Part shown: in pieces, positions 1-64,000 of the stretch
How the letters are laid out: each line of letters opens with the position of its first letter
How positions within the stretch are numbered: position 1 is the stretch's first letter
Assembly (NCBI RefSeq): GCF_018873765.1
Contig: NC_057925.1
Span: 7,823,568-7,887,567, forward strand
Source: Telopea speciosissima
Taxonomy: Eukaryota; Streptophyta; Magnoliopsida; Proteales; Proteaceae
DNA length: 64,000 nucleotides
Direction of reading: 5' to 3'
The notes under the pieces: generated by a model
Seen by the model: only the letters and a program-made list of their open reading frames with translations
What the model was told of the DNA's origin: nothing
Databases searched by the model: none
Program-made: the position numbers and the translations under genes

Positions 1-365
1 GGAATCATAATGTTTTAGTAACTGTTTTTCTACCCTGATATGTACCCTTACTGATTAAATTGATTCACATAGTATACTTTGCGGCCGACAGCAATCCAAT
101 AAAAAAAAAAAAAAAAGATGTGAATGAGAGATTTTAATCTTCTCATATATGCTTAAGCCAATTAATTTGAGAAGGCACATCTGTTATGGGGGAATTTCCA
201 CCCAGAAATGAATAATACAACATAAATGATAAATCTACAAAAAATATAAAAAAGAAAATGAAAAACCCTTCCCTGCCCTCAAAATTTTACAAAAAATAAA
301 TAAAAATACTGGATTTGGTGTAACAGTAACCAAAGTGACACAAGTTTTTTCCTCCGGGTGCAAAC
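1..365. repeat. Direct repeat copy 1, matching STELLO 3' flank
   Basis: This stretch is nearly the same as 16329-16695, in the same orientation, 16.3 kb away. Both hold the same ordered landmarks, including a shared block around the words atatgcttaagccaatta and a shared oligo-A/T stretch. Copy 2 is the 3' UTR and downstream flank of the STELLO gene. Copy 1 stops matching about where the STELLO coding end would begin and lies just before the last NAGLU exon, so here it is probably intronic. It may run on to the left of the window. Confidence 0.85.
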
Positions 366-457
366 TTCATGATTATAGTATTATTGATCCTAATTTCTTT
401 CTTGTTTTATTTATGTTTTACATTGATAATAATTTATTCTTCATTGGTTATGGACAG

Positions 458-733
458 CCAACAGGTTCTGGAGTGGGCTTTTGGAAGGTTATTATCTGCC
501 AAGGGCTTCCACGTACTTCAGTCATTTATTAACTAGTTTAAAAGAAAACAGGGCCTTTGAGTTAGAAGAATGGAGAAGAGAATGGATATCTCTTTCAAAC
601 AAATGGCAAGCTGGGACAGAGCATTACCCTGTAAAGGCACAGGGGGAATACCCTTACTATTGCTGAAGCATTGTTCAAGAAACACATTGACTGGGATTTC
701 AATTGTTGCTGCAAGAATCAACAAAAGATGTAA
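458..733 (+). CDS. Alpha-N-acetylglucosaminidase (NAGLU, GH89), last exon only, frameshifted near the C-terminus
   Basis: NAGLU removes terminal alpha-N-acetylglucosamine residues and is a secretory or vacuolar (lysosomal-type) enzyme; the Arabidopsis gene is CYL1, needed for seed development. A plausible AG acceptor lies just before 458. The reading frame then runs [35 protein letters not shown] and YPVKAQG, which I recognise as the C-terminal helical domain of plant NAGLU. In a run of five G at about 644-649 one extra base shifts the frame: as read, the protein ends in YPYYC at 666. The next frame carries the family-like end [19 protein letters not shown] and stops at 733. Upstream exons must lie left of the window. 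It could be a live gene with an altered tail, a decayed one or an assembly error in the G run. It is tail to tail with STELLO. Confidence 0.75.
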
Positions 734-995
734 AATAGAATTGTGTGTGGATTTATACAGCATAATGATTGTGAACCCTTCATATCTGGGTTCATTGTTA
801 GTTGACTCCTAAAAAAGACATTTTTGAATCCATTGATAAACAGGAAAGATACAATATTAAGGCCTATTACCTTCAATGGGAGATCTTCAAGTGAATAACT
901 GGAAATGCATTTATCTCATCCTGCATTTTTTCAAGTTCCAATTGAAGAGTTTGGTTAGCTATCCTTATGCATGTTTTGCCATGGGTTGTTCAAAT

Positions 996-1156
996 GTCGT
1001 ACCCAAGGTATGAGTGTCTTGCCACTGCGAGTTCTCGAGAGGATCATAATGTACGCAGCTGTACCCATGCTTTCGCAGAGAGGCTGTTTCCAGACTTGAA
1101 CCCGTGACCACTTGGTCACAATGGAGCAACCTTACCGTTGCACCAAGGTCTACCCT
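996..1156 (-). mobile_element. Au-type SINE
   Basis: Read on the minus strand from 1156, the sequence starts with a tRNA-like head: A-box-like ggtgcaacggtaaggttg, then B-box-like cacgggttcaagtctgg. The family-typical gaaacagcctctctgc and gcgtacattatgatcctct follow. This is the order of the plant Au SINE, a short non-coding element moved by LINE enzymes. I see no clear target-site duplication, so it is an old copy. A second member lies at 42203-42790. Confidence 0.85.
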
Positions 1157-1799
1157 TGTACTGTGGTCCCAAATGCAGCGAAAATGTCAAAACTAGTGAA
1201 CTGGATGCATCCATATACCAGAAAATTGGTTTTCAGTGAAGGTTCTCAGTAATAACCAAAGGGGCTATTATTTCCAATTCCTGTGTTAGCTTGAGTGGTT
1301 GGTTCTTACTTTTTCTATAGTGGGTTTGGAACCAATCCTCTCATCTCAGAGGTCAACTCCATTACTGAAGCAGTTGGCTACTTACATTCTTTTCTTGTTT
1401 TTCTCTACCTAGAACTAGCAGGCTAAAGTTAGTCACCTGAGAAAAACTCAAAGAAATTGGCTCATTGAGCCCATTAATAAGGCTGCCATTGAATTCTTCA
1501 ACAGTTCTACTCTCCTCTTTGCTTGTTTTAAGGTTCATGATTGCCTCCCCCCCCCCCCCCCCTCCTTTTTTAAAAGGATTGGTTACCTACAGAATCTCTT
1601 CTAAAGAGTATGACATAATTATTATGGCTATCTTATGCTGACTAACCTTCCTTTTAATATATAATGGCCATTGGCCAAAGACTTGTTTAATCTTCTTCAG
1701 TGGCAGCTTTATTGTCTTATTAAAGGGATTAAAACATGCAAAAAATAACTATCTTAATTTTTAATTATATGTTTTCCTGGATAGTATCTTATAAAGCGA
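1157..1799. other. Intergenic, no gene seen
   Basis: The stretch is AT-rich and contains a poly-C run near 1547-1562. I see no coding similarity or structured element in it. Confidence 0.5.
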
Positions 1800-1989
1800 T
1801 CTCCCTACCTGTTTTTTTTTTTTTTTTAAACCCGAATTTAACTTGGACCCAGGGCAGCCCCTAGAATTTTATTAATCAATCAAAGGAATCAAAGAATACA
1901 AGGGGGGGGGGGGGGGACATCCCGCCTTACCCCTTTCCTAATCACTTAACCGTTCCGGTACGCCCTCAATGAACAGACCCATACAAGCA

Positions 1990-4900
1990 AAAGAAAAACC
2001 TGCTAGAACCTGAAAACCGGCAAACCAGCCTTGTCTTCCCTAATGATACTTGCAAAGCTCCCCTCAGGTAGGCTGTCCTGGAAGTAGGTGCGAGAAGCGT
2101 TTGTATCACAAGATTTTCTGACCAGCCAATCTGCCGCTCTGTTGCTTTCCCGAAAGGCAAAGGACACTGTGGTCCGCGTCTGAATGACCAGTGCCAGAAC
2201 CTCCTGGAACCAGTACCAGCCTTTCCATAAGTTACATCTCTTGAGGTTGACCATACTTACAGTAGTAGCCGAGTCAAAGTTTACCACCACGTCTGCATGT
2301 CCTAGCTCCTGGCATAATTTCAAGCCATCCTTTAACGCTCTGAGCTCTGTTATGGCATTAGTGCACTCTCCATAGAAATTTGCAAAGGTTGCCAGCACCA
2401 TACCTGAATGGTCCCTAATCACCCCTCCTCCCGCACCAATCCCCGAGTTTCCTTTACAAGCTCCGTCAACATTTAATTTCACGGACCACAAAGGGGAACG
2501 CCAATAGATCGGAAGGGGCTGTTTCATCCTTGCCTGAGGGGCCACACGACCAAAGCACTGAAGAATTAATGTATCCCTAGGGGACTCCAATCCACCAACC
2601 TTAGGGGGAAAATGAACCTCCCTTAACCATCCCTTGATACGCTCAATGATGGTGGCAGCACTACGTCATTTCTCCTCATGCCTTCTGTTATTCCTCTCTT
2701 TCCAAGGTTCCCAAACAATCAAAGCCAGCAATAAGCCAATGATGTAGTCACTGAGGCTCTTGCAACTCCCTGCGTCTTACCAGAATAAAATTCGACTTCT
2801 GACATCTTGTGTGGGCAAATAAGGGATGTCCAAAAGCTGTGAAAAATACTCCCAAACCTTCATTGCCGTTCCGCCAGCCACGATTTCCCTCCTTGGCTGT
2901 CCACAACAATTGCATCTAGATGCTAAGGGGATGCTAAGGGCCATAGGAGCCTCATCGGTGGGAATTTTACCCACTAGGAGCTGCCAAACAAAAAACCCCA
3001 CTTTCAAAGGCACCGACTGATTCTAGATCCATTTAGCAAAGGATCTTTCGGAGTCCCTCTGCCTGACTTCATTCCATGCTGATCTAGAGGAGAAACGGCT
3101 ATCACACACCGGAGTCCAAACCAACATATCATCCCTGTTAGAGAGCGTAAAGCCCCCTGACCTGATGTTGTCCCTGTTTGCCTCTGAATCGATGAGGCTT
3201 AGGATTTCCTCCTTCTAAGCCCCCTCATCATTAACTGCTTCTTTAACACACAGGTTCACATCCACAAGCAAACCGTTATCCATGAAGTCTATAAGAGGGC
3301 CAACTCCCACCCAGTTATCCTGCCAGAAGGAGATATTGCCAACCCCAACCAACCACCTGGACCTCTCCATAACAAACCCCTTGAACTCCATGGTGCTGTG
3401 CCAGGATTTAGATCCAGTCCCAACTCGTCTTGCCAAAGTGACATGCAAATTTTTTAAATGCTTAGCCCTAAAAATTCACTCCACAGTGTTTGCTCTGACA
3501 AAACCTTCCAAAACCCTTTCAACCTGAGAGCAGTCCCCACATCCTGTAGCAGTCGAACACCAAGTCCCCCCTCCGCCATAGGCCTACAAACCTTCTTCCA
3601 ACTTACCCAGTGTTTAGAGTTACCCCATTTAGAGTTACCCCAAAGGAAGTCAGCAAAGATCTTGTACAGACTGCGCAATACCGCTTTCAGAGGGTCTAGA
3701 GTGGCCAAGACATGAATTGGCATGGAAGAGAGTACATGCTTCAAGAGCGTAACACAACCCCCAGAGGACAACAACCTACCCTTCCACCCTGCCACTTTAC
3801 TTCTGATCCTCCCTACTAGCCCATCAAAGAGATTAATCTTCGTTCTTCCTGAACATAGGGGAGCTCCTAGGTAAGTGATAGGGAGGGACTTCCTGGGGAA
3901 CCCAGTTACCACCCCCACCATATGTGCTGTAGCCATCATGTCGCCGAGTACATAGCAGCTCTTCTACCTATTAACCAGCTGGCCAGTGAACCCTTCATAC
4001 CTGGTGATGAAGCCCATAATCTGCTTAAGCGATCTCTTCAATCCCCTGGAAGAAATAATGGTGTCGTCCGTAAAGAGGCTATGTGAGATTCCTGGACATA
4101 CCCTTGGAAGCCTATAGTAGGCTGCCAGACCATCAACAAACAATTCTTTTATACCCCTGCTAAGCACCTCCTCTGCTAGAATAAACAATGCGGGAGAGAG
4201 GGGGTCTCCCTGTCGCACCCCCTTGGAAGATTTAAAGAAACCCAACTATTTGCCACCCAAAGCAACTGAAAACTAGCAGTTCTCGATCGTCTTCTTAATC
4301 AGAGATATCCACGCCTCACTAAAGCCAAACCTATCCAAGACAAGCCAGAGGAACTCCCACTCCAGGTGGCCATAAGCCTTGGCCATGTCTAGCTTAAGAA
4401 TCACATTGCCACCCCCTGCTTTTCTGTTCAAGTCTTGAACCATCTCTTGGACAATTTAATGTTGTCATGTATGCATCGTCCCTACGCAAATGCACCATGC
4501 TCCTCTGCCACCAAATATGGAAGTAGCCCTGCCAATCTAGTGGTAATAATCTTTGCCAGGATCTTGTAGGAGAAGTTACACAAACTAAGAGGTGGAAAGT
4601 CTGTCATCACCTTCGGATTCTCCTTTTTAGGGATGAGCACCGGATTGGCCGACGTAAAGCTTCTAGGGAGGGCCCCACCTATAAAAAAATCCCGAACAGC
4701 CTCCCACACATCATGCCCCACTAACTCCCAACAGCCCGAGAAGAAAATCCCAGAGAAGCCGTCAGGACCTGGGGCACTGTCCCCAAACAAGGCAAACACT
4801 GCCGTCCTCACCTCCTCTATTGATGGAATCCCCAGGAGGAAGGAATTATCCGCATTTGAGAGCAACCTGGGAATCAAAGCCAACAGCCCCTCGTCCACCA

Positions 4901-6112
4901 CACACCCCTGAGAGGCGTAGATCCCCGAGAAGTGTTGCATCACCTCCGTTTGAATCGCATCGGGGTCCGAGATCCACTCTCCCCCTCCCCCCTTAATTTT
5001 GTGGACACTAGCTTTCCTTGGTCTGACCTTCACTAATGAATGGAAGAATTTCATGTTTCAGTTCCCCTCCTTCAACCAAGTTGCCCTTGACTTTTGCCTC
5101 CAGAAAATTTCCTCTTGCAATAGAACCCCCTGAAGAGCCTCCCTGGCTGCCTACAAAGCCTCCCTAGCCTCCTCACTGTTGCACTGGTCTAATTCTGCCT
5201 CTGCCCTGCTAACACAGTCTTCTGCATCCCTAACCCTCTGATGTATGTTGCCAAACACCTCTTTGTTCCAACGATGCAGTGCACCGCGAAGACCTTTTAG
5301 GTTTAGAAACAAAACACAGAGTGGAGAACCCACAACCGGCTTCTCCCACTGGCTCTTGACAAACTCTATAGAGTTTGGATGTAACAGCCATATCTACTGG
5401 AATTTAAAGGACGAAAAACCTCGGTCAGCATTGGCTGCAAAGGATACCCCAATAAGGGCATGGTTTGAACAAGTCCGGTTAAAATGAGTGACCTCAGTCC
5501 TTAGGTAAGTCCCAGCCCACTCTACATTAACAAGAAAGCGATCCAACCTGGCCAAAACCCTTCTGGTGCCCTCCTGGTTATTTGACCAGGTGAAAATACT
5601 GCTAGAGTAACCCGCATCCATGAGTCCAGCCCCACTAACAAAGCTGTCAAACTCCTTAAGGGAGTGAGAACAACCAGGGCGGCCCCTCGCTTTATCCATC
5701 GGAGCAGCCACGACATTAAAATCGCCCTCACCGCCCACGGCTCATCAATAGATCCAGAAAAAGCCTCCAGGCTAGACCACAATTCCCTCCTCTCAACTGC
5801 CATGCACAGACTATGCACAAAGGAAATGAAAAAACTTCCCACCCCTGCATCAACACACCAAAGAGTAACATACTGGTTATGCTCCTCCACCACTGTTACC
5901 TGCACTGACTCCCTCCAAAAAATTCACAATCTGTCCTAGGTATGCAAGGAATCCAGCCCAATCCTTCTCATAACCTTCTGCCCCTTAGTCTTCTATGCTT
6001 TAGGTTCTGCAATTGCAACAACGTCAATCTTATGCTGACTCACTAAAGCTTTCAGCCGCCTTCTGGTTGGCTTGTTTCCTATTCCTCGAGCATTCCAAAA
6101 CAAACAATTCAT
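1990..6112 (-). pseudogene. LINE ORF2: endonuclease, reverse transcriptase, RNase H, broken into several frames
   Basis: The likely start at 6112 reads MNCLFWNARGIGN, the classic beginning of plant L1 endonucleases, followed by HKIDVVAIAEPK. Further endonuclease motifs appear at about 5738-5400 (GDFNVV, FTWSNNQ, RLDRFL, CSNHALI). Reverse transcriptase lies at about 5050-3960 (APGPDGFSGIFF, VRQGDPLSPALF and FTDD where the family has FADD). The zf-RVT zinc region is at 3013-2777 (RCNCCG) and RNase H at about 2500-2110 (KLNVDGACKGN, ESNRAADWL). The pieces fall in different frames with several stops, for example near 5735, 4481, 3963 and 3450, so no functional polyprotein is made. Confidence 0.88.
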
Positions 6113-6571
6113 TGGGAAACAGTTTGGAGTGGCTCTATCGATCCCATGGACCTTGTGATACGCTGGTTTGGCTCCACCCTGGCTGGCCTACCCCACCTTG
6201 TCTTCTTAGTTTTCTTTCTGTTGTAAACATTTGCCGCCCTGAGCAACGTAGTACGAGTAGACCCCTGCCTTATTCGTCTCTCTGCCCGTGCCCCCAAAGG
6301 CTGCCTATTTTCCTCCCACAGCCTTTCACCTTTCAATTGTTCGTCGAACTCTGCTTTCAATCATAGCATTGAATCTTCGAAAACTTTCTAACAGGGCCTC
6401 TCGGTCCAAGGTGGGAGCAGGCAACTCGGCCACCTGGGAATCATCCCTGGTGCGCCTAGACGGATCCCTATTCCAAAAGAAAATTGCAGAGTGCACCCCC
6501 ACAGATTGCGAACAGCCTCCACTAGCAGCTGACCCCCTGGGAACCCATGCCGAAGCACCTTCACGCACCCC

Positions 6572-7864
6572 TCAGTCCTCCAGAGAATGCAGTTCAAACC
6601 CCAACTCATTGCCCAAATCGCACTGCCTATTATTCACACCAACTCTAGCTACATCGATTGGAGCCTCCTCTAAGGACAAAGCTCCCACCTCCAAAGGCTG
6701 AACCCCCGCCATCTCCTCCGACGCCGGCAGCGCAACATTCCCTGCTGCCATTCCTTCCTCGGCCACCCGTGGCTCTCCAATGGTAGGGACACTCATCGGA
6801 AGCTCTCTATAATCCTCCCCAATACCGCCCGTCGCACCCTCCCTAGGTGTTGCAAAAGCACCAGGTTGCCTCCATTGGCCAGACCGTCTTTGGGCTCCTT
6901 GTCGCTGGGCAGTCATTGACAGCCTCCTCTCCTCACCCCGAGATGTTCCTTCCCCAGACGGAACCCAAATTCCATTGCTGTCTCTATTGCCAGTCTGAGC
7001 ATGTAGCACTGGAACTTCATCACGTCGTTCCCACAAGCTCGCAGTGACATCAGGCTGAGTTGCAACCCCTCCTGAATGTCGAGCTTTCCTGCAAACTTCC
7101 TTCACATGACCCAACTTTGAACACCTAGCGCAGTACATAGGCAGCTTCTCGTAGACCACCCTCTGGTAGAATCCCTCTGCTCCACACCCAATCCAAACCT
7201 TTGATGGCAGCTCACCCCTGAGATCAACCTCCACGCAGAATCTAGCCTCAACTGTCCTTATAACAGCAACAGTCGCACCATCTACCTTCAAGAGCTTCCC
7301 TATTGCACCAGCGATTGAAACCAGGAAATTACCCTACTAAAAATTAATGGGCAGGCCCGGCATCGAGACCCACACAGGAACCAGGGGTGACTCCCAACCA
7401 GAAACGAATGCAGATGACCACTTCAAGAACCGAAAGAGAAACCCCTGAATATACACTTGCTCCTTCAGCCATACCTTCACGAAGTCTGCCATCGCTGAGA
7501 AACGCAGCAAGATATGACGCCTGTCCAACGTCGAGACCTCGACATTACCCTGCACAAACAGATTTTTATGGAGGAAGGCCTTAATCGTGTGCAGTGAAGG
7601 TCTTCCATGGCTGCATTTGGCGATCAGCATAGTCGAAAAAGCCTGCTCTGAGAGATCGATTTCCTCCTTCAAGAAGAACACCGCAGGCTCTCCATAGAAA
7701 GACGGTGACTGCTTCATCGAGATGTCCACTTGGGACTTTACAGAAAAAGAAGGGGCCAACGAACGAGATACCACAGTCACGAAAGAGGGAGCAGACCCAC
7801 CCGAGGTAACCCCACGAAGAGGAGGATCAGGTGGGTGCTCCTCCCGAGGAGGGGGACCCTCCAT
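6572..7864 (-). pseudogene. LINE ORF1, RNA-binding gag-like protein, broken
   Basis: The N-terminal piece (7864-7337) begins MEGPPPREEHPPDPP and contains a DUF4283-type fold with motifs such as LIAKCSHGRPS and VWVSMPGLPINF. Two consecutive stop codons at about 7335-7340 split it from the second piece, which continues in the same protein with VEARFCVEVDLRGELP and a zinc knuckle YCARCSKLGHVKEVC (C-x2-C-x4-H-x4-C). The tail is low-complexity and rich in Glu, Gly and Ala. In L1 elements ORF1 binds element RNA and forms the ribonucleoprotein needed for retrotransposition. Confidence 0.85.
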
Positions 7865-7993
7865 TACGTAGTTCGCAAAACTCCAAACCCTAGCCTACAC
7901 CACCAGAGCCTAACGTGCGCACCCCCCCTAGAAAAAATCTCCCTGACCACAGCCCATTACCTATCTAATAATGACTCTGTCTCCCTACCTGTT

Positions 7994-8116
7994 AATTGAT
8001 GGCAAAGCCAATTGTCTAATTGCGTAAGGAGTCTTGATTTTACTCTGCAATTCTTCATTACTTTCTTGCACTTTCTTGTAATGAGTATGGGCTTCTTAAA
8101 ATTTTAAGATAAACAT

Positions 8117-8186
<70 letters not shown>

Positions 8187-9621
8187 CCAATGCTGCAAAA
8201 AAGTAGTTTTTAAGGTGTTTCTTTATTTTCAATGTTGTGAAAGCCAAATAATTATAAAGGGGTAAGACTTAAGAGAGGACTAGCTCTTCTAAAAGTTTTT
8301 TTTTTTTTTTTGGGGGGGTGTAAGAGCTTTTCTAAAAGTTGGATGTATAGAAATTGAAAGTTTTTTTTAATAAATTCCCCCATATGATGCGTTTTACTTT
8401 TTTATTCATTTGTGGTGGAGGATTGGTTAGATCTTCCACATACTTTGTGGAACTCTCTTACACTCCTAACAATCACATGACTTAGCAGTCAGCAGTTACA
8501 TCTAACAAATATTTTGTCACGTTATCCCTTAACCATATATTAAGTTATATACCATATATGTCCCCCCCCCTCCCCCCCTTGAGATCTTTGCACCAAAAAA
8601 AAAAGTTATATACTAGTTTTTTCTTCTCCATGTATTCTCAATTTTCTGTACAGAAAAATTGCTTCAAATAATCATTTCTTTTTCAAACTATTCAAATAAG
8701 AGGGACTTTTGAAAAAAAAAATTGAGGGGAAAACTCCTATACTTGGCAAGCCATAGGGTTGACCAATTAATTGAACATCTGGTCTATTTAGGAAAATCCC
8801 TTTGAGCGCAATTGGTAAGAATCCGAATAGGTATTTCCCGTGTTTTTTTTCTTTTGGCTCCGTTTGTTTCGGACACAGGTAAAATTTTTTATGTTGAGAA
8901 ATTTTCTAGTGTTTGTTTATAAGAGATAAAATATGATGTAAAAATCTTAAGATTGCTCATGTTATAAAATTGCTATAACTATTGGTTTCAGTTATTTAAA
9001 AAAAAAAAATAACTAAGAATGGTTGGAAACCTAAGAAACTTGGAAACAAAGTATAAGGAGACTGAGTCAAAAGCTCACCTGTGCTCAAGCCTTCCAAACC
9101 TTGGAAATCCTTCTGACCTCCAACGTCCATACATCAAATGCAGCGAGAACCTCTTCGTAACGGTGAGGAGATGTGTGTGTAAGTATCGAATTTGGTGTTG
9201 ATCGACCCAGAAGTGTGTACAAGGACGAAGAAGAAGATGACGAGGATGTTCTATCTACCTCTTCTCTGTTTCAAAAAATTGTCAAGTAATCATTTGAGCT
9301 CGAACTTGAGCCCGAGCCATTTGCAGGAAAATTTTACGACTAAAATTGTCGTAAAATTTGTTAGCCTCTTTTATGGAAAACAAGTGGTCCCATGTAAAAT
9401 TTTAATAGATGAAAAATTTTCAAATAACAAAACAAACATTAGAAAATGTAATTTTATTACTAACTATTTTACGACAAAAGAAGCAGAGCCTTCAGCAAAA
9501 TTTAAAGCAAAACATTAGATTTTTTTTTCCCCCACTAGGAAGGTAGCCCAAAAAGGCAGCGAAGGGTGGCATCCCGACTCAAGGAAAGGCAGTTAATGGT
9601 GAAGGGGCAGAATTAAAACCC
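7994..9621. other. AT-rich intergenic DNA, no gene seen
   Basis: A long (GA)n microsatellite lies at about 8120-8184, and poly-T and poly-C runs occur near 8300 and 8563. The reading frames at 9019-9518 look like random translation and match no family I know. Confidence 0.5.
8120..8184. repeat. (GA)n microsatellite
   Basis: About 32 uninterrupted GA units. Confidence 0.98.
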
Positions 9622-9750
9622 TCTACAGTACCCGGCGAGGCGGCAGTGCACATCTGACGGCATAGCAGAGGCCATGTGTGTCATGTGTGCCACGTGAGCT
9701 CTATTGTGCCGTCGGATGTGCACTGCCACCCCACCGATACTACAGAGGAT
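9622..9750. mobile_element. Foldback (MITE-like) element
   Basis: The left half (ggcagtgcacatctgacggc) and right half (tgccgtcggatgtgcactgc) are reverse complements across a short loop, and the outer parts also pair. It resembles the foldback at about 59630-59770 in its core word ccatgtgtg. No coding sequence. Confidence 0.75.
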
Positions 9751-9779
9751 CCTGATCCGAAGGGGCAAGGGGGAATAAT

Positions 9780-12235
9780 AAAATGTCAAGCATCCGATGG
9801 GGGACAGTCAAACAAGTGACATCTCCCTTGGACTTAGGCGAGTGCATCGTGCTACTTCAACACAGACAGGAGCTTTATTTGGTCATGTTGTGCTTACACA
9901 TAAAATTTCATGTAATTCCAGTATCATTTGGACCTTGATCAGTGTGAAACACCATTTATGTGCTTTTCTCGATATCCATATCAATTTTAGGCAAAATCCG
10001 ACCATATCTGCCACACGGATGGAAAGTACGTGTTAAGACCTTCACGGCGATATGTGGCGCGTCAAAATCGGCCATTCTGTTTTGGAGATATTAGCATTTG
10101 AACGTGGAGCTTTAAAATGGAATCTTTAAATGGTTTATATAAAAAAAAAAAAATTTTAAAAAGTGGGGCAAACTGAGTTGACCCGAACTGGGTCAACCCA
10201 GCCTGAACCAGCCCAGCTGAACTGTCGGCAGGGGACAAATCCCCACCATTTAAGCTGAGCCACACATGGCCCCATGCCCACTTGCGTGACCCAAGATAAC
10301 GCTGCACCTGCCTAGGCTGCCCAGCAGGCCTAGGCACACGCAAGCCCAGCCAGCCCATCAGCCTTTGGTTCCCTACCATCTATACCCCAGGGCTCATTCA
10401 GTCATCTCCTCGAACAGATTTTTTCCTATAAATAGCAGGCCATTTGGAGGGTTTAAAGGGAGAGAAAAATCATGAAAAAATTATCATTGTGAAGCTCGTT
10501 CTCCCCTCTGTCCATACATTCCAGAGACATCCCCAGATCATGTTCCCATAGACATATAAAATTCCTCAAATATCCCTTGTTCACCACTCTTGCCATTCGG
10601 GGCAACCACACTTGGAGTGGCTTTCGGTGCCTTCCAGCGATAATTCTGGCCATCCAAGGATATGTAAGCTGATCCCAGACACTTCCAAGCTTCAAGGGTA
10701 GTTTTTAAATATTTTTATTTATTAATTATGTATTTCTTTTGATTTTCTTTAGTTAAAAGAGGCTGTTTTCAGTTAAAAAATCTTCAAAAATAACACAAGA
10801 ATGATAAAATTCTGAAATTTTCATGGATGATGTTTACCATTATGTTTGATATTCATTAATTTTCTCAAGCTCCAAATCACTGTTTTTGTGATATTTTTGC
10901 CTCTGTGAAGGATTTTGGATTATGTAAAATCTGAACATATGGGTGGGTATTTGGACCAAATTATTATGACCATGTTAAAGATCATGTTTTGATTAGTGGG
11001 AATGAGCTCTGGTTTGATCCAATTCGGATCTGTGATAGGGATTTTATATTTTTCTTTGTTTTCCCTTCTTTTTAACATTTCAGAAAATATTTAAAATAGT
11101 ATAAATGCATGAAAATTCACAAAAAAATTATGGGATACACATTTCATCAGGATTGATTTTATGGGATCATTAATCACTGACATGAATGTTTGATCATTTT
11201 CATAGGTGTTCCCTACCATGTTAGGGATGTAGATGTCATTTTTCTATTTGTTGTGAAAATCCAAGAAAATCAGAAAAAAATATATTTTTAAACATGAAAA
11301 TCTGTTTCAAGTTGTTTTATAATGTTTCCATATGCATACATGCCCACCATGAATCATAACCATGCACAAAAAGTCATTCTTGCCCTCAGGGGCATTTTGG
11401 TAATTTACCAAATGCAAGCCCATTGTGCCATCCAGTAGTCTTACTCGACATGTTTAGTAATTTCAGGATGTTTAATGACATAAAATGCCTGAAATGACTT
11501 AAAAGTTCTTGTTCTAGCATTTTTACCATTTTGCCATTAGGGGTATTTTGGTCATTTTTGCGACCAAATCATGTTTAGGGTCCTGGAAAGGTTTCTATCA
11601 CTTTATTTGAATGTTTTAACTTTCATAAGCATGTCTTGAGCATAATTTTTCTTTTTTCATGAGTCTTTCATGCATTTTGCCTTATAGGAGTATTTTTGTA
11701 ATTTTGGTCATTTTGATCCTTAAGCCATTTTGTTTATCAAACTTATCCATGATATTACCATTGCCCTAGGATCTTAATAAATTTGCACAATTGACCATAT
11801 TTTTACCTTAGATTTAGATTTTCTAACTTAGGTAAAATAAATCAACCTGATTAATTAGGGTGCATAATATACATAATCACCTAACTTAGGGCTAGTAATT
11901 AGGATTAAAACATTAATTTTAATGAGCCTAATTAGGTCCATAAATTTCAACAAGGATAATCAAAATACAAAAAAAAAATTAAAAAAAATAGTTTAATTAG
12001 ATACATAATATGTATAACACAACAGTATACAATAGAGTTTAGTTTAGGAAGACTGGCTGTTGACCAAGCGGTTGCTAGGTGTCTAACACCTTCCCACCTT
12101 GTAACTTGACACTTACCCAAAGATCTGGAGCAAACCATCCATTGAGTCATTGGAGTTAATTTAGCGCCCTTCTCTGAAGGACGGACACCATTTGTGAGAC
12201 CTAGACCCTGATCTATGTGGCGACTTCCTACACCA
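9780..12235 (+). mobile_element. LTR retrotransposon fossil, probably a lone or truncated Ty3/gypsy-type LTR
   Basis: The stretch is non-coding and has the look of a long plant LTR: a dense GC-rich promoter-like part, a TATA box cctataaatag at about 10425-10440, a long AT-rich body, and a GC-richer end near 12060-12230 like the R/U5 part of gypsy LTRs. No gag or pol is attached. The borders are approximate and no target-site duplication was found, so it is old. It abuts a LINE fragment at about 12240. The family call is inference. Confidence 0.45.
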
Positions 12236-12239
12236 TCAA

Positions 12240-13510
12240 CTACAATCCCCGCGCCGCTCCCATGCTCAGGTGCACCACGCCAGAAAGAGGTCGCAGATCG
12301 ATCTTTGTCCGTTGCTCCTACAACGAGATAACACCTCCATACCAACAATGAACAAATAAGGGCTATGGGGACACCCCTGACGCAGCCCCCTAGTCCCATT
12401 AAACAACCCAAACGGGCTACCCTCTAGCTTAATTGAGAATGAAACCGAAGAAATCAAGGTATGCAGAAAGTCACAAGTACGTTGATCAAATCCAACAAAA
12501 CGAAGAACAGAAGTTAAAAGTGAACACTCCATCCGGTCGTAGACTTTAGACATGTCAATCTTGATGGCCACAAATCCCTATTTACCAGATTTATGGGTAA
12601 GGAAGTGGAAGATCTCACTAGCAACAACTATATTATCATGGACAAACACTCCCTGAAAAGGAGAAATAAACAAAGGAAGAAAACGATTAAGCCAGAGAGC
12701 AATAATTTTGGCAATAATCTTATAGGTGACTGTACAGAGACTGATAGGGCGGAAATCCCCAACTTTACTCGCAGAAGCAGATTTAGGGATGAAACATAAC
12801 AATGTGTGATTAATAGAGCTAGGGATACTTAATGAGGAAAAACACTGAGATATAAATTGTAATAGAGGGATTTTGATATCATCTCAGAATTGCTGAAAAA
12901 AACAAGCCTAAAAGCCATCAATTCCAAGAGCCTTCAGGGGCCCAAACGAAAAAAACCACATGGCAAATTTCATCCAATGTCGGAATGCCACACAGCGATG
13001 AACATGACTCCTGAGGGATGACAAAAGGAAAAAGACACTCAATAAACGAAACATCCAAAGGGCTAGTGGTAGTGAAAAGCAAGGAGAAGTGTTGAGCAAA
13101 AGCAAGAGCAATAGAGCTCGGATTATTGACATGGGAGCCATCCTCCAAAGTAATATAACCAATTCTCCTTCGTCGGAGATTTTGTTTAGTCACATTATGA
13201 AAAAAATGTGTGTTTTGATCATCGGAGATAAGAAAGTTTTGCCTGGACTTTTGAAGCTAGAAATGTTCCTCAGCATCAAGAACCCATCGAAGTTTCGAGG
13301 CACAATGCGCCAGATCTCCCTGATGGGGGGAAGAGAGGTCCTCCAGAGAGCCATAGCAAGAGGTTAGTTGGTATTTCAAGGAATCAATGTGCCCAAAGAC
13401 ATTTGTATTCCATCTACGAAGCAAATTAGAGAACAAAGCCAAATGACCAGGAAAGGAATCAGAAGAGAAATCACTCCAAAACGAGGTTATTAGCGTTTCA
13501 TTTTTTACCT
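12240..13510 (-). mobile_element. Truncated L1-type LINE, reverse transcriptase part
   Basis: On the minus strand the pieces read LFSNLLRRWNTNVFGHI (linker before RT), FIPKSASASKVGDFRPISL, TYKIIAKIIALWLNR, then IDMSKVYDRMEC and TRGLRQGCPHSPYLFIV. These are the conserved blocks of plant L1 reverse transcriptase in the right order. The endonuclease lies outside the fragment, and the catalytic FADD block and everything after it are missing at the low-coordinate end, where the LTR fossil begins. Several frame changes and stops show it is dead. Confidence 0.85.
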
Positions 13511-13834
13511 AAAAAAAGGGATATTAGGGTTTCATTTCTCTGTCTCAATTAATCAATTTCGTTTCACACTTCAAAGTTTCACCTTATCTTCTCCCGCGGT
13601 CATTCAACGCTTCAACTTCAAGCCGTCGTCAAGCATTCAACCTACTCTGCTCTGTTGCAGCTCTAGTACGCTTTTCCAAGCCGTCTTCTTATTTCTTGCT
13701 GTTTCTATTTTCTTCCTTCTTCTTTGTCCTTCTCCTTCAACCCACTATCATTCGTATTTTCTTGAATTCAAAACAGAGGGTTTCGTCTGCATTTTTTATT
13801 GAATCATCAAATTTAGAATGAATTGAATGTGTGA

Positions 13835-14162
13835 TTGGCGATTCATTTTTCTAGGATTCCGGCACACGGAGGAATGACGTGGTTAAATCTTCTGGCGGAG
13901 TTGTTAGACGAGATTTCAAAGTGTCTGTGTCTCTACGAGGATTATGTTAGATTTCGAGTAGTATGCGTTCCATGGCAGTCTAAGGTATCAAAGACACCCA
14001 AGCACCTAGCTCACCAGTTCCCACTCTTAATCGTCCCCTTTAATTTCAAATGTGGTAAATGGCATGAATTCTTCAGCCTTGCCGAGAAGAAGTCCTATTT
14101 CATTAAATTTCCCTCAAAGGTTGATAGTAAGTTATCTCTTGGATCCTCCCTGTTACACCAAG
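13835..14162 (+). pseudogene. F-box/DUF295-type protein, N-terminal fragment
   Basis: The translation contains WLNLLAELLDEISKCL, YEDYVRFRVVCVPWQS and FFSLAEKKSYFIKFP. That is the F-box helix followed by the start of the DUF295 (KIB-type) region found in large plant F-box families, which act as substrate adaptors of SCF ubiquitin ligases. A possible intron acceptor (tttttctag) lies at about 13848-13856, so translation may begin at the ATG at 13874 (MTWLNLL). The similarity stops at about 14162, where an antisense Ty1/copia fossil begins. The open frame beyond that point is antisense transposon. Only about 100 of the usual 350-400 residues remain, so this is a gene relic cut by an insertion or rearrangement. 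Confidence 0.7.
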
Positions 14163-15100
14163 ACGTCTTTAACTGTGCTTTGCCACAAGTTGAAGTTATT
14201 CTTGTCATCAAAGAGTTCCATTTCGAACTTACCCATCGAGATTCTTTTTTCGATCATCGTACTGCAATCAAGCTTTTACACACGTTTACACTAACCAAGG
14301 CTTTGATACCCTTTGTTGGAAAAAGTGCAAAAATCCTTTATATAGATGTTTGGAGGCTAGGGATTCAACCACAATGTCTTTAACTGTGCTTTGCCACAAG
14401 TTGAAGTTATTATTGCCATCAAAGAGTTCCATTTCAAACTTACCCATCGAGATTTCTTTTTCGATCATCGTACTGCAATCAAGCTTTTACACACGTTTAC
14501 GCTAACCAAGGCTCTGATACCACTTGTTGGGAAAAGTGCGAAAATCCTTTATATAGATGTTTGGAGACAAGGGATTCAACCACTCTCATTTAATGCTTTG
14601 GTGGGTGGTAGATGAGTGCGGCGCCACCCTTGCCTTTTTTCCTTCTCCCTCTTTAATAGCCGAACCAACTTTTGGCCGATTGCACATTTCTCACACTTTA
14701 TGTGTTTGAAATGTGACCCCATCTTATCAATGGATGGTTTGACTAAGAAGAAACAAAGAGGAAGAGAGAGAGAGACATTAACTCTCCCATGGGTCCCTCC
14801 ATGTGAGGAGGAACCCAACAAACTCTTCCTCTGACTCATAAGGAGGGAACTACCATCCTTGCAATGCTCTTGCAAAAATCGTGTTTTACATTGGGTTAAG
14901 CCTTTATCATCATATTTGCTCCATTCTTGTCAGTATGAATCTTTTCAAGCTGCAAATGTTTTTCCTCTAGTACATCTCGTATCCAGTGATACGTTACATT
15001 GATGTGCTTGGTCTTGCAATGGAAACTTGGATTCTTACTTATGTGGATAGCACTTTGACTGTTGCAATGAACAACGTTTAATGATCTGCCATCATCTTTT
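14163..15100 (-). mobile_element. Rearranged Ty1/copia LTR retrotransposon fossil
   Basis: On the minus strand the order is the C-terminal RNase H part (about 15100-14890), an LTR (about 14880-14527), a primer-binding site of the initiator-Met-tRNA type (tggtatcagagcc), then the start of gag, with the LTR/PBS/gag junction present twice as a 211 bp tandem repeat (offset 14165 versus 14376). RNase H before an LTR and gag after it means two element ends share one LTR. It is broken in many places and looks old. It interrupts the F-box gene fragment. Confidence 0.75.
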
Positions 15101-15291
15101 GCTTCTAGGTCTGTTGAAGTGAGTCTTAAATTGGATGGAGTTTTGGATGTAACTTCTGATGTTGTATAGACATCTCAGGAAACCACTAAGACTGATGATG
15201 AATATGATCCATTAGCTTTTGTTGTTCCAGAAATACGCCACTCCAGGAACCTTGTTCCTTTCCCTTCACCACAGCAGGGGGAATGTCGATC

Positions 15292-15322
<31 letters not shown>

Positions 15323-16328
15323 GTAACAAGGACGGAAGAAGAGAGAGAAGTACCTTCTCATTAATTGTACAATACATATGATGGCAAGAGATTGTTTCCT
15401 GGTTGCGTAGCCCCTGCATCAGTCGAGAGGATGAGAGCCCATGCAGGGGCATCAACATGAATGACAATTCTGATTTCACAGGGGTTTAGGTAGTAATTTT
15501 GCACTCCTGTGTCCAGGCGCAGGGAACACGTGACCAAGAAGTTTTTTTTTTTCCCCTTTTCTTTTTCCTTTTCTACATGTATGATTCACATATGATTAGG
15601 TGATGATATATGGTTTTTTTTTTTTTTTTTTGGCTTCCATGCACTCTTAAGCACAGAATGAAAAGCTTTTTATGAAAGAAAAAAGACACATCATTTTACC
15701 TAATGAAAATTTATTTATGAAAGAAAAAAGACATCAATTTACCAAAATAAAAAAAATAGAGAACATATACGGGTAGTTGATCCAGATACAATGTTAAGAA
15801 TGCCAAATGGGCGGTTTAAACAGGTGTCTGGCAGGACATAGGTAAGCTTATCCTTCGGGTCTGGGTTTAGAACCCCCATGACCCCATCCCCTCTCCTCAA
15901 TTGTGAACATTGCATGATTGCTTGATGTGAAGCTGTTCATAACCCCCCCCCCCCCAATCACTTCCCTTGTTTTCTTTCTTTAGAAAATAAACTATCAATA
16001 TAATGACATCTAACATGCTTAGAGAGAGAAAGGAGTTTCAACTGGTATCGATTCGTATACAGGGACCCAGGTCATTAAATAAGAAGAGAAAAAAGAAAGC
16101 TCATGAGGAGACCTATACCTCGTGGTTGCGTGCCTTCCTTTTTCCCCATGGGATCTGATCCTCTAATTTGACCGAGTAAAGGTACTTCGGAATTTCGTCA
16201 ATAGAGCACAGGAGTTACTGATGAGACTCATTATTCCAATCAAGACAGCCTATCTTGGATGACTTAGCCTTATTTGACTGATTAATCAACAAAGAATAGT
16301 TGGGATAAGGCAAAGTTGAGTTGACTAA
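15101..16328. other. Intergenic, no gene seen
   Basis: A (GA)n run lies at about 15298-15322, with poly-T and poly-C tracts near 15541, 15612 and 15945. A plus-strand stretch at 15090-15240 has a protein-like look but matches no family I can name. Confidence 0.45.
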
Positions 16329-16695
16329 CAGGAGTCATAATGTATTAGTAACTGTTTTTCTACCCTGATATGTACCCTTGCTGATTAAATTGATTCACAT
16401 AGTATACTTTGCGGCCTACAGAAATCCAAAAAACAACAAAAAATGTGAAGGAGAGGTTTTGTCTTCTCATATATGCTTAAGCCAATTAATTGGAGAAGGC
16501 ACATCTGTTATGGGGGAATTTCCACCCAGAAATGAATAATACAACATAAATGATAAATCTACAAAAAAAATATAAAAAAGAAAAAGGAAAACCTTTCCCT
16601 GCCCTCAAAATTTTACAAAAATAAAAATAAAAATAAAAATACAGGATTTGGTGTAACAGTAACCAAAGTGGTACAAGTTTCTTCTTCCGTGTGCA
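16329..16695. repeat. Direct repeat copy 2, STELLO 3' flank
   Basis: This is the partner of 1-365. Here it lies directly downstream of the STELLO stop codon at 16718 and likely holds the 3' UTR and polyadenylation region of that gene. Confidence 0.85.
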
Positions 16696-16717
16696 AATTG
16701 AAAGACTTTCTCAGCAC

Positions 16718-19700
16718 TCAAAAAAGCTCCATTAGAAGGGGATCTCCTGTTGCCATGATTCTGATCAACTTTATAAAATCAGGCTCATTTGACACATTCC
16801 ATGGATGCACTGCAGGTACTTGAGCAGAATATAAGCTTGAAGAATTGTTAGACGGTGCTTCTGTTTTGTAGATCATTTTATTCAGCACTGAATCAAAATT
16901 ACTTAGTGAATCCATTGCCATGAAGAACATGGGTACTGCAACCTTGTGATGGATTTCTAAATCACCAACCAGACCTACAAGATCCACAAAGTCCCCAACA
17001 AAGCGCTGGGGAACATAAAACACCTCGCAACTGCAGAGGATCAGGCTATGCTTGCCGATTCTGCTTTCCTTGTAACTAACCTGAAAGTGAGCTGGCATCA
17101 TACCGACAACTTTCTTCACCATGGCTGCCTGTGCTGCAAACCATGCCGACTTGTTGCCAACGGTTGAGACAGTGACCCAAGACTCAGGAACCTGAGAACA
17201 AAGTTACAAAATAATATTTGTGAGAAAAAGGGACAAAGAGTTTGATCAGGGTTCTCGAGGGCCACGATTGGAGTTTCTATTACCTTCTCTGTAATCCAAA
17301 GTTTAGTCTTATCTGCTTGAGGCAGATTCCAGTAGTTAAGAATGGTATCATCCTGGAGGAATAGAAATCCTTCTGCACTTGAGAACCTGCTGAATATCTT
17401 GGGTAGAAACCTGTAAAATACGAGTAAACATTGTAAGTTGAATATTGCCAAAAGAACGAAGAGGACGTGGTATCTTTAGTGTATTATATAGAATCATGAT
17501 AGAAACTTAGTACAGCAAACTGATGCTTTCAAATGGCATTGCATTGTTCTCAATTAGGACCAATGGTAAAATCTGTCTCCATGTTAACGATGATGATGAT
17601 GATGATGATGATGGAAGCTATAGCAAACAAACTGCAATAAAATTATCTCCACGGTGCTTTGAGCTTTCGACTATTATGAAAACCTCATACAGAAGATTAT
17701 AATCTTCTAAAAGCTAGTTCCTTTTGGGGAGGATCAAGGGTACAAAGTAAAAAAGGAAACAGTTTAACTATAGTTGGGGAAAACAATAGCCAATCAATTA
17801 GGACCAAGTTTTCATTCAGCCATGGTTGACCGAGGCCTTCGGAATGGTGTTGAGAGGGTATCACGCAACTGTGAAGGATAATTTCAACCATTCGTAAATT
17901 GGGTGGGTGGGGGGGGTCAGACATTAATGACCCTTGATGAGTGTATTTTTCCTTCACCATACAGTGAAGGAAAGCTTTCCCCACTAAATTATATCCATAG
18001 CAAACAAGAAGGAAAACCAGTCAGGTAGTCGGGCTTCAGAATGTGGAGACCTAGTCTCTCCTACATGTACCACTGAAGTAGCACATAATGAATGCATCTA
18101 CATGACATTTACTTGGCATGCAGTTGAGCCCAATAGACAGAAGATTAGAATCTTCTAAAAGGCAGCAGAATCACAATGCAGCAGCTCTTATGAATTGTCG
18201 ACATTGTCAACCTCTGCTGGTATGTCAACCAATACAGCTTTCACTTGTCAACAGAAAAAAAAAAAGGAAGCTTCCTTCCTATGTGCAAAAAGAAGACTCA
18301 AAAACAATTTACTGTCCAGGATCTCACAAAGATGCACCTAAGACGGAGTCTCCAATGAATTCATTGAGTTCATTGGACCACTGTTTGAGTTCCCTGCAAT
18401 ACTGAGGACAACCCCATTTTTTCAGCCAACTGATATGATGCTAAAGCTGAAAAGAGAAGCTCATTTAGTGTTGAACAGCATCAGAAAGATTGGATGAAAC
18501 CATGCTGACACAGTTTTACATGAATGATAATATTCAATGTAAGAATAGCATCTTAGGGTGCTCTCAATATTTTATTATTTTGACTTCTTACTCTCCATTT
18601 TCATTTCAATTTGTTGCTTTCCCACTGTATAGATATGGTTTTTGGTTGGACAAACTTAACTTGGGGCATCTAAATTGAACCAAGAAATAACTAGATGCTC
18701 AGAATCTTCACAAGATTAAAAAGACACAGACCAAACTGGGTCAGGAGGAGGGGGGGGGGGGGGAGGCACCAGCATGGAACACTAAGCATGTTGAAGATCT
18801 AAATCAATAGAGAGCTTTTCAGGTCAGGGTTCATATGGTGATATAGATAAGTTCTACACCAAGCAAAAAGGGAGGAACCAGGCCTCTACCTTAGACTGAG
18901 GTAGTGAGGTTCCTTCAATGAACCTGTTCTGGTTTAACTGAATCAGGTTCAGTTGGCTCAGGTCAAACCAACTGGTCTGGGTGTTTTTCTGGTTAAAGGG
19001 TCAACAAAAGTTAATGCATGTGTGCAGAATTTGAGAAGTATTATCTAGTTATAACTATTATCTAATGTCTTAAAAGATATCATTTCAGTAATTAAGTCAA
19101 CTAATTGATGGTTGTGTAAGTCCTTGAAAATATAATATAAGTCAGTTCATAGACAGTTGTGTAAATCCATGAAAATGTGCAGTTCATTAAATAGTCAAAG
19201 AGTCCAAGAGAAAGTCCCACTGAGCTCCCAGCCAGTCTATAAAAGGGTTGCCTGTAAGCATTTTGAACATGTTAAAGAGTTGAATGAAATTTCTAGTTTT
19301 ACGCCAATAGCTGTGAGATGCAATGGAGCCTAGCAAGATGCCTTGTTTTGGTTGGTGAGATGGTAACCTAGGCCTTAGCAAGAATTCCTGGTCATATCCC
19401 TCTTATCTCTTTCTTACTTTTTTCTTTTGTTCCTGCAAATTTTTTTATTCTAAATTTATCCACCTATTTGTTCTTAAGTTGTGCTAATAGTTTGCTGTTT
19501 TTTCTTTTTTTTGGGTGAATAAAAATGTATAACCAAAGCCCGAGAGGGGCGGAGGAGGAAAAAAAAGGGGGGGGGGGAACAATACAAACCCCAAACCAAC
19601 TATGGGGGGGGCCGTAAAATAGAGCTGCCTAATCCCTAGGAGCTAACAATATGCCTATTCCTAGGGGAATCCAAAATGTGCTTGTGAGGAAGAAAGCCTA

Positions 19701-22700
19701 GCTTCACAGAGACATCAAAGGGGATGGCTTTCCAAATCAAGTCGAAGGACCGAGAATTGGAAGTCCATCTCCTGAGGTTTCTCTCCATCCAAATGTGATA
19801 AAGAGCGGCGCCAAACACCAACTTCCCAATAGCGTCACAGATAGAACCTCTAGGGAAAGTCATGACCAACCAAAGCCACTCTCTAGCAAAGGGGAAAGGT
19901 CTCTTGCTACGGGGCCAAATAAACGAAAGGGCTTTTTTCCAAATGGAAGAAGTAAAGGGGCAAGCAAATGATAGTTTGCTGTTATTTTGGTGGATTCCTG
20001 AAGGTATTTGGTTTTTTATCATATGGGACAAACAGTGCTTAAACTGACTTCAGTGTTGTAGTTCTCACCTCTCTGCGATCATGTCTATTGAGGATTCTGA
20101 TTCTGTTGCAAGGTCTGACCTAGGATCCCATTATATTATGGAACCAACACGAGACTATAATTGAGAAATCTCCTTAAAATAACAAGCCTATATTTTTTAC
20201 TTCTTCCCTACCTATAAGTTTTGTGTAACTTAACCACCAACAATACGATGTAATAGTATAACCTATTGATGCTACTACACCTACTGTGGCATCACCTACA
20301 TCATCACATAAACATCATCCACTAGTTTTTTGTTTTTGAATGAGGAAAGTTACAGACATCTGTTGAAAATTCTTAACCAAGTGCCCTTGTCAATCCCCGA
20401 AAGGGTTGCCATCCGATGGGTACACGAAAGTGATGAAGTTGCTTTGACTACTGAACCATGCCTGTCTGTTAGAGCGAATTGGATGATCGGGCCGAGGGAA
20501 CAAGCAATGCATGAGCGCTAGCAGATCTACGACCACCATTGCGCGTTAGCAGGACTTGTAAAAGATAGATAGTTATAATATTTTTTGACAATGTCCCTTT
20601 TCAACACATGGAAACAGAATAAACATTAAAAAAATAAAGAAAAATTCAAAATTATCAAAGAACCATTCAAAGACAAGTACCATTATATAAGTAGTAAAAG
20701 TAAATATAAACTTTTCAAGAACATTAAAGACCAAACTAATAATCACATTAAGACTACCAAGCCAACACACATATCAAGACATACATCGGTGAACTGAAGT
20801 TGGGTCTATGGACTTCGTATGCTAGTTTGAGTAGCAGTTGATGCATGTTATAAGCAAGGGTGAAAATGAGAAATTCATTAGGGAAAATGATCGGGCTTAC
20901 TGGAATCTGCCTTGAACTCCAACATGATAAGTAGAGTTTCCAGAACAAACTAGAGACTGTATGACAAGGCAGACACTCCAAATAAAAAATTTTTCTGTGT
21001 TATAAAATGCTTCACCTATAACTTCACTGCAATGCATGATTGGGATACTTCATTTTCTCCCAAATCCAAATATATTTGTTGTACTAGATCTCCTACTTCA
21101 CGTTTTAGAGCATGTCCTTTGGCCTATTGTCTTGAAAGATCTATAGCCAAACACACAATTGGTATTTTGCTATCAACTAACTACTAAGAAACCAATAGAA
21201 AAGATTACAACGGGAGCATGGTGGCCATCAATTTCAGCACCATTGATAATTCAATTCCTTTATATTGGATCTGTTTTTTTCTGGGTGAATATATATTGGA
21301 TCTGTTATATGTTCATATAGTAAAACTACAACAACAAGTGATACAGCATATAAAATCAAGTCAAATTTTGCATGTTTGAAAGACAAGGTCTAAAGGAGAC
21401 AATACACAGCATGGACAGATACGAGAGAAATTAAAGCCTGTCAATTTTAAAGAGAGAACATAACTCTGATAGTAGTGTGTAGCCAAAGTTCATTACCCCA
21501 TGACCATAAATCCGTCTGACAAGAATCCCCTTGAAGGGCTTCAGAATATTTGGTGCACTCACAATCAAAAATGTTTTTGTAAAAGTAAATGACAGTACAG
21601 CACTTTATCGTAGGGACGTCACTAACATAGCATTTGTCACACTGAAGAAACAGTATGTTTCACTATGATGGTTACAGTAATATAGTATCCTCTCATCCGT
21701 TAAAAGACTTGAGTCTCCTCTCAAATGTCCCAAAGGAGAAAACAACTCAAATTATGACAGAGGACAGAACAGTGGCAGCTTTTCAAAAGAAATCCAAATA
21801 GAACAATCCTAAGATACTAGTTATGCACAAGAATCACAATCGCTGCCACCTGGATGGATATTGTCAGGAGGCCAGAAGTATTGGAAAAATTTTCTAGTTC
21901 AGTGAAGATGCCCTCAAATAATGTGTTAATTTTTAATGAACAGACCTGTGTCTGAGGGGATTCATGCCAATAACAAGCTCATAAATGGTAATCATGTTAA
22001 TTACAAAATGAAAGTGAAAAGTGTTAAGGCCATCCTCCCTGAACAAAAATCACAAATGGAAAATGATTTTCTTTTGTCTGCATAGATTATCGAATAGCTT
22101 GTTGATGAATGGAAATATGAAGGGTTAAGAACAAACTTATGTTAGTAACTCACTTGTACGCCTGCCACAATTGGCTCTGTTCAACAGCAAGATCTGCATT
22201 GCTCTGCTCCGACAGAATGACCACAGTCTTGAATATCCGCCCATAAAGCAATCTCCATTCTAAAGCAGTGCGTTCTACTGGCCCATTACAGAACAAGATG
22301 AGCACAACATTGCCAAAATTCTTCCTCCATCGGATCAGGTTCCCTATCTCATAATTTACAGTCCCCGTTTCCTCAACGCCAAGGTGCACAGAAGGAAGCT
22401 TCCGAGGGATGAAATCCTTTCGATCTCCATGACCTATTTTCGCCCGTGGCCGATCCAATTCCAGTGACATCAATCTTGGCTGCTGGTACCTAACAGCCAG
22501 CAAGTCTTGAAGCCAAGCTGCAGTGAACTTCATATCCAACTCAGTCCAGAACCCCTCCTCTGCCATCGCATAACTTAATTCTAAGATCTTGTCGAATAAC
22601 ATATGCTTCGAAGACCTCCATGAAACCAAGAACTTAATCAAACGACCCACATTCACATGAAGATCCTTCTCCTCTGAAAACGGGTATGCTTCAATCCTAT

Positions 22701-23841
22701 CATATCGATGAACCGTGGGAGGATAAACCACAGTGTGACCACCGATTTCCCATAAAAGCCTCTGTGCCCAGTAACCTCTCAAGACATCGGAAGCCATTGT
22801 ACTAACAGACACAGGAAGCATCAAAGCCCAGAATGCAGAAGAGTGAAAAATCGTATTGAACGAATTCAGAGGAACCATCATACCTTGTGGCAAAGCCACT
22901 TTCGGTGCATGGTCATCAAACCTGATATCGAAAGCTTCCAAACCAGATTTTCTCGTGAAATAAAAAACCGAATCCACATCAGGGAGACCATTCGAAATGC
23001 CTTGCTGGATGAATTGCTTACCTCCATATACTTCAGTGTAGAACTCCTCGTGTGCGAGCTCTCCAACATTCTCCAATGGCAGACCCCTCGGCCAGACAGA
23101 TCGCTGGCCGAAATGAATATATGGGTTCACAACCGTTCGATTTGGGTTATCGTGGCTGTACTGCAAGATCGGCTGCTGCCTCGCTTCCTTACCAGTCAAT
23201 TCCAAATCGAAATGTTTGCCAAGATCACCGTCGATCACTTCCCCACGGTCATCTGCATCGAAGATCTTCTTGGCTCCGTGCTGGATAGCGAAGAGGTACC
23301 CAACAGTCTTCCTAATATAGGAATCGTAAGGGAGATGATCTACAACTCGGAACCCTAGTTTGGCCTGCTGTTCTAGAGACAGAAAGATCGCACCTTTAAG
23401 GTTCCAATCCGAAGGGGTCTTGGAATTGCCGATGGCGAGGACCTGCCAACCCCTGATTTTCACAAGATTGCGAAGCGAATCTGTTGGGTAATTAGAGACG
23501 GAGACGACTATCCATCGTTCGGAGCGGAAAGCTGCGTAAGGTGTGGACTTATCTTTAATGGGTCGAATCTCATTCCAGTTAATTTTAGGGTAGGGTATCT
23601 TTTCGAGCTCTTTCGCTCTGGTTTGGAGGAGAGCAGCAGAGTTGCCCACATTGTTGAGGAAGAATAATGCAGCGACGGTGGTGACTAGAACGGCACAAGC
23701 GACGATTTTGCAGAAGTTCACAGAGACCCATGTTGAGAAATCGAGTCTTTTGGGCTCAGAGAAGCGATCTGGAGGGAGAGATGGATGAACTCTGAACTGG
23801 GATTTAGGTGGTTTTGGCGATGAACGGTCTTGGACCAACAT
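16718..23841 (-). CDS. STELLO-type Golgi glycosyltransferase-like protein, 3 exons, 762 aa
   Basis: STELLO proteins (STL1/STL2 of Arabidopsis) are Golgi type II membrane proteins that bind cellulose synthases and are needed for assembly of the cellulose synthase complex. Exons on the minus strand: 23841-22154, 17410-17284 and 17191-16718. The splice sites are GT-AG and the phases join cleanly (Y-K across intron 1, EK-V across intron 2). The 762 aa length fits the family (about 765-771). An Arg/Pro-rich cytosolic tail comes first, then one membrane segment at residues 43-62 (CKIVACAVLVTTVAALFF). The luminal part has a DXD-like FDADD at 194-198, and the conserved end includes PAVHPWNVSNEPDF. 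Intron 1 is 4.74 kb and holds a LINE tail. It ends 20 bp from the repeat at 16329-16695. No damage seen; probably functional. Confidence 0.93.
17588..17613. repeat. (GAT)n microsatellite in STELLO intron 1
   Basis: About eight uninterrupted GAT units inside intron 1. Confidence 0.9.
19500..19970 (-). mobile_element. 5'-truncated LINE inserted in STELLO intron 1
   Basis: The 13-mer atagtttgctgtt stands at 19487-19499 and again at 19971-19983, and a poly-T run follows the first copy, as expected for a minus-strand LINE with its poly-A tail there. The encoded piece (FACPFTSSIWKKALSFIWP, KLVFGAALYHIWMERN) is the C-terminal end of a plant L1 ORF2. It is in the same orientation as STELLO transcription. 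Confidence 0.88.
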
Positions 23842-24609
23842 TGAGAGTACACCAACCCAAACCCAAAACTCAAAAACTGAATTAAACTAAATTAGAACTC
23901 TTCTTCTTCTTCTTCACCTAGGGATTCTTCAATTTTTTATCACACCAATTGAGCTAAACTGAAATCTCCGCTTCCCCTGCTTTGATCTTTCTTTCTCGTG
24001 CTTTCTCTGAAGCTCTCTCTCTCTCTTCACTGGTTCTGGTAAGTGTCTGCCGACAGTTGTGGTTTTGCTTGCTTGCTTGCGTAGTCTTGAATTTAACTAC
24101 TGCTAGTAGTTGGTGGTATGGTGAGGTGGGATGTCATTGTTTTCTCTTTCTTTATTCGGACACTTTTATTCTTCACGGCCTTCTTCTCCACTTTCAAAGC
24201 TGCAACCTCGTCTGTGAGTTGTATTAATTAACCAATAAGTAAATGAGTCAAGAAGAGAACGAAGACGAAAACGATCGAAGGTTGTGACTAGTTAGAAACG
24301 CGAAGTGAAGTTTGTTACTATACACTGCGAGTATGAAAGTTTCTTTCTTCTGTAAGGCTTGTGAGATCTATAGCTCACGGCTTACCTACAAAAAAAAGAG
24401 ATCTATAGCTCACTTCGAATGGGATCCTTTCCACTGTTTGGGAATATGGGAAAATTTAAGGAATAATTTCATGGATGAGAAAATAAATTACAAAACAATT
24501 AGGTTTGATTTGTTTTGATTTGTTTTACGCCTACTTGTCTTGTAAATTTACTCTAATTAATTTTTGAGAGACTGTTGGGCACATCACTAAGTTAGTTGCT
24601 TAGTAGACA
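23842..24609. other. STELLO upstream region
   Basis: A CT-rich stretch (about 23890-24030) just upstream of the STELLO ATG is likely 5' UTR and core promoter. I see no convincing TATA box and no gene on the other strand. Confidence 0.4.
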
Positions 24610-25200
24610 GTAATGCCGCAACAAGGTCTGATTGGGTCGGGCCTTGTAAAACCCCAGTCCAACCCTAAGTCCCCTTAACTGGGTCTAGGCCCAATCCGAC
24701 CCTAAGTCAGGGTTAGAAAAATTCAACTCTGACCTGCCCTCAGGTTTGGGCCGGGCTGACCCCGATTGGCCTTGACCGAAGGGGAGGGGAGATGCATGAT
24801 TTAAATCAATTCTACACGTAATAGATCTAGATGTTGAATTATTGGTTTTCTATCTTTCTTCTGCTATCAAGAAGTAGGAATTGTGGGATGCTAAAGAGAA
24901 TGCTCTTGTTGCTTCTGAGTTTGCATGTGCCTCAGGAGAACCACTACAAATAAATATGCCTCTATAACATTAACTTCACATCTAAAAGGATAAATGGGTT
25001 GGCCAGACTAGGAAGAAGAAGAACGAAAAAAGAACATGAAGAAGAAGATAGGGTCGAGTTGGGGTGGGTTCAGCTCAGCCTGAGGCCTCAACCCTAACAC
25101 TTCCTGGCCCTAACTCAGGGCTGGAAATTCCCAATCCTAACCCTCCCTCAAGGCCAAGGTATCTCAACCCAAGCTCTGTTCGGGCTTAGGGCCACCCCTA
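24610..25200. mobile_element. MITE, family with ends like 57743-58161
   Basis: Blocks such as gattgggtcgggccttg, agtcagggttagaaa, cctgaggcctcaaccct and a terminal gggccacccctaa match the element at 57743-58161 in order and orientation. The left end is decayed and no target-site duplication is clear. It is GC-richer than its surroundings and non-coding. Confidence 0.7.
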
Positions 25201-25252
25201 AGCTGTTGTACCTAATAGAAAGGGTGGGATGTGGAAGGCAATGGTCATTTCC

Positions 25253-25255
<3 letters not shown>

Positions 25256-25296
<41 letters not shown>
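25256..25296. repeat. (GA)n microsatellite
   Basis: About 20 GA units. Confidence 0.97.
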
Positions 25297-25300
<4 letters not shown>

Positions 25301-25343
25301 ACCATACAACGCCAACGTACCCAGCCTTTACCCTTATTTTTTA

Positions 25344-25509
25344 GGGAGAAAGAACGTCACCCAATCTGCGCCTAGACACAGGGGCACGCATAATGACTGC
25401 TACACCCCTGAAAGATGGAAATGACTAGGGGTGCAGTGGTCATTTCATGCACCCCTATGTTCGGGTGCAGGGCGGTGTGTGTTGCACGATCAGATGACGT
25501 TCTCTTTCC
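25344..25509. mobile_element. Foldback MITE with ends ggagaaagaacgtca
   Basis: The left end ggagaaagaacgtcacc pairs with the right end tgacgttctctttcc, and the inner parts also pair across a short loop. A close relative lies at 53818-54012. Non-coding. Confidence 0.8.
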
Positions 25510-25735
25510 TTTTATATTTTATTTTATTTTATTTAAGTAGATCTAAGAAATTAATAATGAACTTTCAACTCATCCAACTTTGGTGCACATGGGTCATTGT
25601 TGTCCCTTGAATCAGAACCTGATAGAACAAGATACGGTAATACACTTTGGTAGAGGGTCCGATCAAGGCCACGTTTTGTGAATTCCATCCTTTCACGGAG
25701 TTTGACTTTGCAGATCCTCTATACGTATGTTCACC

Positions 25736-25945
25736 GGATTATTATCCTCTCCAATTCCTTAAAGCTCGATAGTGCGACAGTGCTAGGTGAAGATGCCGAC
25801 ATGTGGCAGCTCGGACATCCAACAGTCCCAGCTCATTGACTATGTTGAGTTCAGACCGTTGGATGTCTGATCTGCCACATGTTGGCATCTCCACCTAGCA
25901 CTGTCGCACTACCGAGCTTCAGGGAATTGGAGAGGATAATTTTTC
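25736..25945. mobile_element. Foldback MITE, Mutator-like, with target-site duplication
   Basis: The direct repeat tatgttcacc at 25726-25735 and 25946-25955 flanks a 210 bp foldback. Its halves pair almost completely (atcctctccaattcc with ggaattggagaggat; agtgcgacagtgctaggtg with cacctagcactgtcgcact). A 9-10 bp duplication fits a non-autonomous Mutator-like element. Confidence 0.88.
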
Positions 25946-26394
25946 TATGTTCACCTGAACGCATGCTTCATGTGCCAGCACCTGTCCCTTGTGTTTCCAT
26001 TAATACTCTTTTCTACTTTTTAAATGGCAGTGAGTGCGACAAATGTTGGCACCTAAAGTGTATGCACAGATAAATGTACCTGAAGAAGATCTCAACTTGA
26101 TTTAGCCTAATATTAAACTTAAAGAAGTGTGGTACTACAACTCTACTGACTCAATGCATTTACCTTGGAACTGACTTAATCTTTACTTTAATTTAGCTGA
26201 TGAAACTGCCAACTTTACTAGTGTTAGTTTTAACTGGTGTAGTAACAAACTCTTTTATCGTATAATTATGAACATGGCTCAGTCAACTCTCAACAACATA
26301 TGTAACAAATCCTTCCCTAACCATGATGTAAATTCTTCTTTTTAAGAAATATATTGCTTTCTTTTTCCATTAAAAAAAAAAAACTTGATTTAAC

Positions 26395-26652
26395 CTAGGG
26401 GTGTCAAAATGGAACCCAAATTGAAAAAAAAAAAAAAAAGAAATAATAATAATAATAATAGTACCAAATTACTAATAGACCAATACAAGTTACCGATAAG
26501 AGTTTAAAACCGATCGAATCGATAACTATCGGTTTTGATTTGCGACTTTATAGACCAGCAAATAATTAATCTGGTTTCGTTCGAACCCAATATATATAAG
26601 AAAACCAAAAAATTGACCCAAACCAAATCAAACAAACCGTTTGACACCCTTA
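26395..26652. mobile_element. hAT-like MITE
   Basis: The ends taggggtgtcaaa and tttgacaccctta are inverted repeats of the hAT-MITE kind. Inside are poly-A and AAT runs. No clear 8 bp duplication remains. Confidence 0.65.
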
Positions 26653-28140
26653 GTCTTGTTCCATATTAAGAATTGGGGAATCTTGGAAACTAGCCACTAG
26701 ACGTAACTAATGTTTCTAGCTTGGTGCTTCTAAATTGTGTAGCTTTGAAATCCTTAAATAGGAGGTTTAACTCTCCTGTCCTGGTATCCTGTTGGGTCAA
26801 TTTCGAAACAGCTCACTAGACCTTGACTTCATATCTTCGACATAGTAATCATGTTCTTATCCATAGCGTTGTAGTTTGAAAAAAATGATATTATAGTTAA
26901 GGATTTTGTTTTTTGGGGGATAAAATAGCAAAATCATATATTAAGTTTGAGATTCTAAATGACACATCTATAGGAGTATTCGGATGTTGACACCTGCTTT
27001 TAATTGCCCCTTATCTTATTCTCAAGAGTTTTTTAAACTAGGGTATAAAAGGGTTTTCAAAATAATTTGAAAAAAAACTTATCATTATGTCATTATATAA
27101 ATTTGACAAAGTTTTCCTCCATCCATAGAGGACAGTTCACCCACCATCCTAGGACTCACAAACCCCTCCTAGGGTTTTAGTATGTTCCAAAAAGTACCTT
27201 CCCGATACTCATTCTCATCCTCTTCCGCCCCTCGGTGAATGAGATCCTATTCACCATCAGTGGAGGGAAACTCGGTCTAAAAATTGTCATTATTTTACAT
27301 ATTTTTCGAATACACATGTGAAATAATAGTATTTTTTGATAATTGTGAAATAATAGTATTTATCCCATTAAAAATATTATGATATACTGAAAGGATAAAA
27401 AAGTAAAATTACAAATTCTTACAAAAAAAAATTATAAATTATTTACAAGAAAATCCCATTAAGTATTAATAGATTTTAGATCACAAAAAGGGCTAAAAGA
27501 CAGAATTGGCTTTGATGTGGTAAATGTAGGATTAAATGTCAGAGAAGTCACTTTGGTTGGAGATTCAAACAAATGTATCATCTTCAGGCGACAATGGGAG
27601 AGGGATAGCAAGGATAGGGTTTGCCATATCTGGGGGCCACTAATGGCAAATGAGTGAAGCATTCTGGCACTTGGTTGAAGGATCAATAAGCTCTTGAACT
27701 GAGAGGGGACCACTATGAGGCAAGGGATAAGGAGCACTTGAGGGCAGAAATCCATGGATTCAAGGTTGATGTCTAGGGTTGATTGAATGAAAGTATTCTG
27801 GAAAGAATATTACAAGCATTAATCACTGACTCCAACGAGAAGTAGGTCTTTTTGGTTTTTTTTTGGGTTGAACAACGAGAAGTAGGTCAACATTAGGTTT
27901 GAAGAAAGTTTCATGATGGAAAATATTTGGCTTTCATAAGGTGACCCTATAAGGATTTATGTAGAAACAATAACTCCCATGATTTTTAGGTAGAAGAGCC
28001 TTATTAATATGGGTGACCGCCCCCAGTCCTCTATAGGGATGGTGGACCTCACCCGGCAGGTGTTTGGGCATGGGTAGAGGTCATTTCAGCCCCCTTTGTT
28101 AGAGAACTGGGAAGAGCTGAGGTGATAAAGATCCTATTAA
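26653..28140. other. Intergenic, no gene seen
   Basis: The stretch is AT-rich. A degraded foldback of the cctctaataggggg family lies at about 28005-28130. The minus-strand frame at 27459-27755 matches no family I know. Confidence 0.45.
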
Positions 28141-28760
28141 TATCCGTCGAGAGCTTGAGACTTTGTCCTAATTTTTAAGATTTACAAATGGTGGTCCAAC
28201 TAAATGTCAGCACAAAACTCTTCTCATCCTTGGATCTGAAGAGCCGTCTACTAATGGAATTGAGGTCTTTTAAAATAGATGTGGGAAGTTGAAAACAAGA
28301 TATACAATAAATGGGTATATCTGATAGAATCAATTGAATCAAGCTATGTTTCTCAATTGCACTCAATAATTTTGACTTCCAAGACAAACGTAAGATAAGT
28401 TTCTGAAATGAGATTTATTCAATTGACCTCCCACAAAAGGAATGTTGAGATATTGATCAAGTCTTGAGGTAGGTCTAATTCGAAACTGGTCGAAGAGAAG
28501 GCTCTTGAGGCATGAAGGGACATTAGTGCTGAATTGAGCTCGTGATTTGTTGATGTTAAGGGATTTGACCAATGAAATAGTGACAAGTTTGCAAGATAGA
28601 TTGCAAGGCTCTACACTCCTGATAGGTGGCTCAACAAAAAAGAATCAAGTCATCAACGAAGGCCATGTGAAAGATTTATTTGTAAGACCAAGAGGCTCGA
28701 ATCCCATGAAAGCCAACCTTGAGGATGAATGAATATATGTCTAATTGAGCTTCCTCGAGA
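28141..28760 (-). mobile_element. LINE fragment, C-terminal reverse transcriptase region
   Basis: Minus-strand pieces read VKSLNINKSRAQFSTNVP and WKSKLLSAIEKHSLIQLILS followed by LPTSILKDLNSISRRLF, the palm/thumb part of plant L1 ORF2. It is split over frames with stops. It may belong to the same element as 28920-29656, but the order would then be rearranged. Confidence 0.8.
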
Positions 28761-28919
28761 AACAACCAATGTCAATATCTAAATGAAAAATGACAAGGTA
28801 TCCCTTTACATTGTACTACTCCTTTTTCCCTCGATCAACCTAAATCCAAAATCAAACCAAAATTAGGGCAACACTAAGACATTGTGAAGGGTATGATTCT
28901 GAATGTGGTGGCGTTGAAG

Positions 28920-29656
28920 GGTTTTTTTTTTTTTTGTGTGTTTGTGTGTGTGGTTTAGAAAGAATTTATTGCATAGAGGAGCAAGAACAACTCGAGGCTT
29001 CTTTACAAAGGTCAAGCAGCCAAGGGGAGGAATGTGGCCAATCTGTCGTACTTGCTATAGACAGGGCCTTCTGGGCTAGGGTATGAGCAACAAAATTTAC
29101 TTCCTTAGGAATGGCAACAAAGTTACAAACTTGGAACTTTTTAACTAAATTCTGAACATCAAGGAAGAAGCCGAGAGCACACAGGGGAGCCGGAGATATC
29201 TTGTGGTTTATAATGTCAATCACATTGGAGCAATCAGATTCCACGATGAAGCTGGGTAGACCCAGAGCAGAGGCTCGAAGAAGACCTTCTCTCACCCCCC
29301 CTGAATTCACCAAGGAAGGCATCAGAGAAAGAGGCTGGCGTTGATGTGGCAGAGATGATGTGTCCAAGATGGTTCCTAACTACCACTCCTATTCCTCCAA
29401 AACTAGAATCTGGCTGCAGAGCTGCATCACAGTTAATTTTAGTGACTCCAAGTGGGGAAGGGTCCCAAGTATGGTTGTTAGGATTCACAGATTCTTCCCA
29501 TAGAATGGGAGCTTTGTCTCTTTGAGCCTGGGACTGAGATATGGACCAAAATTCATTAAAAGCCCATTAGGCCTTCGAAAATACCTCCTCGGGAGACCAT
29601 TTCTTTTGATTGAAGCATAAATCATTTCGAGCAACCCAAAAGCACCAGCAGATATA
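28920..29656 (-). mobile_element. 5'-truncated LINE tail with RNase H, target-site duplication
   Basis: The 10-mer ggcgttgaag lies at 28910-28919 and 29657-29666. A poly-T run follows the first copy, marking the 3' end of a minus-strand element. The coding part (TKINCDAALQPDSSFGGIG, FIVESDCSNVIDIIN, VNFVAHTLAQKAL) is the RNase H domain at the ORF2 C-terminus, with one frameshift near 29235-29365. Confidence 0.85.
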
Positions 29657-30127
29657 GGCGTTGAAGATACAATGCATGGATGAAGGACTTGCCTCTATGT
29701 ATAATAGATAATCTCTAAGACCATAAATATGGAACTGGTAAGAGGAGTTTCAACAACCTCAATGTCAGATTTGACCTGCCCCTTATTTTTTTTGGCCTTT
29801 GATTCAGATTTCGGTATAATAGGGGTTCTTGGGTAATTAAAATACTAACATCATAATGATGTTTTGTCTAACATGTAAAAGATTTTTAATTTTATGTGCC
29901 ACATAGGATGGTGATAGTTTATTATCATCATACATAGTTCCATTAAGAATAATTCAACAAAAAAACAATGGCTTTGTCTTATCCCTAGGGTTCACACTTC
30001 ATAGCAACCAAGCCATATTGCGCCAACCGCTGCCTTAACCAACAAGCCAATAACTAGTTTCCTAAGGTCCATGACATCAAGGACTTTAAGATCTAGATGG
30101 CAATTAGTAGACCAGATAACAAAAAAA

Positions 30128-30275
30128 GACCCGATCTTGTCCTTGTACAAGTATCGTCCAAGGCCCTCTAGGGCTACTCACATGACTTGTACTGTAGATT
30201 CCAATGTTCCACAATGGATTCCATGTAAGTGGCCCTAGAGGACCTTAGATGGTACTTGTACAAAACATGATCTGT
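30128..30275. mobile_element. Foldback element
   Basis: The left part gatcttgtccttgtacaagt and ggccctctagggc pairs with gccctagagg and acttgtacaaaacatgatc on the right. Non-coding. Confidence 0.65.
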
Positions 30276-32017
30276 GCTCAAAAAATTGTGAATTTTGTGG
30301 TACTCGTTTAAAATGTATGATGAAAGATGACTTGTACATTAATTAGATTTGTGAATAATAATTTGGGCATGTACAATAAGAATCAATGATTGCATTGGTG
30401 AGACGAGGGAATATAGTACTAACTACCAAAGTTGAGAGCCATGGGAAGGTAAGTCCAACTGAAGTTATAACAATTAAATTATTTAAAAGGAAAAGGTTCT
30501 CTAAACCATGGTAGGTAAGTAGGTACATTAGCATTTTCTCTCTCTTCTCTTCACATGAAATGATGTCACTACTCACTACCCTCTAATGTATGAAATCATT
30601 CTACTATATCTTATTAGTGTGCTCCTCTATGCCATTTTCTCATATAACCTTCTCTTTTATTTAAATATTAAAAAATATTATTATAATCAAATTTAGTGAA
30701 AAAAAAATTATAATCTTATCTTTTACCCTTTTATTATAACAAAATTATACTTTTTTTTTTTTTTTTTTTTGGTAACTAACAAACTTATACTTTCTATAAG
30801 GACAAAATCTTGCCATTTGATATGTGTAGTTGTGTGATAAAATGTATGTGCGAGACAATGACAACTCCTGTGGTGACGTAATGGCAATAAATGATTTTTA
30901 ACATTTTCTTTTTGGTAGAAATAATGACTTGTTAACTCTTGAACTACAAATGATAAGAGAATAAATACATTAGAATACTTATCTTATATTCTTATAAGCA
31001 TTGTCCATTTGTCGATAGGCATTGACACCAATCAAGGAGAAAGAAACGTTCTATCACTTAACATGAGCATATCTAAAAGCCTAGCTCCATAGAGAATCTT
31101 ATTAGTTAGGACATGTTTGGTTTCAATTCTTATTCTCTTTTTATTTGACAATTTTGGTTCCAATTATGGGGGGCTAATTCTAAATTAGGTCAGAATTGAA
31201 AATTTGCCTTTAGTCCAACTCTCCAATTCAAAGGACACTCAAGGAACAATTTTAGAGAGGTTAGAGTTGCAAGACATTTTCATCATTTTGTGTTAAAGCC
31301 TTAAATCTCATCATATGTGATTAAACATAAGAAACAAAAGCAAATGGATGAAATAATGGTTTTCTTGATCGACCAAAGGAAAGGAGAGGAGATGGAGATG
31401 CAAATAGTGCATCCAAACACGGCTCTGTTGTTTTCCTTTTTTTGGGTAATTATCAATGTTTCTCTATTTCAGTTTTAAACGGTCGATTTTGCCGGTTTAA
31501 TAGGTCGGTCTAGTAGTTTCAGTCTTTCTATGGTTTCTGAAAACCAAAGGCAATTCTAAACCAATAATGAGTTCAGACAATTGAATTTGATTCGATTGGT
31601 TGATTGAAACGATCCGACCTCGAATAAAGTTGATTGGGTAAGAATTCATGTAGCCGACCTCATTTAGTTAAGATAAGACTGAATTGTAGTTATAATGAAA
31701 GTGTGAAACCCACACAAAGATGAGCAAGCTCACCCTCGAGAACAAATCTAAAGTATTTTTCATCAATCCAAGAATTAAAATGAAAAAAATTCATTCCTCC
31801 ATGGGTGTAAATTGTTGGTAATGAAAGTTACAAGATCTTAGGATTGAATAACCCAATTGATACAAGTATATTTAATTTGGGGATACTATGGCATGAGGAA
31901 TTGTCTTGAAGAAGAAGGTAGGCTGGTAGGTTAGTTGGCTTTGTTCTCATTTTAAGAAACCTCTCATTTTCTGTACCTATGAGTTGCAAAGGCACTTTAG
32001 ATTCCCTAATAATGGTG

Positions 32018-32057
<40 letters not shown>
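32018..32057. repeat. (AAT)n microsatellite
   Basis: About 13 AAT units. Confidence 0.95.
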
Positions 32058-32059
<2 letters not shown>

Positions 32060-33879
32060 TCGTTCATATATATTTTTTATGACAATAAGAAACAATACAA
32101 ACAAAACCAAGGGGTGGTGTTAATTTGTTATCTCTTGTGCATTTGAGAGGAGTGTTGGGGGTCAGTATTATCCTAATGGATCAACCCGAAGTCCTGACCT
32201 GAATCGGTTACTACCCGATTCAACTCAACCAGTTTTTTTGATAAACCTATTGAGGTACCATATATAGGTATCAATGAAAAGTGACATACGAAAGCCTAGA
32301 CCCTTCTTGATGAGTTGGGCCGTCAGAGATATTATAATGGGCCTATTGAAATCAAATTGACACACTAAAGCCCAGTGAACCTACATAGGGGAGTAGGGTT
32401 GCATAAAAGTGACATATGAAAGCCTAGCCTGGCGCCCCTGACCACTAATAAAATAGGGTAAAAGTTTCCCCAAAACCCCCCCAAAAAAAGGGAGAGTATA
32501 AATCTCTATTTTTTCATATCCATAAAGTTACGTTTAGAATGATAATATGACAAAATATACTGAAAAATAAACATGACAAACCCTTGGTGACATGTGATTA
32601 CTCTTGTCATGAATCACATAACTTCTTTTCATGTAGCAAATTTGGATAGGTTTAGGAGCGTCAATGTGATAGAGCATTGCTAATCATCTATCTGGTCTAA
32701 TTTTAAATTAGAACAAACGGGGGACGTGTTAGTGAATAGTGATTGTGAGAGGACGTGTAGTGCAGGTAACACCCATCCTATTTCTTACAAAAATAAGAAA
32801 ATTTGAAACATACAAATAATGACCATCAAACTAGGAGCATGGATTTAGTGCATGATATTAGAATGGGTATCGGCCAATTCATATCAGGTTGGATCAGACG
32901 ATTTTGCCCCTAAATTTCGATACCCCTTTTTGTTACTATTTTGCCCCCCCCCTCCACAAATTATGGTAATACTGATCTGGTATTGGCCAGGTATCAGTAT
33001 TGGTGTTGGCTGATACCGATACAGATAGGTTTTATTCAATATCATTTCCTAAAACGCTAACTAGGAGGGATCTTACAACTGAGGTTGTCAATCGGTATGG
33101 TTTTGGTTTGGTTTATATTTTGACAAGGTGCAAATCAAAATTGAATCAAATAGGAATCAACCAAAATAGAATCGTTTTGCATTTGATCCGGGTTTATCAA
33201 TTTCTATTCAATTTTTTGTTATCCAATTTACATGCGATTTGTAGTGTCGATTTTTTAAAACAGGTTGCAATTCCGATTTGTAATATTTTTTATTTCAGTT
33301 CATGGTTTACAAACGATGAACAAATAAATTTAGAATAACTAAAGCTTACCATTTCAATATATTATATTGCAGGTTCTCTCATTTGACATTCTAACATCAT
33401 AAAAGGCCACCTTTATAGTCTTGAACATAAAGCAATACAGAAAATGAGTTTATTCCGTCAAGTTTTTGTGGTTTCTATTTGGCACGGTTTTACCGGTTCC
33501 TATTTGGTTTAGAACTGTAGGTATATTAATGCAAATCAAAACTGAACCAGGAAGAAAACCTATGAAATCAGAATTGAGTAATTTCTCTGCCATCTAGTCC
33601 AGTTCAGTTGCAAATGGTCGGTTCCGGTTCCATTTTTTATACCTTTACAGCAGCAAGGAAACGGATCGCAAGGTTGAAGCCTTGAAAACAAAAGCCGCAA
33701 TCTCATGAGAAGTTTCTAGCTACATTCCTAAAACACCAAAAAGATGAACATAATCTGAGCTTCACATAAAGCCCATTAGTTTGAGAGGCCAAGAATCAGA
33801 CCCACCCCACCTGGACCTGCCAAGTGCCACACCACTACTGTTCTTTCGTGGGCAGTGCTATTTAGCCTAGTTTCATGCT

Positions 33880-34040
33880 TTAATCTTGAGGTGGCACCTC
33901 CAGTTCCCTGCCAGGTCCAGTTCCCAATTCCTCTAATAGGGGGGTGGTAGATCCCACCCGGGCAGAGTGTAGGGGTAGGGTGGTCATTCCTGTCCCCCAT
34001 GTTAGAGGAACTGAGGAACTGGGCCAGACAGGGATATGGA
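33880..34040. mobile_element. Foldback MITE of the cctctaataggggg family
   Basis: The left half (cagttcccaattcctctaat and a g-rich core gtggtagatccca) pairs with the right half (gttagaggaactgaggaact). It belongs to an abundant family also seen near 28005, 34155, 34800, 38018, 50800, 51000 and 59850. Confidence 0.75.
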
Positions 34041-34154
34041 GGAGGGAAAGATTCGGAATTGGAAGCATAAGGGTGTGGGATTAATGATCAGCATCTCCAT
34101 TGGCTAAGAGTCATCCAATAGCTGGATAACTTGAATTGACCTACTCACAGATGG

Positions 34155-34312
34155 AAAATTATCTGCTCCATTTCCCCAAGTCCCTCTAATAGGGGGTGGA
34201 TCCTATCCAGATAGTGTTTTCAGACAGGGGGTAGAGTGGTCATTTCCACCCCCTCCCTTATTAGCTTATTAGAGGAACTTAGGAAATGGAGCAGAAAATG
34301 ATCTCCACTCGC
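34155..34312. mobile_element. Foldback MITE of the cctctaataggggg family
   Basis: The ends ttatctgctccatttcc and ggaaatggagcagaaaa are inverted repeats around the shared g-rich core. Confidence 0.75.
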
Positions 34313-34799
34313 AAGTCACAAGAACTGTGAACTAGTTAAGTAAATAGTGGGCTGATTCTGCTTGGTCAGTGCCAGCCTGCTCAAGAAAAGGACCTGGATC
34401 AGGGCCTACATGTCTGCAGGCAATATGGAAACACATGATTTTTTTTTTTTAATTAGACACAGGATGCATGAGCTTTAGGCTTCAGTTTGCTGGATTTGTA
34501 GTTGCTCCTTGGCCCACATGTATGTACTTGGGTCCACAGGATTTGGTACTACATGAACCTGTCACACGTTTTTTATGAATGCTGAATAGAAATGGCCCAT
34601 TACTTATTTAATGGGCCAGCTGATACAGCACAGTATGTCATATTCCTGACAGAGCCGTGATTGGATCACCTGGAAATAAGCTCCATAGCTGGTTCCCTTG
34701 ATCGTATCAAAAGGCAGAAAAAATTATCTCTGAGCATTTATGCCAATAAATGGGGGTGGGTAGCATTCTTAAAAGAAGACCCATATCCGGCAGTTTTAG

Positions 34800-35010
34800 A
34801 GACCTTTTCTGCTCATTTAAAAGAGAATTTTTCTCCTCTCAGGTTTCCTATCCAATCAGGTTTATAGATTTTTCTCATAGGGAGGACAGAAATGACGACT
34901 TCATTCCATCCGGTCAGTGTGTTTGGGCAGGGGGTGAGGTCGTCATTTCCAACCCCTTATGAGAGGAACCTACGAACCTGACCAGGCAGGGAACCTGAGA
35001 GGAGTTTAGT
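34800..35010. mobile_element. Foldback MITE, relative of the cctctaataggggg family
   Basis: The ends ctcctctcaggtttcc and gggaacctgagaggag pair. The inner part (gggtgaggtcgtcatttcc) resembles the piece at about 59875-59960. Confidence 0.7.
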
Positions 35011-35879
35011 CCGGTGAGATCAAGTTGTAAGGTAAGACAGAAATGAGTGTGTCAGGAAAAAGAAAGAAAATGATAATTCAAGTGTGACCTACGCTGCCAT
35101 TTAAGAGATTTTTTCCTGTAATGTAATTTTTAACCTGCTCAATAATCTTACATTGCGCCATAAGGCCCAAGACTATTCAAGCCTTGGTTGCTCGAACCAT
35201 CCACAGAACAAGAAGAAAGGCAAAGAGCAACGAAATTGGTTGGAAATACACTCAAGATCAATACCCAAAAAAACAAAAGTGGGCAAATTACCTTCGCACT
35301 AAAATGTTGTGAAAAAAAAAAGGAAAGAGTAAAGGGCCATTACCCAATGTTTGTTCAGCTTACGTAAGATCGAGGACAGGTGAATTTGGAGTGGATGCTA
35401 ATCTTCGCATATTTTTTTGTATTACACAAAGTGGATGCTCTCAAGACTCAAAATTTGGGGCATTTACCCTAATGGTTACTCGTAACTGTATTTTGTCTTG
35501 TGTTCCATCATTTTATTCAAATGAATCTAAAATTTTGTGTGTTCTTCTTATCACCTATGGCCGCCAAATGTACTGCTACTTCTCTTTCAGAATCAAAATT
35601 TCAAACTTCCAAAAAAGTATGTTCAATTGTTCCCAAAGCGGTTACCAACGTTTGGGTTCACTCACCTCTGCATACTCTTTCCTCTATATATCTCTCTCTT
35701 CTCAAGCATTATTTTGTCTTTGCATCCCAATTTGAGTCAGTTTCTTTTTCCTCCTCAATTTCACATGTGGGCCGTAAGCTCAAGAGGTTTGAACCCGAGA
35801 CCCACCGGTTACTCTTCGCAACTGTCGTTGATCCCTTGTGGTGAAAGTCAAAGTAAGTTCTAGTGCAGGGGCCATTTAG
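35011..35879. other. Region downstream of the polyamine oxidase gene
   Basis: Three overlapping plus-strand frames (35391-35863) compete over the same bases, and none shows a known domain or codon-level pattern. I read this as intergenic or 3' UTR. Confidence 0.45.
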
Positions 35880-38800
35880 TCATTTGATGGCTTCTTGCAC
35901 GACCAACTTCCCACTCACGAAGAGCTCCCTTGCAATGTCCCACTTATGGAGCGTTGACGCTGCTTCCTGCTGCGTCAAAGTCAACGATTCGGTCAAGGCC
36001 AGTAAGGGCTCCAGCAGGAATTTTTGACTCTCCACCAATTCCAACGAACTCTCCATTTTCTCTTTCTCTTTTCTCATCTCTTCCAACAAAGCCTTGCTTG
36101 TGTCAATTCCTGTCATTATCATTACAAAATTAAATTGAATATCAAAATTATGTTTGGTATGTATTCTTGAAATGCATTATAGGTAGATTTTGCATTCTCG
36201 AACAATAAAAATAATCATTTTTATCATCGACAAAATACAAAATCGACATAGAATGCATTTCAAGAATACTTGAGCCTTCTATTGTATTAAGAGTTTTCTT
36301 TATTCTCATTTCTCACCTGATAGGTAGCCACCATGGACATAACCATTAAATCTCTCATTTGTGTGTTCTCCGCTGAAGAAGATTGGTCCAACTGGTGCCT
36401 GTGACCGATAAAAAGAAAACTCAAATCTCATTAATTGAACCAAACAAAGGTTTATAACTTGAGAATTATGATTCCCAGAAACTCTAGAGCTGTGTTTGGG
36501 TATGAATTCTAGGTCAATTTCACATTGTTAGACGATAAAAATAACTATTTGCATCATCTGAGAATGTAAAATCAACTTAGAATGCATTCCGAGAATGCAT
36601 ACCAAACACTGCCAAGAAGTGAAGAGACACCTTTATGTCAGTGAAGTCTTGTTTGGTGGCGAAGATGGGGTAGTTGCTATAGCTTCCTCTCTGGAATCGA
36701 TTATTCCACCAGCGAGGGACGAGAATCTTGGTGGCATTGGGTATGTCTAGTCTAAACATGTCCCTCAGTGCCCCCATGGCCTCCTCCATCGTCTTTTCAT
36801 CCAATTGTGCCTCGACACGTTTCGATTCACCATTGGTTAATGTCACCACTAGAATGTTGGACCCTGGGTACGCATTCTCCATGTGCTGGTAACGTGCAAG
36901 CATCATATCATAGAATCAGATTGGTGGGTGAGTAGTGAGTGATGTGTGGATCGATGGAGAGATGATTAACTCAAAAAAAAAATCACAATTCCTAACATAT
37001 TATATATTACTTACATCTTAATTATTTTAATTAACATGTAATAATATAAACATATAAGCAGAGAATCCATTTCGATTGAATTAAAATAAACAGAGAATGA
37101 AAATGGTGGAGAAAGTAAGATCCCTCAAGAAGTCCATAGCAGGACACGTGTGGTGATTTTATAACAGATAAATATGGAATTTTGCTTATCAAGTCAAGGG
37201 TTCTATATAATATTTTAACATGTCAATAAATAAAATCATTTTTCTGAAGACAATCCAAACGTATGAAGTTTGAATATGTCTTACAAAAATTTTAAAAATT
37301 TATGAAAACGGAAAGGAAGGAAAACGATGTGAGACTTAGAGATTATGTTATACTTCCATCATTCATGCTGCTGTAATCAATTTTTTGCCAGCTCAAGAAC
37401 GGCTCATCGTCGGTGTGCGTCATAGTTAAAGGAACCTCTTCATTTTTAAAACTAATAATGCTGGAATTGCAAATGCAAGTTGCCTGGAAAAAACTAATAA
37501 TCATTCTCTCTCTCTCACTTGCAATGAATTGTGAAAAAGTCTTCAGCATCCGACAATATATGCAGCACACGACGATGTCATATTTGTCATCTGGGTTGTA
37601 GGCAAAATTGCAATTCCACAAACTTTCTTTAGGTTTTAAAATAGAGGGTACCCAATGACAATGGCGAATTATTTTGCCAATTCCTGAACATTAAACCCTA
37701 AATGAGGCTGAGATTTCCACAATTGTTTTGGATGTTCAAGTCCTACAAACTTGCTTTGATTTCTGTTCTTTCAATCAAGTTTATAGATCTTTGAATGTAA
37801 TTTCCCACTCTGTTTCGAAATGGCCAGCAGTAGATTCCCCTCATTGGGGGGTTTTTGAAAATCTTCATTTCTGGAGGATCTTCTAAGCCTTGTTCTTCAG
37901 TTTTTTCCTTTTGATGTTCAATACATTTCTCTCTTTTAATGAGGTGTTTTTGCAAAAAAAATAAAATAAATAAAATCCTAGTGCTCCCCCACCCCCACAG
38001 ATATTTATCATTTCCAGTTCCTCTAACAAGAGGGGACTGGAATGACCACTCTACTCCTGTCCAAACACTCTACCCAAAAATTTGGCTAGGAATGCTTGTA
38101 TTTACGGATCTGTCTATCCTTAACTTGGGTTTTTCTTCGCTTCTCATCAAAAAAAAAAAAAAACAAAAACACTCTATGCAAGTGGGATCCACCATCTCCT
38201 ATTAGAGGAACTGGGAACTGGACCGACCAGAAAACTAGAAGAGATAATTTTCCCCACCCCCACACCCCCCTTTCCTTTCCCAACCTGATAGTTCCAATGC
38301 ATAGAGTGAGAGTCCTAGAAGGTTCAACAATTATTGAGCTACTAATAATATAAGCCAGTAACATTGACAGTGATACAGCATTTGATCCACCATCTCCTAT
38401 TAGAGGAACTGGGAACTGGACCGACCAGAAAACTGGAAGAGATAATTTTCCCCACCCCCGCACCCCCCTTTCCTTTCCCAACCTGATAGTTCCAGTGCAT
38501 AGAGTGAGAGTCCTAGAAGATTCAACAATTATTGAGCTACTAATAATATAAGCCAGTAACATTGACAGTGATACAGCATTTAAGGTCCTACCTAGAATAT
38601 CGCATTCTTAAGGATGGATCAACCCTAGTCAACTAGTCAGGTTAAATGAGCCTCGGTTTTGTGAAAATAATCAAAGAGAGTTATATATAATGTTATGGTG
38701 TCAGTATAATGAATTTTCAACTAAACCTTATTGAGTTCATCAACCTATTCTAACATTATCAATAGAACAGGTTTAGTACAGAATTCCATGCAGGTCAAGT

Positions 38801-41800
38801 CAAAAGCTCCAAAGTTGTGCCAACAAAGCTGACCTACTTCACGGGTGTACCAGGTTGGCAAGATTGTCTTGGCCCAGGTTGCACAAACCGTTGAGAAGAC
38901 CTCCATAATGTTCCAAATAAATTTCACTTCAATTGCTTAAGGTGACGTAGTTGACTCATTGGAAAGAGACAAAGAACCTAGGTTTTAATTGAGCTATTTT
39001 ACTTTACTTTAAAAAAAATGCTAGGGTTCTAAAAAGGTAAATCTGCAGTGCACCCATCACACATAACCAACCAAATAAATAAACAAACACAAACACAATA
39101 AATAAACAAAAACATAACAAACTCCTACAGATCAAACACAACCACAGATGCACATGAAGAGGGTCAAAGAAAGAAAAGAAAGCAAACCTGCCAAAACGTG
39201 TAGTAGCCTCTTCTCTCGTGGGCATAGATAAAGAACTCGGTGCCAGGCCCACAAGGCCAGAACTTGTAGGGGAACTTGAGGAAGATCTTGGTGTACACGA
39301 TCACATCGCACTTCATAATGGCCTCCGTTTTCCACTTCTGCACATTTACACACATTGATTATTGTTTGCCTTAGTATCACCTCATGTAAAAAAAACAGGG
39401 CTGTTGTTTTCTATGCTGCAGAGCAGTAGCCTGTGCCTAGATATATGGGCCTGCCAATCAGGAGGTGGGATGGTCATTTTTTCCATCCCCATGTGTCTGG
39501 GCGCAGCATTCCAGATATAGAAAACATTTGACCTAAAAAATATAAGAAAAAAGAACGTCACTTGCTTGTGTGTTTAGGCATATATCTATGCCCTAACACT
39601 ACTAATGCCCAGACACAGTTGCAAAATGATTAAGACACCCCTGCCTTTCCATAGAAGTGCGTCGATCATTTCACGTTTGACTATGTCCAGATGTAAATAC
39701 ACACGCACAACAGCATGACCCAGTGGCATTATTTCGCCCAAAAATAATAATAATATAATTATTATAGAAGATGACAAACTGGCAAACAAAACAAATCTCT
39801 ATAAGCTGGCCATTCTCAACCTTCCTTCGTCGTGAGGTTGGGGAAGTGACTATGGGGGATGGGGGGACCACGACCAAAAACAGTTGGAACTCAACTCGTG
39901 AAGAGGATCATGGGATGCCACCAGCTGGCTCCATGCACCAATGGCCTTCGCCAACCCTTCACCGTACGCCTGGTGAACCGTACCGTCCCAAATTAAAAAT
40001 CTTGATATTCTTTTTTTTTTATGAGAAAAAGAAAAAAACTTAGAATATCAAATATTACGGATCCCGTAAAACCACGCATAACCCGTTTTATAAAAATAGA
40101 AATTTTATACATATATAGTTATGGGGGATACCCAACAGTACTTTTGAGAATAGAGCCCCGAAACCCAACAGTCTAAGAGAAATCAGAAACAGGTTGTTAT
40201 ACGAAATAAAAACAAAGAGGAACTTCTCATAAAAAAAAAACAAAGAGGAACTGTTTAACTTTCGCCTTCTTTCCTTTTGTATATTTTTCAATTATTTAAA
40301 GATGATAGCTCCTTTCCCGTCACATCTGTCACCAAATAGGGGATAGGTCTCTAAGGCTCAATTCCAATACCAATTAGACAGGTTGACTCCATGTCTTAGT
40401 CGGGGATTAGGACCCTTTGTATCACCCTGGGCCATTGAATCCTGTACCAGTCCACAATCGCCGAACGGTAGGTCATGTGGGGTAGGATTTCCCACTGGTA
40501 GGCCCCATTATTCCTTATTGTGGATTTGTTATTAAGGGCCATATCATCAAATGCATGGCTTGAAATTCAACAAATGGTCAATAGAAATGATCTATATATA
40601 TGGATTGGGCTCTTTTTCTTAGATGGCATCGTTCAATGAGTGTTTAATGAGGCATTCGTTATATTGTACAAATCTCAACATGTGTCCAGTAGATCATTGG
40701 AATGTGTATGACACAGTTCAGCTCCAGTTGTTGGATGATTTATTGAGCACTCATTAGATGATATCCTCCAAAAAAAGGAGCTGAATATTTGATATAAGGG
40801 AAAAAGGATTCTTAATTGATCCAGTGGATCCTAATCTCTTTTATACATAGAAACAGGAATGCGTTAAAATATTACTATACTCCCTATAATCAAAATAAAA
40901 TATCTATATTAATGCCCTTGCATGCACTCTCATTGATCGTCACAACAATGATTCAGTGTTAAAAAAATCAGAGAAGTAGACTAGAATTTATTGAAATCAA
41001 CTAGAATAAGAAAATACTAATAAAGTAAATTGATGCTGATTCCATCAGAATGGACGTTTCAACAATCGAATTTCAGGTTCTAAAAAACGTGGGGCCCCCA
41101 GAAAATTTAGGATTCAAGATTTGAATCCTCTTGCTCGTACATAACAAAAGAATTCAAATTGATTGCAATTTGCATGCAACAAGTCCCATCGAAGAGATAT
41201 CAGAGCTGGGTGGGATCCTTGTTGCTTGGGCGGTCCCAAGGACCTTGTCCATGTCTCGTACGCAAGAGACCAGTGCCTGAGGCGGATACGACGGAATGGT
41301 TGAAGACATTTAACGGTAAAAAATGGGACCTAAAAGGCTAATAGTGGTTTGAAATGGTCAAATTCAGCCCACACAACAGATCCGTGTGCTAGAATGTGAG
41401 ATTTGTAGGGAGAGAGAGAGAGAACTTACAGGTAAGGGAGGGCGGAAGGAAATAAGGTCGCTTTGGAGAACGCCAATACTAACGGACAAAATTACGTAAT
41501 TGGCCTCGTAAACGCAACCGTCCTCCGTTTTCACCATAACGCCGTTTCTCGAGTGCTGCAATTCCCGAACAACCTGCTCGCATGCATTCAATGGAACAAT
41601 AAATTAATCCCAAAATTTATTAAAACCTAAATTTAATTAATTACTGTTTATGGAAGGACAGAATCCGAGGCCGAGAGGCCCGAGAGTCGAGACACATCAA
41701 ATTCTGGGCACAGTCAAACCAAGAAATACTACATCCATATTTGTTGATCAAAACCCAACCCTATTGTTAGTTTTAATTCACATTTCTTAAGGATTGAGGA

Positions 41801-44420
41801 TCTGATAATAAATTGCACCTACTTACCCAAAAATAATAATAATAATAATAATAAATTGCACCTACAAGAAGTTCTATTTCAAGTGGGGATGGTACTGTCC
41901 TAGTGTTCCCTTGATTCATATTTTCATGCAAACTCTTAACTCGGGGCCATGGAAGAAGCAAGCACCCATTAAATGAGGAAAGTGACAAGACCTCGTACAC
42001 ACTATACTATTTAAGCATTCGGCTTTGTGGAGGAATGACGCCCACAGATTTCAATTGCCTTTTTTTTTTTTCATTGATAATACTTCAATTACCAATTTGA
42101 TAAAAACTCATAAACTAAAAGAACTCATTAATCTAAAAAAAAAAAACCTCATTAATTTACCTGCATTTCAGAAAGAAATAAACTGAGGACAACAAATAAA
42201 AGGTCGTACCCAGTCCACAACGGTTTGGGGAGGGTCATAATGTATCAGTAGAGATGTAAATGGATAAACGAAAATTCGAATCCATTCCGTATTCGTATCC
42301 ATTTAGGGATATTCATATTCGTTTAGAGAAATCCGGAGAAAAAAAACTGAATACTCCGAGAAAAATCCATCGAGAAAAAAATCCTGATACTTAATAAAAA
42401 ATTCGTACAATATTCGTACACAGGAGTTTCCTCCCATCCAGCTTGTCCAATAGGGGTGGGAGTGTTTTTGGTCACCCATCCAGCTGGCCTCCATGCATGT
42501 CGTGCACATGCACAATCATGTATGAAAACTTCTACCATAAAAAATTAAGTAACTAATCTTAAGGGTTTTTGCAAATTCAACAAGTTCTAGAATATGAGGA
42601 AAAGAGAATCATGATTTAAGAGATATGGGTTGAGAGTGAATTGTATCCGCCATGAAGGGGAAGATCAATGTTACACAAGGCAGAAATGTAAACGAATAAT
42701 CGAAAATAGTCTCTATGTATCAGCCTAATCCCTGCTTTCAAACCTATGACTACACCAGACCAACCTTATCATTGCACCAAGGTCCACCCTCTAAATCGCG
42801 GACAAGAAATGGAAGCCAAAAAACAGTTGACCAATGGTAGGGGGAGATATTTTTTTAGTGGCTTTGAAGGGAACGTCGTTATGCATAAAACCAAAACTTG
42901 GTCAAACCCAGCAAGAGAAAAAAGTGCTTGCATAGAAAAACAGATTTCGGATTTTTCGCGAACTTTTAGTTCTTCGCCCAATTTTATTAGTTAATCACCA
43001 GCATCTCTGTTTTTTCGATCTAATGTTTTGGAAAATAACGGATAACAGGAAATAGAAAGAGAACAAGAAATTCTACCTTGTTTAGCTTAAGACGACTGTC
43101 CACGATTTTACAATCAGAGGTAAAAAGAAAAGATTCCGCCATCTTATACAGCAAGAATTCATATCCTCTCTCATCTGCGACAAGAAATTCTCTCTCCCCA
43201 AAATCTGTATATGTTGATATTGGTTCCACCTCTGTAAATAAAACCCCCATTATTTCAAATATCCAAGAAAGGCTCACATGAGGAATCCAAGAAAAAGACA
43301 ACAAAATTGAACTCAAACTGACCGGCCATCTCAAAATCATGGAGGATAAAATCGATGGCTAGCTCTATTGGGGTCTTTGGCGCCCTGGAAAAAAAAAAAA
43401 ACAAAATTAACCTGCAACACTTAACCTGATAATTGATTCAATTCCTGATAAGAAGATGATTAAGAGAGTTAGAAGAGAATTACGATGACGGTTCCGGTGC
43501 CGTGGAGAGACCACAGAGCTTAGCCTCTTGATTCCTCAGTTCCTGAATTGCCGAGTCCACGGCTTTGTTATACGATGCGGCAGCTAAACCGCTCGGGAAT
43601 ATCTTTCCACTGAAACCGATTCAAAACCGAGTCATAACTAAAGAATCGTCAGTGTAGAAAGAACAACAACAAGAACAGCATGAAAACAATTGCGATTCAA
43701 AATATCAAATCCAATTTTTTCACGTCGTAAGCCTAATCGTTTCTCGTAATTGGACAGATGAAGCAAATGCTAAATTACGCTGGGGGAGGACAATAGTTGA
43801 CTATAATCCTCACGGCGCCAGTTAGTAAAAAATCCCGATCGGAAAACTTAAATTCCATCTATCCATCATCGGACACCAGAGAACTGAACGGCATTCGCCG
43901 TTCAGGCGTAATCATTTTTCCCTGTCTAACCTCCGGCGTACTATAGCAAAACCTGTAACAAAATGATTTGCAGGAAGAGAACGAGAAAGAAAGAAAGAAG
44001 AAGAAGTAACGAACCTTCGATCGTAGATGTTGTAACGAGCATTACTGTAATCGGAGTAGCAGGTGTGGAGGCCTGATTCGCAGGCGAGTTCCCAAACCGG
44101 ATTAGATTCCTTGCCGCCAACGCCTTGGATCCAACCTGCACCCAACTCCACCGACAAGTCTCCAAAATGTTCCTTTCGAATCCTCCCTCCGATACGATCC
44201 GAAGCTTCGAGTATCACCAAATCATCCACTCCGTTCTCCGCCAATACCTTCGCGGCCGATATACCTTTACACAGAATAAAAACAAAAGAAGAAGAACAAC
44301 AACAACAAATCAGATTCACAGTTCGACGGAAGAGAGCAAACCTGACGGTGTCGGAGGACTTTTCTTACCAGAAATCCCTGCTCCGACGATGATGACGGAA
44401 CAAGGCGATGACGAATCCAT
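35880..44420 (-). CDS. PAO1-like: Polyamine oxidase, PAO1-like, 10 exons, 501 aa
   Basis: This FAD-dependent amine oxidase oxidises spermine-type polyamines, giving H2O2 and a smaller polyamine. Exons (minus): 44420-44369, 44264-44015, 43609-43484, 43384-43323, 43231-43077, 41573-41430, 39337-39188, 36885-36631, 36398-36317 and 36109-35880. All splice sites are GT-AG and the phases sum to 1506 nt. The FAD-binding GAGISG is at residues 13-18, followed by [12 protein letters not shown] and [20 protein letters not shown]. The middle has [15 protein letters not shown], and the end has the second FAD motif [20 protein letters not shown]. There is no peroxisomal SRL-type ending, so it is likely cytosolic like Arabidopsis PAO1. 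The last exon gives a charged tail of about 75 aa, longer than in Arabidopsis PAO1 (472 aa). Introns 5 to 9 hold MITEs and a SINE. It looks functional. Confidence 0.93.
36150..36285. mobile_element. Foldback MITE (gtttggtatgcattcttgg family) in PAO intron 9
   Basis: The left part gtttggtatgtattcttgaa pairs with the right part atttcaagaatact, and the core gataaaaataatcatttttatc is itself a near palindrome. Relatives lie at 36490, 48208 and 52303. Confidence 0.75.
36490..36612. mobile_element. Foldback MITE (gtttggtatgcattcttgg family) in PAO intron 8
   Basis: The left end gtgtttgggtatgaattc pairs with gcattccgagaatgcataccaaacac (right end near 36610) in part. It is the second member within 350 bp of the first. 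Confidence 0.75.
38018..38250. mobile_element. Foldback MITE of the cctctaataggggg family in PAO intron 7
   Basis: The left part cagttcctctaacaagaggg pairs with tattagaggaactgggaact. A poly-A stretch from another insertion (about 38100-38162) interrupts it. Confidence 0.65.
38186..38581. repeat. Two-copy 198 bp tandem duplication in PAO intron 7
   Basis: The sequence from gatccaccatctcctatt at 38186 recurs at 38384 and runs to about 38581, with only a few differences between copies. It carries half of the foldback MITE plus adjoining unique DNA. The long minus-strand frame over it is a by-product with an internally repeated translation. Confidence 0.9.
39408..39525. mobile_element. Foldback element just upstream of PAO exon 7
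   Basis: The ends gttttctatgctgcag and ctgcagcatt-like/atagaaaac pair, and the core gtgcctagatatatgggc pairs weakly with tgtgtctgggcgcagc. A second decayed foldback with gaacgtcacttgcttgtg follows at about 39553-39740. Both lie in intron 6, 70-400 bp upstream of exon 7. Confidence 0.6.
42203..42790 (-). mobile_element. Au-type SINE split by a MITE, PAO intron 5
   Basis: On the minus strand the tRNA-like head is at 42790-42724 (ggtggaccttggtgcaatga, then gcagggatta). The tail is at 42240-42203 (cattatgaccctcccc and the family end actgggtacgacc). The two parts are separated by the 467 bp MITE at 42249-42715. Put side by side they follow the layout of the SINE at 996-1156. Confidence 0.85.
42249..42715. 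mobile_element. hAT-like MITE inserted in the SINE, 8 bp target-site duplication
   Basis: The 8-mer tgtatcag at 42241-42248 recurs at 42716-42723. The ends tagagat and gtctcta are short inverted repeats, and the start gatgtaaatggataaacg is of the same kind as the MITEs at 58315 and 62615. A similar motif (aatgtaaacgaataatcg) is repeated in direct orientation near the right end. The reading frames inside it are not genes. Confidence 0.88.
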
Positions 44421-45228
44421 AGCTCAGCGAGCGAGAGAGGAAATTTTCCGGTTACTCTGGTTTTCCGTTTGTTGATGAGAGAGGTATAAGCAGCGGGAGT
44501 TTGGGCCTTTTATAAGATGTGTGTAACTCGATCCCGAATTCTATTACTTTCTTTAAGACCAGACAGGGTTTAGATTGGGTATGCAAGGGTAGATTAGTCT
44601 TTTTGTTCAGCAACGAAGTATGCCTTGAGGCGGGCGGTTGGGTGGTGAGGTGCAAGGAAACTTTTGTAATTTCATAATCCATTAGTCTGGGTTGAGAGAG
44701 AGAGCGTCATCCACACCAAGTCACCATCTGTCTTCGTATCTCCTCACGTGACAATTGTGAATCGACCGTGTGAAGCTTGTGAAGAAGTAAAACAAATTTA
44801 GACTTTTTGTGAGTGGGGGACCTTCACTACGATGGTCCCACGTGTGGCAAACAAACGGTGGATAGTAGTACAGCGTACACAAACATTTGTGGTCTTGTGA
44901 ACCAATTTGGGATTTCTTTTGGGTGATGCACTAAAATGGCAGGTGAAGATTCCATTTGGTTATCAGCTATTTGGTTTATCCTAAAACATAACCATGGGTC
45001 AGCAGCAGCTAATCGGGACCTTACAAAAGGCGGAAGGGGATCATATGCTCTCATGTTTGATGTGTCCCACCAGTTTGCTCCCCCGTAGTGAAGGCAGATT
45101 CCAAGATTTGGAATAATAGATTGTGAAGAAGCTAAGTATCAGATGCTTTTGTTTTAGATTAGGCTGTTTGGGTCAGAATCAGAATCAGAATCAGAATCAG
45201 AATCAGAATCAGAAGAGCTTTGATTTTA
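44421..45228. other. PAO upstream region
   Basis: It is probably PAO promoter and 5' UTR up to about 44500, then unrecognised DNA. A hexanucleotide run of GAATCA units at about 45173-45212 lies next to the Pack-MULE target site. Confidence 0.5.
45173..45212. repeat. (GAATCA)n short tandem repeat
   Basis: About six hexamer units, directly left of the Pack-MULE target-site duplication. Confidence 0.9.
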
Positions 45229-47074
45229 GGGTAAAGTACACGTACCTCCTAAGCGGTTCAATATTTCACGTGCCACCCCTCAATATTCCACGTACCACCC
45301 CTGTTTTACACCCCAAATGCCATTTAAGTCCACACCAGGTATTAAATGTTATAAAATAACCAAACTACCCTTTCTTCTATCTTTTCTAAAATTTGAAAAA
45401 ACCTAATTGCCCTGACCTATTTGCTAAAATTTGAAAATACCAAAATGCGCCTTATCTTCCCCAAATCATTATCTTCTTTTACCTACCCAATACCACCACC
45501 ATCACCACCACCGTGAAGCCCCATCTCCACGCCTCCATCTCCACACTTGTCTTGACGTTCCAATCGCTGCAATTTCTTTTCAGATTGCACGCAACGCTCT
45601 ATGGCCCAAGTCTTGGGGCCCACGGCCATCTGAACCTAACAAGGCTCTGCGCGTAGCTCGAAATGCACTGAAGAAGGCACCCATCTTGATCCCGCTCTTC
45701 AATCACTGCTGCATCCCTTGCAACCCCTCTTTGGCTGGAAACCCTATCTTCTCCGTCGACGAGAATCGAATATTCTGTTGCGAATCGGATTTATTTGATA
45801 TCTTCGAACGGGAGTCTCTGCTCTGATGGGACAACGATCCCTGCGTCCTCAAAAAGCAGTGCTCGGTCAGTGAAAAGACAACAGTTTCGTTATCATTTTC
45901 ATCTAATTACTCCCGCAGAAGCTTAGATTCTGGTGGCACCGCTAGGAGCAGAACACCCAGATGGGTTGAGTTCTGGAGTGATGCAGCCATCGATAGAAGG
46001 CGGAGGAATTCGTCATCTCTGTCGTCTTCTTTATCTTCCGATCAATACTATGAGATTCCTCAGCCAACATTTCGGGGAAAATTGTCGAAATGGGTTGAAG
46101 TGTATTTAGAGCAGATCGGAACGATCCTGAGGGAAGGTGGTTGGAATGAAACAGATGTAGCGGAAATCATACAGGTATCAGCATCTGGTTTTTTCAAAAG
46201 GGACGTGATTTTGTTAGATAATCAAGCAGTCTTGGATGCTCTGCTACTCAAGGCAGAGCGATTCTCTGACTCTTTGAGAAAAGCAGGGTGGAGCTCTGAG
46301 GACATCACTAACGCTCTGGGTTTTGATTTTCGACCGGAAAAAGAACTACCCCACGTATCAAAACCCCTCGTGTATTCGTGTTTGATTTGCTCTTTCTGGG
46401 TAAAAATGAGGAGAATCGGGAAATGCATTGTAAAGAATCTTGATTAAGGAAACAAAGATTACCATTTCAAAAATTTAAATATAAAACTCAGTTTGTTTCA
46501 GGTCGGCTTCCTCGATATCCTCGTGAAGCATGCCGCGTGAGCTGATCTACTCATCTACCACTGCAATTGCAACTCGCTAACCAATTTGAATCGAAATCTC
46601 CTGTAAAAATCTCTGCTTTTTGGAGAAGACCCCACCACCTTCAGAAAATTTCAAATAGAGAAAGGAGTTGGACAGAGATGCTGCAACTTGGAGTGATGAG
46701 CGGCTGCGAGAGGTGGAGGAAGTAGAGAAGGGGAGGAGAGATAGTGAGGTGGGGCTTCACGGTGGGATGGTGATGGTGTTAATGGTGGGTGGTGGTGGTG
46801 GTGGGTATGTAAAAGAAGACGATTTGGGGAAGATGAGGGTATTTTGGTCTTTTTAAATTTTAGCAAATAGGTCTTTTCAAATTTTAGAAAAGATAGAAGA
46901 AAGGGTAGTTTGGTCATTTTATAGCATTTAATACTTGGTGTGGACTTAAATGGCATTTGGAGTGTAAAGCAGGGGTGGTACGTAGAATATTGAGGGGTGG
47001 TCCGTGGAATATTGAGCCGCTTAGGGGGTACGAGGAATATTGGGTGCATTCTAGGGGGTATGTGTACTTTACCC
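45229..47074. mobile_element. Pack-MULE (non-autonomous Mutator-like element carrying a captured gene piece)
   Basis: The 9-mer ttgatttta stands at 45220-45228 and 47075-47083, the 9 bp duplication typical of Mutator-like elements. The element begins gggtaaagtacac and ends gtgtactttaccc. The terminal inverted repeats are long: about 45229-45535 on the left and 46748-47074 on the right, with matching landmarks such as gccatttaagtccacacca and gtgaagcccca read inverted. No transposase is encoded. The roughly 1.2 kb between the repeats is a host-gene fragment (see 45585-46447). Confidence 0.92.
45585..46447 (+). pseudogene. Captured fragment of a plant gene of unknown function inside the Pack-MULE
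   Basis: A splice acceptor (tttcttttcag) precedes a protein-like frame: ARNALWPKSWGPRPSEP, IPLFNHCCIPCNPSLAGN, then after one in-frame TGA at 45824 the same frame continues with RTPRWVEFWSDAAIDRRRR, KWVEVYLEQIGTILREGGW, SASGFFKRDVILLDNQAV and SSEDITNALGFDFRPEKE. The composition and conserved look are those of a real plant protein, but I cannot name it. The retained intron edge says it was captured as DNA, not from mRNA. The frame runs on into unrelated sequence and ends at 46447. It could be transcribed but not as a full protein. Confidence 0.75.
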
Positions 47075-47083
47075 TTGATTTTA

Positions 47084-48207
47084 ATAGCAGCAATGGGGGT
47101 ATTGGGCTGGGCCTACCCCATGAATTCAATAAAGCCAGACCCACCCAGTCTCACAGTAGGCTGATTCGGAATTTGACACGTGACAGCCAATTCAGCTTAT
47201 CCCCTCTCCATCCAATGAAGGGAAATGCTACATCATCTTTCCTTCTTTTTTTTTTTTATGGCCACATCACCTTCCACATAGCACAATGAAGGTGATCACC
47301 AGGGTTTTAGTAATTGGTATTAGGATCAATAGCAGTCTCGGTGATATTGATACTGATTTGGATTGGCTTGTATCTGTTTGGATCAGACGGTTTAACCCTA
47401 AATTTCAATAAAAATGATTTTATTTATAATTTTATCCTTGGTCAGTACCCATAGATCGATATTATATCGATCAAGATCAGTATCAATCTCCACCAATATC
47501 GATACGAATTGATCGATCTAACCGATCCAATATTGATTCCTCAAACCATGGTGATCAATCACATAGAAAATCTTTCCTAGGTTGCCTATACAAAGACTTT
47601 TATGTAAAAAAAAAAAAAACCAAAATATTCTGGAAATTATAGATACTTTATTTTGTCGGCTTATGATAGGGGTATGGGGCCTTGTATTGAGTCTCAGTTT
47701 TCTGTCCAACCCCAATTAATGTTTTGAATTATCAACCCGGAGAAAATGACTTGAAAATTTATCAAAATATCCTTGGGAAGGTTGAGTGATAAAAGACTGA
47801 TCAAATGAACCAATTTGTGTAATGTATGGATCTTTAGAGGTGGAAAACGAAGGCCGTAATGAAGTGGATCAAGATTGTCTCCAGGGAGTAGGGAACGCCC
47901 AGTGCGTTGCCAGCCGTTGGGTTGTATCGTATATATTCCTAGGCATACGTCGAGAAATGTGCGGCACAGCTCAACCGTTGGATGCCCCCTGGCAGCACCC
48001 TGGGCGCACGCTTCCTTGGAGACGAGCTAAATTCTAATGGAGTGGATGTTTTCTTTTGAGTGAATGTTGATCCATCCAAAATTAATGAGGTTTTTGAGTT
48101 GCAAAAGAAAGCCTATGTTTCTCTTTTATTACATTGACCATTTTCTCGTTTGAATTTCATGAAGTTTTATGTAAGAGAAATGAACAAGTGTCTCACTTAA
48201 GCTGCGT
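47084..48207. other. Intergenic, no gene seen
   Basis: A foldback at about 47887-48025 has the inner arms ccagccgttgggttg and caaccgttggatgcc. A repeat with the words ggatcagacggtttaaccct and atcgatacgaattgatcg occupies about 47330-47560. Confidence 0.45.
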
Positions 48208-48335
48208 TTGGTATGCATTCTTGGAATGCATTCTAGGTCGATTTCGTATTCTTAAATGATAAAAATAGTTGTTTTTATCTTTCGAGAACGCAAAATCGAC
48301 ATGAAATGTGTTCTAAGAATACATACCAAACACAA
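48208..48335. mobile_element. Foldback MITE (gtttggtatgcattcttgg family)
   Basis: The left arm gtttggtatgcattcttgga pairs with ctaagaatacataccaaaca on the right. The core is gataaaaatagttgtttttatc. Confidence 0.85.
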
Positions 48336-49350
48336 CAATAATATTAAACTCTTGAATGTGAGACTTCTTTAGAGCATCCCTATCATGTTCATATGATTTC
48401 TAGTAAAACTTCCTTTTTTGGTAGAAACTTTTTGCATTAATTTGGATTAGAAGTAAAGTAAATTTAATTACTATATTTAGTATAATGTTGAGTTCGTTAT
48501 ATAATTATTTTTGGGGATGAGGAGAAGGGAAGTGACAGAGTAACACATGAAAAATGAAAAAGGCTAAGAGAGAGAGGGTTTCCTACTCTACCACAATAAG
48601 GTGGAATATACGCATTACACGACCGACAATTTGGAGAAAGACATCATCCACATGGGGTCTACGTACATGGGGCCCTTATGGACATAATATGAGAAAGAAC
48701 ATTAGATATAGGCCCATAGCTCATTATGTGACAGAACATATATTAAAAATTGCACTCTGGCGGCATATGCTTCTTTTTCCCAATGGCTAAAAAGGAATAA
48801 CAAAAAATAAAAGGTTAGTCTAGGACTCCCAACAACTTAAATCTCTTTTCCCAAAACAGTTAAAAAACAAGAACCCTACAATGCTATTTTCTGGTGAAAG
48901 GGAGACAGAATGAGAGACATAAGGTTTTAAGCAGTTCACACGAACATAAAGGAAGAAAAACATTACAACATAGCTCTTACTGGAGCAGTTTTAGAGATCA
49001 TGGTCACACTATTGGAGGTGGAAGCAACACTCTAATTCCGATGCGAGTAATGCACGAAAACATGTACGACATACAAAACTGTATACATTCACAGAATTGT
49101 GTATGACACATAAAACTCATATGTAGGAACAATTAGTATAGAAAAATAATACACACACATGAGCTAAGAGATCTACGTGGTTCAACAATACCCCCCCTCT
49201 CTCTCACACACACACACACGAGTTAAGAGATCTATATGGTTTAGCAATACCGTCTACATCTACAGAGTTACAATCTTCCACTAAGAGCAAGAGAAGAGTT
49301 GCAGTACAGGCATTGCAATTTGATTCACAAACTAAAGTCCCATGTACACT

Positions 49351-49386
<36 letters not shown>

Positions 49387-50799
49387 CTTCTCTCACTTGG
49401 CCGGTCACTCACTTTTCTCTCATTACCTGGGTGTTTCACCACTCCTAGCATCTCACTCTCTTTTACGTACCTTGGTATATACACCTCTCTCTTTTATAGA
49501 TTCATCTTCTTCTATATTTTTGAGGACTCCACTCTTTTGGAAGACTCTTCATCTTCCACTTTTTTAGAAAACCCCCATTTTCTTGAAGACTCCAATACTT
49601 CAAAGACTCCATATCTTTCAATTTTTTGAAAATACTCAACTTCTTTAGATTTCACCCATTTGAAGACTCCACAATTTTTTTTCATTAAAATATCTTAATG
49701 GACAACACCGTTAGATCATTGAACCCAACCCATCAATTGGTCTAGTTAAAAGACACCAAACCTAACACACATAGCCGTGAAATTAAACTTTGAGGAAAGA
49801 CCATGGAAATTCTATTTCGGAGCCATCTCTACTCTTTGAAAATCTCAACTTTCTTACACTTCATCCACTTGAAGACTCCATACTTTTCTTATTAAAATAA
49901 CTTAATGGATAACCAGATCATTGAACCAAACCCATCAATCGTCCTAAATAAAGGACACCAAACTCAAATTAAACTCTGAGGTAAGACCATGGAATTCAAC
50001 TATTTCATAGCCCGACTCACCACTACCCCTCAATTTTCCTTTTCACAAATAACCATAGATTGCACAATTAGCAGTAATTAATTATAACTTGAGTGACAAC
50101 AAGATGAGCTGTTCCTCTTCATACAAAAGTAAAAGAAGGCTTCCATGTATTGGCCTGCTTGGAGTTCACTTCAAAGCTAACTCAAAGTCACTAACCCACT
50201 TTACTCTCTTCGTGTGAAGGCTCCAAACAAAATAATTCATTGACTCTACTTTGGAGTCATGGGTTTCCAGTTCTCCATGGCAAGTACCTAATCCCTACTT
50301 GGAGGAATTATTTTATCCTTTATTTAACATTTAATCTTAAAACTTTGAGTTTTTTTTTTTTTTTAAAACAATCCTTGCCTAGAAATATAGGGTTTGAAGG
50401 TACAATGGTCAAATGGGCTATCTTCTTTTTATCATTGGAACTATTGATTTCTATCCTTTCTTCATCATATAACTTGATGTATTCAACATCTTTGTTTTGA
50501 AATTTAGGGTTCTTAAATGCATTTGTCAAATGGGTCTTCTTCTCCATGTGTGAATAGCTGAAATTCTCTTTCTTTGCTTTTCAACACAGATATTTTTTTA
50601 ATGGAACTTGCCAACATAGATTCAGTTCAACTGCATGGATTATAAAAGAAACAGGTTTCAATCATCACCTCAAGACTTTGTCCTGTTTGACTACTCCATT
50701 AATGAGAAGCTTCCATTTAGTTTGAGTAAAGCTTAGAAAATTTTGGAGTTCACTATTTGTCCCAAATGTCTCTCCAGTGATCTTTATCACCTTTAGATC
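48336..50799. other. Long stretch without a recognisable gene
   Basis: A (CT)n run lies at about 49353-49383, with a CT-rich, serine/leucine-type translation around it. Two imperfect copies of a block (about 49600-49770 and 49840-49990, sharing words like tttcttcattaaaataact and gaacccaacccatcaat) suggest a degraded local duplication. Confidence 0.4.
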
Positions 50800-51140
50800 T
50801 CTGTCCGGTTCAGTTCCACATTTTCTCTAACAAGGGGACTAGAATGATCACCCTACTCCTGTCCAAATATTCTGCTCGAGTGGAGTCCACCACCCCCTAT
50901 TAGAGGAACTGGAGAACTGGGCCAAGCAAAAAATTGGAGGAGATAATTTTCCCCAGTTTCCACTTTGAGGTTCTTTTTATGGATCTTTATCACCTCCAGA
51001 TCCCCCCAACTCAATTCCCAGTTCCTCTAATAAGGGAGTTGGAATGATCACCCTATCACTGCCCAAACACTCTGTCCGAATGGGATCTACCGCCCCCTAT
51101 TAGATAAATGAAATTGGAAGAGATAATTTTTCACAATAAA
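50800..51140. mobile_element. Two foldback MITEs of the cctctaataggggg family, side by side
   Basis: The first copy (about 50800-50955) has gttccacattttctctaac and cccctattagaggaactgg. The second (about 51000-51140) has cagttcctctaataaggg and ccccctattagata. Both carry aataattttcc-like ends, as do the copies in PAO intron 7. Confidence 0.75.
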
Positions 51141-51154
51141 AAATCCTCGTCGGC

Positions 51155-51345
51155 ACGCAAATCTACCATTAGGTGCAGTGAGGCACTCATTAGTAGACAT
51201 GTGTCCTCAGCTTAAAGAACGGTTAGGATTAAAAAGTGATTGAATGGGGTTCTTCAACCCACCGGCGAATAGGTCCTCACTTGACACATGTCTAAAAAGT
51301 GAGAGCCTCACTGCACCTGACTCAGATAGATTTACACGACGTGTC
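51155..51345. mobile_element. Foldback element
   Basis: The left arm (aaatctaccattaggtgcag, tgaggcactc) pairs with the right arm (gagcctcactgcacctgac, tagattt). Non-coding. Confidence 0.7.
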
Positions 51346-53817
51346 CTTAAATGGAGGACTTTGACTTTACATTTCGAGTCTCATAGACACAAAGAACGAT
51401 CTATGATAGGCTTGGAATTCCTAGACCATAATGATAGTGGTCTGTTAGATTCAAATGGAATGCCGACAGTTCACTCAAACAGCTGACCTCTGACCCCATG
51501 AGTTCCTCTTAGCCGTATATAGTGATGTTATGCATACAACTAATTGTGCTTATAGGTCATAGAGTTCACTTTCATAGGGAGAAGGATTAATGATCTAAAT
51601 AGTGATTATTTATTTATTTATTTTTTAACGAAATCTAAATAGTGTTTATTGTTTTATACTGTAATTAATAAAGTAGTAAAACCCCCCACTTTCTGCATGT
51701 TAGCCAAGTGGGTGCAACCAAATGGCCTACAGTGGTTGTAGGGTCCACATTTACCATGATCGAGAAAAACATTTTTTGATTATTTCATGTCAATCTCTCT
51801 CATTCTCACACGAAATGATCTTGCTGCCCTTTGATGTAGGATAGGTTCTCCTATACCGTTTGCTCAGAGAACCCTCTCCCTTTGGTAAATACAAAAGGAT
51901 CTGGCTGATCAATACCTCTAGTAGGAAAAGGGGTGGGTGTTTGGCTTCATTTGCGTGAATTTCATATTATTTAGTATGAACTTCAAATGTTTTATTAAAT
52001 TACTCATTTATTCCTATCACTTGTGAAATCTAATGCAATATTCTTACTTGTAATGAGAAGGATTTAGTTATTCTTTAGTCCATGTGAAGAAAGAATCTCT
52101 TTATCGATGGTGATTTTAATTGGCGCTATTATTAGACTCTAGGAAGAGTGGATGCCAATATTAGTTACTTCAATTCCCCTATCAATGAAGGCCCAAAATA
52201 CCCTTCTCATCAAGGCTGGTTAAGAAAAACTGGGTCAGAATGAAAATGAATTTTTTTTGTTATTGTAATAGATCAGAATGAAAAACTAGAAAAACTAAGG
52301 CAATGTTTGGTATGAATTCTTGGAATGCATTCTAAGTCAAATTCGTATTCTCAAATGATAAAAATAGTTATTTTTATGGCTCAAAAATGCAAGATTGACA
52401 TAGAATGCATTCCAAGAATGTATTACGAGTTATGACCACCCTTGAGGTGTCACAAAGATTTTCCCAATATGGCCCAAGTTTTGCCTAATGTCTGGTCTGT
52501 CACTTTGTTGTGGGTTTGAGGCTCATTCAGTCAGTGTCAATCCACTGGGTTGGTCAAGGTCTTGGATCTTCATGATAACAAAATCCAAACCAGCCCAAGC
52601 CCAGTAAGAAGCCCATTATTGAGCCAAGGGAACCTTCTTGGACCAATCATTGAAGGAGAACCACAGCAGGTTCACCAATCTCCCATATACCAGTTTCTAA
52701 TGTGGTTAAATTAGTTAAGGCGAAATGTTTCCTATGGGGGTGTACTGCCATACCCAGACACAGAGAAGGGGGACGGGGATGACTGCCAGATTGATGCTTT
52801 CGCATGAGCTCTTATTGGTCCCACGTGTGCTGGGGCCATGCTCCCTCGCAAGAGACACTTTCCATTAGTTAATCCCACTCGTACGGTAGCTATTAATACA
52901 TAAGTGGAAGACATCTTCTTTTGTCGAAGGAAGAGGATTTTCTGAGCAAGCGACATAGGGGAGGAGTGCACCAGTGAAGTGAGGCAATATGATATCGTAC
53001 ATAGGAGGGCAGAAAAAGTCATTTAATGTGAGAAGGAGACATTTACACAAAGGGTACTAGAACATTATCCGTTTGAAGAATTACATGAGGGGTTTTTGGG
53101 GAAATGTGAGTGTATGGTGTACCCGTACTCAACCCTGGGCCAGGATTTAAGACCAGGCCTTAGTTGGGTCGAGTCTAGGTGGGATATTTTCATGTAGCCC
53201 ATTGGGCCTAGAACCAAAATCAGCCCAAGTTATACCCCAAAATCTTATTAAACATTTTGACCAACAAAAAAAAAGAAGAAAAAAGAAGCTATTGCTCATA
53301 AATTTAAAACGAAACTTTGTTGGACTTTCAAGTTTCAACCACTCACCCACTACAAAATAAAAATAAAAAACAATTGATTCTTGCCTCAATAAACTCTTAA
53401 AAAATTTGGATGAATATAATTTCAAATTAATATACTAAAAAGAATTTCAACAATTATTGTGCATAAATTTAAAAGGGGATTTTTCTTGAAACCCTTGAAA
53501 GTGTCAAATAATTTGTAAATTTACTTTTCGGCCTTTCTAGTGTAACGTACTTTTTTCTTCGATGAGGGTAAATTTTGTTATTTCACATGTGCACTAAATT
53601 TTTTTTCAAAATAATGACAAATTTGGATAATGAGAGAATGGTAAGTCATTTTCAAATTATTTTGAAAACCCTTTTTTACTCTTAACATAAAGAATTTCAG
53701 GAATAAGACAAGGGGCAATCAAAAGAAAGTGTCAACTTCTAAATACTGCTTTGTAGGTGTCATTTAGGCAGTCCTAATTTAAAAAATATAAGAAAAATAT
53801 CTATATCTAAATATTAT
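51346..53817. other. Intergenic, no gene seen
   Basis: A MITE of the gtttggtatgcattcttgg family lies at 52303-52440 and a weak foldback at about 52735-52870. The remaining frames match no family I know. Confidence 0.45.
52303..52440. mobile_element. Foldback MITE (gtttggtatgcattcttgg family)
   Basis: The left arm gtttggtatgaattcttgga pairs with gcattccaagaatgtat on the right. This is the fourth member in the window. Confidence 0.8.
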
Positions 53818-54012
53818 AGGGAGAAAGAATGCCACTTGGTCGTGCCAGACATGCCGCCCCTACCCCCCCTAACACATGCACATGCAAACTAACTGCCAGT
53901 CTGCCACACTCCTAGTCATTTTCAAGGTTCAAGGGGGAGTGACGGTCATATCACATAGCCTTGTGTCAAGGCGTGAGGGCGGCGCTGCACGACCGGGTGG
54001 CGTTCTCTTTTC
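53818..54012. mobile_element. Foldback MITE with ends gggagaaagaa
   Basis: The ends gggagaaagaatgccactt and gtggcgttctctttt pair, and the inner tggtcgtgc pairs with gcacgacc. It is a close relative of 25344-25509 and lies at the left border of the MADS array. Confidence 0.8.
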
Positions 54013-54049
54013 CATATTTATATTAATAAATATAAATAAAAAAAATTGA

Positions 54050-55310
54050 TAATTCAAACTAGTTGTGGGCGGTACACTCTCCCACATTAAACTTATCTCC
54101 AAACTTTTATAATCATAATTGTTTAGTTATCTTAAATGCTCACAAATATGGTAATTGAACTTCTTATATGGAATCTTGTCCAAGGAATTGATTGCAAAAT
54201 ACAAATTTAATGATCAAATTTGGTATAAACTTTTATAATCATAATTACATAGTTATCTTAAACACGTACAAATATGGTATTCGAATTTCTTAAATGCAAT
54301 ATTTACCAAGGAATTGATTGCAAATTGTCAAATTTAAAATCCAAATTAAATGGTTAAATTCCCTTCATTTTATATCTCTTGCATCCAAACGGAGCCTATA
54401 TAAATTTTTGAGAGCTTACCAATAAAACGCCAGATATAAGGTCGTGAAAATTGGTTGCATTGATGACCAGGAGGATACAAATGGTGGTGTGTCAAAGAGG
54501 GACCAACAAGCTGAATAGCCTCTTTGGTACCATGGCGTAGAGAGCCGGACTAGCCTCTTTGAGAATGTTACTTGACGAGCAGCTTCCTTTGTGATTCTCT
54601 TCATTTCTATCTTCTGGTGCCTCCCTTTGCTTGATCTCCTTTTCAACCATGATCGAAGGGACTAAGGATGAATTAATAGAACACTCACAAATTGAGGTCA
54701 AGTGACAATTGTGAAAGGAGAAAGCAATAAGAACAAGATGGGAGATGACTTATTCTTGTTGCTTTCTACTCCAATGGCTAAAAAAGGCAGTACTGATTGT
54801 CGGCCTTCCTTCTCCACAAACATAGACTATGGGTACCAAGGTAGTAGAATTTGTCATTTCTCCATTAAATCGCTCACCATGACCTGCACATCCGATTGAA
54901 ACACACAAGATGATATATCAACTTCCTAACACAAGGGTATTATTTCTTATGTCATCATTTGGGATTTTCCGGTAATTATTCATATGCAGTAGAAAAATTT
55001 GTTATAAGAATTATCTTTTTGGAAATGCATTTCTCAAGTTTGACGATATTGTGCAAAGAAACATAGGAACCAAACGGTTATTATTTATGATCTATAATTT
55101 GTTTTTATAAATTATTTTTTATAAATAGTCCAAGAATACAAATAGAAACTATACCAAAAAGAGCCTTATAGTCCTAACTCCCTAATACATTATGCTAGTT
55201 CCTTAAAATTTCTTTTGATGTAACAATAAACCATGAAGATAGACTTGCCCCATATCTAAACATTCTTTGATCGAATTGGAATCGAGAGTGTGTTTTCTTT
55301 TCATTAACTT
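54050..55310. repeat. Left arm of palindromic MADS unit A
   Basis: Segments of this arm recur inverted on the other side of the intact MADS gene: 54350-54480 with 58660-58790 (aggtcgtgaaaattgg, cctatataaatt), 54820-55080 with 57500-57735 plus 58162-58250 (actatgggtacc, tttggaaatgcattt), and 55080-55285 with 57100-57315 (gatatggggcaag, inverted). The same arm type begins units B (59060) and C (63310). Confidence 0.85.
54540..54650 (-). pseudogene. Type I MADS-box fragment in the left arm of unit A
   Basis: From an ATG at 54650 the minus strand begins MVEKEIKQ. One frame over, it reads RSSKGRHQKIEMKRITKE and ARQVTFSKRLVRL, the first half of a MADS domain. A frameshift right after the start and loss of everything past the SKR block make it a relic. 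A near twin lies at 63745-63857 in unit C with the same flanks. Confidence 0.85.
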
Positions 55311-55778
55311 AAAAAAAATGTTAATGATGTTCTATAATTACCGTTGTTAATAATATACTTTTAGTACAATAAATATATTACCGCCACTAAAAATTATGTT
55401 AAGACTCACATGTAATGGCGGCAAAACCATTATCGGCAAGAAAAGGTCATCCTCAAAAGTGGAAATAAAATAATGAAAGATATTCTACATTTGTCATATT
55501 ACTTTGATGCATGCTCATTTCATTGTATTCCTATGGGAGATCAACTCTGTTACTGACTCCTTAGCAATGAAGGTCCTATCGGTAAAGTGTAAGACAATTT
55601 GGCCGAATTTTACTCCATGATTGGAGGAACCATACGGCACAACAATTATGTATTCTCCACGTTCTTATGAATGAATTTCGTTTTACCAAAACAAAAATAA
55701 TGCTACTAAACATGTAAGGTTAACATAATCTTATTCATCAAAAAAAAAAAAAAACATAATCTTTAATGGTGGTATTGC

Positions 55779-56348
55779 TTAGCTTCCAAGCCCATTATGG
55801 AATCCAAACCCAAAACCATGAGGAGCAATAACAGCATTGTTCACAGTGGTCCTAGTGTTCATGAGTAGGCTTTCCTTCATGTAGCCCACCGCGAATTTCA
55901 AGTGTTGCAGATCCTCCAAGTCAAGGGTGTCCAAGGGGTCTTCCCACCATAAATCACCATTGTTAGCATTTAGTACTGGTGCTTTCAGTTCCTTACCCTT
56001 CATCTCTCCGTCCTCTAATTGGGTGACGATATCCGTATATCGTCTAGTAAGCTCTGGTACATTGGCTTCATGATTAATACTTGGAAGGACACTTGGTTCC
56101 TGTGGTGTGCCTCTGTTGACGAATCTGTCTATAACAGTCTCAACAGAAGGGTGTCCAAAAGAAAAAACAGTGCCCGCTGGGGAGGAAAGAAGGATGGCAA
56201 TCTCTGCACCACATAAGCTGTAGAGCTCGTTGGCCTTCTTGAAAAGCCCAGCTCTACGCTTAGAGAATGTGACTTGAAGATATTCTTCATTGCGGATCTT
56301 CTTCATTTCGATCTTCTTGCGTCCCTTGCTAGATCTGTTTTCTGCCAT
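55779..56348 (-). CDS. Type I (M-alpha) MADS-box transcription factor, AGL61/AGL62-like, intact
   Basis: The protein is 189 aa from one exon, as usual for type I MADS genes. Residues 1-60 are the MADS domain (RKKIEMKKIRNEEYLQVTF, SKRRAGLFKKANELYSLCG, EIAILLSSPAGTVFSFG), which binds CArG-type DNA as a dimer. After it comes the M-alpha signature HPSVETVIDRF. The C-terminal half has a short acidic/helical stretch (DTLDLEDLQHLKFAVGYMKE) and ends GFGFHNGLGS. The family acts mainly in the female gametophyte and endosperm. The frame is open 49 codons further upstream to 56495, but that part runs through the likely TATA box and is hydrophobic, so the start at 56348 (MAENRSS) is preferred. It sits in the centre of a palindrome of more than 4 kb. 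Confidence 0.92.
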   Translation of the reverse strand: MAENRSSKGRKKIEMKKIRNEEYLQVTFSKRRAGLFKKANELYSLCGAEIAILLSSPAGTVFSFGHPSVETVIDRFVNRGTPQEPSVLPSINHEANVPELTRRYTDIVTQLEDGEMKGKELKAPVLNANNGDLWWEDPLDTLDLEDLQHLKFAVGYMKESLLMNTRTTVNNAVIAPHGFGFGFHNGLGS

Positions 56349-56460
56349 GATGGATGATGCTTGGTAATAGTTGCAGAAGGAGGCTGAGAGGATGGTGAGT
56401 GAAGAAAGCAATGAGAAGAAGAAGAAGAAGAGGAATGACGACATGAGAAGCTTGTAAATG

Positions 56461-56472
56461 CTATTTTTATAA
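56461..56472 (-). promoter_or_regulatory. Probable TATA box of the intact MADS gene
   Basis: The minus strand reads ttataaaaatag about 113 bp upstream of the ATG. The paralogue in unit B keeps the same word (ttataaaatag at 59579-59588) in the same relative place, which supports it. Confidence 0.65.
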
Positions 56473-57742
56473 TCGAAACTTATGTTTGTTTTCATTCATT
56501 TATTACTATAATAAATCTTATATTTCCAATTTAGTACTAAATTTAAAATTAAGGAAAATTATCTTGGCAATATCTTTATTGAAATGCATTTACTACTTTA
56601 TTAAATCGTATATTTCCAATTTTTTTTTTGGGCAAACATATTTCCAATTAAGTTAATATTAAATTAATCTATGAGATTTTTTATTTATTCCTAATTAATT
56701 GTTGAAACTATTTTTTGTATTTACTTTTTTATTATATATCTATCAAATTTATAGTAGTTTATTGAGGTAAAAACTCAAAAAAATTAATTATTGTGGATGA
56801 GTGGGTAAAAGTCTATAAAGTTGCTCTAAGCTGCAGCTCCTTCAACCATATCTAACATGTTACATGTGGCAGATCATGTGGAGCCTAAATTTTAGGGAGT
56901 GAGGTCCCACACTCTTTTTATGAGCCACATTTGGGCTCTATTGAGGTGTAAAATTGCTCTATTAATTTGCTTCACTTTCAACCAAACAAACCTCTAGTGA
57001 TCCACTTATAAGATGTGCTCTGCTTCGGTATTTGACAAGAAATTGTAAATAAAAAATGAAGAGAGAGAGAGAGAGAGAGCTCGATTCCCGATTTTAATTC
57101 GACCAGAGGAATGTTTAGATATGGGGCAAGTCTATGTCCATGGTTAATTACTATATCAAAAGAAATTTTAAGTAACTAGCATAATGTATTAGGAGTTAGG
57201 ACTATAATGCTCTTTTTGGTATAGTTTCTATTTGTATTCTTGGACTATTTATAAGAAATCATTTATGAAAACAAATTATGGACTTATGTGTCATAAATAA
57301 TAACCGTTTGATTACTATTAGATATAATAAATTATAAGGAAATGGTTCTCTGAGCAAGCAAGGTATTCTACACCCTTTCACATTGATTATTTTAATCATT
57401 CTTTCTCTCTTTTAAAAAATATAATAATCCATGTGAGAATGCAATGTACACTTAGGCTCAGTGAGCCTTTTCCCTAAATTATTAAATGACAAATATGTTT
57501 GGTAGAACTATTTGTAGAAAAAATCCAACAAACTTTTTCGGTTCCTCTATTTTTTTGCACAATTTCGTCAAACTCGGGAAATGCATTTCCAAAAAGATAA
57601 CTCTTACAACAAATTTTCCTACTGCATATGAATAATTACAAGAAAATCCACGATTAATGATATAAGAGTTAATACCCATGTGTTAGGAAGTTGATAAACC
57701 ATATTGTGTGTTTCAGTCGGGTGTGCAAGTCATGGTGAGCGG

Positions 57743-58161
57743 TAGGGCTGCAACAGGGTCAGGTTGGGTCGGATTTTTTAAAATCCTAATCCAACCTTGA
57801 GTCCCTATAGCTAGGCACCAGGCCCGGCCCTGACTCAGGGCCAAAAAAATCCAACCCTGACCCACCCTCAAGGCCGGGCTAGGCTGACCTTGATTGGCCC
57901 TAATCATGGGGAGGGGGAAGGGAGATGCCCAAGCTGGGTCAAGCTGGGGAGGAGAAGAAGAAGAAGAAGAAAAAGAAAGAACAAGAAAAGCAAGAAGACA
58001 AGATTGGGCTGGGCTGGACTCACCATGAGGCCTAAACCCTAGCCCTGAGTCAGGGTTAGAAATTATAAGCCTAACCCACCCCTAGTGCCTGTATATCTCA
58101 ACCTAGGCCCTGTTCAGGTTCAAGGTGGGCTCAAGCTATCAGGGCCAAACGTGCACCCCTA
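57743..58161. mobile_element. hAT-like MITE with 8 bp target-site duplication
   Basis: The flanks gtgagcgg (57735-57742) and gtgagcag (58162-58169) differ in one base. The ends tagggctgcaac and gtgcaccccta are inverted in type. The interior carries gcccggccctgactcagg and a GAA-rich stretch. Without it, the surrounding arm matches the left arm continuously. Relatives are at 24610-25200 and 62955-63107. Confidence 0.9.
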
Positions 58162-58314
58162 GTGAGCAGTTCAATGGAGAAACGACAAACCCTACTACCA
58201 TGGTACCCATAGTTTATGTTTTTGAGCAAGAAGCTATAACACTTTTGAGTTGTTGGAGGCAAGGTGTAGGCGGTGCAGGTCCTTCCCCTTGTCTCTGTCT
58301 CTTCACGTTTCATC

Positions 58315-58566
58315 TAGGGGTGTAAATGAATAGCCGAAATCCGTTTCCGTATCCGTTTAGCACTATCCGAATCCGTCCGACAGCTAAACAGATGCGGATA
58401 CGGATAGGCTATAGCTATCCGAAAAGCTATATTTACATGTAAACGGATAAAATATCCGATCCGTATCCATATCCGTTTAGCACTATCCGAATCCGTTCGA
58501 TAGCTAATCAGATGCGGATGCAGATATAGCACTATCCGAGCCGAATTCGATCCGTTTACAACCCTA
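58315..58566. mobile_element. hAT-like MITE with perfect 8 bp target-site duplication
   Basis: gtttcatc occurs at 58307-58314 and 58567-58574. The ends taggggtgtaaa and tttacaaccct(a) are inverted repeats. The interior has repeated words tccgtttagcactatccg. A sister copy is at 62615-62872. Confidence 0.92.
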
Positions 58567-59059
58567 GTTTCATCATGATATGACGTTCAACCTCTCGTTC
58601 AACACATGATTAAGAGGTAAATATAAGAAATCTGAAGATTTCAATTCTAGAAGCAAGTGTCCTCCTAGTCGTCAATGCATATCATGGAGCCAATTTTCAC
58701 GACCTTACCCCACGTTATATTGGTAAGTTCTCGGCAATTTATATGGGCTCTGTTTGGTTGCAAGAAATATAAAAGGAAGTGAAGTAAATTTAACCAAATT
58801 TGGATTTAAATTTGGCATTTTGTAATCAAATCCTTGGAAAATATTCCATTTAAGAAATTTGAATACCATATTTGTATGCGTTTAAGATAACTACGCAATT
58901 ATGATTATAAAAGTTTATACCAAGTTTGGTCATTAAATTCTTCATTTTGCAATCCATTCCTTGAATAGAAGAATCATGGGGAGTAGGATTTTTGCCTTTC
59001 ATTGGGGGTAGGGTTGTCATTTTGCTCCCCACTATGTGGGCATGGCCGCATGGGCATTA

Positions 59060-59330
59060 CTCTCTCCTACAGGAAACTTTTCTCCAGACTTTTAAAATCA
59101 TAATTGCATAGTTATCTTAAAAGCATATAAATATGGTATTCAAATTTCTTAAATGAAATCTTTTCCAAGGAATTGATTGCGAAATTCCAAATTTAAAATC
59201 CAAAACATACTTCTCTTCCTTTTATATCTCTTGTAACCAAACGAAGCCTATATAAATTGACGAGAGCTTACAAGTATAACGCCGGCCGGATAAGGTCATG
59301 AAAATTGGTTCCACGATAGACTCATGAGAA
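59060..59330. repeat. Left arm of MADS unit B
   Basis: It follows the same order as the start of unit A: aaacttttctcc, cataattgcatagttatctt, ttttatatctcttg, then cctatataaattg and aggtcatgaaaattgg. It is inverted relative to 58660-58930 and 63110-63250. Confidence 0.85.
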
Positions 59331-59578
59331 TGCTGGCATAGGCCACACTCCCGAACAGAGTTATTTTCCATAATTATAAATATAAGATTTATCAAAATAG
59401 TAAATGCATGCATGGCAATAAAGTTATTGCCATGATAAATTTCATTAAGTCAACGAATCTTAAATTTCATAAAATTTAAATTTAGTATCAAATTGGAAAT
59501 ATAAAATTTATTATAGTAATAAATGCAGACAAACAAAGATAATGCTAAGATAATATTCATTTCTAGATAAGTTTCGAT

Positions 59579-59588
59579 TATAAAATAG
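59579..59588 (+). promoter_or_regulatory. TATA box of the broken MADS gene in unit B, now cut off from its gene
   Basis: The sequence gattataaaatag matches the TATA region of the intact paralogue. A 414 bp MITE begins five bases downstream (59593), moving the ATG from about 140 bp to about 555 bp away. Confidence 0.65.
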
Positions 59589-59592
59589 AATT

Positions 59593-60006
59593 GGGGAAAG
59601 TTTTCATACACGGCTTATAGAATTTTTATCCGCTATTGTAACTGGAGCGCTGCTGTGCGCATCGTGCGGTATAGCATGGGCCATGTGTGCACAGCGGGCC
59701 CCACTGTGCGCACATGGCCGCGGCTACGCCACACGATGCGCACAACAGCGCTCCAATTACAGCAACAAATAAAGGTCCCAGCTTACACAACCGTGTATGT
59801 GAGAGGGTGGGAATTTCAAGGCATTAACTAATGGGTGGGGATTTATGAGTCTATGACTTTTCCAACTCTTTGTGCAGGGGTGAGGTCATCATTTTTACCC
59901 CTCCTATGAGAGGAACCTGTGCACCTGACCAGGCAGGGAACCTGAGAGGAGAACGATCTGAACACGACCATGCATGCTTACACGACCGTGTATGAAAACT
60001 TCCCCC
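59593..60006. mobile_element. Mutator-like MITE with 9 bp target-site duplication, upstream of MADS unit B
   Basis: aatagaatt occurs at 59584-59592 and 60007-60015. The ends ggggaaagttttcatacac and gtgtatgaaaacttcccc are inverted repeats. Inside lie a second foldback (about 59630-59770, arms ggagcgctgctgtgcgcat and atgcgcacaacagcgctcc) and a piece of the cctctaataggggg-related family (about 59850-59960), so it is composite. Confidence 0.9.
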
Positions 60007-60458
60007 AATAGAATTTACCAACTTCTCATATTGTCATTCCTTTTCTTCTTCTTCTTCTTTTGATTGCTTCCTCCACTGTCTATTCTCTCAACCTCCTTCT
60101 ACAACTCTGCTTGATACATCTTTATTCCCAAGCTTCCATCATGGTAGAAAGAAGATCCAGCAATGGGCTCCGGAGGACTGCAATGAAGAAGATCCACAAT
60201 CCAGATGCTCTTCAAGTCACATTCTCGAAGCGGAGAGCTGGACTTTTCAAGAAGGCCAACGAGCTCTACAACTTATATGGTGCAAAGGTCACCATCCTTG
60301 TTTCCTCCCTAGCGGGCACTGTTTTCTCTTTTGGACACCCTTCTGTTGAGACTGTTATAGACAGATTCCTCAATACAGGCACACCACAGGAACCAAGTGT
60401 CCCTCCAAGTATCGATGCTAATCGTCAAGCCAATGTACCGGAGCTTACTAGGCGATAT

Positions 60459-62072
<1,614 letters not shown>

Positions 62073-62614
62073 GGCGATATACGGATGTCGTCACCCAATT
62101 AGAGGAGGAAGACCCCTTGGCATGGACACCCTCGACTTAGACGATCTGCAACACTTGAAATTCGTCGTGGGCTACATGAAGGAAAGCCAAACCAAGAATG
62201 GTTTTGGGTTTGGATTCCATAATGGGCTTGGACCTACGCGTTTTTATATCGCTCTCTCGAAGTCCAACCTGTGTTGTTGTAAATCTGAGGTAAAAATTAA
62301 GGATGGGCTATGGGCTTTGACACATGGCTTATGAACTTTGGGTCCATCTAATTAAGAATGGTAGCAGCAAGACTAATCCTTAAGGTAGCATCAAATGATT
62401 GTCCAGGAACGCTTTGCAATTGTAAGCACAAAGAGTGAGACTTCTTGATAAGGTCCTGTTCACATAGCCAGCAATTAAAGCCCAAATTGAATTTGGTGAT
62501 GGGTAAAATAAAGCATTCTAGGATATGTTCTGGACTGTTGGACTTCTACATTTAGGTCCATAAATGACCAGAAGGCCCAAAACTAGCTCTTTGTTTTATC
62601 ATCAGGGGTCTTGT

Positions 62615-62872
62615 TAGGGATGTAGATGAATAGCCGACATCCGTTTCCGTATCTGTTTAGCACTATCCTAATCCATCCGAAAGCTAAACGGATACGGATA
62701 CGGATAGGCTATAGCTATCAGAAAAGCTATATTTACATGTAAACGGATAAAATATCCTATCTGTATCCATGTCCGTATCCGTTTAGCACTATCCCAATCA
62801 ATCTGAAAGCTAATCGGATGCGGATGCAGATATAGCACTATCCGAGCCGAATCCGATCTGTTTACATCCCCA
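62615..62872. mobile_element. hAT-like MITE, sister of 58315-58566
   Basis: The flanks ggtcttgt (62607-62614) and ggtctagt (62873-62880) differ in one base. The ends tagggatgta and tacatcccca are inverted repeats, and the interior matches 58315-58566 along its length. Confidence 0.9.
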
Positions 62873-62954
62873 GGTCTAGTCTCTGCTTGTCATATCAAAT
62901 CGGAGTCTTTGAGATTATTTATCACAACAAAATTAGTAATCCAACCTATGAAAA

Positions 62955-63107
62955 AAGTAATAAAAAGCCCGGCCTGACCCTGAAGGCAGGCCAGGGTTGG
63001 ATTTTTAGGCCCTAAGTCAAAGTCGGTCCAGGCCTGGGCCCATCTAAGGGAAGTCAGGGTTAGGCTGGGGTTTTAAAAAGCCCAACCCAACCCTGTTGCA
63101 GCGCTAG
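62955..63107. mobile_element. Truncated MITE, inverted relative of 57743-58161
   Basis: Read on the minus strand it starts with ctgcaacagggttgggttgg and runs through ccctgacttcccttag and ccaaccctggcctgcc, like the first third of 57743-58161, then stops. Confidence 0.75.
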
Positions 63108-63109
63108 TT

Positions 63110-63250
63110 GCAAGAGATATAAAACAAATGGTTGCAAGAAATATAAAAAGAAGGGAAGTACATTTAACAAAATTTGAATTTTATATTTGGTATTTTGCAA
63201 TCAATTCATTGGAAAATATTCCATTTAAGAAATTTGAAACGTGTGTAGAA
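63110..63250. repeat. Right arm of MADS unit B
   Basis: It begins at ttgcaagaaatataaaaa and runs to ttccatttaagaaatttg. It is inverted relative to 59060-59330 and in the same orientation as 58780-58870. A junction segment to unit C follows (agaatcatggggagcagg). Confidence 0.8.
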
Positions 63251-63309
63251 GAATCATGGGGAGCAGGATTTTTGCCTTTAATTGGGGGTAAGGTGGTCCC
63301 CCCCACTAT

Positions 63310-63720
63310 GTGGGTGCGGGCGTTACACTATTCCACGGGAAACTTTTCTCCAAGCTTTTAAAATCGTAACTATGTAGTTATCCTAAACGCTCACAAAGAT
63401 GGTAATTGAACTTCTTAAATGGGGATAGGGTGGTCCCCCCACTGTGTGGGTGTGGACGTTACACTCTCCCACAGGAAACTTTTCTCCGAACTTTTAGCAT
63501 AGTTATCTTAAACTGTCACAAAGATGGTAATTGAACTTCTTAAATGAAATCTTGTTGACCAAACTTGGTATAAACTTTTAAAATCATAATTGCATCTCTT
63601 AAACGCATACAAATATGGCAATAATTTCTTAAATGGAATTTTCCTAGGAATTAATTGCAAAATTCCAAATTTAAAATCCAAATGTGATAAATGTATAACG
63701 AAGCCTATATAAATTGGCGA
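63310..63720. repeat. Left arm of MADS unit C, with an internal repeat
   Basis: The arm start (aaacttttctccaagc, then cacaaagatggtaattgaac) occurs twice, at about 63340-63420 and 63475-63550, separated by a repeated g-rich piece. It then follows the usual arm order to cctatataaattggcgag. Confidence 0.8.
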
Positions 63721-63744
63721 GAGCTTGCAAGTATAACGCAACAA

Positions 63745-63857
63745 GGCGGAGAGAGCCCAACTAGCCTCTTCGAGAATGTTACTTGACGGGCAGCTTCCCT
63801 GTGATCCTCTTCATTTCTATCTTTTGGTGTCTCTTGCTTGATCTTCTTTTCCACCAT
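63745..63857 (-). pseudogene. Type I MADS-box fragment in unit C
   Basis: Minus strand from the ATG at 63857: MVEKKIKQ, then across a frame change ARQVTFSKRLVGL. It is a twin of 54540-54650 including its 5' flank (gaagaacaagatgggg-like words to 63950). The rest of unit C lies beyond the window. Confidence 0.8.
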
Positions 63858-64000
63858 GATTGAAGGGACTAAGAATGAATCAATAGAAGACTCCCAGATT
63901 GGGGTTGAATGACAATTATGGGTGGAGAAAGTAAGAAGAACAAGATGGGGGCCGGGATGACTTGTTCTTGTTGCTTTCTGCTCTCATCACCATTGTCTCA

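Follow-up and report, generated by a model that had tools for sequence, protein, structure and literature searches.

Type I MADS-box genes are said to have been described by Nam et al. in 2004 as undergoing birth-and-death evolution. Genes between inverted repeats are found in Pack-type and foldback TIR transposons, and foldback elements have internal tandem subrepeats. Passages on type I MADS-box clusters in two papers describe birth-and-death evolution and tandem duplication (PMC13293092, PMC4329201); the word "inverted" is absent from the main text of both. Inverted duplications produced by fold-back or related mechanisms are described in passages on the human genome (PMC3907307, PMC10766186), and the birth of MIRNA or hairpin-siRNA loci by inverted duplication of a protein gene is treated in parts of three further papers (PMC1790633, PMC3237417, PMC2708354), with miR824/AGL16 and MIR163 as examples in PMC1790633.

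We analysed a window of 64,000 nucleotides from Telopea speciosissima whose right-hand part holds a cluster of type I MADS genes, which we take to be M-alpha-like. The cluster probably grew by repeated local inverted and tandem duplication, followed by decay in which coding parts were lost. It resembles Pack-type and foldback TIR transposons in having genes between inverted repeats, but differs from them in that target-site duplications are absent from the tested ends and dispersed full copies are absent among the candidates scored. As in the type I MADS clusters of the passages above, single-exon genes form a local cluster with duplication and pseudogenization, whereas growth here appears to have been largely inverted and promoter-like arms flank single genes (PMC13293092, PMC4329201). 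Like the fold-back duplications in the human passages, the locus contains inverted copies of one stretch at one place, although the events here are old and known from their outcome alone (PMC3907307, PMC10766186). None of the papers listed from the open-licence literature dealt with type I MADS arrays that are palindromic or inverted.

Mirror-image arms around an intact MADS gene

The features of the cluster are collected in Table 1; coordinates above 64,000 lie beyond the right end of the window and are numbered on in window coordinates. The initial annotation had recognised an intact (A) and a broken (B) MADS gene, and both identities were borne out by matches to SRF-TF (Pfam PF00319), with E values of 2.3e-20 for gene A and 1.1e-17 for gene B. 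Gene A is a single open frame that extends upstream of its ATG to 56495. SRF-TF is its sole Pfam match at an E-value threshold of 0.001; the K domain of MIKC genes is absent.

Table 1. Features of the MADS cluster in window coordinates
Feature	Coordinates	Strand	Remarks
Outer arm R, copy a1	54064-54480	plus	left of and downstream of gene A
H1, MADS 5'-end fragment	54531-54775	minus	half of the H1-H2 palindrome
Inner arm I, left copy	54776-55302	plus	without MITE3
3' flank D of gene A	55303-55778	minus	common to C4 copy, 77%
Intact type I MADS gene A	55779-56348	minus	189 aa from ATG at 56348
5' flank U of gene A	56349-57085	minus	proximal part common to 5' flank of gene B
Inner arm I, right copy	57086-58314	minus	interrupted by MITE3 and hAT-like MITE1
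MITE3	57323-57536		within right copy of inner arm I
hAT-like MITE1	57746-58161		within right copy of inner arm I; flanks GTGAGCGG/GTGAGCAG
hAT-like MITE2	58315-58567		8-bp duplication GTTTCATC; empty site in C4
Outer arm R, copy a2	58600-58963	minus	upstream of gene A
Junction J	58967-59090		between two R arms; truncated form of a dispersed MITE-like repeat of ~200 bp
Outer arm R, copy a3	59051-59318	plus	upstream of gene B; overlaps end of J
Broken MADS gene B	60141-62232	plus	pieces 60141-60458 and about 62050-62232
TIR transposon, 1.6 kb	about 60459-62074		splits gene B; duplication GGCGATAT
Independent MITE2 insertion	62615-62873		absent from tandem copy
Outer arm R, copy a4	63129-63238	minus	3' of gene B; 110 bp left
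Second junction J	63246-63352
Outer arm R, copy a5	63315-63739	plus	TATATAA at 63706
H1 and centre of H1-H2 palindrome	63742-64000	plus	continues to ~64170 past window end

Gene A had also been placed between arms that are inverted copies of each other, and the segments named do match in inverted orientation at 82-88%: 54181-54478 with 58963-58657 (82%), 54871-55074 with 57741-57537 (87%), 55063-55287 with 57318-57086 (88%) and 54805-54877 with 58233-58162 (84%). Between the arms as a whole (54181-55286 against 57080-58963, inverted), 721 of 804 aligned bases are identical when the nested insertions and segment H1 are removed. A local alignment of the arms, with three MITE stretches and H1 left out, scored 803, against 42 for the best of 100 mononucleotide shuffles.

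The left copy of the outer arm R, a1, has an internal tandem subrepeat of ~126 bp, and its first ~37 bp are the tail end of the dispersed MITE-like repeat J. The H1 fragment next to it lacks its H2 partner. Because the inner arm I includes dispersed repeats (55064-55170 and MITE3), part of it may stem from insertion. The recognisable transposons in the cluster are nested passengers.

The broken gene, the junctions and the 4.3-kb spacing

Gene B had been described as lying between the same arm types as gene A. R segments do bracket it (59088-59318 on the plus strand and 63129-63238 on the minus strand), but its right arm is reduced to 110 bp and the inner arm is absent around it. A search for a MADS coding remnant between gene B and its right arm found none. 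The junction proposed to recur between neighbouring units was confirmed (58966-59155 against 63246-63421, 77%). The accompanying period of about 4.3 kb is not a unit length, since it spans the 1.6-kb transposon and a 0.26-kb MITE, both absent from the right-hand tandem copy, where the unit of gene B measures 1.8 kb (79076-80860). We therefore rejected a 4.3-kb repeating unit and regard the period as coincidental.

Copies of the units and relations among the outer arms

The interval 59.05-75.8 kb is duplicated in tandem at 79.08-93.8 kb with 93-94% identity. The tandem copy of gene B, B', is open, with an ATG at 79639 and a frame of 172 aa. Upstream of it R ends at 79426, 213 bp before the ATG, so that the arms resemble copied promoters; R likewise lies close upstream of the MADS start in C. 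An unlinked locus on C4 (54.42 Mb) comprises an A-like unit and a neighbouring arm, which is more than a single unit, and its end arms c1 and c3 are in direct rather than inverted orientation. This copy also has a MADS 5' fragment, H2, placed beneath an inverted R and pointing towards the MADS gene, as expected of a lost neighbour. The order R-H1-H2-I is found again in unit C', with more insertions in between, and R-H1-I in the left arm of gene A.

In a tree of the arms, R copies clustered by position and not by unit, in the C10-C4 comparison as well as in that of the tandem copies. Support was 0.76 for (a2,c2), 0.94 for (a1,c3), 0.95 for (a4,a7), 0.97 for (a5,a8) and 0.71 for (a3,a6), which is moderate for (a2,c2) and (a3,a6), and one deep branch had a support of 0.00. 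This grouping suggests that the arms are older than the C10-C4 and tandem duplications, and it leaves gene conversion homogenising the two arms of a unit unsupported. As a measure of constraint on the MADS genes, Nei-Gojobori ratios were 0.56-1.09 in the six comparisons among A, B, B' and C4, values that are weak and include broken copies.

Origin of the cluster

Duplicated inverted gene pairs, one of two readings offered by the initial annotation, best fit the arms, the position of R near the ATG and the R tree. We uphold the suggestion that such a locus gives type I MADS genes a concrete route of birth and death. On this explanation R would be the promoter region of the gene. With R taken as a promoter, an inverted copy of it located 3' of a gene can be read as the relic of a neighbour in the opposite orientation that has lost its coding part, and single genes would thereby be left between inverted promoter copies. 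At gene B, with no MADS remnant found before the right arm, 110 bp of R are the evidence for a lost neighbour. Template switching or fold-back at a break probably produced the first inverted copies, and unequal exchange between the repeats probably accounted for later growth.

H1 points the other way from the expected lost gene and would require a separate inversion, which counts against this explanation. In its favour, another head-to-head MADS palindrome is present at C10:57343505-57345950. In other M-alpha arrays, 15 of 16 matches at C10:11.35-11.66 Mb, 5 of 5 at C4:12.75-12.79 Mb and 4 of 4 at C5:16.32 Mb are on the same strand; the one match on the other strand, at C10:11507472, belongs to a head-to-head pair. 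Since these arrays are mostly one-stranded, inverted growth does not appear to be a general habit of the family.

Alternatively, R and I could be low-copy repeats that landed next to an ordinary MADS cluster in separate insertions of either orientation, with the palindromes as a by-product of these insertions rather than of inverted gene duplication. Three elements in or next to the arms (J, MITE3 and 55064-55170) are members of dispersed families, the inner arm is absent from gene B, and short diverged pieces of R (54-78 bp) occur at C9:38.35, C2:19.10 and C10:47.40 Mb, as such insertions would predict. However, among the candidates scored the longer R and I matches were confined to C10:7.88-7.91 Mb (this cluster) and C4:54.42 Mb, R stands a short way upstream of the MADS start in both B' and C, and the order R-H1-(H2)-I is preserved in several copies; we consider independent insertion unlikely. 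The genome search skipped very common words, and the best 40 of 89, 40 of 6602, 40 of 98, 40 of 308 and 38 of 38 candidates were scored, the 6602 candidate places belonging to the query that contained MITE2. Among these candidates, R and I were found neither beside other cargo nor at the other MADS places compared.

The other reading in the initial annotation, palindromic cassettes forming a transposon-like carrier with MADS genes as cargo, fits badly. If the units were non-autonomous TIR transposons of a foldback- or Pack-MULE-like kind, with R or R plus I as terminal inverted repeats, the plus and minus R copies bracketing both A and B would supply inverted repeats at each end, and the subrepeats in R, the unlinked C4 copy and the short R pieces elsewhere would also be accounted for. 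Against this, direct duplications are missing at the outer ends: with one coordinate chosen per end and 30-bp flanks, 5 of 5 end pairs share no string >5 bp, whereas nested elements inside the units carry 8-bp duplications. The absence of other longer R or I copies among the candidates scored, and the shape of the C4 block, one unit with a neighbouring arm and direct end arms, likewise make a transposon origin highly improbable. Although inverted repeats are a common site of misassembly, the palindromes are almost certainly not assembly artefacts (false inverted duplications), as the arms are 10-18% diverged with different nested insertions and much of the arrangement is repeated in the C4 copy.

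A predicted hairpin beside an outer arm

The whole H1-H2 palindrome (63742-64170), next to R copy a5, is predicted to fold into a hairpin of 165 pairs with an mfe of -221; 60 dinucleotide shuffles averaged -124 (z -15). In 105 and 130 aligned bases its two arms are 73 and 75% identical to the MADS 5' end, a likeness that extends beyond a 21-mer, and copies of the palindrome occur in C' and on C4. There are stem 21-mers that differ from gene A at one position in sense orientation and at two in antisense. Between the tandem copies, R and the stem have 7 mismatches in 472 columns, compared with about 6-7% elsewhere, and rank with the best-preserved sequence; a conversion tract between C and C' may cover both.

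As in the MIRNA and hairpin-siRNA loci described in the passages introduced above, two close inverted MADS 5' ends lie beside an apparent promoter copy in one predicted hairpin; H1-H2 differs from those loci in being a candidate, and the less biased of two tests gave no sign of selection on its pairing. AGL16, the MADS gene among the examples, is of type II. H1-H2 could be a young small-RNA locus and a self-made silencer, in which an inverted MADS 5' end under a copy of the MADS promoter would give a long-hairpin transcript and small RNAs directed at this cluster as well as at type I MADS genes elsewhere. The well-kept R and stem, together with the 21-mers matching gene A, count in favour of this proposal, which we nevertheless regard as quite doubtful.

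Selection to keep the hairpin paired was tested in two ways. At imperfect pairs, the ratios of G-U to A-C were 14:9, 15:12 and 8:4 (C, C4 and C') with the pair map taken from C, 14:16, 10:15 and 9:8 with that from C4, and 8:6, 8:9 and 7:4 with that from C', none of them significant. A count of broken pairs fell below its null expectation in 3 of 5 comparisons (P 0.001-0.009). This null, however, is conditioned on pairing in the reference and is biased, because retaining only pairs formed there favours pair-keeping differences; the less biased G-U versus A-C test gave no support. No Rfam family reached its gathering score in window positions 52000-64000, the C' hairpin or the C4 hairpin, the window copy being scanned in two pieces. 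The hairpin shape accounts for weak hits to unrelated MIR models, the best of which had an E value of 5e-10 and 55 of the 230 bits needed.

Implications

The cluster offers a base-by-base view of how a fast-evolving plant regulator family may grow by inverted, not just direct, duplication. Such growth would leave single genes between mirror-image promoter-like copies, which can be taken for transposon ends. The same growth would yield a long hairpin of the gene's own start beside a promoter-like copy, the proposed raw material for small-RNA genes. If the silencer proposal is true, inverted growth of the cluster would make both new genes and their own repressor, and, given expression of the hairpin, a single locus would allow a test of how the birth of genes is tied to that of their repressors.

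The C10 cluster and its tandem duplication

The genome searched comprised 822,943,500 bases in 1287 contigs, the window being C10:7823568-7887567, and besides the window we analysed 40 kb to its right (64001-104000, continuing the window's numbering) and 40 kb of contig C4 (54405001-54445000), chosen because it held the next best MADS gene copy in the first genome search. The inverted matches named in the initial annotation were present by both repeat search and BLAST. Once H1 and three MITE stretches are excluded, the alignment of the arms of unit A (54181-55286 and 57080-58963), which carries the intact type I MADS gene, has 721 identities in 804 ungapped columns and scores 803, against a best of 42 among 100 mononucleotide shuffles.

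Features of the C10 cluster in the window (R, outer arm; I, inner arm; J, junction; H1 and H2, MADS 5'-end fragments; U and D, 5' and 3' gene flanks)
Unit	Feature	Position	Strand	Remark
A	R+	54064-54480		
A	H1	54531-54775		
A	I+	54776-55302		followed by D
A	MADS gene	55779-56348	minus	followed by U
A	I-	57086-58314		two nested MITEs inside
A	MITE2	58315-58567		
A	R-	58600-58963		
	J	58967-59090		after unit A
B	R+	59051-59318		followed by 5' flank
B	broken MADS gene	60141-62232	plus	
B	R-	63129-63238		preceded by 3' flank with MITE2; another J next
C	R+	63315-63739		followed by H1, H2 and further fragments

Units B and C lie in a tandem segmental duplication that pairs 59.05-75.8 kb (from 59051) with 79.08-93.8 kb and spans 15-17 kb at an offset of 17-20 kb, with 94.1% identity left of 65 kb (2985/3173 columns) and 93.0% right of 69 kb (5317/5716 columns). 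The right-hand B-type unit, B', measures 1.8 kb (79076-80860), since neither the 1.6-kb transposon nor the MITE is present in it; the period of about 4.3 kb first proposed for the array is therefore accidental. MADS copies are open in A and B', the frame of B' being 172 aa with two in-frame deletions relative to A, and broken in B, C, its tandem counterpart C' and the C4 copy. The 5' flank of gene B contains a 125-bp self-palindrome (83%; 59637-59761), probably a MITE, in a stretch absent from B'.

A second locus on contig C4

C4:54415938-54427488 is collinear, in inverted orientation, with the A unit, J and the next R arm, at about 71-94% identity depending on the segment. The MADS gene there contains an internal stop codon. 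It is also interrupted by an insertion that is bounded by 206-bp direct repeats (98%; 54421132-54421337 and 54425760-54425964) and looks like a young LTR retrotransposon. MITE1 is present and MITE2 absent. On the D side, the inner arm is only about 45 bp and is followed by H2, H1 and R; the C10 counterpart has a long inner arm and is missing H2. We infer D-I-H2-H1-R as the simplest ancestral order, each copy having lost something different.

A further MADS fragment (C4:54415785-54415901; E 9e-5, local profile) lies just inside R copy c1, in an orientation contrary to that predicted from this arm. A short hairpin at C4:54427166-54427237 (L015 2166-2237), inside a 177-bp self-palindrome, adjoins the C4 copy of H1-H2; against Rfam mir-1258 it scored 47 bits, under the gathering score of 74.

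Probable duplication of inverted gene pairs rather than a transposon-like carrier

Of the two readings offered in the initial annotation, a transposon-like carrier of MADS genes is disfavoured, because the unit ends tested show no duplications and the longer R and I matches among the candidates scored occur at two loci only. No target-site duplication was found at five end pairs of units or blocks, the longest common string in 30-bp flanks being at most 5 bp with a single chosen coordinate for each end. When R, J, I and the second junction were searched against the genome, the longer R and I matches lay only in the C10 cluster and at the C4 locus, among the best 40 of 89, 40 of 6602, 40 of 98, 40 of 308 and 38 of 38 candidates scored, a scope that weak copies may escape. 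Pieces of R elsewhere were 54-78 bp at 78-85% identity (C9:38.35, C2:19.10 and C10:47.40 Mb) and 64 bp in locus L065; J (a MITE-like repeat of ~200 bp), MITE2, MITE3 and about 100 bp at 55064-55170 are dispersed in the genome.

Four nested elements have 8-bp duplications (flanks read by eye), exact for MITE2 in A (GTTTCATC) and the 1.6-kb element in gene B (GGCGATAT) and with one mismatch for MITE1 and for MITE2 in B. Three of the four have empty sites, MITE2 of A on C4 and the 1.6-kb element and MITE2 of B in B'. The 1.6-kb element (60459-62074) is a TIR element with ends CTTAGTTAGTAAGT that has captured part of a cytochrome P450 gene; this part is 95.5% identical over 605 bp to C5:8716090-8716694, which contains an ORF with a Pfam p450 match (E 1.2e-6). 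The element's remaining genomic matches are to its two ends.

The best-fitting interpretation of the cluster is the other reading, duplication of inverted gene pairs. R ends 213 bp from the B' ATG (79426 to 79639) and, in unit C, 310 bp from the MADS start in H2 (63739 to 64049), short distances that suggest that R is the promoter region of the MADS gene; in A, the intervening I and MITEs lengthen the distance to 2.3 kb. TATATAA occurs in 7 of 11 R copies (a1-a8 in the C10 cluster, c1-c3 on C4), the region being missing from a4 and a7 and the motif changed in a2 and c1. The inverted R on a gene's 3' side would be the promoter of a convergent neighbour since lost. In the C4 copy, the MADS 5' fragment H2 has the position and orientation expected of such a neighbour; a search at gene B found no MADS remnant of one.

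In a tree of R copies, grouping follows position, with (a2,c2) at 0.76, (a1,c3) at 0.94, (a4,a7) at 0.95, (a5,a8) at 0.97 and (a3,a6), near c1, at 0.71; one deep branch has support 0.00, and a unit's two arms are never sisters. From this position-wise grouping, the palindromes appear older than the C10-C4 duplication and older than the tandem one, and a unit's arms appear not to have been homogenised since.

Inverted duplication elsewhere in the MADS family

Other M-alpha matches (counted as matches, not genes) lie mostly in same-strand arrays, with 15 of 16 on one strand at C10:11.35-11.66 Mb, where the exception at 11507472 stands head-to-head with 11507799, 5 of 5 at C4:12.75-12.79 Mb and 4 of 4 at C5:16.32 Mb. 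Within C10:11354432-11432450, matches recur at an exact 68,430-bp offset (11354432/11422862, 11363796/11432226), which suggests that a different MADS array recently underwent a large tandem duplication. An inverted match of at least 100 bp was found in 7 of 18 scanned MADS loci (L029-L046), namely L030, which is gene B of the window, L031, L033, L034, L038 and L042, each with a single self-palindrome of about 175 bp, and L044, with a pair of 190-bp arms.

A separate head-to-head MADS palindrome occurs at L047 (C10:57343432-57346680), where arms of 1.1-1.2 kb (57343505-57344727 and 57344831-57345950) match each other in inverted orientation at 79% identity, each with one MADS 5' part (57344621-57344370, minus; 57344932-57345180, plus). 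A third copy, itself partial, is found about 3.3 kb left of the palindrome (C10:57339337-57340181). Neither R nor I was found in this palindrome, and its MADS 5' end resembles H1 and H2 (72-76%). Inverted duplication in the MADS family of this genome has thus happened more than once.

The predicted H1-H2 hairpin

The predicted fold of H1-H2 (63742-64170) is -221 kcal/mol against a shuffle mean of -124 (n=60; z -15), and -191 (z -18) on the other strand. The C4 copy gave -175 in the same sense and -163 on the other strand (both z -13), and the C' copy -127 (z -12) and -107 (z -7); H1 without H2, as found in the left arm of A, was unremarkable (z -1.5 and -1.8). The stem starts 36 bp past the start of TATATAA (63706) in R copy a5, and in C' a 1.4-kb stretch separates R from the stem. 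Across the stem and R, C and C' show an unusual likeness, with mismatches at 7 of 472 columns; among 327 overlapping sliding windows, 8 reached at least 98.7%, and all of these touch the stem except 62250-62399. This likeness, spotted post hoc, may come from constraint, from a conversion tract or from chance differences in rate. For selection to keep the stem paired, a test free of the earlier pairing test's bias gave no support.

Published work describes the birth of MIRNA genes through inverted duplication, miR824 with AGL16 and MIR163 together with its promoter being among the examples (PMC1790633). In rice, inverted pairs of pseudogenes are reported to yield hairpin siRNAs (PMC2708354), and type I AGL genes are reported to be under siRNA control in the seed (PMC11649575). 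Given these cases, a small-RNA role for the putative H1-H2 hairpin would be of a known kind. The locus is of an instructive but ordinary kind, with one testable by-product.
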